Source: Dichetophora obliterata
Taxonomy: Eukaryota > Arthropoda > Insecta > Diptera > Sciomyzidae
Assembly: GCA_963920525.1 (NCBI GenBank)
Contig: OY986438.1
Location: 123,882,920-123,946,919 of the forward strand
Direction of reading: 5' to 3'
DNA: 64,000 nt
A program made the position numbers and the translations under genes. Shown here in pieces: positions 1 through 64,000 of the stretch (the first letter of the stretch is position 1; the number at the start of each line of letters is the position of its first letter). The notes under the pieces are model-generated. The model was not told the DNA's origin. It saw only the letters and a program-made list of their open reading frames with translations, and did not search any database.

Positions 1-604
1 TCGATAAAATGATGCCGCCGGCAAGCAAACCGCACCAAACAGTGCATTTTTCAGGATGTTTTAGCAGCTCTTTAACTGTCTCTGGCTGTTCGTTAGACCA
101 AATTCGATAACTCTGTTTGTTGACGTACCCATTGAGCCAAAAATGGGCTTCGTCGCTGAAGAAAATTTTTCGATATTAAAGTGGATCTTCATCAAACTTT
201 TCTAAGGCCCATTCACCAAAAAATTGACGTTGTGGTAGGTCACTCGGCTTAAGTTCTTGCACCAGCAGTATTTTGTAAGGTTTCATACCGAGGGACTTAT
301 GTTAAGTCTTCCAGGTGGTCGAATGACATAAGCCCAATTGTTGACAACGGCGACAAATTGAAATATTGCAATCTTCAGTAACAATGGCCGATACAGCAGC
401 AATATTGTCCTCGGGACGCACTCTCCGCATGCGGGTTGGTGGATTAATGTCCAATAAAATGAAACTGGTGTGAAATTTGGTTACAATAGCTTGAATAGCA
501 TGTCCGGTGGGTCGATTATGACGACTACAAAATGGACACCATTTTCGAAACCCATTTCTCACAGATCACGAATTTTGATAATAATAATCAATGATTTTAT
601 TCAT
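1..604 (-). pseudogene. Tc1/mariner transposase relic running off the window edge
   Basis: Read on the minus strand from an ATG at 604-602, this encodes the N-terminal helix-turn-helix part and the start of the catalytic domain of a Tc1/mariner transposase. The block PEDNIAAV resembles PENIAAV in the mariner at 33893-35185. The first catalytic aspartate lies in SDEAHF at about 158-141, followed by LNGYVNK and TVWCGL near the window start. At least two in-frame stops (one after residue 9, one after STTWKT near 302) show that it is dead. The second and third catalytic acids lie outside the window. The family assignment is by motif; the subfamily is not resolved. Confidence 0.8.
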
Positions 605-749
605 GGTGAAATGGTAAACCTTACTGAGCATTCTTGGCTTACAAAAAAATTACACTGACAAAGCAAACTTCAAAAACAATTTCTTCAAATCTGAATTCTT
701 TTTAAACCACAAAGACATAACATTGGCATAAGACATTTCGAATTGAATC
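605..749. other. short spacer with hAT target duplication
   Basis: AT-rich spacer, possibly the untranslated end of the mariner relic. It ends with ATTGAATC (742-749), the left copy of the 8-bp target duplication of the next element. Confidence 0.5.
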
Positions 750-1046
750 CAGCGGCGTCAATTGGGTAGGGCTGGGGGGCCATTGGGGCCAATGCCCGCA
801 AGGATCTATTTTGTAAATTCGTCTAATTTTTACAAGATTTATTTAACTAATATACCAATTTTATCGCATGTTATTTATTAAAATATATCTGATTATATAA
901 TTATTACGTTACATATTATTTTGGCCCAACTAAAGTACAGTTCACCACACAATATTCAAACCGTTATCGTTCTTTGTGTCATGGACTAGAGCGCCACCGA
1001 TACGAAAAGCGATGGTATATCTTCTAATCTTCTGATTAAATCAGTT

Positions 1047-1170
1047 TTATAAACAAAACGCGATCGTTCTTCCAAAAGTACCGCTGCCACGTATTTTGAT
1101 AAAATTCTATCGTACTTTTAAGCTGCGCGGCATCACTGCTTTTAGAAGAACGATTGTGTTTTGTTTATAA
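1047..1170. repeat. 124-bp hairpin MITE inside the hAT
   Basis: The two ends are inverted copies: TATAAACAAAACGCGATCGT on the left pairs with the right end around ACGATTGTGTTTTGTTTATA, and the pairing continues through TTCTTCCAAAAG. About 33 bp pair with four or five mismatches around a roughly 60-bp loop. It has no coding content. Confidence 0.65.
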
Positions 1171-1263
1171 GACATTCGTGTCTAATCCAGAGGAAACCAA
1201 CGATTTCATTATTATAGAGTTCCTCGAGATTTCACAGTGCAGTATTTAACATTCAAATTTCAG

Positions 1264-1391
1264 CAAAAAAGCAACAATTGTGTCAACTCATGCTGATGGC
1301 TGTGGAACCAGAAATGGTAAAAAAGTTCAACAAGGAAGATTTCGTTAACGAGTTTGCCCTCAAGCGTCAACGTCGTTATCCACTGGAATAA
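1264..1391 (+). CDS. exon-like reading frame ending in a stop, function unknown
   Basis: A 3' splice-site-like string (ATTTCAG, ending 1263) is followed by about 41 codons ending with TAA at 1389-1391. The peptide is hydrophilic and mixed, including LMAVEPEMVKKF, NKEDFVNEF and ends RRYPLE, quite unlike the low-complexity surroundings. Possible polyadenylation signals (ATTAAA) follow at about 1488 and 1534. The frame lies wholly inside the hAT at 750-1630. It may be a terminal exon of that element's own decayed gene or a captured host exon. I do not recognise the protein and could not place an upstream exon; 1175-1240 also reads open (NPEETNDFIIIEF) but the join is unclear. Confidence 0.35.
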
Positions 1392-1638
1392 ATCCAATGT
1401 ATATTTTTCCCGTTAAAGGATTAAAAATGTTATTTTTATTTTAAGTCCAAGGATTGAAAGGCTTCTGTGTGTATATTGTAATATGTATTAAATTCATGTA
1501 TGTGTGTATAAAAATGTGTATAGCTATGGTTTTATTAAATGTTATGTTTTACGAAAAAAAATCTTATTATGTCATTAAAATTTGCCCCCCCCCCCCTCCC
1601 CCCTAAGGTTTCGGTTAAATGATGCCACGGATTGAATC

Positions 1639-3940
1639 CCAAATTCGAACAAATCGTGTGATTTCGATTGTAAAATTTATAAAATTTGAATTTGATACAA
1701 GTTTTTTAAGAAGATTTTAAGCAAGCGTTTTAATATTATTTTGTTTATACTGTCTTCTAAAACACGACCGGTAAGGTTTTAACTGAATAGCTTTGATGGG
1801 AACTTAAATTCGCCATATACTTTTTTATTGAACTGTTCTTAACTCAAACGTGGGAGTATTAAATCAAAAAAAGCTATAAAGGAGCACGAAAATTATAAAC
1901 TTTAACCGTTTTACCCTTCTTGCAATAAAGTCTTTCCTTTAAAGTAGCAGTATTTTTAAGTAATAAACAACTCTTTGGCTGAGTCAGCATAGTTAACGAA
2001 CAATTGAGTATAAAAAGCTAAGACTTTAGAGGCACATAAATGGTATAGAAAATTTTCTAGAAAATTGTATGAGTTATGAGCGTAATAAAAATCTTATATA
2101 TGGTATGTATATGTTCACAATTTCACTGCATTTAGTCGTAATTCACCGCATTTTATAGCCTATAACAAGTTGAGGCTAATAAACACGCCCACTATTAGCA
2201 GTAATGGTTTGAACAGACACAAACAAACACACATACACACATACGCACACACATACACTGAATGAACAGAGCTTATGTCAAGCTCAACTGGCTAATCGAA
2301 AGATAGTGTGTAGAATGCACATAAATAGTGACAGCTGCTTTTATGGACAACTTCAAGGTGTTGACATAACTCATAGTTGTTGTTTGTGTTATATTTTAAT
2401 TTGGTTGTTGCTGTTGTTGTTGTTTTGGAACTGTCACTGTCAATTTTCAGCATTTTGCTGTTGTTTGTCATTCCTAATACATGGATTTTTATAACATTCT
2501 ACTTCAATTTAATGGAAAAACTTTTACTGGTTTTTTGTTTTTTACACTTTTTCTCCCTCAACTCACTTCACCTGTAACAATTCACTACGCCTGTAACACT
2601 CGTTTGTGGATAACTCAATATTGGATTTTGTTGTCGGTGATGGTGGTGGTTGTGATGTTGTTGTTAGTTTTAGTGGCGCTTTTGCTGCCGACGTGTCTGT
2701 TGCGCTCTGATATTAAAAAGCTTAGTTACTTTTTGCCGTTCTTGTTTTTTGTTATTGCTGTTATTCTTTTGCTTTTTGTTGTTCTCACTTTGAAACAATC
2801 AGATGAAACAAAAACTCAATACCTACATTCCAAGGATTAGTTGCTCTGAAATTGAAAATATTTTATATATATACGAGAGCAACGGATAAGTTAAGGATAA
2901 CATGTATGCATTGCTGTGAATTTTAAAATTTTCCCTCTATATTACACATAGAGAGAATTGCTGAAATATTGAAAAACAAGAAAATGTGATCCTGATAATT
3001 TCCTTGTCGATATTTAAAGTCAGAAAGAGAGTTAGCATTTGATGGCTTTAAGAAAAACATCACTAATTTTCATCGAATGCTCTTCCATCTCTTTAGATTT
3101 CATCTCTGAAAAAAATATTTGAAACCTACATTAAGAAAATCAGCGTACATGATAAGCACGTTATTGAATATGCTCACGTTTTATATTCAAACACCAACGC
3201 GGCAAGCGTCAACCCAATCTTAAAATATATTTTTTTTTGCATTAATATTTTACATCCTCCCCCACCCAGCAATTTTCTGAGAGCACACCTTGGACGAAGT
3301 TAAGTCACGTTACTGGTAAGGATAAGCATATTTGTAGTCTTTTAATCATACTTTTTATTTTCTTTTTTCTACAAATAATTTCTAATTTTTGCTCTTAAAA
3401 ATTTCACACTATTTCTTTTTAAGTCAAGTTATTCTTGTTGTTAAACAAATTACTTTCCTTTGGTGCTTTAAAAAGTCTTTAGATTTGTCTTTTGGGTAAA
3501 CGATTTTTTACAGTTGTATTTTGTCACCTCATCATGGTTTTATTTTTTTTTTAAATTTGTTGTTAAGAAATTACTCTGAAAAGGCAAAAAAAAAACAAAA
3601 CCTTAAGAAACCTTTATGTTCATCCAGTTAAATCTCTGACATTTTCTTGCAACATGATTGATTTTTTAAACTCGACAATTTATTATTTGTTACATTTAAA
3701 CGTTTTTGTTGGGAAGTTAAGCTTGTTTAATAACTAAATTTATTATGTTAAAATTACATGCATTCCAATTTCTTTATCTTTTAAACTGTATGAATTTTAA
3801 TGTGAAATCAACGACAAAGTTGTTGCAAATTTATTACTAAAAAAAATTAGGCTACATTTTTTGCATTTAAATTTATTTGTAAAGGTCAAATAGCCCCTTA
3901 GGACAAAAGTCAATATTACTCAAAAACGGTTGGTTATAAA
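1639..3940. other. AT-rich noncoding DNA with GTT/opa-like tracts
   Basis: No supportable gene. 2220-2260 holds a CA/ACAC-rich tract. 2370-2790 is rich in TTG/GTT triplets, read as CAA/CAC on the other strand, which produces hydrophobic open frames that look spurious. The rest is poly-A/T-rich with no repeat structure that I could resolve. Confidence 0.6.
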
Positions 3941-4613
3941 CAGGGCTTGGCCTTCGATGACATGTCATATTTTTTATGGTGCTTTTAAGAGGATTCCTGG
4001 TTATTTAGAACGTCGATTTATGTTTCTTAAATCCAAAATATGAAATGATTTCAGGTCGTTCTTTCGTCATACTTATTTTATAGCTTTTTATTGGTTTTAG
4101 TTTTCAGAATCATTTGTATTAGATTTAGGGAAATTTAGGTAATTTTTAGCAACTTATTTCATTGTCATTTTAGAAGATTTTTAGATTTTTAGAGCGTTTT
4201 TCAGTGCTTCAGGTAATTTTAGTGTAATTTTAAAATAATATTTTAAAATGCAAATTTTTAAGCGTATCCCTTTAACAATAGAGTCCAGCTCCTTCAATAA
4301 AAAACAATGACTCTCGAAAAAATAGTAGCTTTGTTTATAGACCTTGACGAAAAAAAAGCTCTGCGCGTGCTGAAACTGACGAAACAGTATGTGGAAAAAT
4401 GAAACAAGTGTTAGATAAAACTCAGGATATGCTAGTTTTTATTCACTCAATTTTTATGCTCTATTGAAGACCCAGTAGTTTGCGGCATCATTGACGAACT
4501 TTTTGTGATGATTTCTTAAACGAAGTTTCTGCGTAAGCTGCTGGACTTAAAGAAAATGCATACAAAATATAATGCAAAGTAGCGGTTGTCAACGACTAAC
4601 TTTTTCCACTCCA

Positions 4614-4672
4614 TTTCAACAACTTCAAGATATTCATGATTGTTGTAATTCACCGAATCGTTCAGAGGCTAA
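4614..4672 (+). repeat. dispersed repeat, copy A
   Basis: Contains ACAACTTCAAGATATTCATG followed by a TTGTTGTAATTC motif. Diverged copies occur at 5581-5630, 39870-39915 and 52247-52300 in the same orientation. The shared stretch with 52247-52300 is roughly 70 bp. The parent element was not identified. Confidence 0.5.
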
Positions 4673-4799
4673 ATTGTAGAGTTCGCAAACTATCGACAAC
4701 ACTTTCGATACTATCAATAGTTTCACACTAGCGTGACTATTGATAGTTTTGTACTGATTATCGATGGTTTTCGATAGTATTTAAATATTCATTGACACC

Positions 4800-5290
4800 A
4801 CTGATTAGGTGTCGTTGCCATTGCTGTCGAATTCGTTTCATTTTGGCAATTTGGTATAATTTTTTTCTGTTTTGTAGAGTGAAAACTCAGGTGATGTTTC
4901 TTATACATGTACGAGCATTGTGTTGATTTGGAACATGGGTGATAGTTAGTTAGAGGTTGAAAAGATGCAGTAGTTTCGGTGAAGATTAGTTTTAAATGTG
5001 CACAGCTCAAAACTGACGGGAAACACGCTCGCAGGGAGACTATTCCACAACTTTACCGTACGACTAAAGAACGAATTATCACTACAACGTGAGGTTCTGT
5101 GTGGCATCAAGGCAATGATTAAGGAATGGGCTTGGACAGCTGCCCAAGTAGACCTGGAAGATATACGGTGTGATGGCGTCAGGCCATTACGAAACCAACA
5201 TTACGTTGATTTCCAATAGTGTTGAGAGAGGATGAAATGTTTTTATTCCCTATCAAATATATCGCACGACGTTGAATTCGGTCCAGAAGC
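4800..5290 (-). pseudogene. C-terminal end of a non-LTR reverse transcriptase
   Basis: On the minus strand two frames together spell the conserved tail of an R1/I/Jockey-type ORF2: LDRIQRRAIYLIG, then after a frame change NSFFSRTVKLWNSLPASVFP and FKTNLHRNY. These motifs follow the thumb region in many insect LINEs. Frameshifts and missing upstream domains make it a relic. The overlapping plus-strand frame at 4998-5219 is only its shadow. Confidence 0.7.
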
Positions 5291-5383
5291 CCGTTTCGAT
5301 TTTAATTCCTTGACGAACTTTCTTTATATATTTTTCTCTATTTTTCGTTAACGAAACTTCTTCAATATTTCGATATTGGGCTC

Positions 5384-5640
5384 GTGCATAATAAGTCCAG
5401 ACGTTTCTGCATTGCGTCTTACATGAATTTGGAACATTTATATGAAAATTTCGTCAATGAAATGTATGGCCAAATCAGCATGTTTCGTCAAGGATCAAGA
5501 AAAATCGTACAAGATTCATTTGAGATTTCTTCAAGACTGGAACTACTGGGGAGTTGTAAATCCCATAGCTTTTTAGCTCACTTACAACAACTTCAATTTT
5601 TCCGTGTGTGTTGTAATTCGAAGAATTGACTTTTTGTCAA
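5384..5640 (+). repeat. dispersed repeat sharing sequence with 53450-53650 and 39870-39915
   Basis: 5418-5470 (TGAATTTGGAACATTTATAT and onward) is a diverged copy of 53605-53650. 5576-5640 matches 39865-39930 through ACAACTTCAA and the following TGTTGTAATTC motif. The open frame across it (5384-5629) has no recognisable protein and is not called as a gene. Confidence 0.5.
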
Positions 5641-5946
5641 TGAGCATGGCATTGTTGTTGTTTGCTTGCGTCGAAAGCTATCATAGTTATTGCTACTGTG
5701 TTTATTTCCTCGTAGCGCACACTCAAAGTGGTGGCAAGTTTTTTTTTTATGTTGAACTTTGGCTTCGTGAGATGCCTAAAAGCTATTTTTTCAATTTTTT
5801 TTAAGGAACATACATATTAGCTCAGAGTGCATATGTTGTTGTTTTTATTTTTTTTCGTCGCCATCGAAGTTCTAATTAATTTTTTTTTTAGAATTAGTGA
5901 TTTAGCTCCCTGCCACGACACCTCTGCTCTATTGCTAAAATATTAA

Positions 5947-8199
5947 GGGCCATTTTGTTCACAGAGAGATAAATTTATCCCCGAGTTAATTCCATGATTT
6001 TTCCAGTTTTTCATTTGTTCACAGCGAGTTAAGCATTTAACTCTTCAAACTGGAGATAAAAATGGTGGCGAGATAGCTTAACCCCAGAAATATTTAACTC
6101 GTGAAAATTGGTGAGATAAGATTTTTAATTCGCTCTCATCACTCTCATTTTAATATTTTTTATTTACTTGGTGTCAAAATATTGAAAATACAGACTTTTA
6201 AGCATATGGAAACAGTATTGGGGGTTACTGATTTCGAATCTGATGTCAGAATTTTAAAATTTGGATAAGGTTGCCACCTTAATTTTTATTTTTACGAATT
6301 CGGGGCTGGCGCGAACTAAAGGGTAAAAATGGGTCGCTGAATCCGAATCCGTTGTCAGAATTTCAAAATTCGAAAATTTTTCTACACATAGGGTTGCCAC
6401 CTAAAAATGTTTTATTTTTAGAATTTTAAACATGAGGGAACAATATTGGGAGGTTACTGATTTCGAATCTGAACTCAAAATATTTAAATTCATGATGGTG
6501 GATAGGGTTGCCACCTTAATATTTTAAATTTTTACGAATTCGGGGCTGCCAAAAAAAAATGGTACACAAAAAATAGGTCGCTGAATCCGAATATGTGGCC
6601 AGAATTTCAAAATGATAAAGTTTTGAAATAAAAGGGTTGCCACCTAATAATATGTATTTTTTAGAATTTTAAACATCATCTTGAGTCACTGATTTCGAAT
6701 CTGAAGTCAGAATTTTAAAATTCAAGATGGTGGATAGGGTTGCAACCATAATTTTTTGTATTTTTATGAATTCGGGGCTGGCAAAAAAATGGTACATCAA
6801 AAATGGGTCGCTGAATCCGAATCCGCGGTCAGAATATTAAAATTATAAAATTTTGAAATAATAGGGTTGCTTTTACTTTTGAAAATACATATTATTAGGT
6901 GGCAGCCCTATTATTATAAAATTTTATCATTTTGAAATTCTGACCACGGATTCGGACTCAGCGACCCATTTTTGCGTACCATTTTTTTGCCAGCCCCGAA
7001 TTCATAAAAATACAAAAAATTAAGGTGGCAACCCTCTCCACCATTTTTAATTTTAAAATTCTGACTTCAGATTCAAAATCAGTGACTCCCTATCACTGTT
7101 AAATGATGTTTAAAATTCTTAAAAATACATATTATTAGGTGGCAACCCTATTATTTCAAAACTTTATAATTTTGAAATTCTGACCGTGGATTCGTATTCA
7201 GCGACCCATTTTTGATGTACCATTTTTTTTGCCAGCCCCGAATTCATAAAAATACAAAAAATTAAGGTGGCAACCCTATACACCATTTTGCATTTTATAG
7301 TTCTGACTACAGATTCGAAATCAATGGCTCCCTAATACTGTTAAATTATGTTTAAAATTCTAAAAAATACATATTATTAGGTGGCAACCCTATTATTTCA
7401 AAACTTTATCATATTGAAATTCTGGCCACGGATTCGGATTCAGCGACCCATTTTTTGTGTACCATTTTTTTTTTGCCAGCCCCGAATTCATAAAAATACA
7501 AAAAATTAAGGTGGCAACCCTATCCACCATCTTGAATTTTAAATTTCTGACTTCAGATTCGAACTCAGCGGCCCCCAATACTCTTTCCTCATGTTGAAAA
7601 TTCTTAAAATAAAACATTTTTAGGTGGCACCCCTACGTGTAGAAAAATTTTCGAGTTTTGAAATTCTGACAACGGATTCGGAATCAGCGACCCAATTTTA
7701 CCTAGTGTTTCTCCCAGAGAAATTTATTCTGCATAAATAAACAAGAAATTAGGTGGCAACTTTATCCGCCATCTTGAATTTTAAAATTCTGACACCAGAT
7801 TCGAAAGAAGTAACCCCCAATACTGTTTCTTCATGTTTAAAATTCTTAAAAAAATGTTTAGTTGGCAGCCCTGTGTAGAAAAATTTCAGAATTTTGAAAT
7901 TCTGACATCAGATGCAAAATTAGCGATCCATTTTTACCTAGTGTTCACTCCAACCCCCAAATTCGCAAAAATAAACCAAAAATCCCCACACATTTTTTAA
8001 TTAATGAGCAACACTCTAACATTCCAATGGAAATCGAGATAAACTGAGAGCGAATTTATGCTCTAAGCATAAAGCTGGGATAAAATGTGAACAAACCCAC
8101 TTTTTTATCTCCCGATTTATACGCTTGGTATAAAATTAACCTAGAGATAGTTATCCCCGAATTAAATCATATTTATACCCTTTGTGAACAAAATGGCCC
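5947..8199. mobile_element. 2.25-kb hairpin-forming PIF/Harbinger derivative
   Basis: Both ends read GGGCCATTTTGTTCACA inward and are flanked by TAA on each side (5944-5946 and 8200-8202), the 3-bp TWA target duplication typical of PIF/Harbinger. The interior is a large imperfect palindrome. About three ~230-bp units on the left arm (start points near 6233, 6462, 6693) carry GGGTTGCCACC, AATTCGGGGCTGG and GGGTCGCTGAATCCGAATC. About four inverted units lie on the right arm (near 7024, 7266, 7509, 7757). The hinge is near 6880. No transposase is present, so it would depend on an autonomous relative. Confidence 0.85.
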
Positions 8200-8224
8200 T
8201 AAGGGGTAAAAATTGTAATACTAT

Positions 8225-8399
8225 GAAATTAGAAGAGGAGCTTACATCCGATGACATATCGTCTTTTAAAAATGTTCCGCTTGCTAGTGCAGAAGTAGAA
8301 AGAAGTTTTTCTGTTTACTAAAACATTTTGCGATACAATTGACGTTCTTTCAATTTTAATAACTTCAAAATGTACCTTGTAATATACTGTAAAGCTGTG
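8225..8399 (+). pseudogene. hAT transposase C-terminal dimerisation segment
   Basis: The plus-strand reading gives KLEEELTSDDISSFKNVPLA, SAEVERSFSVY, then NIL, RRSF and FKMYLVIYCKAV before a stop. The A-x-x-E-R-x-F-S pattern is the hallmark of the hAT C-terminal dimerisation region. In-frame stops after SVY and before RRSF show decay. The Harbinger element at 5947-8199 ends just upstream and probably separated this tail from the rest of the transposase, which I could not recover. Confidence 0.7.
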
Positions 8400-8439
8400 T
8401 AAAAAATTATATAAAATAAATTTTAAGTTTAGTAATGTA

Positions 8440-9372
8440 CAGGGTTGCCCATATTCGACGGACCCATCTGGCAACGCCATAACTTTTGACAAAGATGTCA
8501 GATCGCTTAATGACATACCGCGTTTGAAGCGTCAGTCCAAGCAGATTTTTACCATGGAACAATACACGCCACTCGAGCGCTCTGAAAGAGTCTTCGAAAT
8601 GGCCGAAGATGACGAGGAATTTTGGAACAAAATTATCATGTCCGATGAAGCCCATTTCACATGGAATGGGACCGTAAATAAGCAAAATTGCCGTACTTAC
8701 GCCACTGAAAATCCTCAGGAGATTCAAGAAGTGCCTCTTCATGACGAAAAAGTCACAGTTTGGTGCGGCGTTAGTGCGAAAACGGTCATTGGGCAGTTTT
8801 TCTTCCAAAATGAAAATGGCCATGCTGTTACCATCAACCAGGAGCGTTATCGCGACATGATGACCAATTTTGTGATGCCAATTATTCGTCGAAAGCGTAT
8901 GAGGCAGTTCTGGTTTCAACAAGACGGCGCTCCACCGCACACAAGTCGCATAACAATCGATTTTCTGAAGAATTTGTTTCCGGGCCGTTTGATGTCGAAA
9001 AGTGGTGATTTGGACTGGCCACCGCGTTCGCCCGATTTGACGCCGCCTGACTTCTTCTTGTGGGGATATTTGAAGTCAAAGGTTTACGTTAACAAGCCAA
9101 GGACCGTAGAAGAGCTCAAGGACAACATTCGTGAAGAAATAGCCGCTATTCCGGCCGAAATGTTGGCGAAAACGATGGAAAATGCTGCAAAAAGGGCACA
9201 ATACGCCATCAACGCCAGAGGCGGCCATTTGAGAGATATCATATTCAAAAATTGATGTAAACAAATCTACTTGGAACAAATTAAATGATTAAGATTGCCA
9301 ACCGCCAAATTTTTATTTTTTTCTTTGATTTTTTTAAAAAAAACATGGGTCCGTCGAATATGGGCAACCCTG
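8440..9372 (+). mobile_element. 933-bp DD41D mariner with internal deletion
   Basis: Perfect 28-bp terminal inverted repeats begin CAGGGTTGCCCATATTCGAC (8440-8467, and reversed at 9345-9372). A TA dinucleotide lies on both sides (8438-8439 and 9373-9374), the mariner target duplication. Full-length relatives are near 1.3 kb, like the one at 33893-35185, so about 0.3-0.4 kb is missing. The deletion is in the N-terminal coding part and left the frame open. Confidence 0.93.
8554..9255 (+). CDS. DD41D mariner transposase lacking its helix-turn-helix half
   Basis: 233 residues from an ATG in a good context (ACCATGG) to TGA. Residues 1-13 (MEQYTPLERSERV) look like the start of a rosa-type mariner transposase. 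They run straight into FEMAEDDEEFWNKIIMSDEA, which normally lies about 130 residues further on. The catalytic domain is complete: D31 in SDEAHF, D124 in QQDGAPPHT, D166 in SPDLTPPDF, with 41 residues between the last two. The frame also stays open upstream to 8524, but without an ATG. The deletion removed the two helix-turn-helix motifs that bind the inverted repeats, so the protein should not bind its own ends although its nuclease fold looks undamaged. No stop or frameshift is seen, suggesting a young element. Confidence 0.85.
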   Translation: MEQYTPLERSERVFEMAEDDEEFWNKIIMSDEAHFTWNGTVNKQNCRTYATENPQEIQEVPLHDEKVTVWCGVSAKTVIGQFFFQNENGHAVTINQERYRDMMTNFVMPIIRRKRMRQFWFQQDGAPPHTSRITIDFLKNLFPGRLMSKSGDLDWPPRSPDLTPPDFFLWGYLKSKVYVNKPRTVEELKDNIREEIAAIPAEMLAKTMENAAKRAQYAINARGGHLRDIIFKN

Positions 9373-9515
9373 TACTATTTTTAAAGCTTTACTTTTTGTT
9401 TACTTTTTATATAATTGTTTGCATTTCTAAGGTAATTTTTGCCAGTTTTTAGGTGATTTTTTGCAGTTTTTAGGTAATTTTTGTAATTTTTTTAGGTCAT
9501 CAAAATCAGAGCCCA

Positions 9516-10084
9516 TATTGTAAATATTATATAACACTACAAATAAATTCTTTATCATGCTTTTTTTTTAAACCTTTCTGAAAAGTCGTGTTTAAAAAAA
9601 ACTTTTTTGCAGCTATAAGATAGGTATTAATTTAAAAGATAGGTACTAAAATAAAGCATTATCCTTAAATATTATGTCTTATTAATATTTATCAAACTCA
9701 GCAACAGTTCGTGATCTTATTTCAAAACTTCAACAAGAATGACTTTTATTATTTACTTAAAATTTTTAGAACTTTATATGCCAAATAAAGCTAATGTACA
9801 ATATTTTTCTGTTTTTAAAGTAAACATTTGTTCAAAAATATATGTTCCTTCAAAGTATTTAATTAAAAATCAAACTGAGTTCATGGGAAAAAAAATTAAG
9901 TTGTTTGTTCCGGAAGCTTCTTCACATTTAAGGGTTCATTTTAATAGGGAGGGGTGGTCGTACGAACAAGATGAGTAAAACTTAATAAACCACACCAAAT
10001 ACGGACGCGCATTCTTTAAATTCCAACAAGGTTAAGCCTTCAGCTACAAGTTGTTTTTTGTTTATCTCGTTACACGAAACCTAA
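9516..10084. other. AT-rich spacer, no gene supported
   Basis: Contains an open frame at 9739-9978 with an ordinary amino-acid mix but no recognised motif and no splice context. I do not call it. Confidence 0.5.
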
Positions 10085-11245
10085 TCCGAATATTCGGCCA
10101 TTTTATATTATTCGGCCGAAACCGAAACTGGTTATTAATATGAAAGTGTAAGTTTTTTACAAATAAATTTCCCGCCAGTATCAAAAGTATCAATTGGCCC
10201 ATTCACGCTAGCTACTTCAATAGTTCTATACGCACTAGCTACTTTTTTACCCAAGGTAATGCATAAAAGGGCCCGTTCAATCAAATTCCATCTCGATTTT
10301 TTCTTGTTTATTTTTGTAACGTCTTGACTGACTCATAAAATTTATTCTGACGAGCTCATACTCGTACTTCGAAGTGACTTATTCGAGAAAACATGACATA
10401 TAAAGCTTTTCAGTTTCGTTGAGCAACACAAATAAAATATCGTTATGAAAAGGTATAAATATACTGAATAACGAATATCAGTCACTTTGCTTTGTTTTTT
10501 TTTTTGTTGTGTCAAGATCAACTAGCGAAAAAGCTAGCTCTTCATGACTAGTGAAATAACTAGGGAATGGGTGTGTAAAAGGTAGCAATTGACCCCTTCC
10601 TATGACATGCTTGTGTAAAATTAGCCAGTTGAATACAAAGAAGGTAGATTGAAGTGAAACTGGTACTGGCTACCAAGGGGCTAGTGAAATCACTAGTTTT
10701 ATACTAGTGCCATTAACTGCAGGGTTTTTTATGAAAATGAAACACAAATACCATTTCATATATAATTGAAAATAATTTAACGTAAAAAAAGTATTCTTGA
10801 AGTATTGAAGCTTATAATAATTTATAATTAATTAATTTTAATTAATTGAAGTTTATTATAATAATAAAAGAGATAATTTTTCATTTTAATCCGTACACAC
10901 TCGAAAAAGTACTATAAAACAAAGTATATATTTTTTGAAAGGTTTAGTATTATAAGAATAGAAATATTTCGTTTTCTTTTCCTTAATTTAGAAGTTTTGT
11001 TATGACTTTTTGGATTCTTATTAAAAAAAAAATATTGCTAATTGCAATAGAGATGATAAAATCGAAAATGATAGTATCGAACGCATAAAATTAATCAAAA
11101 ATAATAATTTGATTAAACAAAACTTTTATACATAAATGAAATGACTGCTGCAAGAAATTTTTACCAAAAGTTTCGGTTTTGGCTTTGGGGTTCGGCCATA
11201 TTGAGGCCGAATAGCCGAAACTATTCGAAACTGGCAAAAAGGGCT
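10085..11245. mobile_element. candidate DNA-transposon relic with ATTCGGCC inverted ends
   Basis: The left side (CCGAATATTCGGCC, then ATTCGGCCGAAACCGAAAC) pairs with the reverse complement of the right side (CGGCTATTCGGCC, then AAAGCCAAAACCGAAAC). No target duplication was found. The interior has CTAGT/GCTAGC-rich hairpin-prone sequence (10195-10250 and 10515-10705) and AT-rich filler with no coding. A related ATTCG-rich patch occurs at 28505-28640. Confidence 0.4.
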
Positions 11246-11335
11246 GAAACCAGGATCAGGAGTCCCTGGTCTTCTTGTCATCCAAACGGTTCGTGGTAGA
11301 TTTTGGTTTCGCATCGATTACACTGATGATTTATA

Positions 11336-11908
11336 AGAAAGATGAAGCATCAGTGAAGGAAGAGCGGGCTTCCAATCCAATTAAAGATGCCTCTTCTATA
11401 CAAACCTGTTTCTCTGCACCAGAACCTGAGGAAGAAAACCCCATTTACTGAACTAGTGCAGACCTTTGGGTTGTCCTCCTAAAATCGGACGATGAGTCCG
11501 ACATGGCAATCGTGGATGTTAAAATGAGTACTAACAGCTTAGATGCTGAGAGTAGCTCAAATTAACTTCCATCAAGTGAAGGTTGCGTCCGCAAGCCTGA
11601 TCCTACGTCTAACTAAGGATGGAGAAGACATCGGCCTGATTCAGGAGACGTGGGTAGTATGCGGCCTGGTATGCGGACTCAGGACTCTAAAATACACGCT
11701 AGTGTATACAAAATAACAAGGTAAACCACGAGTGTGTGTTCTAATCAAAAAAACTTTGAATGGACTTACTCTCTCTTATTTTAGCAATAAAGACACCGTG
11801 GCCAAGCAGCTTGTGGCTTATCTCAGCATATCTCGCGCACGATCACGAGTTCCTCCCGGATGAAAAAATGTAAAACTGCTCTCCACTGCAGCATCGGAAT
11901 CAAAAGGC
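11336..11908 (+). pseudogene. LOA-type LINE, 5' part: end of ORF1 and start of endonuclease
   Basis: 11341-11565 reads as the acidic C-terminus of an ORF1 (LKSDDESDMAIVDVKMSTNS), with one internal stop. A second frame then gives the start of an APE-type endonuclease: INFHQVKVASASLILRL, DIGLIQETWVV, GKPRVCVLIKKTLNGL. The glutamate in QETW is the usual active-site glutamate. Frameshifts are present near 11720. The element stops abruptly at CTCATCAT (11909-11916), where the hAT at 11917-19446 is inserted, and continues at 19447. Confidence 0.75.
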
Positions 11909-12794
11909 CTCATCATGTAGGGTTGCCACTTGTAAAAAAATTTAGTTACCAAAATTTGATCAAAAAGTTACCAAAATTAAATAAAAATGAATTAAATAAA
12001 CAAACATTTTTTTAAAGTAAGAAAATCAATAAAATTATAATTTTTGTTAGACAAAAAAATTTGTTCAACATTCAAATACTTAAAATTAATAAACAGAAAT
12101 AGTGGTAAAATAAATTAAGTTAATATTATTAAGTATTACATTTTTCTTGTTTAAAATTTTTACTTTTAATAACTAAAAATCACAAAATAAGTAAAATGCA
12201 TAAACTCGTATACTTATAAAAATGAATTCTTATAATAACTCATATACTTGTAAAAATATTTAAATTAAATAAAAAAATAAAAACATATATAGAAAAATTG
12301 CAACTTTTTCTTGTTTAAAATGTATTTATCTATAGTAATAAAACTCATTTTCTGTTTGTTTGTTTGTTTGTTTGTTTGGCCTTTATACAAATCTAAACGG
12401 CTCAACGGATTTCGCTCAAACAAGGTACACATATTAAGTTTATTCCAACTTAAAATGTTACATACTTAGTTTTTGCCACGCCCCCTCTGAAATTTTTCAA
12501 CTAACGGTAATTTTGTTATTATAAAACTTTTTAGTATCGGAGATTTTTGTATGTTTAATTTTAAAATTTTTTTGTTAATTTGACATCAAAAACACTCACA
12601 TATCTTCAGAATTGGAGAAATTTTCAGTTTAACGACTTTTTCATAAAACATCCTTGCCTAAGAATGAGAAAAAAAACGACATGAAAATCAAAGTTTGGTC
12701 TTTCGATGCAAATATCTCCGCTGTCCATTAATATATTTCATTCAAATTTTTTTTGTTCAAAAGTTCAATAAAATCACTTCACAAAAATAGGTTG

Positions 12795-12807
12795 AACTGT
12801 ACCGTTA
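12795..12807. repeat. target-site duplication of the inner LINE, copy 1
   Basis: AACTGTACCGTTA, an exact 13-bp match to 16104-16116. It marks the 3' end of the minus-strand LINE insertion. Confidence 0.9.
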
Positions 12808-15800
12808 TATATAATAAGTTGGGGATTTGCCGAAGCAGACCACAGTGGGTCCCTTTTCGTCCCCTATTGGACAAAGGGTACTACTGCTCGGAGTACTCGT
12901 ACGTGAGCATGCTCTTCGTGTAAGCATCCTTTGTCACCTCAAGCATATCCTAATAGGTTAGTTGACCAATCTCGGCTTCGCCAATAAATGGGCGTCCCAG
13001 AGTGGTCAATCTTATGCTTGCCAGCGCCGGACACTGGCACAGAATGTGTGCTGCTGTTTCCGGCTCCTCTAGGCATAACCTACACGCATCGTCCTCGGTC
13101 AGAGTCATCTTCCCGAGATGGTACATGAAGGGACCGTGTCCTGTGACCAGTGCAGTAAGCCAGCTTAAAGTCCTTCGATTGTATCGGATAACTTTTGCTG
13201 CCTCACTACGAGACCACTTCACGGCCGCCTTTGATTGCCTGCAGTTAACGGCTTCTTCCCACCTTTTACTGTGTTCCGAGTCCGTCCATTGTTTAATAAG
13301 GCCTGCCACCATGTTGTTGCCTATGGCGATACGTGGTTCTGGTCCACAGAATTCTTCTGCTGATCCTGCTCTTGCTAAAGAATCAGCTTCTTCATTCTGT
13401 TCTATGCCAGAGTGTCCTCTCACCCACATAAGTGTGAGCTCATTCGTCTGGGCGCACCTATTGAGTTTTGTAAGACATTCTATGGCCAACCTGGAAGTGA
13501 TGTCTGTCCGTTGCATACACCTAATCACAGACTGATTGTCGAGAGCGATGACAATTTTCTTGCCACTGATCCGGCCATCTATCAGGTGGTCCAGCGCATG
13601 CACTACGCCAAACATTTCTGCCTGGTATACAGACACAAACCTCCCCAACCTCAGTACACAGGATAGGCTTAACTCTTTTGAGTACACGCCTGCCCCGGCC
13701 CGGCCATTCATCAGAGAGCCGTCTGTGAATATACTGATATCGCTACCAGCGATTTCTTCACAAACGGCTCCATCCGTTATAAGAGTTTTATAACATTTTT
13801 CTGTTATTTTTACTCTCTGCCTTCCATCCATAGGCATAAACGCCTCCCTGACATCTCTCTGTACAATATCAAGGATGCGAATATGACCATGCAGGGCCGT
13901 TGCCCCATGCCACGTAGCATTTCGCAACATCCTGAGGGCTGACAGCGCCGCTGTTTTCTTTATTTCTAAATCCAACGGCAGCATACCTAACAGAACCTCC
14001 ATTGCGCTTGTTGGAGTGGTGCGTATTGCACCTGTTATTCCAACACACGCCAGCCGTTGGACTCTGTCCAGTCTCTTCTTAATGGTTTTCTGGCTGACTT
14101 TTGTCCACCAAATCACCGAAGCGTACGTGATGACAGGTCTAACCATCATAGTGTAAACCCATTTCATAGCCTCTAGGTTTAGCCCCCATTTGAGACCACA
14201 AACGCGTCTGCACTGGAACAGAACCCTCTTGGCTCTTTGAATCCTATCTTCTACATGCTCGTTCCAGTTCAGTTTGCTATCAAGGGTTACCCCTAGATAT
14301 TTAACTTTCGTGGACATGTTGATTTCAGCTCCAAAAAGTCTGAGTGGTTCTGTACTCAGGCCTACCCTCTTTCTAGTAAAGAGAATATTGTCTGACTTGC
14401 CTGCGTTTACGGTAAGGTCTCGACACCACTCCTCCACCATTCGGAGTGCTCCCTTCATGATGTCAGAGATGGTGTCAATGAACTTGCCGCGGACCACCAA
14501 CGCAATGTCATCTGCATACCCTATCGTGTGTATGCCCGATTCATCCAGTCTAACCAGTAGTGAGTCCACAGTTATGTTCCACAGGGTTGGCGATAACACC
14601 CCGCCCTGGGGACATCCTCTACTTACTCTACCTCTAGTCTTTACTCTACCATTCTGCATGTTGACAGCCCTGTGTTTGAGCATATTGTCCACCCAATTTG
14701 CTATCATTGGGCTTACATTGCATTCTGTCAGGGCTTGCCGCAGCCTTCCAAAGCATATTTTGTCGAAAGCACCCTCGATGTCCATAAATGTGGCCATCGC
14801 AATGCCTCCTGAAAATACCTCCTTTTCAGTCACTCTTACCAATTCGTGAAGAGCACTCTCCGTAGACCTACCTGCTCTATATGCATGTTGGCATCTACTC
14901 AGAGGATTTTGCGTCAGCGAGGTGCTCTCAAGACAGTCAACCATCACTCTTTCCATCGTTTTCAGGAGAAAAGATGTTAGGCTGATCGGTCTGAACGACT
15001 TTGCCTCCGCATAATCTTTTTTTCCAGGCTTCGGAAGAAAGACAACTTTCGCCTCTCTCCAGACTCTCGGAACATACCCAGTCGCTAGGCAAGTAACGAA
15101 TATACCCCACAGCCTAGGTGCAATGAGATTTTTCCCCCACTGCATCATAGCAGGGAATATACCGTCCATCCCTGATGTTTTGTACGGAGAAAATAATCGT
15201 ATAGCTCTCCTCACCCCGTCCATAGTGATCATCCTTTCGGCTTCCAGCCTGTCAACCCTGTGCATTCCTTTCTTCAAGGGTGTCCACGGGTCATCAGACT
15301 TAAAACTTCCAGGAAAGTGCACCTCCATCAGAACTTCCATGGACTCCTCTAGGTTCTCTGCCATGGTTCCATCCTTCTTTCGGATCAGTCCCACTTTGGA
15401 GAATGGGTCTTTTGAAACCATTTTCTGAAGCCCACATGCTTCTGATATAGTTTTCATCCCAGAACAGAAGTCTCTCCACGACTGCCTTTTCCGTTGTCGT
15501 ATGAGGTACTTCAGTTCCCTTTTCCGTGCCTTGTAATTTGCCCATGTTTCTGGGGTTCCCCCTCTCATGTGCAGGTTGAAGGCCTTCCTAACCTTCTTCT
15601 TCAGAGATTCAATTTCCGTGCACCACCATGGCGTTGGATCACCATCGTCTACTGACAGTATTGGGCATGCCACCTCGTAGGCTTCGACCATGGCCGAGCT
15701 AAGGTGTTTGACATGACTTTCTACTTCCACCGTATTCCCTGGTACTTTTATCGCTTTTTGGGTCAGTGTTTCCCTCAACTTCGCCTTATATTTCGCAGGA

Positions 15801-16103
15801 TCTGTATTCTTGGGAATCCTGGCCTTCCTGCTATTCCGCTGGCGTCGGATTCCGTACTTGAATTCAAACTGTATGGATCTATGGTCCGACATGGTTAGCC
15901 TATCCACGACCCTCCAATTTTTTATTCTGTTCAGAATCTTCCTGCAGATGAGAGTTACATCAATCACTTCCGCTCGCCTCGCATCAACGAAAGTCGGTTG
16001 TGCTCCTCTATTTGCTACCAACAGATTGTACCTCTCCACAAACTCAAGCAATTGCTCTCCTCTGTCGTTGTTGTTGGTGCTACCCCACGCAGTATACAGT
16101 ATT
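12808..16103 (-). mobile_element. 5'-truncated LOA-group non-LTR retrotransposon
   Basis: Bounded by an exact 13-bp duplication (12795-12807 and 16104-16116). On the minus strand it starts within the endonuclease (TAWGSTNNNDRGEQ) and ends after about 140 bp of 3' UTR with a short AT tail (TTATTATATA) instead of a long poly-A. 5' truncation with a variable-length target duplication is the signature of target-primed reverse transcription. The open frame is undamaged, so this is the youngest layer of the nest. Confidence 0.9.
12950..16103 (-). CDS. LOA-type ORF2: partial endonuclease, reverse transcriptase, RNase H
   Basis: An open frame of 1090 codons runs 16222-12950, but its first ~40 codons come from the Helitron flank and the duplication. 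LINE sequence begins at about residue 41. Numbering on the full frame: residual endonuclease with SDH at 112-114; reverse transcriptase with FMDIEGAFD (D481), GCPQGGVLSPTLWN (536-549) and YADD (D571, D572); RNase H with D834 (FTDGS), E869 (YQAEM), D895 (ALDNQS) and D947 (EEADSLA); then a zinc knuckle C1047-x2-C1050-x8-H1059-x4-C1064. RNase H after the reverse transcriptase fits the I/LOA/R1 group. Only the N-terminal endonuclease half, with its catalytic glutamate, is missing, so the copy should be unable to move by itself. No internal stop is seen. Confidence 0.92.
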
Positions 16104-16116
16104 AACTGTACCGTTA
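16104..16116. repeat. target-site duplication of the inner LINE, copy 2
   Basis: AACTGTACCGTTA, identical to 12795-12807. It marks the truncated 5' end of the minus-strand LINE. Confidence 0.9.
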
Positions 16117-18638
16117 AGTCAGTGTATATATGTTTTATGAGTATGCCAAAAAAGGTCCAAAATATTGACTTTTTACTCAAAAAATGACTCAAAAATTGTT
16201 GTTGTTGTAAAAATGAAATCAATTAATAACAGCAAATCTGACACCTTTTCATATGACATAGCATTTATTTGCAACAATTCTTCCAGCTAAGCGCAAAAAT
16301 TATTTTACTTTACCCCTTTTGATTTTTTTCGCGAAATTTATTTTTTCCAAAATGTTGTTTTTATATTTTTTACAAAAAAATCAAGTCTCAAAAATAATTT
16401 ATGTGAAAAAATTACCCCAATATCTCTTTCCAATCAAAAGTTATGACTAAAAATCTATTTTTTCATACCAGACTATGAAAAAAACTTAGTTTTGTGTTAA
16501 AATTTCTATATAAATTGAAAGTCCCCATTTATCTCTAAGAATGCAAGTTGTGTGTATAAAGTAATTACGAACATTTTGGATTATATAATATCTACTTTAT
16601 AGTGATATACTTATTTTTTGCCTCCACACCCCCCGCCCCCCTCCTGTTTAACTTGTTTTGTTGTGATGGCTCTATTTTTTCTCACTATTGTGTCACCGTT
16701 GTCACTTAGTTCTTTATCTATGGTACTTTAAATGTTGTATATATATCACAATTTTATCGAAAAGATATCTGTGAATAAGAATGCTGTAAAAGTTAATATT
16801 TTCATGTAATCAGTTTCAGCTATATGGCGATATAATAAAACATATGCGCATCTGGTTAGCACAATTATTTTATTAGTTTTGATCTGTGCGTTAAATTCAC
16901 AGATAGATGGCACCACATTTGTAAGAACTGTGGGTACAAACTATACATACACCTTGCGGTGAAAAGCTGAATAATGTTTTTTCAAAAGTTTCCTCAAATT
17001 TAACCCCACACGTTTGGGATTACAGACAGGTGGCGCTATTTTCTGCTTACAGAAGAATATCTGATGTTTTTATACAGCTAGCAGATAAGTTTTGCGAAAT
17101 ATTTTGCGAAAATGCTATTGCTACCAAACTTTTAAAAAGTAAAATAATGCAGTACTGCCAGTTTTTTCAGTCGCAGCGTCATCTAGCGTCATAAACACTT
17201 AAAAACATAGAATTGGATCAATTTAAATGTCCACCTCACTTGCTGGACTTTTTGTTGTTTTTGCTTTGCTTGCAAATGCGATTATATGATCCTGATCTCC
17301 AATCAAAAAACGCAGCTAATAGACATTTTAGTAGGTACAATCATTTTTAGCACAACGAATTTTCATAAAACATTGATAGCTAATAATGAGAAAAATGTAT
17401 ATGAAAATCAAAGTTTTACTTTTAATGCCAATAACTCCGCTGTTTTTAATATATTTCATTAACATTTTTTTTGTTAAAAAGTTCAATATGTTTTTTAATA
17501 TTTATCTCTGTTTAGACGTTAAAATGTAAATATTTCAAGGACGCATTGAGTCCCACCATAATTTTTATTTCGTTGAAAAGGTAATTGTGCTTGCTTTAAG
17601 ATTAAGTAAATATAAAAATTATTTTTAATTTTTAAAATATGTTTTTCGTACCCCTTCCTTGAATTCAATTAGCTCTTGGTTCCGCAAGAGATGGAACCAC
17701 CAACAACAAAAATTTTCCTAAACTTTTTTCGATTAATGTTCGTTCAATTACCTTTCTAACGGTAGATAAATAAAATTAAATAAAATAAAATTCAAATAAA
17801 ATTCAACATGTTTTTCATTATTCCCGATTTTAAAAAACATTTAATCGAGAAGTGTATGTTAAAATGTTTATATATGTGACTCTCGAGCAACACCGGGTAT
17901 ATCAGCTAGTTATATTAATATAAAAATCACAAATAAGTAGTAAATTCAGGTAAACGTAATTTTTTTGTCAGAAAACAAAATAAAAAATTATAAATTAATG
18001 GTATAAAAATGAGATCCTTATCTTTTTTATTTGAAATAAGTAGGAACTAAAAAATATACCGCATTCATTGGCAACGAATATTGATTTTAAGAAAGTAAAT
18101 GAATAAATACAAAGATATGGCATTTAATGCTTTAAAAAATTATCGGTTTCCTCAAGTTTAAATTTTAATCATTTTTTAATCACTAAAAATCAGAAACTAC
18201 ACAGTTTGTTTGTTTTATAGGATATCAATTCTAACTATGGGCACTGACTTTAAGTATAAGGAAATTTTTTCACCATCACATCAAGTTAAGGAGTTATGAA
18301 AAAATTTGATATATATATTTCTTTTTCCATTAACTGCTCCTAAGCGCAAACTATTGCAAAGTATTTCGCTGATATCTTTTTATGTTTTAGAAAAACATAT
18401 TGTGAAAGAAACGAAAATTTTATTAAATTTATTCAAAGCAATTTTAAGCGGCTGAAAAACCCTAATTTTTTTGAAAGTTACTTTACAAATTTTTCCATTA
18501 TACACAAATCTGCAAAGGTCAAATGAATGCTTAAACTTCAAAGACAATGATTCAGACAATTCCCGGTAGCAAATATGTTTATTGTAGCAAATATGTTTAT
18601 TTAAAAAAAAAAAATTAAAAAAAATGGTAAGACCTAAT

Positions 18639-18848
18639 CAGCCCTATTCTGAATAACTTTTCAAGTGGAATCGAAAAAAAGAGTTTTAATTTTTAAGATA
18701 AAACTCAAGATTATTCAGGAAACTTAAAAAGGAAAAAAACATTCAGGAAAAAATAACTTAAAAATGTCCAAAATGTTCTAGAGCTTTATCTTAAAAATTA
18801 AAACTCCTTTTTCCGATTCCACGTGAAAAATAAAGCATGATAGGACTG
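18639..18848. mobile_element. 210-bp palindromic MITE, CAGCCCTATTCTG family
   Basis: About 70-bp inverted arms: the left starts CAGCCCTATTCTGAATAACT and carries GTGGAATCGAAAAAAAGAG; the right, reversed, starts CAGTCCTATCATG and carries GTGGAATCGGAAAAAGGAG. The same CAGCCCTATTCTG start occurs at 42059. A similar GAATCGGAAAAGGGAG arm pair forms the hairpin at 40405-40575. No target duplication was identified. Confidence 0.6.
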
Positions 18849-19004
18849 AATATTTCCTAATCAAAGCTGTCAAATACTATCGAAATCGACTGATGCAATT
18901 TAAAGATGTTATTCTGTTTGAACATAACAAGTTTTTACATTTTTGCCTATAACTCCTAAACTAGTACTGATGGCGAAAAAAAATCTCAATTTTAAATCTA
19001 AAAA

Positions 19005-19125
19005 TCTTCTTCTGGTGAAAACACATAATGATGTTTGTCTCTCATTTCGCAGAGTGCCTTTGATATCATTATGCTATTTATTGCTTTAAAACCCAACTTA
19101 TTTCGTAGCTTCGTTTTTATAAGAG
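19005..19125 (-). pseudogene. hAT transposase C-terminal relic
   Basis: The minus-strand reading gives KLRNKLGFKAINSIMISKAL followed by CEMRDKHHYVF. It parallels the tail at 36078-36260 (RNRLEFKIINNIMLSQTLI), so both probably come from one hAT subfamily. It supports a hAT origin for 11917-19446. The catalytic parts are gone. Confidence 0.55.
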
Positions 19126-19446
19126 ACTTCTTTGTTAACGTTAAATTTCAAGATTGAAATATTTTGACATTTTCTTTTGACATAATTTGCAATATTTTCA
19201 GATGATGCGTTCGGAAAACTTAAAAAATGTTTAATACAAAACATGAAGGTTAGGCTGCACTAAAATGTTTAATGTAATATTAAATACAATTTTTTTTATA
19301 AATCTTGCAAAAAACTGATTATTTTGAATTTTTTGGAAAAACTAAAGGAAAAAAAGTTAACAAAACTATAAAAAAATAACCAAATTACCAAGTCAAAAAT
19401 TTTATACCAAATTTGGTAATTAATTACCAAACTGGCTATGCCTATG

Positions 19447-20137
19447 CTCATCACGTAATCTGGGAAAGTTCAGACACCAACGAACGGAGTCAGACTTTTT
19501 GACTTTTTCCTTAATATCAATCGAAACATCAGTGATGTAGGTAATGAACCGACTTTCATTATTAGTAATTGGCAGGAAGTCTTAGATATTACCCTTACCT
19601 TTGGCCATATATCTAATAGAACAAGGAGTTGGAGAGTTTCAAAGGAACTATATTTTCTTTGATGTTGATGATTTTGCTACAAAACCGAGCAGCTTTCACA
19701 AACTCATACAAGTTAACTGGGATCTTTGCTTAGACATGTTAAAAATAGATCTCTCAACTGGACGATTCATTCATTCTTCCTGTAAGCAATCGCAACACTT
19801 CCTAGTTTATAGTCCCACAAATTCCATTAATAAAGCTCTCAATACCGCTTGTCCACTAAAAATACCAAAGGGGAAGCAAAAGGCACCTTGGTGGAAAAAA
19901 GGAGTCGAGGAGCTCCGCAATAAGTCTAGAAAACTCTTCAATAAGGCAAAGACAACTAGATCCACAGGTTCGTGGACGAACTTTAAAGTGTCTCTAAAAG
20001 AATACAAGAATGAATTGAGAAAAGCACAAAGGCATGCCTGCTTTTCTAATGTTATTTGTAATAATATATATTATATTTTACAAAGATTAGAACAACAACA
20101 AAATCAAGATTGTTATAAAAAATTAAATTCAAAGTAG
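19447..20137 (+). pseudogene. LOA-type LINE, continuation: endonuclease end and start of RT linker
   Basis: Continues the LINE broken at 11908. HHVIWESSDTNERS is followed, after a frameshift near 19498, by FLNINRNISDVGNEPTF, IISNWQEVLDITL and RTRSWRVSKE, the second half of an APE endonuclease. A further frame (19670-20040) carries APWWKKGVEELRNKSRKLF and the basic FKVSLKEYKNELRKAQRHAC, the linker ahead of the reverse transcriptase in LOA-type elements. The reverse transcriptase is missing; similarity stops at about 20045. Confidence 0.75.
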
Positions 20138-20159
20138 AAGTGTTAAAGTATATTAAATC

Positions 20160-23145
20160 AACTATTCAACACCCTTTGTCATGACGTCGACAACCATATC
20201 TTCTGTTCTTAAATATTCTATGTGCATCTTCTTTTCATTAATGAGATTTCATAGAAAATTATGTCCAATGTCTATATGCTTAGAACGTGCGTGATAGGTG
20301 TTATTTTGAGACTAGTTCATAGCACTTTTGCTATCGCATTGTATAAAAAATCTTACTTTGAGTCATTTAATTCTGCTAATAATGACTTTAGATATAGTGC
20401 TTCTTGTTCTGACGAAGCCAACGCCATGTAATCTGCTTCTGTAGTTGAAAGAGCGACGGTGGGTTGTTTTTTCGAGTTCCATGACAGTAACCAGTTCTTA
20501 ATTTTCTTTCATCCATATCACTTGCCCAGTCTGCGTCAGAGTACCCTTCCAGACTTCCTTCGTTATCATGCGTGAACTCAAGCTTATAATGGCTGGTGCC
20601 TTTCAGATATCTCAGGACTTTTTTGACCGCCACCCGCGTGCCCTTCCAGGACTATTATTGAATCTCGATAGTAACCCGACTGCAAAGAATAAATCTGGTT
20701 GACTTACTTGCGCTGCGTACATGATGCTACCAGTCGCTTCTTGATATGGAATTGACTTCATATATTGGATTTCACCTTCGATTTTTGAGCATAGCTCCTT
20801 TGAAAGTTTTTATTGATATCTAAGGGTGTAAGAATTTCATTAGCGTCGTTCATGTTGAACTTTTTCAGCAGATCTTTAATGTAACGTTCTTGATCAATCC
20901 ACAACTTTCCTCGCTTGCGGTCTTGTATTATCTGACCCCCAAGCACATATTTTACTTCTCCAATGTCTTTCATCTTAAAATAATTGGATGGATCTTCTTT
21001 AATATTTCTTTTGTTATTTTGATTGTTCAAAAGAATCAAAATATCATTGACGTAGATTGCAACGTCTGTAATTTCTTTGTCTTGCATCTTGTAATAAATA
21101 CATGGATCTGTTCCTGATCGCGTTAGTCCCATGGATTTTAATGTTTTGTCAAGCCTTTTGTTCAACATGCGACTAACTTGCTTAAGACCATATAAGGATT
21201 TTTTCAAACGACAAACATTTCCTTCTTCTCCAGTAAAACCTTGAGGGAATTCCATGTATACTTATTCCTTCAGCTCACTCTGAAGAAAAGCTGTTACCAC
21301 GTCCATCTGATCGATGTCGAGGTAAAATCATACTGCTCGTCCCAGTAGTAGGCGTATGGATCAATGTCACACAACGGGTAAGTCAATTCAAGTCTCTTCG
21401 TAGTCAATCATAAAGCGTTGTGAGTACCCTTTGATGACAAGCCTCGCCTTTTATCTGTCAACGTTGTCTTAAGAGTCACGTTTAGTTTTAAACGTCCACT
21501 TACAATTAATCGGCTTTTTTCCTTTTGGTAATTTCACAAGCTCCTATGTACCATTCTCCTCAAGAGCATTGAACTCTTCTTGGATGGCAGACTTCCACTG
21601 CTGATGGTTAACACTGTTCATTGCATCTTGAGTTCTTTCTGGATCTTCGTAATGATCTGTCGCAAATACGTCCCGAGCAACAGGTTTCTTTATTCTTGAT
21701 GATCTTCTGGGTTCTAATGAAGGTGCGATTCCAACTTCGGTAGATCGTTCAGAAACGCGTGCGTCGTCTGAATCTTCATAATACAAATATTCTTCTTCTG
21801 ACGTAAGTTCTTCATCACTTATTGCTTTAAGTTTTTCAGACCATTTGAAATATTTTTTTGTAAATTTTCTTCATTTCCCCCACTGAATCGCATCCGGGAA
21901 AAATGTTGTAGTAAGAGTCATTATCCTCTGTTGACTCACTGTAGAACATCTTCTCAAAAAACATAGCATATCTTCTTGTAATCACTTTCTTCTTTGATGG
22001 GTCATAAAATCGAATGGATTTTACCCGACCATGCTTTTTCAGGAGAAATAGATTGAAGGCCTTTGCATGGTGTGCGAATCACTAAATAAACTGAAGTATT
22101 TGCTGCTTCTGCCCAAAAAATTTTCTCTAAGCCAGCTTCTATGAGCAAACAACGTACCTTTTCTATGATCGTCCGATTCATTCGCTCGAATACACCATTT
22201 TGTTGTGGTGTGTATGGTACTGTCGTTTGTTGAACAATGCCACTACTTGCTGGAATCTTTTTCATGTTGCAGAACTTTGATTTTCTGCAAAGCTCTTGAA
22301 TTCTTTAAATTTTTCTACAACTTCTTCCTTGCTTTTTATGAAGTATGCAAAGAAATTTTTTGAAAAATCATCTATGAATAACAGCATGTACCTAGAACCT
22401 CCAATCGATGCTTGTTCGATGAGACCGCACAGATCTGAATGAAATAAATCTAAGATTCCAGTAGCTCTTGAGCCTACATCCTTAAAGGGCTGCCTTGCTA
22501 TCTTTCGTTTGTGACATGTGATGCAATTTAATTTCTTCATATCGTAGTTAACGCCATTGACTGCGCATGAAATCATTTTACGAATGTTGTCATGACTCGT
22601 ATGATCAATTCGCTTGTGCCACACTTCATAGTCCACTGAGTGCTCTTGCGAATGGTATGCATCAGCTTCAACCGAAACGTATCGTTGACATGCTCACCGG
22701 TTGCAATTACTTTGCCATGTTCATTTGCATCCTGAGTTGTTAAATAGTATTTCGTGACCTTTCTTGATAATTCGTGACACAGAAAGTAAGTTTATGAATA
22801 ATTCTGGAACGTGGAGCACACCTCCGAAAGATACTTTCTCCTCACCTGATTTACCTGACTGCACAGCTAGTTTAACTTCCCCGATGCCTTTCACGCGCAT
22901 TGCAGAACTGTTTGCCGCGATAACCTCTAATTCCTTCGATTGTAATTTTTTGTTAAAGTATTCTTCACTTGAGCACATATGTGCCGATGCTCACGAATCG
23001 AAGTACCAGTTCTTAGTGTCTATTAACCTTGCGGTAACCTAAACGATCCGAACATAACGCATTTCTTATGCTAGAAATTATTCATATTTTTCTTTGGGCA
23101 ATCACTTAATATGTGACCAAAGTCGTTGCAATGATAGCATTTTTT
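20160..23145 (-). pseudogene. Copia-type Pol polyprotein, decayed
   Basis: On the minus strand the order is: gag zinc knuckle CYHCNDFGHILSDC (about 23145-23101); protease, where DSGAS has become DS-stop-AS (TGA at 22993-22991); a pre-integrase CHKRKIARQPF segment with DYEVWHKRIDHTSHDNI; integrase core with DLFHSDLCGLI and PYTPQQNGVFERMNRTI; reverse transcriptase with NHQQWKSAIQEEFNALEENG, SLYGLKQ and YVND (21054-21043) where YVDD is expected; RNase H with VLRYLKGTSHYKL, YSDADWASD and, near 20200, ARSKHIDIGHNF and DVMTKG. Protease, integrase, RT, RNase H is the Copia order. Many frameshifts and stops occur. No LTR was recognised at either side. Confidence 0.85.
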
Positions 23146-26124
23146 CCATTCCGTTCCATTTTTGCCAATCAAAGATCATCATAACGACAATTTGTTAAGT
23201 TCAAACTTCGCCAAAAATGATAAAAGTGACTGAGCCAAGAACGAAGCACGAAAAAAAGCCATCAACATCACCGCCATCATCGCAAAATTAATCATCATCT
23301 GAAGAGGACTTTTGCATAATTTACTTAAAGCCTTTGCCATGTGAATTGACTGTAAACAACTCAATGAAATGTAACAAAAGATCGATGGATTTGAAAGGCG
23401 CAAACATGCGGCAAATTTTTTTACGTGCCAACATTGTGACTCTGATATAGATGAATAAATGTTCATTATTTTTTGTTCATACTTCATTTTTACAGTTTTT
23501 ACAGCACTTATATTGTGTTTGATAGGAAGGAATTCCCACTGCTAGGCAAACAATTGTTTTTCTCAATTTTGTAAGTTTTGACTTTTTAATTTCAGATAAT
23601 TTAACAACGTACTTCAAAAAAATTAAAGTTGTAGCTGGAGGCAAAGCTGCTGCCGGTATATCGGTAGTATATCGAACGGTATATCGGTGACTCAAAAATA
23701 TTATTATTTGCTAAAGTTATGATAAAAAAACGAAACCACTGCTAGACCATTTCCCCTACATTATTTAACCTTTTCACGAATGTTCTCCCAATAATTATTT
23801 TTTGTTCAATTTTTCTTTGAAGTCACTGTTTTTAAATGTAACGATTTTAATTGAACACTTTATTACCAAGTTAAATGCCTGAAATTACTTAAAATTTGTG
23901 AAAAAAGTAAGAAACTTTTGAAGTATAAGAGAACATTCTATTGGTTCTACACGCACACACACCCACGCACGAAACCATATGGACATAAAAAGGAAATAAG
24001 TTCTGTTGGTGACAACTTTTGTAACAACATTTTTAACAACAAAAATAACTTGTTTACTACGTTGTTTACAAAGCTATGGGCGTGTGGACGTGTGGGCGTG
24101 TGGGCGTGTGGGCGTGTTTGCGTCCTTGGTGTCACTTTAAAAACAGTTCTAGATATTCTGTTTTCATTATTTTAAACATGCTGCTTCTTAGCCATTCTTA
24201 TATCTATGCTCTATTTATAGACACAACTGCATTGCAACAACAATTGTTGTTTTTTTCTGTTTTGTCGATCATGTTTTTTTTTACTCTCACGCAAGTATTT
24301 ATTGGTGCAGCAGTAAAAACACCAACAACATGGATAGAAAAACATGTATTTAAATTGATAAAAAAATATTGCAAATTTCCGAGCCAGTTGAAAAAAAAAC
24401 AATAGCAACAAACAAATGCATTTCCTGACCAGCACTTGTGGCAATGACCACAAAGCACTCGCTCCTGCCTCTATACTGCCATTTAAGGATATTCTATTTC
24501 CGTTTTGTTGGCTGACAATACTCGACTTTTTTTGCTTGTTGAACTGCTTTGAAAATGTGTTTTCATTCGGAGTCGGGACTCAAGTGGAGTTTTTGGTGTC
24601 AACTTGTTAAAATGGTTGTTTTTTGTCGTTTTGTTTTGGATTAATTGTAGCATACATATGAGTGTTGTTTTAAGTAGCGTTGAACTAAAATAAAATGAAA
24701 GTTGACGCTATGAATATATTCAGGATCCGCTACCGTTTTTATCATTTACTAGTTATTGATTTTTAACGTACCTAGCTATGTATTGCGAAATAATTTTTTT
24801 TATTTCGCAAAGTGTTTGTTTGAGTGGTGCTTGCGGGGGGGGGGGGGTAAGGTTGTAGTTAAATTTTATTTTATTTTGTGTTTCATACCACAAATGGCCA
24901 TAAAAATGTCAAAATCTATCACATAAAATAAAAAATGCTAAAATATTAAAAATTTGCTGTTAAAAATTGTGCCTCGAAGTAGTTATTTTTGAGCAAGGTC
25001 ATAAATACCGCTATGCTCTCTGTCGGAATGTTGATTTACACCTACACACAAGGGAATTTCAAAAGTATATCAGGTGAATAAAAAATGTTTTTGTTGATTT
25101 GGAGTGCCACTTTATAGTCTTGTCCACTTTTTGACGCGAAAACATGAAATCAAATGGACGCATTTGTATTTATATGACCCATATAAAAAGTTTTTCTTTT
25201 ACAGATTATTTGAAAAAAGCTGCATATTCAAAATACAAAACATAGATATCCACCTTATAGATCTCCCAATTCAGGATTTATTCTTACTCAAAACAGGTTT
25301 TTGTTTTGTATTCTTTATATTATTATACACTAGTTTACACAAAAAGGAAAATGGTGTCTCATAAACTTGTAGTAAATTTAAAAAATGCCAAACCTTTGTT
25401 TTACGAATGGTTACCCAAAAGAAACCCAATTTAATTATATATACATTTTAATTGATATAAAAATAAAATTATTTTTATTTATAATACTATTTTTTATTTA
25501 TAATAATAAAAAATTATTTTTGTATGGATCGAAATAATATCTATCAAAATAGAATTTTTACTTCTAATCGGAAAAATATTGATCAAAATTGTTGTTATTT
25601 TTCAAAATATTTTGAATCAAAAAACAATTGGCTTAAAGTGATTTTTATCATTAACTCAAAAAAAAAAAAATCATGAAAAATAACTACGTAAAAAATTGTA
25701 TCTCGATATCCCTAGCATGACATCACTGTATTACATTAGTATCACAATGTAGAAAATTACAAAATGTTTTTATGCATGATTATAAAAATATTAAAATTAT
25801 CGTTATATTCTGTCATTGATTTAAAGGATAAAAATAATTTCAATAGTCAGCAAGATACTCTTTTGTGCCACAACCAGGTCGGAAAAGTTTTAGCAGCATT
25901 TGGAAGCAAACCAAATAATGGCAAGGACGATGAAGAAATCTCTGTCAGTGTTTTCTCGAATAATGCAAAATTTTTGATAAAACATCTTCCAGTTAAAATA
26001 TAAATATACTTTTGTAATGAAATGAGGGTGTGTGTTCATTTTTCGGAAAGATCGAAAGAACGAAAATTCTTTGCATTAAAAATATGAAAAACATTCCATA
26101 TTCTTAATAGTTAAAGTTAAAGTT
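23146..26124. other. AT-rich region without an identifiable gene
   Basis: 23170-23300 on the plus strand has an open, serine/proline-rich reading (KKPSTSPPSSQN) of unknown meaning. 24078-24120 is a small GTGGGCGT minisatellite. 24833-24847 is a G homopolymer. 25764-26003 is an open frame with a plausible amino-acid mix (SQQDTLLCHNQVGKVLAAFG) after an AG at 25849, possibly an exon or old transposon coding, with no recognised domain. Confidence 0.5.
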
Positions 26125-26305
26125 AACTCCTGACTTATAAAGAAACGAATTAGCTTTAATTAGTCCTTGAAAGTACTTTGACTAAGTTTCTATTGATCAA
26201 CTGTGCTGTGAGTGTGATTTAATGTTTGAACACTTACGATCGAGAATTGAACCTACGAGTTTTCTTCCGGCTCTGAATGGCTTATGTTCTCAAGAAGCTG
26301 TACAT
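26125..26305 (-). mobile_element. tRNA-derived SINE, 3' half, minus orientation
   Basis: Matches the reverse complement of the body of the SINE at 57154-57493: TTCTATTGATCAACTGTG, ATCGAGAATTGAAC and GGCTTATGTTCTCAAGAAGC. It is cut at about 26305 by the long-inverted-repeat element. The remaining tRNA-like head is at 29588-29745. Confidence 0.8.
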
Positions 26306-26629
26306 AAGACCGACCCAAAAAAAGCGAATGTGTATTTTTTTGTGGCATATTGAAAAATAGCTTCAGTGAAATCTCAAAATCACTAAGTGAAATTTGTATC
26401 CCAAAATATTAATTATTAGACACTGCTAGTCTCCAATTTTCCAAAATTTTCGCCACATATATATAGTCATTTTTCAAAAATATATCAATAGAGAATGTAT
26501 TGATCGATGGTTTACCTCATGCTCTAACTTTATGTTTTCGAAGTCGCTGAAGACGATGGGACTTTTTTGGTTTTGTCCGATCAATATTTCTATTAATATT
26601 CAAGCAAAGATAGGTCAATTTTGGGAAAA

Positions 26630-27399
26630 AGGCCACTTTTTCAGTGCGAGTTTAAACTCTAGTCAAATTTTACCGAGCTTAATGAGATATTTTAGCATTC
26701 TTTGAAGTTAAATTGACTTGAATTATCATATAATGTGTTTATTTTTTGCCTCAACCGAGTTTAAATGTCCTATTTTTGTGATTTAAGCTCGGTTCAGTTT
26801 GACTAGAGTCTAGGCTTGCACTAAAAAATTGGCCCTAAATTGAAAAAAAAAAAATTTGTGAATTTTCACGTTCAATGCTTGACAGTAAGGGCCAATATTT
26901 CAGTGCGAGCTTAAACTCTAGTCAAATTTAACCGAGCTTAACTCACCAAAATTGGACTTTAAACTCGGTTTAATAAGATATTTTAGCATTCGTTGAAATT
27001 AAATTGACTTAAATTATCATATAACGTGTTTCTTTTTTGCCTCAATCGAGCTTTAACGTCCTATTTAGGTTAAGTTTGACTCGAGCCTAGGCTCGCACTG
27101 AAAAATTGGCCCTAAATTGAAAAAAATTGTGAATTTTTCACGTTCAATGCTTGACAGTAAGAGCCAATATTTCAGTGCGAGCTTAAGCACTAGTCAAATT
27201 TAACTGAGGTTAACTCACCAAAATTGGACGTTTAAACTGAGTTAAGGCAAAAAAGAAACACATTAAATGATAATTTAAGTCAATTTAACTTCAACGAATG
27301 TTAAAATATCTAGTTAAACTGAGTTTAAACGACCAATTTCGGTGAGTTAAGCTAGGTTTAATTTGACTTAAGCTTTAACTCGTGCTCAAAAATTGGCCC
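26630..27399. repeat. three PIF/Harbinger MITEs in tandem with shared spacers
   Basis: Copies at 26630-26835, 26889-27112 and 27161-27399. Copy 2 starts GGGCCAATATTTCAGTGCGA and is flanked by TAA at 26886-26888 and 27113-27115. Copy 3 is flanked by TAA at 27158-27160 and 27400-27402. Each copy is itself a palindrome with TTAAACTCGGTT-like arms. The two spacers (26839-26885 and 27116-27157) are the same host sequence, ATTGAAAAAAA then TTCAATGCTTGACAG, which also appears inverted at 29165-29190 in the opposite arm of the surrounding element. Unit duplication of MITE plus spacer is the simplest reading. Confidence 0.8.
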
Positions 27400-28359
27400 T
27401 AAGTGATTTCACTATATTTTTGACCAATCCAAAATAGCTATCTTTTTAGCCCATCAAAAGAGATGATAATCATAAAAACCTTGTAATTTTGAATCATTTC
27501 TTTTTCAAGATATGTTCTAAATCACCGATGACCACGAAAATTATTTGAAGAGTGCAAAAACAACAACAAAAAAGCAACAACATCAAAAAAATTTTAAATC
27601 TGAATGCAATGAGCAATTACCAATAACACGAGTGCTGGCAGAGTCCGCGACAGCGAACTTGTATGTAAAACAAGTGACAGCGACTGTAAAAATAATGAAT
27701 CAAGTAATTTCAAATGTTTTTTTGCTAGCCAGAATACATTCTGATTTACCCAGCCTTAACCGCGTGGAGGCTTTCAGATATCCTTTTTTTATTGTTTGTT
27801 TTTTGTTTTTTGTTTTTCTTACTTTCTTTTTTATGTTTTTTTTATGAATTTTTTATTATTACACATTCTTTAACTTTTTAATTGGCTAGCAAGTGCTGGT
27901 GATGGCACTTGGACGATGTTGGCTAGCAAGAAATTTTGCACTGCACTTGCTTGTGCTACTGGTGGTGGCACTTAGAGGACGTTCGTCAGCAAAGAAAGCC
28001 AATTTAACTTTGCTGTACTTCCTGATGCACCGGGAGATCGTTGGCTCACACACACACACACACAAGCTCAAGCACTTTCGTTTTTTTATTTTTATTATTT
28101 TGTTGTTTTTTAAGTTTTTTAAGTTTACAATATTACAAGTTTACGAAATAAGTTGCAAGTACAAGCACTCGAATTAAATGTGTCGCAAATTGAATAGAAT
28201 GCAAATTAAATAAAATATTTGCGCTAAAACACGACCGAAATGTGAAACGTCAAAATTTGTAATTGTCAAAACTTCATCGTCCATTTGACACAGCAGAAAA
28301 GACAAATTTATTTCAACAACACACAAATTTTATTCAACTTAATTTTTTTTATCCTACCA

Positions 28360-28504
28360 CGACTGAAAAGTTTTCTTTTGACACACAGCCTTATAATCTA
28401 AAATGAAACTATCACTGAATGGAGTATTTAAAGCAAGATTAAATTGAACCGGGAGATGGTCAGAGCTGAACTCGTTCAAAACAGAGGGTTGGGAAATATA
28501 TGCA
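28360..28504 (-). pseudogene. fragment of a non-LTR endonuclease
   Basis: On the minus strand: ISQPSVLNEFSSDHLPVQFN, then LNTPFSDSF. SDHLPV is the final catalytic motif of APE-type endonucleases in Jockey/I/CR1-group LINEs. Reading continues to FQSW before a stop. Nothing upstream or downstream of the motif could be matched. Confidence 0.7.
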
Positions 28505-29587
28505 GGTTCTTGACTATTCGAGCAGTCGAATATTTCGAGCCAAAAAAACCGGTTTTCAAATTATTCGAAATTTGCGATTTTTTAAAAAACCGGGTTGGGT
28601 AAAAAAAATTGAAACGCCGAATTATTCGAACTGGTTTCGCATACCGTAACTGTTAATGAATTTTCAATACAAATTTAACTAGCGTTGAGTTTGAAATTGA
28701 ACAATTTGAAAGTTGAACATATTCAAAAGCGTCCGTCCCAATCTAATGTTATAATAAAGGTTCTGCAGTACTGCCTTGTTCGATATTCCGGAAATATCTT
28801 GTCTTAGACACTCAAGCAGCCGCAGTTTTTCATAGATTTTGAGATGACTAATCTTGAGGGCACTCATTATTTTTCAGAGGAATTATGAAGACACAGACCG
28901 AAATTTCGCTTCCGTCAGGTGCGACGTCTTTACAGCAACACTGCTTTGAAGTATTCACAAATAATTTTCAGAAACTTTTAATGACCTATAGATTCAATTA
29001 GACGCAATACTTCCTTCTTTGAACTTTCTTTTTTATCATTTAGAATATACCTTGAAAAAGAAAGGCTTTAAAATTACAAGGTTTTCCTGATTATAATCTC
29101 TTTTAATGGGCCTAAAATCTGGCTTATTTGGATTTGTCGAAAAATAAATGTCAACCTCTTACTGTCAAGCATTAAATGTGAAAATTAATAATTTTTTGTT
29201 GTCAATTTTGTGTTTTTGCTTGAATTTTAATAGGATGTTGCACTGTAAAATAAATTAGTTCTTATTTGTACTTATGCTATATGAAATAAGTAAAATAAAT
29301 AAATATTCATCCGACAGAACTAAAAATAGTTCTATCGTGTTCAGCAACTCCGAAAACACAAGCTTTGATCAAGAGATAAACCATAGATCATCACATTCTC
29401 TATTGATATATTTTTGAAAAATAAATTTATTTATGTGGCGAGTATTTTCGAAAATTGGAGACATAGCTGTTCCCAACGTTTACTATTTTGGGACACAATT
29501 TAACTAAGAGCTTTTGAAATGTCATTGAAGCTTTTTATCAACATGCCTCAAAAAAAACCCTTTTGCTTTTTTTGGGTCGGTCTACTT

Positions 29588-29745
29588 GACATGGCAATTT
29601 CTACTCTCTGAGGTTTGGAGGACTGAACAGAAATATAAATTCAATTGAATAAACATTCTGTCTGAGCTGAAGATTTAACTCGGTCTTTTACGGTTCTTTC
29701 AACTACATGCACTCTCTCTACCTAGTAGGCCACCTTTGAATTGGT
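29588..29745 (-). mobile_element. tRNA-derived SINE, head half, minus orientation
   Basis: Reverse complement of the head of the SINE at 57154-57493: GGCAATTTCTACTCTCTGAG, then GACTGAACAGAAA and ATTCTGTCTGAGCTG. The tRNA-like promoter boxes are strongly worn here. It completes the copy begun at 26125-26305. Confidence 0.75.
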
Positions 29746-30775
29746 AAGTGCCATTATGGCTTTTATATTTTTAAATGTTAAGAGTTAACACAAAAGTTAC
29801 AAAATACTTTTATAACTAAATTTAATAGTTAACAGCCGGAATTAACTAAAATAAATCAATTTGTTAGGTTAAATTTCGGATCTGATTATAATAAAACTGC
29901 ACTGTTTCATAACCTTAACTTTAATTTCTATACATAAATGTGCCATTTTAAGCAAAAATTAACAATAATCTAAAATATTTTTTTATCTTTTTTGCAGGTT
30001 TCGAGTTTACATACAAATAAAATTTCTTAAAGGTAAGTAAACACCATGTAGTGAAATTTCTTATACCTTCTATTTATTCATATGAAATTAGAAACGTTAC
30101 CTACTAACTTAAAATTCGTTTCATTAGAAGCAATAAGCTTTTTTAAAAGTGAGATATGATTCTTGCTAATTTTTAGTTCTCTATATATTTCTCTTAATTA
30201 ACTTGAATCAACTTAAAAAGAAAGTAAACTGCTCAGAAGTACATATTTTTAAATCTGATTTTGACAAAACGTTGTAAACTACCCACGATGCTAGCCAGAA
30301 TTGATTGAATTATTGTACTAATTTAGATTGGTGTTAAATAAGCCGATATTAAGAAAAAGAGTACCATAAAATACAACACTAACTTGAACAAAGCAATTGA
30401 TTCAAGCAAAAGGTTAAGACTTTAATGACTTTTTTCGAAAAAGTCTCTGGAATAAGAGTCTTAACAAACTTTTGTTATATGAAAGTAATTATTTATAGTC
30501 CAAAGTGAGAGTTATCAAATAAGAGTTATTTTTAACTTCTATTTTTAACTCTCACTTAATAACTCTTATTTTTAACAGTTATTTTTAACTTTTACAAAAT
30601 AAAATTAAACTTAAGAGTCTTTGAAGTCTTTTAATATATAAAAATAATTTAACAAGCCTTTGCAGACTTTTATTTAAAAAAGTTAATTTTAAGAGTTTTT
30701 CAGACTTTTATTTTTTAAAGTCTTTGTTAAAAAAAGTATATTATGTTATTTATTTGTTGAATATGAATCTTTCCA
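29746..30775. other. AT-rich spacer with AACTCTTATTTTTAAC repeats
   Basis: No gene is supported apart from a 35-nt exon-like segment at 29998-30032. 30490-30720 is a loose array of AACTCTTATTTTTAAC / AGACTTTTATTT motifs in both orientations. Confidence 0.5.
29998..30032 (+). other. 35-nt exon-like segment with consensus splice sites
   Basis: A pyrimidine-rich acceptor (TTTTTTTATCTTTTTTGCAG, ending 29997) and a consensus donor (GTAAGTAA, from 30033) bracket 35 nt. One phase (1 + 33 + 1 nt) is open and reads FRVYIQIKFLK. It could be a microexon of a gene whose introns fill this region, but no neighbouring exon was found, so it may be chance. Confidence 0.2.
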
Positions 30776-30779
30776 ATAG

Positions 30780-33200
30780 TCGACAAGATTAACAAAATTA
30801 ATCAGTGGAATAAATTGGTTGCTGGTAATTGGTCATAAATCAACATATAGCTTACAATAAATTTTTAAGTAAATTCAAATCTTATATAGATCTAGCCACT
30901 TCTTCTAAATGCGTAAATAACAAAAAAAAAATGTAAAACTAAAACCGTGGATTACAAATAATATCCTACGTAAAATAAAACTAAAAAATAAACTTCAGAT
31001 GAAATCGTTAAAACATCCTTATAATAGTTCTTTAAAAAATCGCTTAAACAAACTGGTAAAAGAATTAAAACATGATATTCCTCTAGCTCGTGACAGTTTT
31101 TACCAAAATGCACTTCATAAGTCCAGAGGCAATTTGAAAAAAGAATGGGAATTAGCAAACAAAATTACTAGTAATTATAAAAAATGTGACTCAGAAATAA
31201 ACTTGAATATTAATGGTGCTCCTTCTTCTGACGAAAATTTAATAGCCAACTCCTTTAATGATTTTTTCGTATCAATAGCTAAAGCTGCTGCTCATAGCCA
31301 TACAAACTCAGAGCATTACGATATATTACCTGATCGGCCTGCAATACATAGCTTCTTTTTCGAAAGTATTTCTGCAATGGAAATTATTAAACTAGTAAAT
31401 TCTCTCGATAACAGCAATTCTTGTGGTGTTGACAACATTCCTAACGCTCTGCTTAAGAAAGTTGCTTTCAATATATCCGATATATTAGCTTATATCTTTA
31501 ATTTCAGTGTCCAGTCTGGTGACTTTCCACCTGAACTCAAAAGCGCTGTGGTCATTCCCCTCTTTAAAAAAGGCGATCAAAGAAATATGCAAAACTACCG
31601 ACCTATCTCTCTGCTTCCATCCATTGCTAAAGTTTTTGAAAAAGCAATGAAAAAGCGTATTCTTAATTTTCTTTTTAAGAACTCTTTTCTTAGTCATAGT
31701 CAGTTCAGCTTCAGAGAAGGTAAATCAACGGAAGACGCTCTACTTGACTTTCTTACCTTCGTGAATAAAGCAATAGGTGATAAAATGTTGACTGCATCAC
31801 TTTTTGTTGATATCACTAAAGCGTTCGATATGGTGGATCATTCAATTCTTCTAGATAAGCTGAATTCCATTGGGTTTAGAGGGGCAACTCTAAGTAACAT
31901 ATCTAAGTAACCGTATTCAAAGGGTAAAAATTGGTAACACTATTAGTAACCCAGCCACTACTAATATTGGTGTTCCACAAAGTACTGTCCTTGGCCCAAT
32001 TTTGTTTCTTATTTATCTGAATTCAATTTTTCTGCAAAATTGGAGCGGTCGTATTACAGCGTTTGCGGATGACTTGGGCATTTCATATAAAACATCTTCT
32101 ATGCTTGAACCTACTGCAATGATAAACGCTGATATAGAATTGCTGAGAAAATGGTTTAGCAGGCACAAACTAATTATAAGTAACAAAACTAAATTGTTGT
32201 TTTTTAAACTAGCCACTCAAGATCTCTCAGCAATATGTTTTAAATACCACGACCCGTCTTGTAAAAAGTTTGTCCTCTATTCCAATGATCCAAATTCATA
32301 TAATCCAGTATGCAACTGCGACATGAACTGCTTTGAAATTGAAATTGTCAATAATTTTAAATATTTAGGCATAATAATAGACAATAAATTAAGCTGGAAT
32401 GAATATTCAAACTCTCTAAAGACTTATTTTCAATCTGTTGTAATAAATTCTATCGCCTTCGTAACTTATGTTCTTTTAAAGTCCTAAAAATGGTCTACTT
32501 TGGTCTGTTTCACTCTAAACTCAGTTATGGTATCTGTTGTTGGGGTGGAGCTTACAATGTCAAATTGAAACCATTGCTAACTTTACAAAAATGCATAATT
32601 AAACTAATTTTTAATGAAAGACGACTGTCGCCTTCATTTGAATTATTTAAATCTGCTAATATTTTGCCTATTAAACACTTATTTTATTATAAAGTTTTGG
32701 AAGTATTCTCTAAAAAACACAGCAGCCTAATTTCTTATACAGTGAGTCATTATAATCTCAGGAGAGTGAACTCTGTATTGATTGCACCATACCGCACCAC
32801 TGGTTACCGGAATAGCTTTTCAATTGTAGCTTGTCGCCTATACAACATGCTACCTGCTAGCATTAAAGTCATAAACTATATGAAGTCGTTTCTGAGGCAC
32901 CTGAAGTCCTGGCTTTTTAACTTCTACTTGGATAACATTGATTTACTCCTGCAGACTTTAGTCTAGTATCCTCTCCTTTCATCAAATTTTATACTTCTTC
33001 TATTTTTTTCCTTCTATTTTTCATTCTATCTGTCTTTTCTCTTTACTCCGCACATATTTAAAATTTAAAATTAAATGTAAGTTACATTTTAATATTGACT
33101 CGTGATGGGTAACACAGTAATTTATTTACTCCACCTATCAGTACCTTATCTCTTACCTTATTATACTTATTTTATGTTTTATATATAAATTTTAGTCATA
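30780..33200 (+). pseudogene. CR1/Jockey-group LINE, 5'-truncated ORF2
   Basis: From about 30780, after small frame changes, comes the pre-RT region (QWNKLVAGNW, IDLATSSKCVNN, KPWITNNILRKIKLKNKL). An open frame at 30999-31910 then holds PPELKSAVVIPLFKKGD, NYRPISLLPSIAKVFEK and LFVDITKAFDMVDHSILLDK. After a frameshift near 31905 come GVPQSTVLGPILFLIYLN (a Ser where Gly is usual) and FADDLGISY at 32002-32487. After a stop at 32485, YGICCWGGAYNVKL and FSIVACRLYNMLPASIK run to TAG at 32966. There is no RNase H. The T/C-rich 3' UTR runs to about 33200. The copy is dead. Confidence 0.85.
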
Positions 33201-33892
33201 AAAAAACTTTTAACCGTAAGATTTTCTAATGTAAAAGCGTTTTCTTAGCAAATTTGCCATCAGATTTTTTTAAAAATTAGTGCTTGATCTAAAATTAGCC
33301 TACTTTATTCAGAATTTCATAATTTTTTATTCGTTTCTGAATTAGACACTTTGCCCTTGCCTAGATCTCTACAATTTTCTCAAATTTAAATGCTGAAAGA
33401 TTGTTTGCAATTTTATTAACTTTACAAAAAATTAAAAAATTATCCAAATTGGATTGTAATTTTTTTAACAGAAAAACGGTTTTTTAGCAAAATTTTGGGA
33501 AACATTCAGTTTTTTAAAATTTATTTTACTTTGTTTTTTTCTTATTTTTAATTACTTTAAAACATAAATTTGCTTATTGTCCAAGTTCATATGCGATATT
33601 GGTTTAAATGCCTCTTACCATCTGTTGCTACGAAGAATGATCTTCGACTAATAGGGATATCAATCCTTATCATTCCTAAATTTCAAGTACGAATAACTTC
33701 GTAATTTTTTCCATTATATTCGTAGCATTTACTAATGGCTATTTAGTATTAGTTGAGTTTAAAAAACTGGCCGTTTTTTACTGAAAAAGTTCGTGGACCG
33801 TATGCTAAAAAACCGTGGTTTAAACCCCAACTCAAATAAAATGTGTTGTTTTTCGTTATTAGTTAATGTGAGAAATGTATTCGTTCAATATA
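33201..33892. other. AT-rich spacer
   Basis: No gene. Includes short inverted motifs around GTTTTTTAGCAAAATTTT (33478-33495) and GCTAAAAAACCG (33803-33814). It ends with TA (33891-33892), the mariner target site. Confidence 0.5.
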
Positions 33893-35185
33893 CAGGGTCC
33901 GCCATCTAACGTTTTTTTTTCAACTAGTGCTTATTTCGTGAAGTGTAACACTTAGCTCATCTCTGATTTGACAGATAATTAGTTTTATCCTTCCGATAAA
34001 CGAATATGATTGTGTATACGCTTGAACAACGCTAGGAAATATTGCGACATTACTTTGAAAATCATGGTAATGTTGCAGAATGTGTGCGAAAATTGCGTAC
34101 GGATTTTGGAAGAATAGAAGTACCGTCAGCTCCGTATGTTCGTTATCTTGTGAAAAAGGTGAAAGAAACTGGCATCCTCATCGATAAACCAAAGCGTGAA
34201 AAGCCAAAAGCAGTGCGTACACCCGAGAATATTGCTGCTGTGGCAGAAAGTGTGCGTGAAGCGCAATCAACATCAATTCACCGTCGTTCTCAACAATTGA
34301 ACATTTCGGAGACATCATTGAGACAAATTTTGCATAAAGACCTTGGTATGACGCCATACAAAGTCCAATTGGTTCAGGAGTTGAAGCCAACTGACCATCC
34401 AATGCGTTTTCGCTTCGCTAAGTGGGCCTGCGATCGACTTACAGAAGATGCCGATTTTACCAAAAAATCATCTTTTTAGATGAAGCTCATTTTGATCTTG
34501 GTGGGTATGTAAATTGTCGCATTTGGGGCACAGAAAACCCGCACGCATGCTTTGAAAAGCCGCTGCACCCAAAACGAGTCACTGCTTGATGCGGATTTTG
34601 ATCCAGAGGCATAATTGGGCCATTTTTCTTGGAAAATGAGCAAGGAGTGGCCGTTACAGTTAATGGCGATCGTTATCGGGCCATGTTGAACGAATTTTTG
34701 TTCACAAAAATTTAAGAGGAGGATATTGGCAACATTTGGTTTCAACAGGACGGCGCTACGTGCCACACAGCCGAAGCTACACTCGATGTTTTGCGCCCTG
34801 TTTTTGAAGATCGCATTATCAGCCGCAGAGCTGATGCCGTTTGGCCACCTCGGAGCTGCGATTTGACACCGTTAGACTATTGTTTGTGGAGTGCCCTCAA
34901 AGATAAGTGTTACGCCGACAAGCCAGAGACAATTGACGCTTTAAAGGACAATATTCGTGAAGCCATTGGTGAAATACAGCTGCACACAATCGATAATGTG
35001 CTTAAAAATTGGACCGATCGTGTAAGCTACTGCATGGCCAGCCGAGGCAGCCATTTGAATGAAATTATTTTCCATTATTAACCGGAAGGATTTTGTTTTC
35101 AAATAAAAAAAGAAATTTGAGAAAATATTCAGTAGTTTTTTTTTATAGATTTTCAAAAAAAAAAAAAGTTATTTGGCGGACCCTT
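33893..35185 (+). mobile_element. full-length DD41D mariner, inactive
   Basis: 1293 bp between TA dinucleotides (33891-33892 and 35186-35187). The left end is CAGGGTCCGCCATCTAACG. The right end, reversed, is AAGGGTCCGCCAAATAAC, an imperfect inverted repeat. Size and ends fit a complete rosa-type mariner. It carries the transposase pseudogene at 34006-35081. Confidence 0.9.
34006..35081 (+). pseudogene. DD41D mariner transposase pseudogene
   Basis: Starts MIVYTLEQR followed by a TAG stop (34033-34035), then EILRHYFENHGNVAECVRKL (first helix-turn-helix), SIHRRSQQLNISETSLRQIL (second) and WACDRL. A 1-nt frameshift in an A-run near 34465 separates this from FLDEAHFDLGGYVN (first Asp). Two TGA stops lie at 34587-34589 and 34599-34601 where Trp is expected, and TAA at 34713-34715. 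Then QQDGATCHTAEATLDVL (second Asp) and SCDLTPLDYCLW (third Asp) lie with 41 residues between them. The coding end is HLNEIIFHY. It cannot make a transposase. Confidence 0.9.
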
Positions 35186-35187
35186 TA

Positions 35188-36077
35188 CATTTGTTTTTGT
35201 ACGAATACGAATAAAATACTTGTAATATATACCAAACTACCCCCAATCTACGAATCCTATTCGTGATTGAGAACTACGAATAATATTCGTAGAAGGGACG
35301 CAGTTTTTAGTAATATTTACACACAAAATTGTTTGAATATAAGAATACGTGTTGAAAAGTTCTTGTTAAAAAAGGGTAAATGAAATGGAATCGTAACTTA
35401 TTACTGCGTCGAATACAACATACTATTTAAAAGTGCTTGCATGGTGTAGCTCAGCTTTATTTATAAATATACCTTAAATGAAGTATTTTTGAGTTCTCTT
35501 CAAAATATTTTAACATATATCTATAATGAGAACATCGTCATATAAAATCAAAACAGCCGTAAGTTACAATAAACTCAAAGTCGACTTTTTTATTGATTAT
35601 TGATGCACCTTATCAAAATACACTTTCCTGCTAAATTTTACACTCCTACAACTAAAAACGACGTTTTTATTAAAAAAGTTCTAAAATTCTTAAGTTCAAG
35701 AGCAGCGTACAAATACAATTGCAATTTAGAAAGTTTTTTGACTCTCCCGTAAAATTTTTTAATTGTAGCTTACGGCTCTTTGATTTAATATGAAGATATT
35801 TAAAAAATTTTCATTGCCTAGGGGGAGGAAGAGAACCGCTCTAGGGGGGAATTTGAGGAGTGAATAAACAAAACAAACATTTTTTTTTTACTTTCAAAAA
35901 CGTATTGAAATTATCGGCCTTTTTTAATGTTGTCGAACTTGTTCGCTACGAAAAAACAACCTTGCTGAGTCCAATAGAAATTACTTCGATTTTCTTAATT
36001 TGGCCTTAAAAGCGACATGAATATTGTAGACTTTTGGTACAAATTGCTTCTTTTAAAAATGGCATGGAAGAAAACTG
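35188..36077. other. AT-rich spacer
   Basis: No gene. 35200-35300 has TACGAATA-type motifs, also seen at 33690-33720. Frames near 35990-36070 (for example WHGRKLLNIELANFVKTL) belong to the hAT tail that follows. Confidence 0.5.
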
Positions 36078-36260
36078 TTGAATATAGAACTTGCAAATTT
36101 TGTTAAAACACTTCCTCACAGTTCAGCAACTGCTGAAAGAAAATTTATAGACCTTTCTTTTATAAAAATCAAATAAAGAAACAGACTCGAGTTTAAAATC
36201 ATTAATAATATAATGCTTTCCCAAACATTAATTAATGATGGAAATTATTCGCATTTTGTA
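36078..36260 (+). pseudogene. hAT transposase C-terminal relic
   Basis: The plus-strand reading NIELANFVKTLPHSSATAER, KFIDLSFIKIK, stop, then RNRLEFKIINNIMLSQTLI is the hAT dimerisation tail (SSATAER is the hallmark). HFVWSAKKL follows further on. Same subfamily as the tail at 19005-19125. No termini were recognised. Confidence 0.7.
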
Positions 36261-37234
36261 TGGTCAGCGAAAAAATTAATTTGTACGAGCATACATCTAG
36301 CCCTAAAAGGCACACCCAAAAATTACTACGAGAATACACATACGTGGTACAAATGTACCCACTAGCAATTTTTCGCTCTTTTCGAGTGTTTTTCAAACAA
36401 ACTTAATTTTTTTAATTATATCAACGAGTTTTTTTAAGGTACAACTTATTAATATTTTATGCATCCTATCAAAAATAATAACCAAAATCACTCTGCGCCT
36501 TTTTCTGAGGAAAACAAGAAATGTGTTAAAAAAAAACAATATGCTCACCACTTCTCTGTCCTTTTGCTGTAAAAATTACCTATAATTCTTTAAGGTTAAG
36601 CTTTTTTTTACAAGTTTTTTCAATTTTAACAAAAAAAAAAAAACCTTTTCATTTCATAATAAACTACTTTATTTCAGCATAAAAACCACGCGGGTACAAA
36701 CGTTTCCCGGGTGTGTAAGGTCGTAGGTGTCAACTTTGGAGGCTTATAGCTCCTCAACATTGACTTCGTCAAAAAAATGGCAGGTAGCGTTATTTAACTG
36801 TTGTTAAACTGGAACAACTTTTGCTAAGAAATGCCAAGTCATATGAAAGCTAGTTAAAAATGCAGTTTTGAATTTTTATTATTCTAACAACAAAACAAAC
36901 TTTTGTGTTATTTTTTGATTAATTAATATATCCATTAAATTACATTTTAAAGGTTTTCCCCATTAATTTGTACAAACACTCTACATGTTTCTTTGCTTTA
37001 ACATTGAAAGTTTTTATTCTTTAAAAATTATATTTTTTTTTTTAAATGCAACTTAGCTTAAAATAGCTCACAATTAAATTCATGTAAGAGTCAAAGAATA
37101 TATCACAATTAATTATCGTAACTAAGTTACTTTTATGATTTTTGTTAATTTTTGTACAAAAAAATTGATACGATATTGATCTCATGCAACCATATGTACA
37201 ATGAAATTATATATATAACTTTAAAAAACTGCAG
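36261..37234. other. AT-rich spacer
   Basis: No gene or clear repeat recognised. 36690-36740 is locally richer in GC (ACGCGGGTACAAACG). Confidence 0.4.
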
Positions 37235-37840
37235 AGGATGGGTTTCACTCAAGTTTCCATAGCTGGATAAGTTTCTACTTGTTGTTTTTGATAATGCGAA
37301 ATCCTTCGCATATGTGGCTACGTGTGGCGTTCCTCAAGGTAGCATTTTGGGCCCTCTTCCCTTTATCCTTTTCATTAAAGATATAACATTCTTTTTCCTC
37401 ACAGTAATAATTTGTTACATGCTGATGACCTTAAGATTTTCCTTAAAGCTAAAATTGTGGCGGATTCTGCATTTCTTCAAAGTGAAATTGATAAACTGTA
37501 TGATTGGTGCTCTAAAAATTGTCTCTTTATGAGTCTAGGAGAAATGTGTTTTCATGTCCTATTCGGGGTCTGTCATCGTATCATATTGACATTTCTAAGT
37601 TATCATCTGTGCATCAGTTTAAAGACCTTGGAGTTGTCTTCGATATTAAATTTTCGTTCGTCCCACATTTGGATTATATTTTTCCGAAGGCATATGCTAT
37701 GCTGACTTTTTTACGTCGTATTGGTTTGTGCTTTACGGATTCTTATACTTGGAAATCGTTGTTTACTAGTTTGGATTGTTCTAGACTTGAGAATGCGACC
37801 GTAGTGTGGACCCACAGTGTGCTGTGCATAAGATGATTTA
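37235..37840 (+). pseudogene. Jockey-group reverse transcriptase fragment
   Basis: Three frames together give VATCGVPQGSILGPL then FILFIKDI; LLHADDLKIFLKAKI (HADD in the place of YADD); and SSVHQFKDLGVVFDIKFSF, HLDYIFPKAYAML and SLDCSRLENATVVW. This is the RT palm and thumb of a Jockey-type LINE, truncated at both sides and frameshifted. Confidence 0.8.
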
Positions 37841-37875
37841 TGAAAAGTTAACTTATATTAGTTATCTGCTATAGA

Positions 37876-38966
37876 CATTGGCGTCGGAAGCGGGGGAAAA
37901 GGGGGGCAGTTTCCCCCACTTTTTTAGCTAGATAAACAATTTAAAAAGAAAACTTCAAAAGTTATTCAAAATGTCAGTTTTTTTTACAACGATAATATTT
38001 TTGTATTATATATTTTCCTCTTCTTTCTCTCTTCTTCATAAGCATGCTTGCGGATAACCATTTTTTTTCTCTGTGTTTGCAAAAAGATAGAACAAAATGT
38101 AGAGTTTCTACTGCAAACCCACCACTTCAGTTTTAAAGCACCCTTAAGTATGCAGCTTAATACTGTAATATTGTAATCGAAGCCTTCAACGGAAAAGTGC
38201 CTTCTGAACAAAATCTAAAAACAAAACTAGATCTTTATGCAGATGTCTTTGATGTGAGCGACCTCTACGCGCAGCTTAAATTGCTGAAGCAATTGTCTGG
38301 CCAAACACCTTCAAATTGTAGTGGCATTGTATCCCAATTTGCAAAAAATTCGGATACTATAAAAAAACTATTAAATGAAGTTGAAAAACTTATTGCTTTG
38401 CTTTTGACTGTGCCTGCATCAGCAGCTTCATCTGAGCGTTTTTTTAGTGCACTAAGACGACTTAAAACGTATCTTCGAGCAACTATGACACAGAAACGAC
38501 TCACTCATGCGGCACTTATACACATTCACAAAGATAAAACCGAAGAATTGAATTCGATGGAGGTGGTGAAAGAGTTTGTTTCTCGCAAGGACAGAAAGAA
38601 ACATTTTGGAATAATTTAAATTGATATAACTTTTTGTACCTTATTGTATTTAAACCGTGTAAAGATATACCTAGTCTTGCTTTATAAAAGCAACCATTAT
38701 TTCTTATATTTTCATATTACCATATGAAAAATCCTTTAAAGAATGATCTCTAATATTGAAATTGGAAGAACTTTTAAAAATAATGAAATTTTAATATTTT
38801 TTGTATATTTTTATATTTTTTTTTATTTTAAACTAAAATAAAAAATTTGTTTATTCACATTCATGTTTCTTTGAAAAAATTTTGGTGAACTTTTTTTGCA
38901 CCACCATTTGTACTGCCCCCCATTTGTACTGCCCCCCCCAGATGAAATTAGCTTCTGACGCGCTTG
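37876..38966 (+). mobile_element. 1.09-kb hAT element with GCTATAGA target duplication
   Basis: Exact 8-bp duplication GCTATAGA at 37868-37875 and 38967-38974. The left end is CATTGGCGTCGGAAGC and the right end reversed is CAAGCGCGTCAGAAGC, each with a G-run just inside. The length is far below an autonomous hAT; only the transposase tail is left. Confidence 0.9.
38197..38619 (+). CDS. truncated TTF/ZMYM1-like hAT transposase C-terminus
   Basis: About 140 residues, open to a TAA. It carries the hAT dimerisation tail: LLLTVPASAASSERFFSALR, RLKTYLRATMTQKRL, then LTHAALIHIHKDKTEEL. The A-S-S-E-R-F-F pattern and RLKTYLR wording match the TTF-zinc-finger/ZMYM1-like hAT group. The zinc finger and the DDE core are absent, so it has no catalytic ability. 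Its reading frame is undamaged, in contrast to the other hAT relics here. The first residues may not be native coding. Confidence 0.75.
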   Translation: MPSEQNLKTKLDLYADVFDVSDLYAQLKLLKQLSGQTPSNCSGIVSQFAKNSDTIKKLLNEVEKLIALLLTVPASAASSERFFSALRRLKTYLRATMTQKRLTHAALIHIHKDKTEELNSMEVVKEFVSRKDRKKHFGII

Positions 38967-38974
38967 GCTATAGA

Positions 38975-39363
38975 TGCACAATAACAGTTTTCAATTCTAT
39001 TTACTAATTATTAACTATTATAAAATAAAAAATTTTTACGTGTCAGCCTCGACGCGCTACTAAAGTTTACTTCTTTAGATCTTTTATCTTGGAATTTGAA
39101 ATATATTTAACAGAATTTATACATTATAAGGTAAATTGATTTTCTATACTATTAACATTTCCTTAAAAAGAAATATCAATATTGATAAATACAAATGAAA
39201 ATAAAACTTATTACTCTTATAGATATAAATGAAAGTGAAACTGCACAAATTGTTGTTTGATATTTGTATACGTTTAAATATACATACATAATATAGTTCA
39301 ACTGGCAATAGAAAGAAGCTGAATTTTTACACCAGTCTTGTCGCCTTCACTTTTCGATCATTA
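38975..39363. other. AT-rich spacer
   Basis: No gene. It ends in TTA (39361-39363), the target site of the Harbinger derivative. Confidence 0.4.
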
Positions 39364-39833
39364 AGGCCCAGTTATAATAAACGTAACTTAATGTGGTCTA
39401 ATGTAAATTGAGCAGTGCGTTCTTTCACTTATTGTTTCAAACAATTATTTCTTATACAAGTGATTATAATAAACGTAACGTAATGTAACGGGACGTAAAG
39501 ATCCGTTGGATTTCGATTTCTACGTTACTTTACATTGCGTCTTTTCACAGAGCAACAAAACATTGAGGTTAGATTCTATTATTGCGCTTTTTTAAATTGT
39601 TGAACTAAGCTTTTTGTTGAGTTTTCGTTATTAATGTGATATTTCTATATATCCACAGCTATGGATGACGAAGTTTTAATTGAACTAGTACGCGAACGTG
39701 TAATTATTTACTAAAAAAACTGCCTGGCTACTGCCTATTATAATTGCTACAAAGTTTTCTTACATAACGTCCCGTCCCGATAACAGTTGACAACACACCG
39801 TTACTTTACATTACATCTATTATAATTCTACCT
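39364..39833 (+). mobile_element. 470-bp PIF/Harbinger derivative carrying a MADF start
   Basis: The flanks are TTA on both sides (39361-39363 and 39834-39836). The left end is AGGCCCAGTTATAATAAACG; the right end, reversed, is AGGTAGAATTATAATAGATG. Inside, after an acceptor-like CCACAG, lies ATGGATGACGAAG (from 39661) reading MDDEVLIELVRERVIIY then stop. This resembles the first helix of a MADF (Myb-like) domain, the DNA-binding partner protein of PIF/Harbinger elements. It is a deletion derivative. Confidence 0.75.
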
Positions 39834-39869
39834 TTACAAACTTTTCATATTGGCTGCTTTTTTAGCTCA

Positions 39870-39930
39870 CTTACAATAACTTCAATATTTTCATGTGTGT
39901 TGTTATTCTAAGAATTGACTTCGTCGTGGC
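39870..39930 (+). repeat. dispersed repeat, copy C
   Basis: TTACAATAACTTCAATATTT followed by TTGTTATTCTAAGAATTGAC. A diverged copy of 5576-5640, also related to 4614-4672 and 52247-52300. Confidence 0.5.
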
Positions 39931-40404
39931 ATAGCGCAGCGACATCAAGAATTGTTGTTGTTTTTTGTTATTAGGTCATTGGTTTCAGGGTTGATATTGT
40001 CGGTGCAATTGTACTTTTTTGGTACAATTTTAAATTCTCTCTACTTTCCTTCTACCAAAGCGTTTGCGTTACATTTTATTTTACTCTATAATAAACACAG
40101 ATCTTAGAACATAGGGATGTTCTGCTCGACTTCGACTTTTTCAACCGTTGAAAATGTAAAAGTCGACTCATCGACTTTTTGAACTCTTTGTTGAAGTCGA
40201 CTTTTCAACTTTTTTCGACTTTTTAAAAATATTTTTGTATCGCTCTTGTAGGGCAGTTAAGAAGCAAATGATTCAATATGAAAAATGTGTTTTATTGTTA
40301 AAAAATAAACAAAAACATGGTACTTCAATAAATAAATATTATAAAAAAAAACAAAATATTGCAATTTTAGTTGTTATATAGATAATGAGACTTCTTATTA
40401 AACA

Positions 40405-40575
40405 TTTTTTCCGGGTAATCGGAAAAGGGAGAGTTTAAATATATTTTGGAAATGTTTAATGCAAATTTCTTCATCAACCGTCGATATTTATGAAAGTAAA
40501 AAAAAATGTGATGTCTCTATCTGCTATATTAAAAATGAAAACTCCCTTTTCCGATTCTCCAGGAAATTTTATAAG
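40405..40575. repeat. hairpin repeat with GAATCGGAAAAGGGAG arms
   Basis: Left arm TTTTCCGGGTAATCGGAAAA pairs with the right arm, which reads TTTCCTGGAGAATCGGAAAA when reversed. Arm wording is close to the MITE at 18639-18848. Confidence 0.5.
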
Positions 40576-40856
40576 GAAAGCATTTGTCTAGTTTTTTTTT
40601 GCATAAGCGGTACATGTAAATTTTATTTTTGTGTTAGATTTAACTTTAGATCATCCCTCCAGGAAAAACCGGAAGGCTTCCATTTAAAAGTGATAAAGAA
40701 ACATTCCCCATCGTATCTTTTGGAAGCTTAAGGGTAGTTTTGTAATTATATTGTTTCCAAACCGCTTCTTTCAGAATGCATGTGGAAACTTTTGCTTATT
40801 GTCAAGCAATGACAATCGAAAATATTAATATCATTGTTTTCTAGCCGCTTATTGTA

Positions 40857-41170
40857 GAATTCGATAGTCTAGTGGTAGCGCGCTCGACTGTCGCTCAGGG
40901 GTCGAGTCCTGGCCGAATCCATTTTCATACAGGGGAGAGGAATGTTTCCACATTAATTCTTAAAACAGGGGAGAGGACTGCTTCCAATTCACTTTTGAGG
41001 ACAGTGGAGAGGACTGTTTCTACATGACTTTTTAACACAGCAGGGAGGAATGTTTCCCTCTAATGACATGCTATGTAAAAAAAGCAATGGAGTGTGCAAA
41101 AAAGGGGAATGCTTCCTACATTCCATGGAATGTTTCCTGGTAACATCCGGGAATGCTCACATTTCCTGGA
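40857..41170 (+). mobile_element. tRNA-like SINE with a ~37-bp tandem-repeat body
   Basis: 40857-40920 is tRNA-like: acceptor arms GAATTCG/CGAATCC with 6 of 7 pairs, an A box TAGTCTAGTGGT and a B box GGGTCGAGTCC (one change from consensus). It is followed by four units of about 36-38 bp near 40931, 40967, 41005 and 41040, each beginning CAGGGGAGAGGAATG or a close variant, then further GGAATG/TTTCC motifs to about 41170. The 64-nt head is too short and mispaired for a working tRNA. A SINE with internal tandem repeats is the better reading. Confidence 0.6.
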
Positions 41171-41321
41171 GGGATTTTAACGTAGAGATGTGAACTTTTT
41201 GGAGTTGACGACTTTGTTATCGTACTATCGTTTACCATTTAAAAATTAATTTCGAAAAAGTGGCACTAACGTGAATTCGGCGGATAGGGCTCGATATATT
41301 TGTGCGCAAGTGAATGCACAA

Positions 41322-41900
41322 TTAACGGAACCACATATCTTCACCAACTGAACGTAGAAAAACTGACATGTTAAGATGTTCTGGCGAAAGCCTATTTCGC
41401 ACTTGGTTCGCTATGAGACCAACATGAGAAAATAGACTTTCGGATGGCACCAAAGTTGCAACAATTGATAAATTTTTTTTGCAACGACCCAAACAAAAGG
41501 AAATTCAGTTTACATGCATTTCCAGACAACAAGCAAATTTTTACTAAGTTTTCGATCAACAGCTGGGCGAGCCTTATAAAGGCGCAGCTGAGTGGGCATC
41601 CCTTCAAATTCATCAGTTGTGGAGTCCATGTTTGTTTACAAACAAACATAATATCCAAAAATCATAATATGTCACTGTTATTATTAGATGTCGATGCCGC
41701 TATCACAACTTCTTCATTTGAAATTCTTGCTTGCCTCATCTCGGCATTCACAAGATCACCTAAATAGAGAGAGGGGGTAATTTTGCAGTAATTATTTATG
41801 TACTGTTGCTTACCAAGGTGAAAGATTGTTTGAGAACACTCACGGATATTTTGAAATGCATGCTTTTTGAACCTAGGATCTTAAAGTGTTAAAGAAGCGT
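41322..41900 (-). pseudogene. hAT transposase tail
   Basis: 41468-41322 on the minus strand reads SIVATLVPSESLFSHVGLIA, NQVRNRLSPEHLNMSVFL then SVGEDMWFR and a stop, the C-terminal dimerisation region of a BED-type hAT transposase. Just upstream, in a shifted frame, is FPFVWVVAKK. Nothing catalytic could be read beyond 41600. The open frames at 41392-41767 on either strand are in the wrong frame. Confidence 0.7.
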
Positions 41901-42756
41901 GTGGTTTTACCAATTCAATTTTGTAATTTTTTTTGTGATTTTAATGGCAAGCACTCGGTTTAAATGACTTAAAGCAGAACATTCCTCTATTTTCTATAAT
42001 AAAAAAATTAATACATTTGAGCGTAATTTGAATATTGTGAATTTAAATCTGTATTAACAGCCCTATTCTGGAAAAATAACAATTGTTACCCAGCATTCTT
42101 GATATTTCTATGTGTTTGTTGTAATTTTTTTTTTTCAAAACAAAATTTGGGGCTCAAAAATAACAAACTTTGATAAAAATTGTCACCTGCTTTTCAAATA
42201 GTGACAATTTCATTAAAACATTTTGTTACGCGTGTAACGTAATCAGATGATAAGCAATAAAGTCTCTTTTTTTAATTCTGCCGATCACTATTTTACATTT
42301 ATCGAATCAAGAGTTGCCAACGCAGCTTTATTTGTTGTTAAACAGCTATTTCGTTTATTAGTTTAGAGAAGACAGTTCTCAGATTGGCGTTGAAATCAAA
42401 AAAGGTCGAAAGGAGAAGTCGAAAGTAAAAGTCGACTTTCGACTTATTTCAACTTCGACTTGCACATCCCTATTAGAACAAAAAGTAAGCAAACGATTAA
42501 AAAGAATTAAAAAATTTATCTAGTGCTGAATTTTGGTACTTTGTAAAATGCAGAAAAAATTATTTTAAAGTGTCGGTTTTCTCCTATTTATATAAAATTG
42601 CTTAAGGAATTCTTTCAATTTCTCATTCGACAGCAAATGTTCAAAGAATACTTTATTTTCAAATTTAAAAAAAGTTTATTCAAAACAGACTGCAGATTGC
42701 AACAATTTTTTTTTAATTTAATTCAGGCAAAATTTTTTTTGAAATCTTGTGACTAA

Positions 42757-44408
42757 ATGCGCACACGTTACATTACCAACAAAAACTGCCCTTGGTTTAC
42801 TGAGTCTGTCAAATTAGCACTTAAAAAAAGGAACAGAGCTTACAGCAAGTGGAAGCGGCATACCAATTTATTAAACTGGGAGGAATATAAAAAAGCCAGG
42901 AATGAAGCTACAAATTCTATAAGAGTTTCCAAAAAGTTGTACTTTATGTCAAAATTAAATCCAATTTTACCATCTAAACAGTTGTGGAAAAACCTGAAGA
43001 GCTTCGGTGTATATAATAAAGAAACCGAACCGTGTGATATTAACCCAAACTTGCTAAATGATTATTTCGTTACTAATACTACATCTACGGCCTCCTTTAT
43101 ATCTGCATATGTTGATGAACCTTTCAGTATGTGTCCCTATGAGTTTCAATTTAGCACAGTGAATGAAATGGACATAGCACGTTGTATTAAAAAAATAAAA
43201 TCAAACGCCACTGGTGTTGATGGCATCAGCATTAAATTTATTAAATATATTTTACCTTATGTACTGAGTCCACTTGCACATATTATAAATCAGTGTTTTA
43301 CCACTTCCAGTTATCCTAATCTGTGGAAAGTAGCAACTGTTATTCCCATCGCGAAAAAAACCAATGCTTGCGGACCATCCGATTTCCGTCCAATAAGCTT
43401 ATTGTCTTCGTTGTCCAAAATATGCGAGCACCTCATGGCTGAACAAATTGTCCACCATATAAATACTTTTGACCTAATACATAATTTGCAGTCGGGCTTC
43501 CGACCTGGACATAGCTGTTCCTCTGCTATGGTAAAAATCTTGGATGACATTAGAGTGCCATATGATATGGGCCATTTGAGCTTACTCTGCCTGTTAGACT
43601 TCTCTAAAGCGTTTGACACCGTGAACCATTTTTAACTGTGTAGAAAACTCATGCATAACTTTGGTTTTTCTGATACGTCTGTTCGTTTCATGTTTAGCTA
43701 TTTAAATGGCAGGTCTCAAAGAGTAAGGGTAAAAAACAATTTCTCGTCTTTAAAAGCTACCAGAAGTGGAGTTCCGCAAGGCTCAGTTCTTGGCCCAATT
43801 CTGTTTACCATGTTCATAAATGATATTTTTAGAACATGCAATCATGTAACCATGCATGCTTATGCTGATGACCTGCAGTTGTATATGTCCAGACCCAATT
43901 GTATCTCTGAAGATTTATGTGCAAGAGTGAACGAAGATTTAAATTTGGTGGCAAATTGGGCCAAAGCTAATATGCTGGAATTGAATCGTCTTAAATCGTA
44001 TGTGTTACCGATTTCACAAACACCTTATATGAATCTCGATGTTCCCCCTATTTTCCTAAATGGCGTTGAGCTAAAATTTGTAAGAAAGGCTTCTATTCTC
44101 GGCTACCAAATAAACTCGTCGTTGTCTTGTGAAGATCATGTAAACTCCTGCGTTAGTAAAATTTATTATGTTCTCAGAAATCTTCGGATGACTGCTGCGT
44201 TCGTACCTGTTGAAACTAGAAAGAAGCTTGTCTTACAGCTGTTATTGCCAATATTTTCTTATGCGGAAGTCGTTTATAGCAAACTTGACTCGAGATCTAT
44301 GCACAAAATTCAAGTTGCATTTAACAACTCTACACGCTATGTTTATGATCTTCGGAGGTATGAGCATATAACACCCTTTAATAAACAGTTACACTGTGCA
44401 ACAACCAA
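42757..44408 (+). pseudogene. CR1/I-group LINE ORF2, 5' part, one internal stop
   Basis: Begins near MRTRYITNKNCPWFTESVKL and KKRNRAYSKWKRH (pre-RT linker). The reverse transcriptase follows: WKVATVIPIAKKTNACGPSD, FRPISLLSSLSKICEHL, LLDFSKAFDTVNHF, then TAA at 43633-43635 in the same frame, then RSGVPQGSVLGPILF and MHAYADDLQLYMS, and thumb motifs (ILGYQINSSLSCEDHV, SYAEVVYSKLD, YDLRRYEHITPFNKQ). The single stop is the only damage up to the break at 44408, where a DNA element is inserted. The C-terminus resumes at about 47165. No endonuclease is seen upstream, so it is 5'-truncated. Confidence 0.88.
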
Positions 44409-44516
44409 AATGGGAATGGGATGAGACCAACTGCAAATGAAAGTTGACATTATCCATAACAAAACCTCCAAGGATTTTTTTTAGTTCAGTGCGAGATTTT
44501 TTTTTACACGCATTTG
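44409..44516 (+). repeat. left terminal inverted repeat of the 2.75-kb element
   Basis: Complementary to 47053-47161 over about 107 bp with about five substitutions. Carries ACCAACTGCAAATG and TACACGCATTTGA at its inner end. Confidence 0.85.
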
Positions 44517-44796
44517 ATCAAAGAGTAAATAATCTGGCATTACTCAACTCTGAACGGCCATCTTTAAAAACAGCCAATCACAACTTAGCTTCTATCCAAC
44601 AGAATTGCTGTATGTATAGTACTTTTGGTTAATCAAATATAGACGCTTGGGTTCGACAGTCAACAGTCAACAAAAAAAATTTTGTAAAATTTTTGTATTT
44701 CAATAAAGAAATATAAATTTTAAATTTGTATATTGTAACAAATTCATTTTATTTCAATTTGTGTAGTAAGAGAATCTACTAAGACAACAACTGAAG

Positions 44797-46678
44797 ATGG
44801 CGCAAAGCCGGAATGAATGTTTACAGCATTTGAAATATTATTGTTATATTTGTGGAAAATATAATAGGCAAAAAAATTTGGTGCCAAAGTATGAGAGCAT
44901 GAAACAATTGTATTTAGAGTATTTTGGAGCAGAGGTTATTGAGAATGTGGATTGGGTACCTGAAAAAGTGTGCAGAACTTGCAATGGTTCTTTAACTAAA
45001 TGGTCACAAAACAAAAGGAAGTCAATGCAATTTGGTGTTCCAATGTTATGGTACAATCCAGGTAATTTTTTTAAATTTTTGCTTGTAGAAAACATGTATT
45101 TTATCAAATATATTAATTTTATTTCTGAGGTATACACATTAAATCACAGTGTTATATGTGTTTAAATAGTATTAAAGGAAGAAACAGATATAATAGAGCA
45201 GGCATGGTATATGTTGGTACACAACATGCAGAATTACCTAAACAACATTCAGAGTTTATTCCAATACCAAAACCAGTAAGTGTAGATGTAACCTCCGTAG
45301 TATCTACAAATGTTGCAGAGACAATTAGAGACGATCCTACTTACGAGCCTTCTGAGCTTAACAATCGTATGATACCAATATCACAAAACTGGTTAGATGA
45401 AGTTCTAAAACGCGTGAATATGTCGAAGCGTGATTCAGAGTATGTTGCACGTAAACTAAAAGAAAACAATTTACTAGAACCTGGTGTTAGAATAACGGCT
45501 TATCGTAATCGTCAAGCAGTATTTCAACAATATTTCTTTGTCAACGAAGAAAATACATTCGTTTACTGTAATGATATTGAAAAACTTATGGCAGAAATGG
45601 GTATGAAGTATGTTCCTCATAAATGGAGATTATTTATAGATTCTTCAAAAACCAGTATGAAAGCAGTTTTATTGTATACCAATAACAAAAAACCAAGCAT
45701 TCCAATAGCATACAATTTGAATACTAAAGAAACCTACGAATCAGTAAAATCTCTACTGGAATCAGTGAATTATGAAAATCATAAATGGCGTATATGCTGT
45801 GATTTAAAAATGGTTGCCTTGCTTTGTGGCCTACAAGGTGGCTATACGAAAAACATGTGCTTTATATGCTTGTGGAACACACGTTACAAAGGCAATCAAT
45901 ATCAAAAGGCTGACTGGGAAAAGAGAGACGATTTTCGTGTTGGAACGGCAAATGTTATCCATGAACCCCTTGTACCAGCAGATAAAATATTGCTACCACC
46001 ACTTCATATAAAACTGGGTCTTTTCAAAAATTTTGTAAAAGTGTTTTCTGTAGATGAACCAGCTTTTACTACTTTAAGATCTAAATTTCCACGACTCAGT
46101 GCTAGCAAAGTTAAAGAAGGTATTGTATAAAAATAAAATAAATGATCTTAAAAAATGAATTTACAATATTTTTTTCTCATTTTACAGGAATGTTTAATGG
46201 TCCAGACATTAGAAGATTAATGAAAAATAATGATTTTGATAATTCATTGAATCCAAATCAAATAATTGCATGGAATGCAATTAAAGACGTGATAGAAAAT
46301 GTTCTTGGTAAGAAACGAGAAGCAGATAGTGCAGAAAGAGTTAAATGTCTCTTGAAAGCCTTTGAGGTACTTGGTGTGAATATGTCACTAAAAGTTCATT
46401 TTCTCCATCATCATATGGATTGGTTTGAAAAACAACTTTCCACCGAATCTGATGAGCAAGGTGAACGTTTTCACCAAGTAGCTTTAACCATGGAAACTAG
46501 GTACAGAGGGAAGAGACTAGACTCTATGTTAGGAGACTTATGCTGGTGGTTAAAGAGAACAACCGATGAAGAGGATACTGATGAAGAGCAAGAACTACAA
46601 ACATACAGACATTCACCACCTACTACTTCTTTTGCTAATTCAAACATGGAAATCGACAGTGATAGTGATGATGATTAA
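44797..46678 (+). CDS. putative transposase-like protein, 581 aa, three exons
   Basis: Proposed exons 44797-45061, 45130-46119 and 46188-46678 with two 68-bp GT-AG introns. They total 1746 nt, and the frame closes at TAA. Residues: C16-x2-C19 and C59-x2-C62 (a ZAD-like zinc-binding arrangement), KRKSMQFGVPMLWYNP (73-88), C96-x2-C99 across the first junction, LFIDSSKTSMKAVLL (D259), RICCDLKMVALLCGLQGGYT (D313), C332-x2-C335, ILLPPLHIKLGLFKNFVK (379 on), KVKEGMFNGPDIRRLM across the second junction, MSLKVHFLHHHMDWF and DEQGERFHQ (E511), then an acidic tail. From memory, proteins with this wording recur in many copies in arthropod genomes, without a functional name. D259, D313 and E511 could form a DDE set; that is inference. 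A polyadenylation signal lies at about 46715. Confidence 0.82.
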
Positions 46679-47052
46679 TAGGATCAACAACGAGATCCAA
46701 GCATTTTTTCCCAATAAAAAACGCAATTTTTCCCATAAAAATAGAATTTTTGTAATAGTAACGTACTGAGAATAAAAAATGGTACTTCATAATATCATTA
46801 GAAATTTATTTTACCATGATGCCAACATCAAAAATTGATTTTCAACCTAAAAAAAAGGAAGTACACCGTTTTTTCTATGAAAATCTACCAGAAATTGCAC
46901 CATTTGTGTGACAGCGCCATCTAGCGTGAGTTTTAGGTATAAATAAATATCAAAAATGAATTTCTCGACCCCAAAAACAGTTAGATACCACAACTTTCCA
47001 CGTTACTAAAAATAAATAAAAATTATTTTATCAAATTTTCGATCACCAACTT

Positions 47053-47161
47053 CAAATGCGTGTAAAAAAAAATCTCGCACTGAACGAAAAAAAAACCCTT
47101 GCAGGTTTTGTTATGGATAATGTCAACTTTTATTTGCAGTTGGTCCCATCCCATTCCCATT
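47053..47161 (-). repeat. right terminal inverted repeat of the 2.75-kb element
   Basis: Inverted partner of 44409-44516. The plus strand reads TCAAATGCGTGTA at the inner edge and CATCCCATTCCCAT at the outer edge. Confidence 0.85.
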
Positions 47162-47860
47162 CCGAAAGTTCGATTTTGTGTCACTGTGTTATTAGACCGT
47201 AACTTGCTCAGCTATCTTGAAGCAAGAAATTGCATTTTCTTACATAAGGTCATCCACTCTCGTTGTCCAAGATATCTATTTGAGAAGATAACGTTTTGTA
47301 GGTCAAACAGAAGCATGAACCTTGTTATTCCGAGGCATAACTACCTAAACTCTAGCCGATTGTTTTTCGTTAGTGCCATAAGACTATGGAATTCACTTCC
47401 AAGAAACATTAAAACAATTTCCAACCCTAACCACTTTAAGCATTTAATCTTCACCTATTTCTCTTAACTCTATCTCTCCTGTTTCTGATCTTGTTATCCT
47501 TTACTAAAACATAAATTAATTTTTAATTACTTTCTTAAAATTTTTTCCTTTCAATATAATTTTTTTGGCATTATTATCTTAATAATTTTTATATATATTT
47601 GAAACAGTTTTCTTTTGTATTTTTATCCTCGAATAATTGAATTGTATTCCGTTTTATATGATGACTCAGTAAAATAATCTGAATTTTTTTTTTTTTTTTT
47701 TAATTAATATCTCTATAATTACTTTAGTAATTATAGTAATAGTTTATTATAATTTATTTAATTAGTTGTTATCAATTTTTATATGCGGCATGTAAAAGAT
47801 TTAAGTCTTAAATATCAACAATTTGTCTTAATAAATAATAATAATAATAATAAAAATGTC
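47162..47860 (+). pseudogene. CR1/I-group LINE, C-terminal end and 3' UTR
   Basis: Resumes the LINE broken at 44408: LLSYLEARNCIFLHKVIHSR, CPRYLFEKITF, IRLWNSLPRNIKTISN then NHFKHLIFTYFS and TAA at 47465-47467. RLWNSLP is the usual tail motif of such ORF2 proteins. A ~390-bp 3' UTR ends in an (AAT)n run at about 47835-47856, the kind of tail known from I-group elements. Confidence 0.8.
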
Positions 47861-48350
47861 ACAATATTGATATCAGAAGTAACATTTCAGATGAAAAAAA
47901 TTTCTAAAATTTGTCTGAAAGTGAAGAATTGCTTGACTGAAAGATTTTTCCATTAATTTCTTTCATTACCTTGGCATTATGAAAAATCGCCCAATAAAAA
48001 AACACAAAAAAATGGCCCAAAATAAAATTAAGAATAGCCATAAAAATAAAATGAAAAATCACCCAAAAAAAAAATGAAAAATCCTTAAAAATTTTTTTAA
48101 AGAAAATAAAAAATCACCCAAATGAAATATACCCCAAATAAATTAAATGAAAAATCACCCAAAAAATGAAAAATTATTCAATCTTAAAATAATTTTTCAA
48201 TGTTTTATTATTAACAAGAAATATTCTACAAAAATTACCATGATTTTTATTTTCCTAAATTAGGAATTACTGCCTTATCGACACAATTTAGTTTAGGTCG
48301 CATTTAGATCAATTCGCACACAGCTTTAAAACTTAAACGAAATGTTTTTA
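47861..48350. repeat. AATCACCCAAAA-type simple tandem repeat
   Basis: 47975-48180 is a decayed array of ATGAAAAATCACCCAAA units, interrupted by poly-A. No gene. Confidence 0.6.
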
Positions 48351-48364
48351 GTTTTTTCTTTTTA

Positions 48365-48845
48365 AAAGGCGGTCTTCGGCCGCTACTTAGAGATTACATC
48401 CCTCAGTAAGTCCAACACCAGCTTCGATGTCTACAGCACTTCTGAATACAATTTCTTTTTAATTATCTTTTTAATTCGGCAGCTGTTTTGGGATTACAAC
48501 CATCAGTAAGTTCAACACCGACTTCGCTGTCTACAGTACTTCTGGATATAATTGTCTTTTTAAGAATTCTATATTCAGGCTCAATTTTACTAGTTTGAAC
48601 CCCTTTAACTTCTAAACGACGTGAGAGCGCCCTACAATTTTTCCGGAATTGGACAAAGAAGGTCTTAATACATACACAAAAAAATTAAAAATTTGAGTTT
48701 TCGTTCAACTTCAATTATGCCTAAAACATTAAAACATTATTTTAAAAATTTTCATATTATTTTAAAAAGATAATTATATCCAGAAGACAGCGAAGCGGGT
48801 CTTTGTCTTACTGAGAGTTGTAATCCCAAAGCAGCGGCTGATCTT
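48365..48845. repeat. three copies of a ~90-110-bp repeat, one inverted
   Basis: Direct copies at about 48365-48470 and 48475-48560 share GATTACA(A/T)CC(A/C)TCAGTAAGT, CAACACC and TTCG(A/C)TGTCTACAG. A third, inverted, lies at 48780-48845 (CCAGAAGACAGCGAAGCGGG, then CAAAGCAGCGGC). The parent element is unknown. Confidence 0.65.
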
Positions 48846-49066
48846 TTTATGAATATTATAAGACCACTTGTGTTCCTTTTTGTGAGCATAAAAAAATTTG
48901 TGATTAATTAAAAATAAAAATAAAAACTTTGTAATTTTTTTTATAAGGTTTATGAACTGAATTGTTAAAAACACATTCACCTTAATTTAAATAAAATTAG
49001 CAAGGAATTATCTTCGAAAGAGTCGAAGTTTTTCTTAGTTATGCATGTTTTTAACGTTTGACTACG

Positions 49067-49840
49067 TCACTTTGTATAGACTACTGTTGTGGTGTTCATA
49101 AAATTTTGCGAAAACTCAAATGCAGACCACGTTTAAGATATGGAAGATTATGTGTTAAATATGCTGTTAATTCACACATTTTCGTAGAATTTATAAAAGT
49201 TATGCTACTTTGATGACATCACTTTGTGTAGAAGGTTGGTGAAGTTTTTATCAATTTTGCCAAATTCCAAATTCAAAGTGAATTTTAATATTCTTAGCAT
49301 ATGTTCATAATTTCAATTTATTAAATTAATTTTTGCGGGATTTTTAGAGACGTAACCGTTTTCATATAGTTACTTTGTTTAGGAGGTATGCGTGTTTTTC
49401 ATGCTATTTTGACAAATTTGAAATATATGATGCAGATTTAAGACCAAAGCTTATGTGCAAAATTTCAAGTCATTACATTAGTTTTTGTGGAATTTTCAGA
49501 GATTTTAAAATTTTGTTAAAGTCACTTTGAATGGGACGTTGTTGCGTTGTTTTTTTGGATTTTAAAAATTTCAATTTTATTTTGAATTTTTGCGTCCAAT
49601 GTTTATGGGACAATTTTTAAACATGATAGTAATTTTTGTGTCATTTTAATATATTTTAAAGATTTTATAAAGTAACGTTGTGTAGAAGGTAGGCGTTTTA
49701 GTTCGATTTTAACAAATTTGAAATATATGGTGAACATTTTACTTCAAAGCTTATGTACACAATACCAAGTAACTGCAAACATTTTTGTGACGTTTTTAGA
49801 AATTTAATTGTTCGATAAAGAAGGCGTGATTTTCATCCGG
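49067..49840. repeat. satellite-like array, ~152-bp unit, five copies and part of a sixth
   Basis: The anchor GTCACTTTGTGTAGAAGGT, with variants, recurs at 49067, 49219, 49370, 49522 and 49673, a spacing of 151-152 bp, and in part near 49814. Units share AAATTTGAAATATATG, CAAAGCTTATGTGCA and TTTTTGTGGAATTTTTAGAG. Copies are clearly diverged, so the array is old. Confidence 0.8.
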
Positions 49841-52246
49841 TTTTGCTCGTTCTCGACCAAACGCCTCCTTATCAACGTTACAAACGAAGTGACAAAGTTA
49901 ACGCAGCATGCGCGCAGTAAACAAAATTTATTCCATACTTTTTTTCATTTAGTTTAATTTTTTCTAAATTTGTATACCAAAATGAAAAAGTCATTTATCA
50001 ATCCTGGTCTGTTTCCATATTAACTTATTTATTTATTAAATTTTGTTGGTATTTTCTCGTTAATTTGAACACATGTTGTTGAATACGAAAGCGTAACGCT
50101 TGAGTATTTTGTTAACGCTCGATTTCACTCTCTATATAATTAATACTACGAGCTCTATGTAAAATTCATTCCAAGGGAGCAAACTAAAAAAAAAATATTA
50201 ACATAAGCTAATTAAAATTAAATAAACTTTTATTTATGCATGGAAAAAAAGAGAGAAGAACTCACAAAGAAAAAAAAATCGTTGAAAAAATCGATTAAAT
50301 CGAGGTAAGGCTGATAGCCTTCAAAAGCGTTTCGCATGAGCTAAAAAATTCAATTAATTTTTGTTTAATCGTTTTAAGTCAAACTGATTAGCCAGCACTT
50401 CATTAAAAACTAATTGAATGCATAAATTAGCTTTTGTAGTTAACAAAAAAAAAAAAAAACAAAAATATAACCAGAAACGTTCAAAGCGCAAAGAGCAATA
50501 AATAAATTTCAATCAATTTATAATCCAAATTTCGTAGCTTCTGCCTCTGGAGAAAACATTAAAATTTTGCTAAAACAAATTTCACACTCGAGCAATGTTG
50601 AATCCTCCTCAATCATCAAAAGGAAAAAAAAAGCAAAAGCCGTTAGGAAAATCCTATGAATTTAAACAAAAGCACACTTCAAGCAGCATTTCTCACACAA
50701 ACAGCCAGCAGCTAAAATCCGCATTCAGGAGCTTGCTTAAGTAGCTGTCATACACACACACCCACACAAACAAAAACACACATCTCCACACATACCAAGC
50801 CTCACACGCTGGTCTTTTGATTTGACGCTATATATATAAAATATGAAGGAAAACGAAATCATGATAAAAGCTTAAATAAAAATAGATGGCAATACTGAAT
50901 GAAGCCTGCTAAACAACAAAAATAACAAAAAAACAACAACAGAAGTAGCAATCTAGCTCGATTTTGCCCACCTCTGTGCTAACGGCGTCCATTTTTAAGA
51001 TGTGGCAAAACACTTCCAATAAAGATATTTTTTGCTCAGAGCCACTGAGCTGAAAGTAAAGGAAAAAACGAGTCTATAATAAAAATAAAATATTAAAATG
51101 CAGTATCGTGAAAATTTTTCAGAAAAATGCATTTAAATCTAAAAATAAATAAAAAGAAAAAATTCTTTAAAATATAGCTATATAAAAGCAGATAAAATTC
51201 GATATCGGAGAAATGCTATAAAACAGCACTTCAATAAAAATTATTGACAAGAAAAAAAACAGCCACAGCATCACGATAGCGCACAAACAAAAAAAAACAA
51301 AAGTTTTTTGAATGGACGACACTTCAATAAAACAGAAAATTATAAATAAATATAGAATAAAAGAAAACTGAAAAAAGAACCTAACAGTCATTGAACAGTA
51401 AATGAATTCAATAAATCTTCATTGCAATTGCCCATCTCTTTCATTGTTCCAAGGAATGCTTACCGTAGAGTGTGGAGTATTGTTTAAGTTAATGAGTTGA
51501 AATGAGTGAAAATCACTTGTGCAGTAGCGAGTTATTCCTTAGTTGAGTAAGTTAAAAATGGGTCAAGCAGCAAGCACATTTATTGTGTGAATGCTTAGCT
51601 CTTACGAATTGCAATTCAGACAAAACTTGAAGCATACAAATGAATTTTTTTCGGGCAAACAATCGCTTGAGAAATCATTGTTAGAAATAACAGATTAGAG
51701 CAGCAGTCGTCAGCGCCTAATGCGCACCTTACGCGGTCAATCAATCAGGTATACGTGTTAGTAAATATTTGTTTGTATGCGTAACACAAACACGTTGATG
51801 GCTTGATTGATCAAAATCTAAGTTTTTAGATATTTTGCAATGATGGTCAAGCAGCTGGATATGTGTAAGGGTGAAAAATTTATCAATCTTTCGTCATTTC
51901 GTTTGCTTTCGTCGTGCAGTAAACATGACTGCAGGAAAAAAAAAGAGCTGTAAATAATAAATTTAAGAGGACAAACATTTTTTGGCTGAGTTTATTGACT
52001 ATTTTCCTTTTATTTTTTACGCTTTGTAATGCGTAGCTAATAATTACTTGATTAGCAAGTAATGCAATATGCGCAATACAATCGCCCGTTTATGTCATCG
52101 CACGTCTGTGTTTTATAAAAAATAATACAGAATGAAAATTTGACGATGTGATTGATGTGTGTAAGAGCTAGCATCAATCCACACGTACACATGCTGGACG
52201 TCAAATGATTGACCGTGTGCGGTGCGCATAACTCTTTCCACTCTTT
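49841..52246. other. AT-rich noncoding DNA
   Basis: No gene supported. 50751-50800 is a CACA-rich tract and 50905-50945 an AACAAC-rich tract. Base use here looks more like unique intergenic or intronic DNA than like the transposon-filled parts. Confidence 0.5.
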
Positions 52247-52300
52247 TAAAACAACTTCAAGATTTTCATGATTCTTGTAATTCGCTGAATTGTTCACAGG
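52247..52300 (+). repeat. dispersed repeat, copy D
   Basis: ACAACTTCAAGATTTTCATG then TTGTAATTCGCTGAATTGTT. It matches 4614-4672 over about 70 bp including upstream TTTCCACTC. Confidence 0.5.
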
Positions 52301-52814
52301 CACAACTGCGTAGGCCCAACCTGAAACGAGATGATAGCAACTTGACAAACGTCTGCACTCGTTGCGTATGCTTACGGATTTAACCCAAAATGAAAAGAGT
52401 TGCTCAACTTGTCTGAATCAGCTGATCAGTTGGCAATCGAGTGTTATTTATTTGTTTAATTTGTGCATTTTTTCATTTTTAATAAAAATTTGTGAAAGAT
52501 AAGTGAAATAATGGTGAAATTGAATCAAATTGATTAAAAGAAAATAAAAACTTACTCTGCACAGCTGTTGTTGACGAGTTGCTACGCTAGCAGTTCGGTT
52601 CTTACGGAATAGTAAGTCTTGTCAAACTGTTTCGATTAGTTTCGTTCAGTTACGTTTGCTCATTTTGGGTAACTACATTAAAATGTATTTAACCGAATAC
52701 TTACGTTTTTACTCTTTATGAAGCAAATCGTCTATTTTGGTTGAGCCTTGTGTTGTTTTTTTTTTCTTTTCGTTGTTGGTTTATATAACGCGTGCTTTTT
52801 GTTCTTTTTTCCTT

Positions 52815-53456
52815 AAGCTTAGTATGCTGTAGGAATGAAAAAATTTCCACAAGAAGTACATTGAGATTTTTGACAACAAACATGCAGCGAAATTTTTATT
52901 TTATTTAATTTTTATACGCTGTAGAAGTGAAAATTGCTATGTTGCCAAATTTCCATTCGTGAGTGGAGAGTTGAAATGCCATAATTTATCTGTCGATTAT
53001 ATGCCCGTACATTTAATTGGCGCAGAAATTTGCCATTCAACAATAAAAAATAAGCAGCAGTTATTTAACAAATTTATTGTTACATTTATATAGTTTATTA
53101 ATGTGTAGTCCTGCCTTTTATAAAATATAAAATTGCAGCAATAAAAATATGAGTCTGTCAACCAGAACAGCAAGTGATACTTCTTCACACAAAACTTTTG
53201 ACTCTATACCAAAATTTTCGTTCTTACAGCATACTAAGCTTAAAGCGAAAAAAATTCTTCCGTAAGAAATGCATTGCGTTTTTGACAGCGAAAAGGTAGT
53301 GAAATTTTTTTTCGTTGGTTAGTATGCTGTTGAAGCGAAAAATTTGTTCAATACAGCCAAGTTCACAACCATGATTGGAGAGTTAAAATGTCAAAATCTC
53401 GCTACCTTTTATATGTCCGTACAATTAATTGTCGTGGAAATTCGACATTCAACAAC
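52815..53456 (+). repeat. diverged direct duplication of ~225 bp
   Basis: Copies 52815-53043 and 53236-53456 share AAGCTT at the start, TTTTTGACA, GTAGAAGTGAAAA versus GTTGAAGCGAAAA, GGAGAGTTGAAATG versus GGAGAGTTAAAATG, CCCGTACATTTAATTG versus TCCGTACAATTAATTG, and end CATTCAACAA. The second copy runs on into CACCCTGTA, a string often found at mariner ends. The origin is undetermined. Confidence 0.65.
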
Positions 53457-54316
53457 ACCCTGTAGTCCAAAGCATCGTGCATGAACATTTCATTATGATT
53501 TCTTTAAGAAACTTAGTGCATGAGACAAATTTTGTCGATAAATTTTTAACAAATCGGTATTTTTTCGTTCATCGAAAATAGAAAGTTTTTAAACAGTGCA
53601 CGAATTTGGAACTTTTATATGAGATTTTCATCAACGAAATGTATAAACGAAACAGTATAAATAATTTTTAAGAATTTGTGTCAAAGGCAGACAAGAAACT
53701 TATCAAAAAATCATTAAACTTGCAAAGCAGCAATTATAAAAGGAACGTCTTAGGTTTTCAATTTGTTTATGATGAAGGATATAAATATCAACGATTCTTC
53801 GTCTTCCTTCTGACCTAGGCAAACAGATTCTCTCACTTTCCGCTCTGGAACAATCGAAATGACAAGATCTGTTCTACTCCACTTTATAATTCCAAAAGGG
53901 TATGTTATGACTGGAATTGCATGGGGGGGGGAGGTAAATTATCAAATACACACATTTTCGATTTGAGAAAATTTTGTCTTTTTACAAATAGACAAATTGT
54001 ACACATACACGCACATTTACATATTTATTTATTTCTCCCTTTTTCTGGAATAAGATCTTAGCGAAAAGTAAATAAAAACTCTAAATTTAACTAATTTTGG
54101 AATTAAGGTTGATTTATTAAAATTTTTCACATTTATTCTATCATAAAAACATTGCATAATTATATTTTCAAGTATGTGCAATTAAAACACAGTACTTTTC
54201 AATAAAAAAAAAAATTAAAGGAATTTGAAACTTATTGTTCTGACGTTACGAATATGATATGGTACACTTTGAAAAATAGATGACTTTAGTGCAAAAAATT
54301 TTTTTTTAATTAGTCC
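53457..54316. other. AT-rich DNA with part of a dispersed repeat
   Basis: 53605-53650 is a diverged copy of 5418-5470. A G homopolymer lies at 53923-53932. No gene. Confidence 0.5.
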
Positions 54317-55205
54317 AGATATGCACTCATTTGCATGTTGAGAACTCTTGAACCATTAGGATTTTTATTTTGGTTTCTTTAACAAAGTTATTTCTATTAT
54401 TATTGCCAACAACTTTGTTGAACAAATATACAACGAAAAATCATTTGAAATTGTCTTTAACAGATCGATTCTGTGCGTTACCGGTAATAGTAATCTTGTT
54501 ACCGAAATTCGTTACCGGTCTTAGCAATCGGTATTCTGTGCACTCGGTAACGCTGTCAAACGTTGTTAACTCACATCATTGAAATAAAGCACTCGCAGTT
54601 CTGTGTGAGAGTGTGGTGAAACAAAAAGAAGTAGAAAAGAGAAGTAAGCACAAAGTATTAATGGAATTTTGCTAACTTTAAAATAATATTTGCTTTTCTT
54701 AGCAGGAAATCAGAACGAACTTCGCCAGCACAGCTATAGTTTTATGTTAATTTTGTTCGCAGCCACCCAGAGCAGCTGCAAGCTATACAAATGCCAGCTG
54801 TTTTGCTTGTTACCACCTAAAGAGATGGTAACAACATTCATCGGTAACGCTTGGTTGCAGAATACGAAAAGGGTGTAAAAGTAACCATAAGGTGAATTTC
54901 TTCGGTAATAAGATTAGTGTTACCGCGACAGAATCGATCTGTAAACCTTTAATAAGCGACATATGTCTTGCCCGCTTTCAAAGCTTCAAAGCAAAAAATG
55001 TTACTCATACGCAATGTTGTTCGAATTTTTTTCGTTTGACTTTTTGTAAGACTCAGTCGATAAGACCCACTGGAAGCGATATTTTCATATTCATTTATTC
55101 AGAAATGTTGTTGGCCAGAATTATAGAAAGAACTTTGCACAAGAAACCCGAAAAAAAATCCTAATGGTTCAAGAGTTATCAACATGAAAATGAGTGCATA
55201 TCTTG
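54317..55205. mobile_element. inverted-repeat element with a Harbinger MITE inside
   Basis: Arms 54317-54379 (AGATATGCACTCATTTGCAT, then GAACTCTTGAACCATTAGGA) and 55141-55205 are inverted copies of about 64 bp with few mismatches. No target duplication or coding was recognised. The insert at 54461-54941 is later. Confidence 0.65.
54461..54941. mobile_element. 481-bp MITE with TAA target duplication
   Basis: The left end CAGATCGATTCTGTGCGTTA and the reversed right end CAGATCGATTCTGTCGCGGT, both followed by TAATCTT(G/A)TTACCG, are flanked by TAA (54458-54460 and 54942-54944). The TWA-type duplication points to PIF/Harbinger. GGTAAC-rich interior, no coding. Confidence 0.8.
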
Positions 55206-55429
55206 AGTAATATTTGATATATCTTAAAGAATAAAATTTTGTTCTACAATGTTCGGTAAAGTGGTGAAACAAATGCCACCACGAGATTCCTTATACCAAA
55301 ATTAAGTGATGAACGTTTAAATTATCAAATAAGCGCAAAAATTATCAAAAAAGCGCACAGTGTTATTATATAGTCATTAGATAGAGAAAAAACTATATGA
55401 CAAAATCAACGCAGCGCTTCTTTTTTGCG
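55206..55429. other. spacer
   Basis: Short AT-rich stretch with two AATTATCAAA(T/A)AAGCGC motifs (55321-55360). Nothing else seen. Confidence 0.4.
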
Positions 55430-56889
55430 GCATAATTTATAAATAACTTCGTTAATATTTATTTTAATGTCTCTATGTATATGCAGTAATGCGAGTTAAT
55501 TCAATCATTCTTGTTGCATAGTTGAACGTAACCATGTTTTTAATCGTCGCAGCGTAGAAAAACTTCGCTCAGCTGTTGCTACACTGATAGGAAGCGTGGC
55601 AAAAATAGCAAACGTTTTAAAATTAGTGGAAAAATGTCATTATCATAAGGAGTAAAAACGGTGTTGATATCATTAACCTTAGTTTCGTTCGCCCATTTAC
55701 TCTGTCTAATTTGAAATTAATGAAATAATTGAATTGAAATTAGTTCCTTATTTCCGTCACAAAATGGAATTATTATCTTAGAAATGTTAACACCCAAATT
55801 GTTTAGCTTTTCACTGTTGTATTTGTCAATTTTTTTTGGCAGGATTTCATTTGTATATACTTTTTAGAAAAATTTTTCGCTGAAACGAGCCTCCATATCG
55901 GCAATGATATTATCTAGTAATAGTACAAATATGGAAATTCGAAAGTAGACTTCTGGTGTTGAAGCGCTAACATTACTATGATGAACTTGTCTTCCAGCAA
56001 TACGAGGTAAATTTATTGACATACCTAAACTCTCGTGTGATTCCTGCACATCTGCAAATATTGTCTTAAAATATGATTTTGCGTTTTATCTTTTTTTATC
56101 AAGCAGTGATCTTAAAAATATTATTGAACGTTCTGCTGCATCCTTATAGAGGTTTTTTTCTTGCAAGATGCTACTTAAAACCTGAGGTGCTCCCAAAAAA
56201 TCCGAAAGTACACATAAGGAAACAATACAACTTGTTGTCATCAGACTTTTTAAAAGCAATAATGCTTTGTTTGAATCCACAGTATCGTTCCTCTGTAAAG
56301 TATTCTCCAATGCACTTATAGTTTCACCCAAGTTCAATTTAAATCATAAAACAGATTCGTGTGTTTCCACTCACCTGGTTTCACAAATACTTTTTAGCTT
56401 CTGTTCAATAGAAAAGTGTTCAATTATTTTATTTCGCCTTGAGGATGAGTTAAAAAATTCTACTTCTTCTTTCATTATCGCCACAGCATTTTGAATTGAT
56501 TTAGTAGTCGAACTTTTTGAAATAGATCAATTAAGGATATCGTTATAACATGGGCAATATGTGGCATTCTTTAGTGTTCTTTGAAGAATTGCAACAGCTC
56601 CCTTCGTTTCTGATGTCATTACACTACAGTCGTCTGTTGAAATTCCAACGCAATAACTTAATTTCAGTCCAAGTTCGATTAATTGTTTAACGACAGTTTC
56701 TGCAAAGAAAGATCGGGAAAGATAAAACTGGTTCTACTTCAACATCTGCGTACTTATCTTTATGGTATACATAAAAGCACCCTTAAGCTGTGGGCACAAT
56801 TATTTACTTTAAATAAAGTATTAAAAAGTAAAGTAATTAAAAGTTCTTGGGGGGTAATTAGCCCCCTTATTGCCACTATTATCCGCGCC
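55430..56889 (-). pseudogene. ZMYM1/TTF-like hAT transposase relic
   Basis: Minus-strand readings in order: YCVGISTDDCSVMTSETKGA (catalytic core region, about 56685-56600); RTLKNATYCPCYNDIL; STTKSIQNAVAIMKEEVEFF; NLGETISALENTLQ; QESHESLGMSINLPRIAGRQ; VSASTPEVYFRISIFVLLLD; and the tail ATLPISVATAERSFSTLRRL, KTWLRSTM then LALLHIHRDIK (about 55610-55440). This is the order and wording of TTF/ZMYM1-like hAT transposases. Stops and frameshifts throughout. The putative 5' end of the element is at 56889 (reversed CAGGCGCGGATAATAGTGGC followed by a G-run), similar to the ends at 750 and 37876. Confidence 0.85.
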
Positions 56890-57153
56890 TGATACACATT
56901 GATGGCTTTTATCAGTTTCCACTGTTAAGTTTTGTTTTGAACAATTGTTTTAATCTTTTCTCGAATTCCTTTTATTTTTTTTTTATTACTATACTTTTAA
57001 ATACGTTCTTTTATTACTATACCTGCGTACCTGAGTATATCTGCGCATTTTTTGTATCTTATATATATAGTAAGCAAACGCAAATTTTTTACAGCTTAAG
57101 GCTTTTGAAGTACAAGTCCAATCTTAATAAATTTAGTGTGGTTTGATTGGTTT
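56890..57153. other. AT-rich spacer with SINE target site
   Basis: No gene. ATTGGTTT at 57146-57153 is the left target duplication of the SINE. Confidence 0.5.
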
Positions 57154-57493
57154 GATTGGTGGCGACCGTAGCCTAGTGAGTAGAGTGCGTGGCCCCTAAG
57201 CTAAAGAACTGCGGTAGCCCGGGTTCAATTCCAGCTGAGACAGAAAGTTTTTTCCATTGAACTAATTTTTCTGTTCGGTCGTCATCTCTCTGCAGACAAT
57301 GGCAAACCTCAGAGAGTAAAAATTGCCGTGTAAAGCTTCTTGAGAACATAAGCCGTTCGGAGTCGGCATAAAACACGTCCAGTTCTCGATCATTTGTGAT
57401 AAAACTATTTATAACACGCACAACACAATTGATCAATAGAAGCTAGGTCAAAGTCCTTCAAAGGGCTGAAATGGCCAGTTTATTTTTTTTTTT
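57154..57493 (+). mobile_element. 340-bp tRNA-derived SINE, complete
   Basis: Flanked by ATTGGTTT (57146-57153 and 57494-57501). The tRNA-like head carries an A box TAGCCTAGTGAG (57169-57180) and a perfect B box GGTTCAATTCC (57222-57232), so it could be read by RNA polymerase III. The body contains CAAACCTCAGAGAGTAAAAA, CTTCTTGAGAACATAAGCCG and CTATTTATAACACGC. It ends in a T-rich tail (TTTATTTTTTTTTTTT) instead of poly-A. A second, split copy lies at 26125-26305 and 29588-29745. Confidence 0.88.
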
Positions 57494-57711
57494 ATTGGTT
57501 TAGACCTGTAGATGTGCAAACTTCTTATTTCTTAAAAATGTATATTTTTTATGTTATAGCGAGTTAAAGTTTGCATATAATAATTGTTGCTGTTATGTTG
57601 CTTTTCGCTTCTTAATTTCAGCATATGTCTAAAAATATGTGAGGTATGTAGCGCAACCGCTATGAAACTGTTATACTGACGAATAATTTTTTATAATTTC
57701 ACTGCTAAAAT

Positions 57712-59014
57712 CAGTGATGCCAACCCAAGGAGAGTAAAAATCCACAAATGCGACATAAAATATTCGTGTAAATCTGTGTTAGCAAATTTATATATTTTTT
57801 TTCAATTTAAATTTAACAGCCAATAAAATTACTCAATTAAAGTCATTAATAGTTTTTTACAAATTTTTTGTATATTTAATTTTTTTTTATAAAATTTCCA
57901 TTAAATTTATAAAAGTTACAAACTACGTAAAACATAACAAAAAGTAAAAATAGTTAACAACAATTACTTTTAATTATGTTACTATAACTATAAAAACATA
58001 GCATATAACGTAACTTTTATTAATTTTAAAGAAACATTAGATTTTTAAAACTGTAATCATTATAAATACAATAACATTGAAATACATTTTACAGGCACTT
58101 CAAGTTTATTTTAACCTATTCATGACAACGTATGGTATGTCATACGCAATGAAAGCATTTTTGGAAAAGTCGTAGTGATTGTAAAGCTTTTGCTTTTCAG
58201 TGTGAGAAAGCCTAAAATATGCATTTTCCAAAAAAATTCTAAAATTTACCTTTAAAGCCTTTTTGTTTATTTTTTCCAGCCAGTTTTAAGTGCAGTATTT
58301 CAAAGAAACGTGAAATATTCCACTCAGATGAGTTATTTTTTTTTTAATAAAAATTAAGAAGAAAAAAAATAATTTAAAAAAATGCATTAGGTAAGAGTTG
58401 AACGGCTGCGATACAAAATGAGAATTTTCCAATTTTTAATTTTTTCTAATTTATTAATTTTTTTTTTATTTTTTAACTTACTGACCCCTTATCCTTTTTT
58501 GATCTTATACGTTTACACACTTTACCACACCCAAATCCTTTGAATTTTTTCTTAAACATCAGAGTCTTATATTAATACAAATTAATGCCGAAAAGTTCTA
58601 AAAATAAACTTTACAAGTTCTGGTGGTGAGCATTAATGGGTTAAGCTGTGTACACTTGCCTCAAATGAGGCTGCCCACTGGCTCACTTCGAAGTTAGATT
58701 CCTTAAAACAGTTTTTTATTTGCAAGTGTTGATAAGCGCAAAGTTTTAACAAATTATGTAAATACATTTTTTAGTGATAAGTACTTTTTTTTACCATTCC
58801 AAAATTTGTGACATAAAATTTTTCCAAAATTTATGACATAAAATTTGGTGAAAAAAAGCGAAATCTACGAAAATTCTGTGTGATATTCTTAAAAATACGT
58901 AGATTTCCCTATTTTGTCACTATTTTCCATTTATCTGACTTAAATATCCTTAAATATTGATATAGGCTTAAATATCCGTAGAAATCAGTAATATCCGTGT
59001 AGTTGGCACCACTG
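57712..59014. mobile_element. 1.3-kb non-autonomous hAT with CAGTGRTGCCAAC ends
   Basis: The left end is CAGTGATGCCAACCC and the right end reversed is CAGTGGTGCCAAC. The flanks GCTAAAAT (57704-57711) and GCTAAAAC (59015-59022) form an 8-bp duplication with one mismatch. The interior is AT-rich, with GACATAAAATTT repeats near 58810-58845. No coding. It is expanded by the piggyBac MITE at 58115-58640. Confidence 0.82.
58115..58640. mobile_element. 526-bp piggyBac-type MITE
   Basis: Flanked by TTAA on both sides (58111-58114 and 58641-58644). The ends are CCTATTCATGACAACG and, reversed, CCCATTAATGCTCACC. A TTAA site plus CCY-start repeats is diagnostic of piggyBac-type elements. No transposase. 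Confidence 0.75.
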
Positions 59015-59022
59015 GCTAAAAC

Positions 59023-59629
59023 TGTAAATTGATATATTCAATATCAAAGTGATACTGGTATGATTTCTAACAGTCAAAAAAGGATTTCTAAACTCTTGAT
59101 CTGAAAATTTTTTCATTTTTAAAAATTTACCCAAAAATGTAGTAAGAAATTGGAAACTGGTAATGAACCATTTTTGCTCAAGCATTTTTCAACTGGAAAT
59201 CAAGAAATATTCTCACTCCTGTATATATAAAATAAATTAGGGTATGAAATGAATATGATAACATTATATCGTCGTTGCGCGTGCAATACCGCGTATTTTG
59301 CAAAAAGGCCAAAATGAATTTCATTTCAATTTTGATCAGTGGAAAATATATTCAGTAGCTTGAAATAAAATCTAGGTATGCTTTATTTTGGCGTTTTTAT
59401 GCCACACGGGCTTACTAGTTTATAATATTATTGTTATTAAGAAAGTCGATGGCTCGTTCTTCAAAAACAAAACCTTCAGCATGCACAATATTTCCGTTTA
59501 CCATTTCAACTGCCCTGCATTTCCAAAGTCCATACTTAAATTGTTTGACAACACTAAAAAGTCCTGTAAAATGTTGTTTGTATCTCGCCATTAGGTTTTA
59601 GTCATTTATGTATTGCATATTGCGGTAAG
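59023..59629. other. AT-rich spacer
   Basis: No gene. The open frame at 59388-59594 has no recognisable features. Confidence 0.4.
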
Positions 59630-60258
59630 AATTACGATTAATTTAATTCCAATTTCAAAATTTTTAAAATTAGGATTGCGGAAAATCTTTCATCGAACGA
59701 TCTTAGATTATGATTGAAGCAATCATAATTTTGAAAAAGTCGAAATTACAATCACTGCAATCGTAATCTAAGTTCTTTCGATGAAGGATTACGTTAATTG
59801 TAACCTTGTGTTTTTTTTAATAAGGATTACAGTAATCAATTAAAAGGGATACTTTTACTAACTATTAGTGAAAATCACTATTATTTACAATAAAATCTAT
59901 TGCAATGAACTGAAATTTAGCATCAATAGCAACATATCTGTCATCATTAAATATCTTCAATATTAACAAAATGCATATTTTTACAATGTAGCAAAGATCA
60001 CAAAAAAATTCTAGCACGTGGTCGTAATCGATTACTGTAATTCTTATAAAAGAAAACACGAGGTTACAATTAACGTAATACTTCATCGAATGAATTAAGA
60101 TTAAGATTGCAGTAATCTCAATTTGAACTTTTCCGAAATTACGATTGCTGTAATCGTAATCTAAGTTCGTTCACGATTACTTTAATTATAATTGCATTTT
60201 TTTAAGATAACTGCAATTGTAATCGTGTGGTAATCGTAATCCTTATCGCCTAGCCCTG
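59630..60258. repeat. palindromic element built of GATTACGATT-type repeats
   Basis: Left 59630-59815 and right 60020-60258 are inverted, each with several copies of ATTACGATTGCAGTAATCGT, (T/C)TAATTGTAACC and TTCATCGAA. The right end reversed reads CAGGGCTAGGCGATAAGGAT, a hAT-like terminus. The left terminus is lost (GGTAAGAATTACGATTAATT). A non-autonomous hAT or foldback is likely. Confidence 0.6.
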
Positions 60259-60936
60259 AGGTGTAGCATATGTTTAAAGCTTCAGTGATTATCATTAAAT
60301 TGTATGCGGTAGCCATCCGAAGAATTATTAAGCAGTCTAATTAGGGGAAAAGGGCTATGAAGAAGCCATAGCGGACTTCACGAGTCTTAATTTTACCAAC
60401 ATGAGCTGTAGTCATCCAATTACACATAGCCTTTTCAAAGAAAAAAAAAATTATGTTTGGATGTATTCCCTGTTTCGTAAGTATTTTGATTAAGTACAAG
60501 TATTTGAGTATGTATGCGACACTCAGATTTCTTTGATTATGAATAGCATTTCTGGTAAAAATGTCATCAATAGCTGCTAGCTCTTTGCATGCTCTAGCTC
60601 TTTTGGAACAACCTTTTTGTTAAATTGGAATGATGTGGTGCATTTCACAATGTTTCCTTACTTGATCACTTCTTATGGAAGTAAGATTTTTAGAAACAGT
60701 TAGTAAGCATGTTATTGGTCTATAGTAAACCTCTGCACAATGCACTCGTCTTTTCTACAACAGTAGAGCCAACAGTGCCGAGTTCAGAACATAACTCTGT
60801 TAGTCACGCAGAAAATAACCAATTCATTAAACGACAAGAACCGAGCAGAGTACTCGTCGGCTTCAAAGCACGATGTTATACGTTCTATAAAACAAAATTG
60901 ATTGATAACAGCAAAAAAAGTATTGATCACACCTAA
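60259..60936. other. spacer with possible coding relic
   Basis: On the minus strand 60430-60330 reads CNWMTTAHVGKIKTREVRYG then FFIALFP, and 60690-60580 reads NLTSIRSDQVRKHCEMH, suggestive of old coding that I cannot identify. A motif at 60719-60748 (TATAGTAAACCTCTGCAC) recurs inverted at 63911-63940. Confidence 0.35.
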
Positions 60937-61698
60937 GGCCGCGTTCATAGTGGACGCTTTGGCTGAAGCTGATGCATAAAGCTGCTTTGTCAAGCTTTTT
61001 TTGATCAAAGTGGACGCTTATTCAACGCTGCATAAAGTAGCTTATTGAGCTTATTGGTGTTCATAGTGCGCGCTTTATGCTTATGGAGATATGCTTTGTT
61101 TTCATTTGTCTCTTTGGAAAATAATGCCCTCAATTGCGTTTTGCAAAGTAAATTTTTTTGTTTAATGAGCATGTAGATTCGCGATGATCGCCAATGAAAG
61201 ATCAAACCAATAACAAACAAAAGTTCAAGGGAACTTAAAAACACAAAGCATAAAAACGGTGGAAAGTTCAGCACAAAAAGTACCCAAGAAGAAAACAAGA
61301 ACAACGAAAACTATGTAAACAAACGAGATAGAATACACAAGCGCATACAACTGAAAAGCACCACAAAAGGACCACAACGCAACAACAACACAACAACAAC
61401 GGTTAAAAATTTAGCACAAAAAAAATCAACGAAAATATTGTTAACAGGCAAAATAGATAAACATGTGCCGAATAGCATTTTAAAAATGCTCTACAACAAA
61501 GCATAAAAACAAAATTATTTTTCTGTGTGAGCAAGCGAGATGGAAAGATAAGCGCTGAAAAGCATTTGAAATTAAGCTTTATGCTAGCTTTATGCTAGCA
61601 CTATGAACGCTTTGAGCTTTTTCCATATGATTATACACAAAGCGTTTTTCAGCTAAATCTCTCGGCTAAGATAAAAGCGTTTACTATGAACGCGGCCT
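60937..61698. mobile_element. 762-bp PIF/Harbinger MITE
   Basis: TAA on both sides (60934-60936 and 61699-61701). The ends are GGCCGCGTTCATAGTGGACG and, reversed, GGCCGCGTTCATAGTAAACG. Subterminal copies of TTCATAGTG(C/G)(T/G)(C/A)GC and AGCTTTATGC occur inside. No coding was found. Confidence 0.85.
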
Positions 61699-61701
61699 AA
61701 C

Positions 61702-62292
61702 GCAGCAGAACATTGGCAAAGTGATTAAGGGCTAGGAATTTCATGCAAATGCAAGTTTTTACCGAGCATCTTAAAGCGCGAATGGTAAAGTTATCTTTGC
61801 GAATCATAAAAGTTCCTTCTAAATGGCATTCAATAATTAGTGCATATTTTTAAATATTTTGTAATATATGCATAGTTTTGCATATTTTACAAAAAAGGCT
61901 TATTTTTGCATATTAATTGCGTTTATTTTGTATACAATAAATTCATGTGGTTTTTGCATATTTTGCTTTTTTTGATTTGCAACCATTTAAATTTAATACG
62001 ACATATTTTGGAAAAAGATAACTTAGAATTATTAGGTACTTTTAAATGCACTTATTTTTTTTTTGGATAAATTAATTTTATATGTATTAAAAAATGAATT
62101 GTTTTCTTTTTTTGTTAATTAAATGCAATATTTATTTTTAAACCGACAATAAAAAATAAGAAAAATATTTTTAATTGCATATTTAACCTTTTTTTAGCAA
62201 ATATTTTAGAGTTTTAAGTGCATATTACATGCGCATATTTTCGATTTTTATGTTCAAATCGTGATATTTTGCAAATTTAAGTATTATTTTAT
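61702..62292. other. AT-rich DNA with dispersed GCATATTTT motifs
   Basis: 61830-62250 has at least ten TGCATATT(T/A) motifs in one orientation. No gene. Confidence 0.5.
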
Positions 62293-63140
62293 GTGATTTC
62301 GGATGGTATTTTTCCATCATTTTAACTCGAATTTTTTATAAATATTTAAGGTACTTGAAAAATAACGCTAGTATTTTATGCCAGGGACGTAGCCAGGATT
62401 TACTCATGGGAGGGGATCTTGATGAAATTTTTTTTCAAAATTAAAATATAGGTACAATTATTTGTTTCATTTAATTTTTACTTTAAGTTTGCAAAAACTA
62501 TTACACCAGCCAATATATTTACGAAAAACATGAATTTTTGAGGTTTTTGCAAAATGGCTTAGCTCACTGGCGATTATCGTAAAACAAAAGATACAAAATT
62601 TGTTGATATTTCGTTGCATAATCTCAAAATTTTTGCTCCGCTACCGCTCATGACTCGATAGTATTGATGTATGGATTGAAGTGCTGATATTTTTTCTAAA
62701 ATACAAAATGATATTTTTATTTTATGATGAGTAGTTCAGATTCTAGATCAATAATACTAAACACGTGCCAAAAACGTTAAACACCCTGTAAATTGAAAAT
62801 GTTACAATATAGGAGAAAACTGAGTACAGATTTGAAACCAGGGTTAAACGTACATATAGGAATAAGAATGGGTTTACCTGATACGAAATTTGTAGACTAG
62901 TATTATTTATCCAAACATATCTGAACATAAGATGACTGCTATTATTTTGTTCGCAACTGTATATAAAATATAAAAACTAAACGTAAAATTAAAATTAATA
63001 ATTGTCCCTATATTTTAATTTTGAAAAAAATTTACTGACTTCGGCCCTGGCATAAAATACTGGCGTTATTTTTCAATTACCTTAAATATTTCCACAAAAT
63101 TAGATTTGAAATGATTGAAGAAATATCCTCCGAAATCACA
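62293..63140. mobile_element. palindrome with a hAT-like element at its centre
   Basis: Outer arms 62293-62381 and 63050-63140 are inverted copies (GTGATTTCGGA, ATATTTAAGGTA(C/A)TTGAAAAA, AACGC(T/C)AGTATTTTATGC). Between them lies 62382-63049 (668 bp) with ends CAGGGACGTAGCCAGGATTT and, reversed, CAGGGCCGAAGTCAGTAAAT, typical hAT-like termini. The inner element meets both arms exactly at GC, with no direct 8-bp duplication. No coding. Confidence 0.65.
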
Positions 63141-64000
63141 TTTTTCTAGTAGACCATTCAGTTTTACTAAGATCTACCACAAAATAATAACAATAAAAAA
63201 TATAAACATCATCGCAATGGTCCAACAACAACACCAATACTACCATAAATAACAACGCCAACAACAAACGTAATCACACACATCATTACTAGTAATCATA
63301 TTTACAAATTAATCATCATTATAATCATCAACAGAAAAAACAACAATAACAACAATCCAACATCATAAGAATGCAAGAAACAATAATAAACAAAACCACC
63401 ACCAATAGTAAAAGTAAAAACAACAAAAAAATATCCCCATAAGCAACACAATAAAATTTCATTAATTTTTTTGTTGTTACTTAAAAATGTATTTATTTTT
63501 AATTCTTTAATAATTTTTGTTGAATTAAATATTGCAAAAATTAAAAAAAGTAATTTTCATAATAAATAAAAAAGTCTCTTATTATAATTTCAATAAATAA
63601 TAAGAAAATCCCTTTTTTTGGGGTTTTAGATAATTTTTACTACGGAAGGTGAAAATGCTGAAACTATGAAACCTAAACAACACACATCATAACTCCAAGC
63701 GTTCTGCTGTTGATCACATAACTTTCAAGTCATTTCGTTCTGCTGCGCTCTTCTCTGTCGACTCAAGCATAATATTGATTCGGTTTTCGTTTGTTTTTGT
63801 TCTGCTCACGCGACGAGTGCTTTCTGTAGTGTTGTGTTTGTTCTAATTAATGAAAGCCGAACATAACCAACGCTTGCTCCACAAATCAGTGTTCTGAAAT
63901 ACATTTCAAGCGCACTCGTGCAGAGGTTTAGTCTATAGTAAGTGGGATTCTTCAAGTCTCTGTTCTTTGCAATGATATGAGTTATTCCTTTTAAGAAGAC
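63141..64000. other. CAA/AAC-rich tract and noncoding DNA
   Basis: 63180-63440 is rich in CAACAA, ATCATC and CCACCA triplets without long pure runs, like opa-type noncoding tracts in flies. 63660-64000 is more balanced in composition with no supported gene. 63911-63940 is an inverted partner of 60719-60748. Confidence 0.5.

Follow-up and report, generated by a model that had tools for sequence, protein, structure and literature searches.

The window analysed here, a stretch of 64,000 nucleotides from the fly Dichetophora obliterata, contains a transposon with a three-exon gene, which lies within a LINE. Its features are listed below in window positions.

43636..44391, + strand: LINE reverse transcriptase frame left of the insertion, ending with the left TTA (RVT_1 match, E 6e-15, for 43636-44388)
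44389..44391, no strand: left target site duplication TTA, from the flank comparison (identical 3-mers in 13 of 16 copies)
44392..47188, + strand: whole transposon, the window copy of family F1, 2797 bp, with borders from the comparison of 16 copies
44392..44398, + strand: left terminal heptamer CACTGTG, from the copy alignment
44399..44408, + strand: short spacer, 10 bp in 16 of 16 copies
44409..44517, + strand: left copy of the shared inverted repeat
44797..45061, + strand: exon 1 (88 codons and one further base), encoding a cysteine-rich N-terminal domain that matches zf-AD weakly
45062..45129, + strand: intron 1, 68 bp, GT-AG; retained-intron frame at the same place in relative P0003
45130..46119, + strand: exon 2, with predicted catalytic D259 (FIDSSK) and D313 (DLK), C332-x2-C335 and L380-H381
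46120..46187, + strand: intron 2, 68 bp, GT-AG; retained-intron frames at the same place in P0009, P0012 and P0029
46188..46678, + strand: exon 3 and stop, with H489-x4-H494 and, at E508/E511, a region that may supply the third catalytic residue
47052..47161, - strand: right copy of the shared inverted repeat
47162..47181, - strand: long spacer, 20 bp in 16 of 16 copies
47182..47188, - strand: right terminal heptamer, reading CACAGTG inward, from the copy alignment
47189..47191, no strand: right target site duplication TTA, from the flank comparison among copies
47192..47467, + strand: LINE reading frame right of the insertion, where the frame rejoins

Similarity among the copies stops at CACTGTG on the left and at the complement of CACAGTG on the right, edged by a 3-bp duplication. 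The flanking 3-mers are identical in 13 of the 16 copies (12 TWA and one TAG), and the other left/right flank registers, 35 combinations in all, give agreement in only 0-5 copies; the window element is thus placed at 44392-47188 with TTA on both sides. The first-pass annotation had taken 44409-47161 as the whole element, but homology among the copies extends beyond the left position by 17 bp and beyond the right one by 27 bp, which rules those positions out as true ends. The inverted repeats that it had put at about 107 bp are 110 nt long at 95% identity (44409-44517/47052-47161), and the insertion into a LINE that it had recognized is confirmed: when the element and one TTA are omitted, the LINE frame rejoins and reads ...PFNKQLLDRNLLSYLEARN... 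across the join. A 5-bp target duplication was found in none of the 16 copies. Divergence of the repeat arms was considered as a means of dating the insertion; the approximately 5% difference between them is largely common to other copies and therefore gives no date for the insertion in the window.

The window carries other mobile elements as well. A seemingly intact LINE at 12950-16222 (- strand) has an open frame of 1090 aa with reverse transcriptase, RNase H and endonuclease matches, and a 329-aa frame at 30921-31907 (+ strand) has a partial reverse transcriptase match (RVT_1, E 1.2e-15). A 290-aa frame at 8383-9252 (+ strand), which by its motifs we take to encode a Tc1/mariner-type transposase, matches no Pfam family at E ≤ 1e-3.

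The two 68-bp GT-AG introns and the uninterrupted 581-codon frame described in the first-pass annotation are present. Evidence for the splicing comes from relatives, in which the predicted protein runs on through an intron located at one or the other of these two sites. When the left repeat was searched against the window's own genome (1.31 Gb, 76 contigs), the 34 hits resolved into 16 two-ended elements and two single ends. Three of these F1 copies are long (2787-2797 bp): the 581-codon frame and both pairs of splice sites survive in two of them, the window copy and L043, and the third, L039, carries a frameshift. The other 13 are internally deleted; one deletion is common to L037, L040 and L041 at three places and another to L032 and L033, and the occurrence of the same deletion at different places shows movement with borrowed transposase. 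With gapped columns excluded, 13 of the 15 other copies are 98.3-99.2% identical to the window copy (L034 96.6%, L036 92.8%). The element is thus, as first proposed, a multi-copy DNA transposon that encodes its own transposase in an intact gene, and its supposed recent origin is borne out as fairly recent; judged by sequence, the window copy is apparently a young, intact transposon. A second family in this genome, F3 (L060-L068), has nine copies with 569-aa frames without stop codons; those compared are about 98.5-99.5% identical and perhaps also recent.

We assign the window element, with a probability of about 0.93, to the autonomous Chapaev3 DNA transposons of the CMC/CMCT group, using published features of Chapaev3 and, in the present data, the ends, duplications, copies, frame, motifs and predicted fold of a homologue. 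In the relevant passages of PMC4079192, Chapaev3 elements are characterized by a TWA duplication, insertion "always" between A and T, and CAC...GTG termini, and their transposases by C(2)C, LH and H(4)H motifs. Among the 16 copies, 12 of the 13 identical 3-mer pairs are TWA; the full A-TWA...TWA-T context is found in ten, and the window copy has G...T instead. The termini read 5'-CAC...GTG-3', the left in 15 and the right in all 16 copies. The three motifs lie between the predicted DD and the candidate E of the window protein (C332/C335, L380-H381 and H489/H494), and 53 of 60 homologues have the ordered C(2)C/LH/H(4)H set. For the Chapa zinc domain (RAG1 N-terminal type) at the N terminus, another Chapaev3 trait, the searches gave a zf-AD match below its cut-off in the window protein and the weak zf-AD, RAG1_imp_bd and RAG1 (21wb_A) matches described below. 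The first-pass annotation had been unable to map the transposase to any known superfamily; it maps, by its TWA duplication, termini and motifs, to Chapaev3, a group absent from the list considered there. The window element is a new family within this known animal group, and its assignment fills an annotation gap, that of a widespread Chapaev3 group without a Pfam name. N-RAG-TP of Aplysia, which is mentioned in passages of PMC8355894 and PMC2996935, was considered as a member of the same family and is treated as a lead only. A viral or bacterial origin was rejected: no relative was confirmed among viral contigs or genome contigs, and none of 493 BFVD matches had E ≤ 1e-3.

A Transib/RAG1-type catalytic-core fold is predicted for the transposase, since the solved structures nearest to the modelled fold of homologue P0002 are HzTransib and RAG1. 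Together with heptamers of the CAC-x-x-TG type and a single colinear but weak match of the Chapaev3 N-terminal region (A2 profile residues ~36-107) to RAG1 (21wb_A, E 1.2), this might suggest that the element belongs to the Transib or RAG-like (ProtoRAG/TransibSU) transposons rather than to Chapaev3. That reading is highly improbable: the duplication is 3 bp in 13 of 16 copies and 5 bp in none, no RAG2-like second gene was seen by eye between the ends among the frames of at least 50 aa at 43800-47800, and the protein has no match to the RAG1 catalytic core in Pfam. Kinship of fold with RAG1 is expected and not new, because parts of PMC4411706 already put Chapaev, Chapaev3, Transib and RAG1 in one group, and parts of PMC3985635 group RAG1 with Chapaev (DUF1280). 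The suspicion raised in the first-pass annotation, that of an unnamed superfamily outside CMC/Transib, could draw on what the profile searches returned. The window protein reaches the cut-off of no Pfam family, EnSpm/CACTA and the RAG1 catalytic core included (zf-AD, E 9e-4, falls below it); the best Pfam E-values of the 60 homologues at E ≤ 1 are all weak, with zf-AD in 15 of them and RAG1_imp_bd (E 0.0064) in one; NCBIfam has no match for three of three homologues; and the motifs LPPLHIKLG and GERFHQ were not found in the literature searched. Against it stands the presence of all three Chapaev motifs known from the literature, of the TWA duplication and of the CAC/GTG termini, and a separate superfamily can hardly be credited beside membership in Chapaev3.

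The two ends of the Chapaev3 element are not equal. In all 16 F1 copies the distance from the heptamer to the shared repeat is 10 bp at the left end and 20 bp at the right. A protein search of the genome gave at least 123 matches to further Chapaev3 loci (77 of 9467 first-look candidates scored), and ends were sought at 52 loci by a search blind to the offset, which used CAC at both ends, identical flanking 3-mers and a set distance from the inverted repeat. It resolved 34 loci, eight had no inverted-repeat pair and ten had no candidate end pair; the offset is 9-11 bp in all 34 resolved loci (34 of 52). When the search was repeated, 43 of the 52 loci were entered (L049, L050, L052, L054, L057, L063, L068, L071 and L083 were left out), 42 had a repeat pair and 34 were resolved, with one extra, unlikely candidate end pair of offset 40 at L069. 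Shuffled flanks, in which base composition only was kept, gave 0.007 candidates per locus, 3.2% of those at 9-11 bp.

Taken family by family from F1 to F8, the offsets are 10, 11, 10, 10, 10, 10, 10 and 10 bp (8 of 8 families with resolved ends). The F2 value comes from one resolved locus, in the protein family closest to the modelled homologue P0002, and those of F7 (L056) and F8 (L081), which the blind search left unresolved because their flanking 3-mers differ, come from ends picked by eye and then measured. The short spacers span 9-16 bp and the long ones 19-26 bp across families, with 10/20 and 12/22 the commonest; F4, for example, has CACAGTG at both ends and spacers of 12 and 22 bp. Family F4 (L055, L070 and L072-L078) is very numerous, with arms of up to 516 nt at 97-99% identity; its short ends have 239 matches genome-wide (control 0), and among the 100 short ends listed no two were seen by eye to lie within 10 kb of each other. 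At L060, a copy of F3, about 20 bp are missing from the long end, so that the 10-bp offset there is reversed in sense within its family.

No report of end asymmetry for Chapaev was found in the literature searched, a word search of the main text of PMC4079192 gave no wording for unequal end spacers, and "asymmetr" is absent from PMC4411706 and PMC12730594. The one-turn end offset of Chapaev3 may thus be a new feature; it may also already be recorded in Repbase Reports or supplements, since these lay outside the scope of that search.

The offset could be an ancestral accident, inherited without function, rather than a rule of pairing. Ends pass by descent among the copies of one family, and across families the terminal boxes seem to be related (F1 and F4 both have CACAGTG-ACACAAAAT). 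On the other hand, an offset of 10 bp (11 in one case) is shared by eight families with inner blocks that appear unrelated by eye and with proteins that, F2 excepted, are roughly 40-50% identical to P0002. The families fall on both sides of the root, F3 and F5 against the rest, in a tree with homologues from other genomes; this tree is midpoint-rooted and its deepest split is without strong support (89/93). Moreover, the inner arms of F4-F8 match at 98-100% of the 50 columns compared, unlike the outer 16-33 bp, which differ, and in families with near-identical arms of 300-500 bp the inner repeats have been homogenized, yet the terminal 16-33 bp are still unequal. An inherited accident seems to us to have somewhat less than an even chance of being the explanation.

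RAG pairs efficiently only unlike signals, the spacers of which (12 and 23 bp) differ by 11 bp. The Chapaev3 offset is likewise about one helical turn, and the most economical reading is that unlike ends are needed by the Chapaev3 transposase as well. The corresponding pairing rule, that a RAG1-fold transposase without RAG2 joins an end of about 10-12 bp to one of about 20-22 bp, stands in our estimate at even odds. We infer a chemistry of cutting and pairing, a functional role for the one-turn offset and present activity along the following lines. The spliced 581-residue DDE transposase would combine a RAG1/Transib-type RNase H core with an N-terminal cysteine-rich domain and would pair two unequal ends, each with a terminal CAC[A/T]GTG heptamer and an inner repeat block 10 or 20 bp away; the heptamer may be held by the catalytic core, and the inner block, one or two turns off, by a different domain. 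It would cut at CAC, the element would insert at an AT-rich site with duplication of the 3-bp TWA, and internally deleted copies could move via the same ends.

If the pairing rule is true, the 12/23 principle of V(D)J recombination either predates the RAG1-RAG2 pair or evolved twice, and it would be open to study in an insect-type transposon with intact copies. The origin of the 12/23 asymmetry in antibody-gene signals is an open question on which the Chapaev3 ends bear; in parts of PMC7204232, it is proposed that end asymmetry matters relatively little to invertebrate RAG-like elements. One-turn asymmetry is found here in eight families of another RAG1-fold branch, with several intact copies in the genome, and the origin of 12/23 is therefore testable in a simpler, single-protein system.

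The closest known systems are the Chapaev3 families Merrow, Garfield and Conan, which, in the passages of PMC4079192 that describe them, share with the window element the TWA duplication, the CAC...GTG termini, the C(2)C/LH/H(4)H motifs and internally deleted derivatives; they also resemble it in transposase length (556-562 residues, 556 in Garfield) and in an early exon that has 78 residues in Merrow and 88 codons here. The window transposase, at 581 residues, is nevertheless longer, and there are two introns, versus one in Merrow and Garfield and none in most Chapaev3 (PMC4079192). The end spacers of the window element are unequal, a property for which the word search of that paper's main text gave no wording. 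With CACTA/EnSpm, as treated in parts of PMC12730594, the element shares CAC termini, a 3-bp duplication and the CMCT-group motifs C(2)C and H(3-4)H, but its protein has no EnSpm/CACTA Pfam match. Target duplications in Transib are 5 bp long, and the ends are symmetric in most of its families (PMC8289069, in part); compared with them (e.g., HzTransib, PDB 6pqx), the window element has a 3-bp duplication and unequal ends.

Like RAG1/RAG2 and ProtoRAG, the window transposase has, by predicted fold, a RAG1-type catalytic core, whereas it differs from them in its 3-bp duplication and in the absence of a RAG2-like gene among the frames inspected by eye. The consensus RSS heptamer is CACAGTG, and the right-end heptamer of the window element is the same. 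The inner block of the Chapaev3 ends, in contrast, is not a nonamer and varies between families. Unequal spacers are described in passages of PMC7204232 and PMC8289069 for the RSS (12/23) and for ProtoRAG (27/31); like paired signals of the 12/23 type, the Chapaev3 ends in eight of eight families have a heptamer at both ends and spacers that are unequal by about one helical turn.
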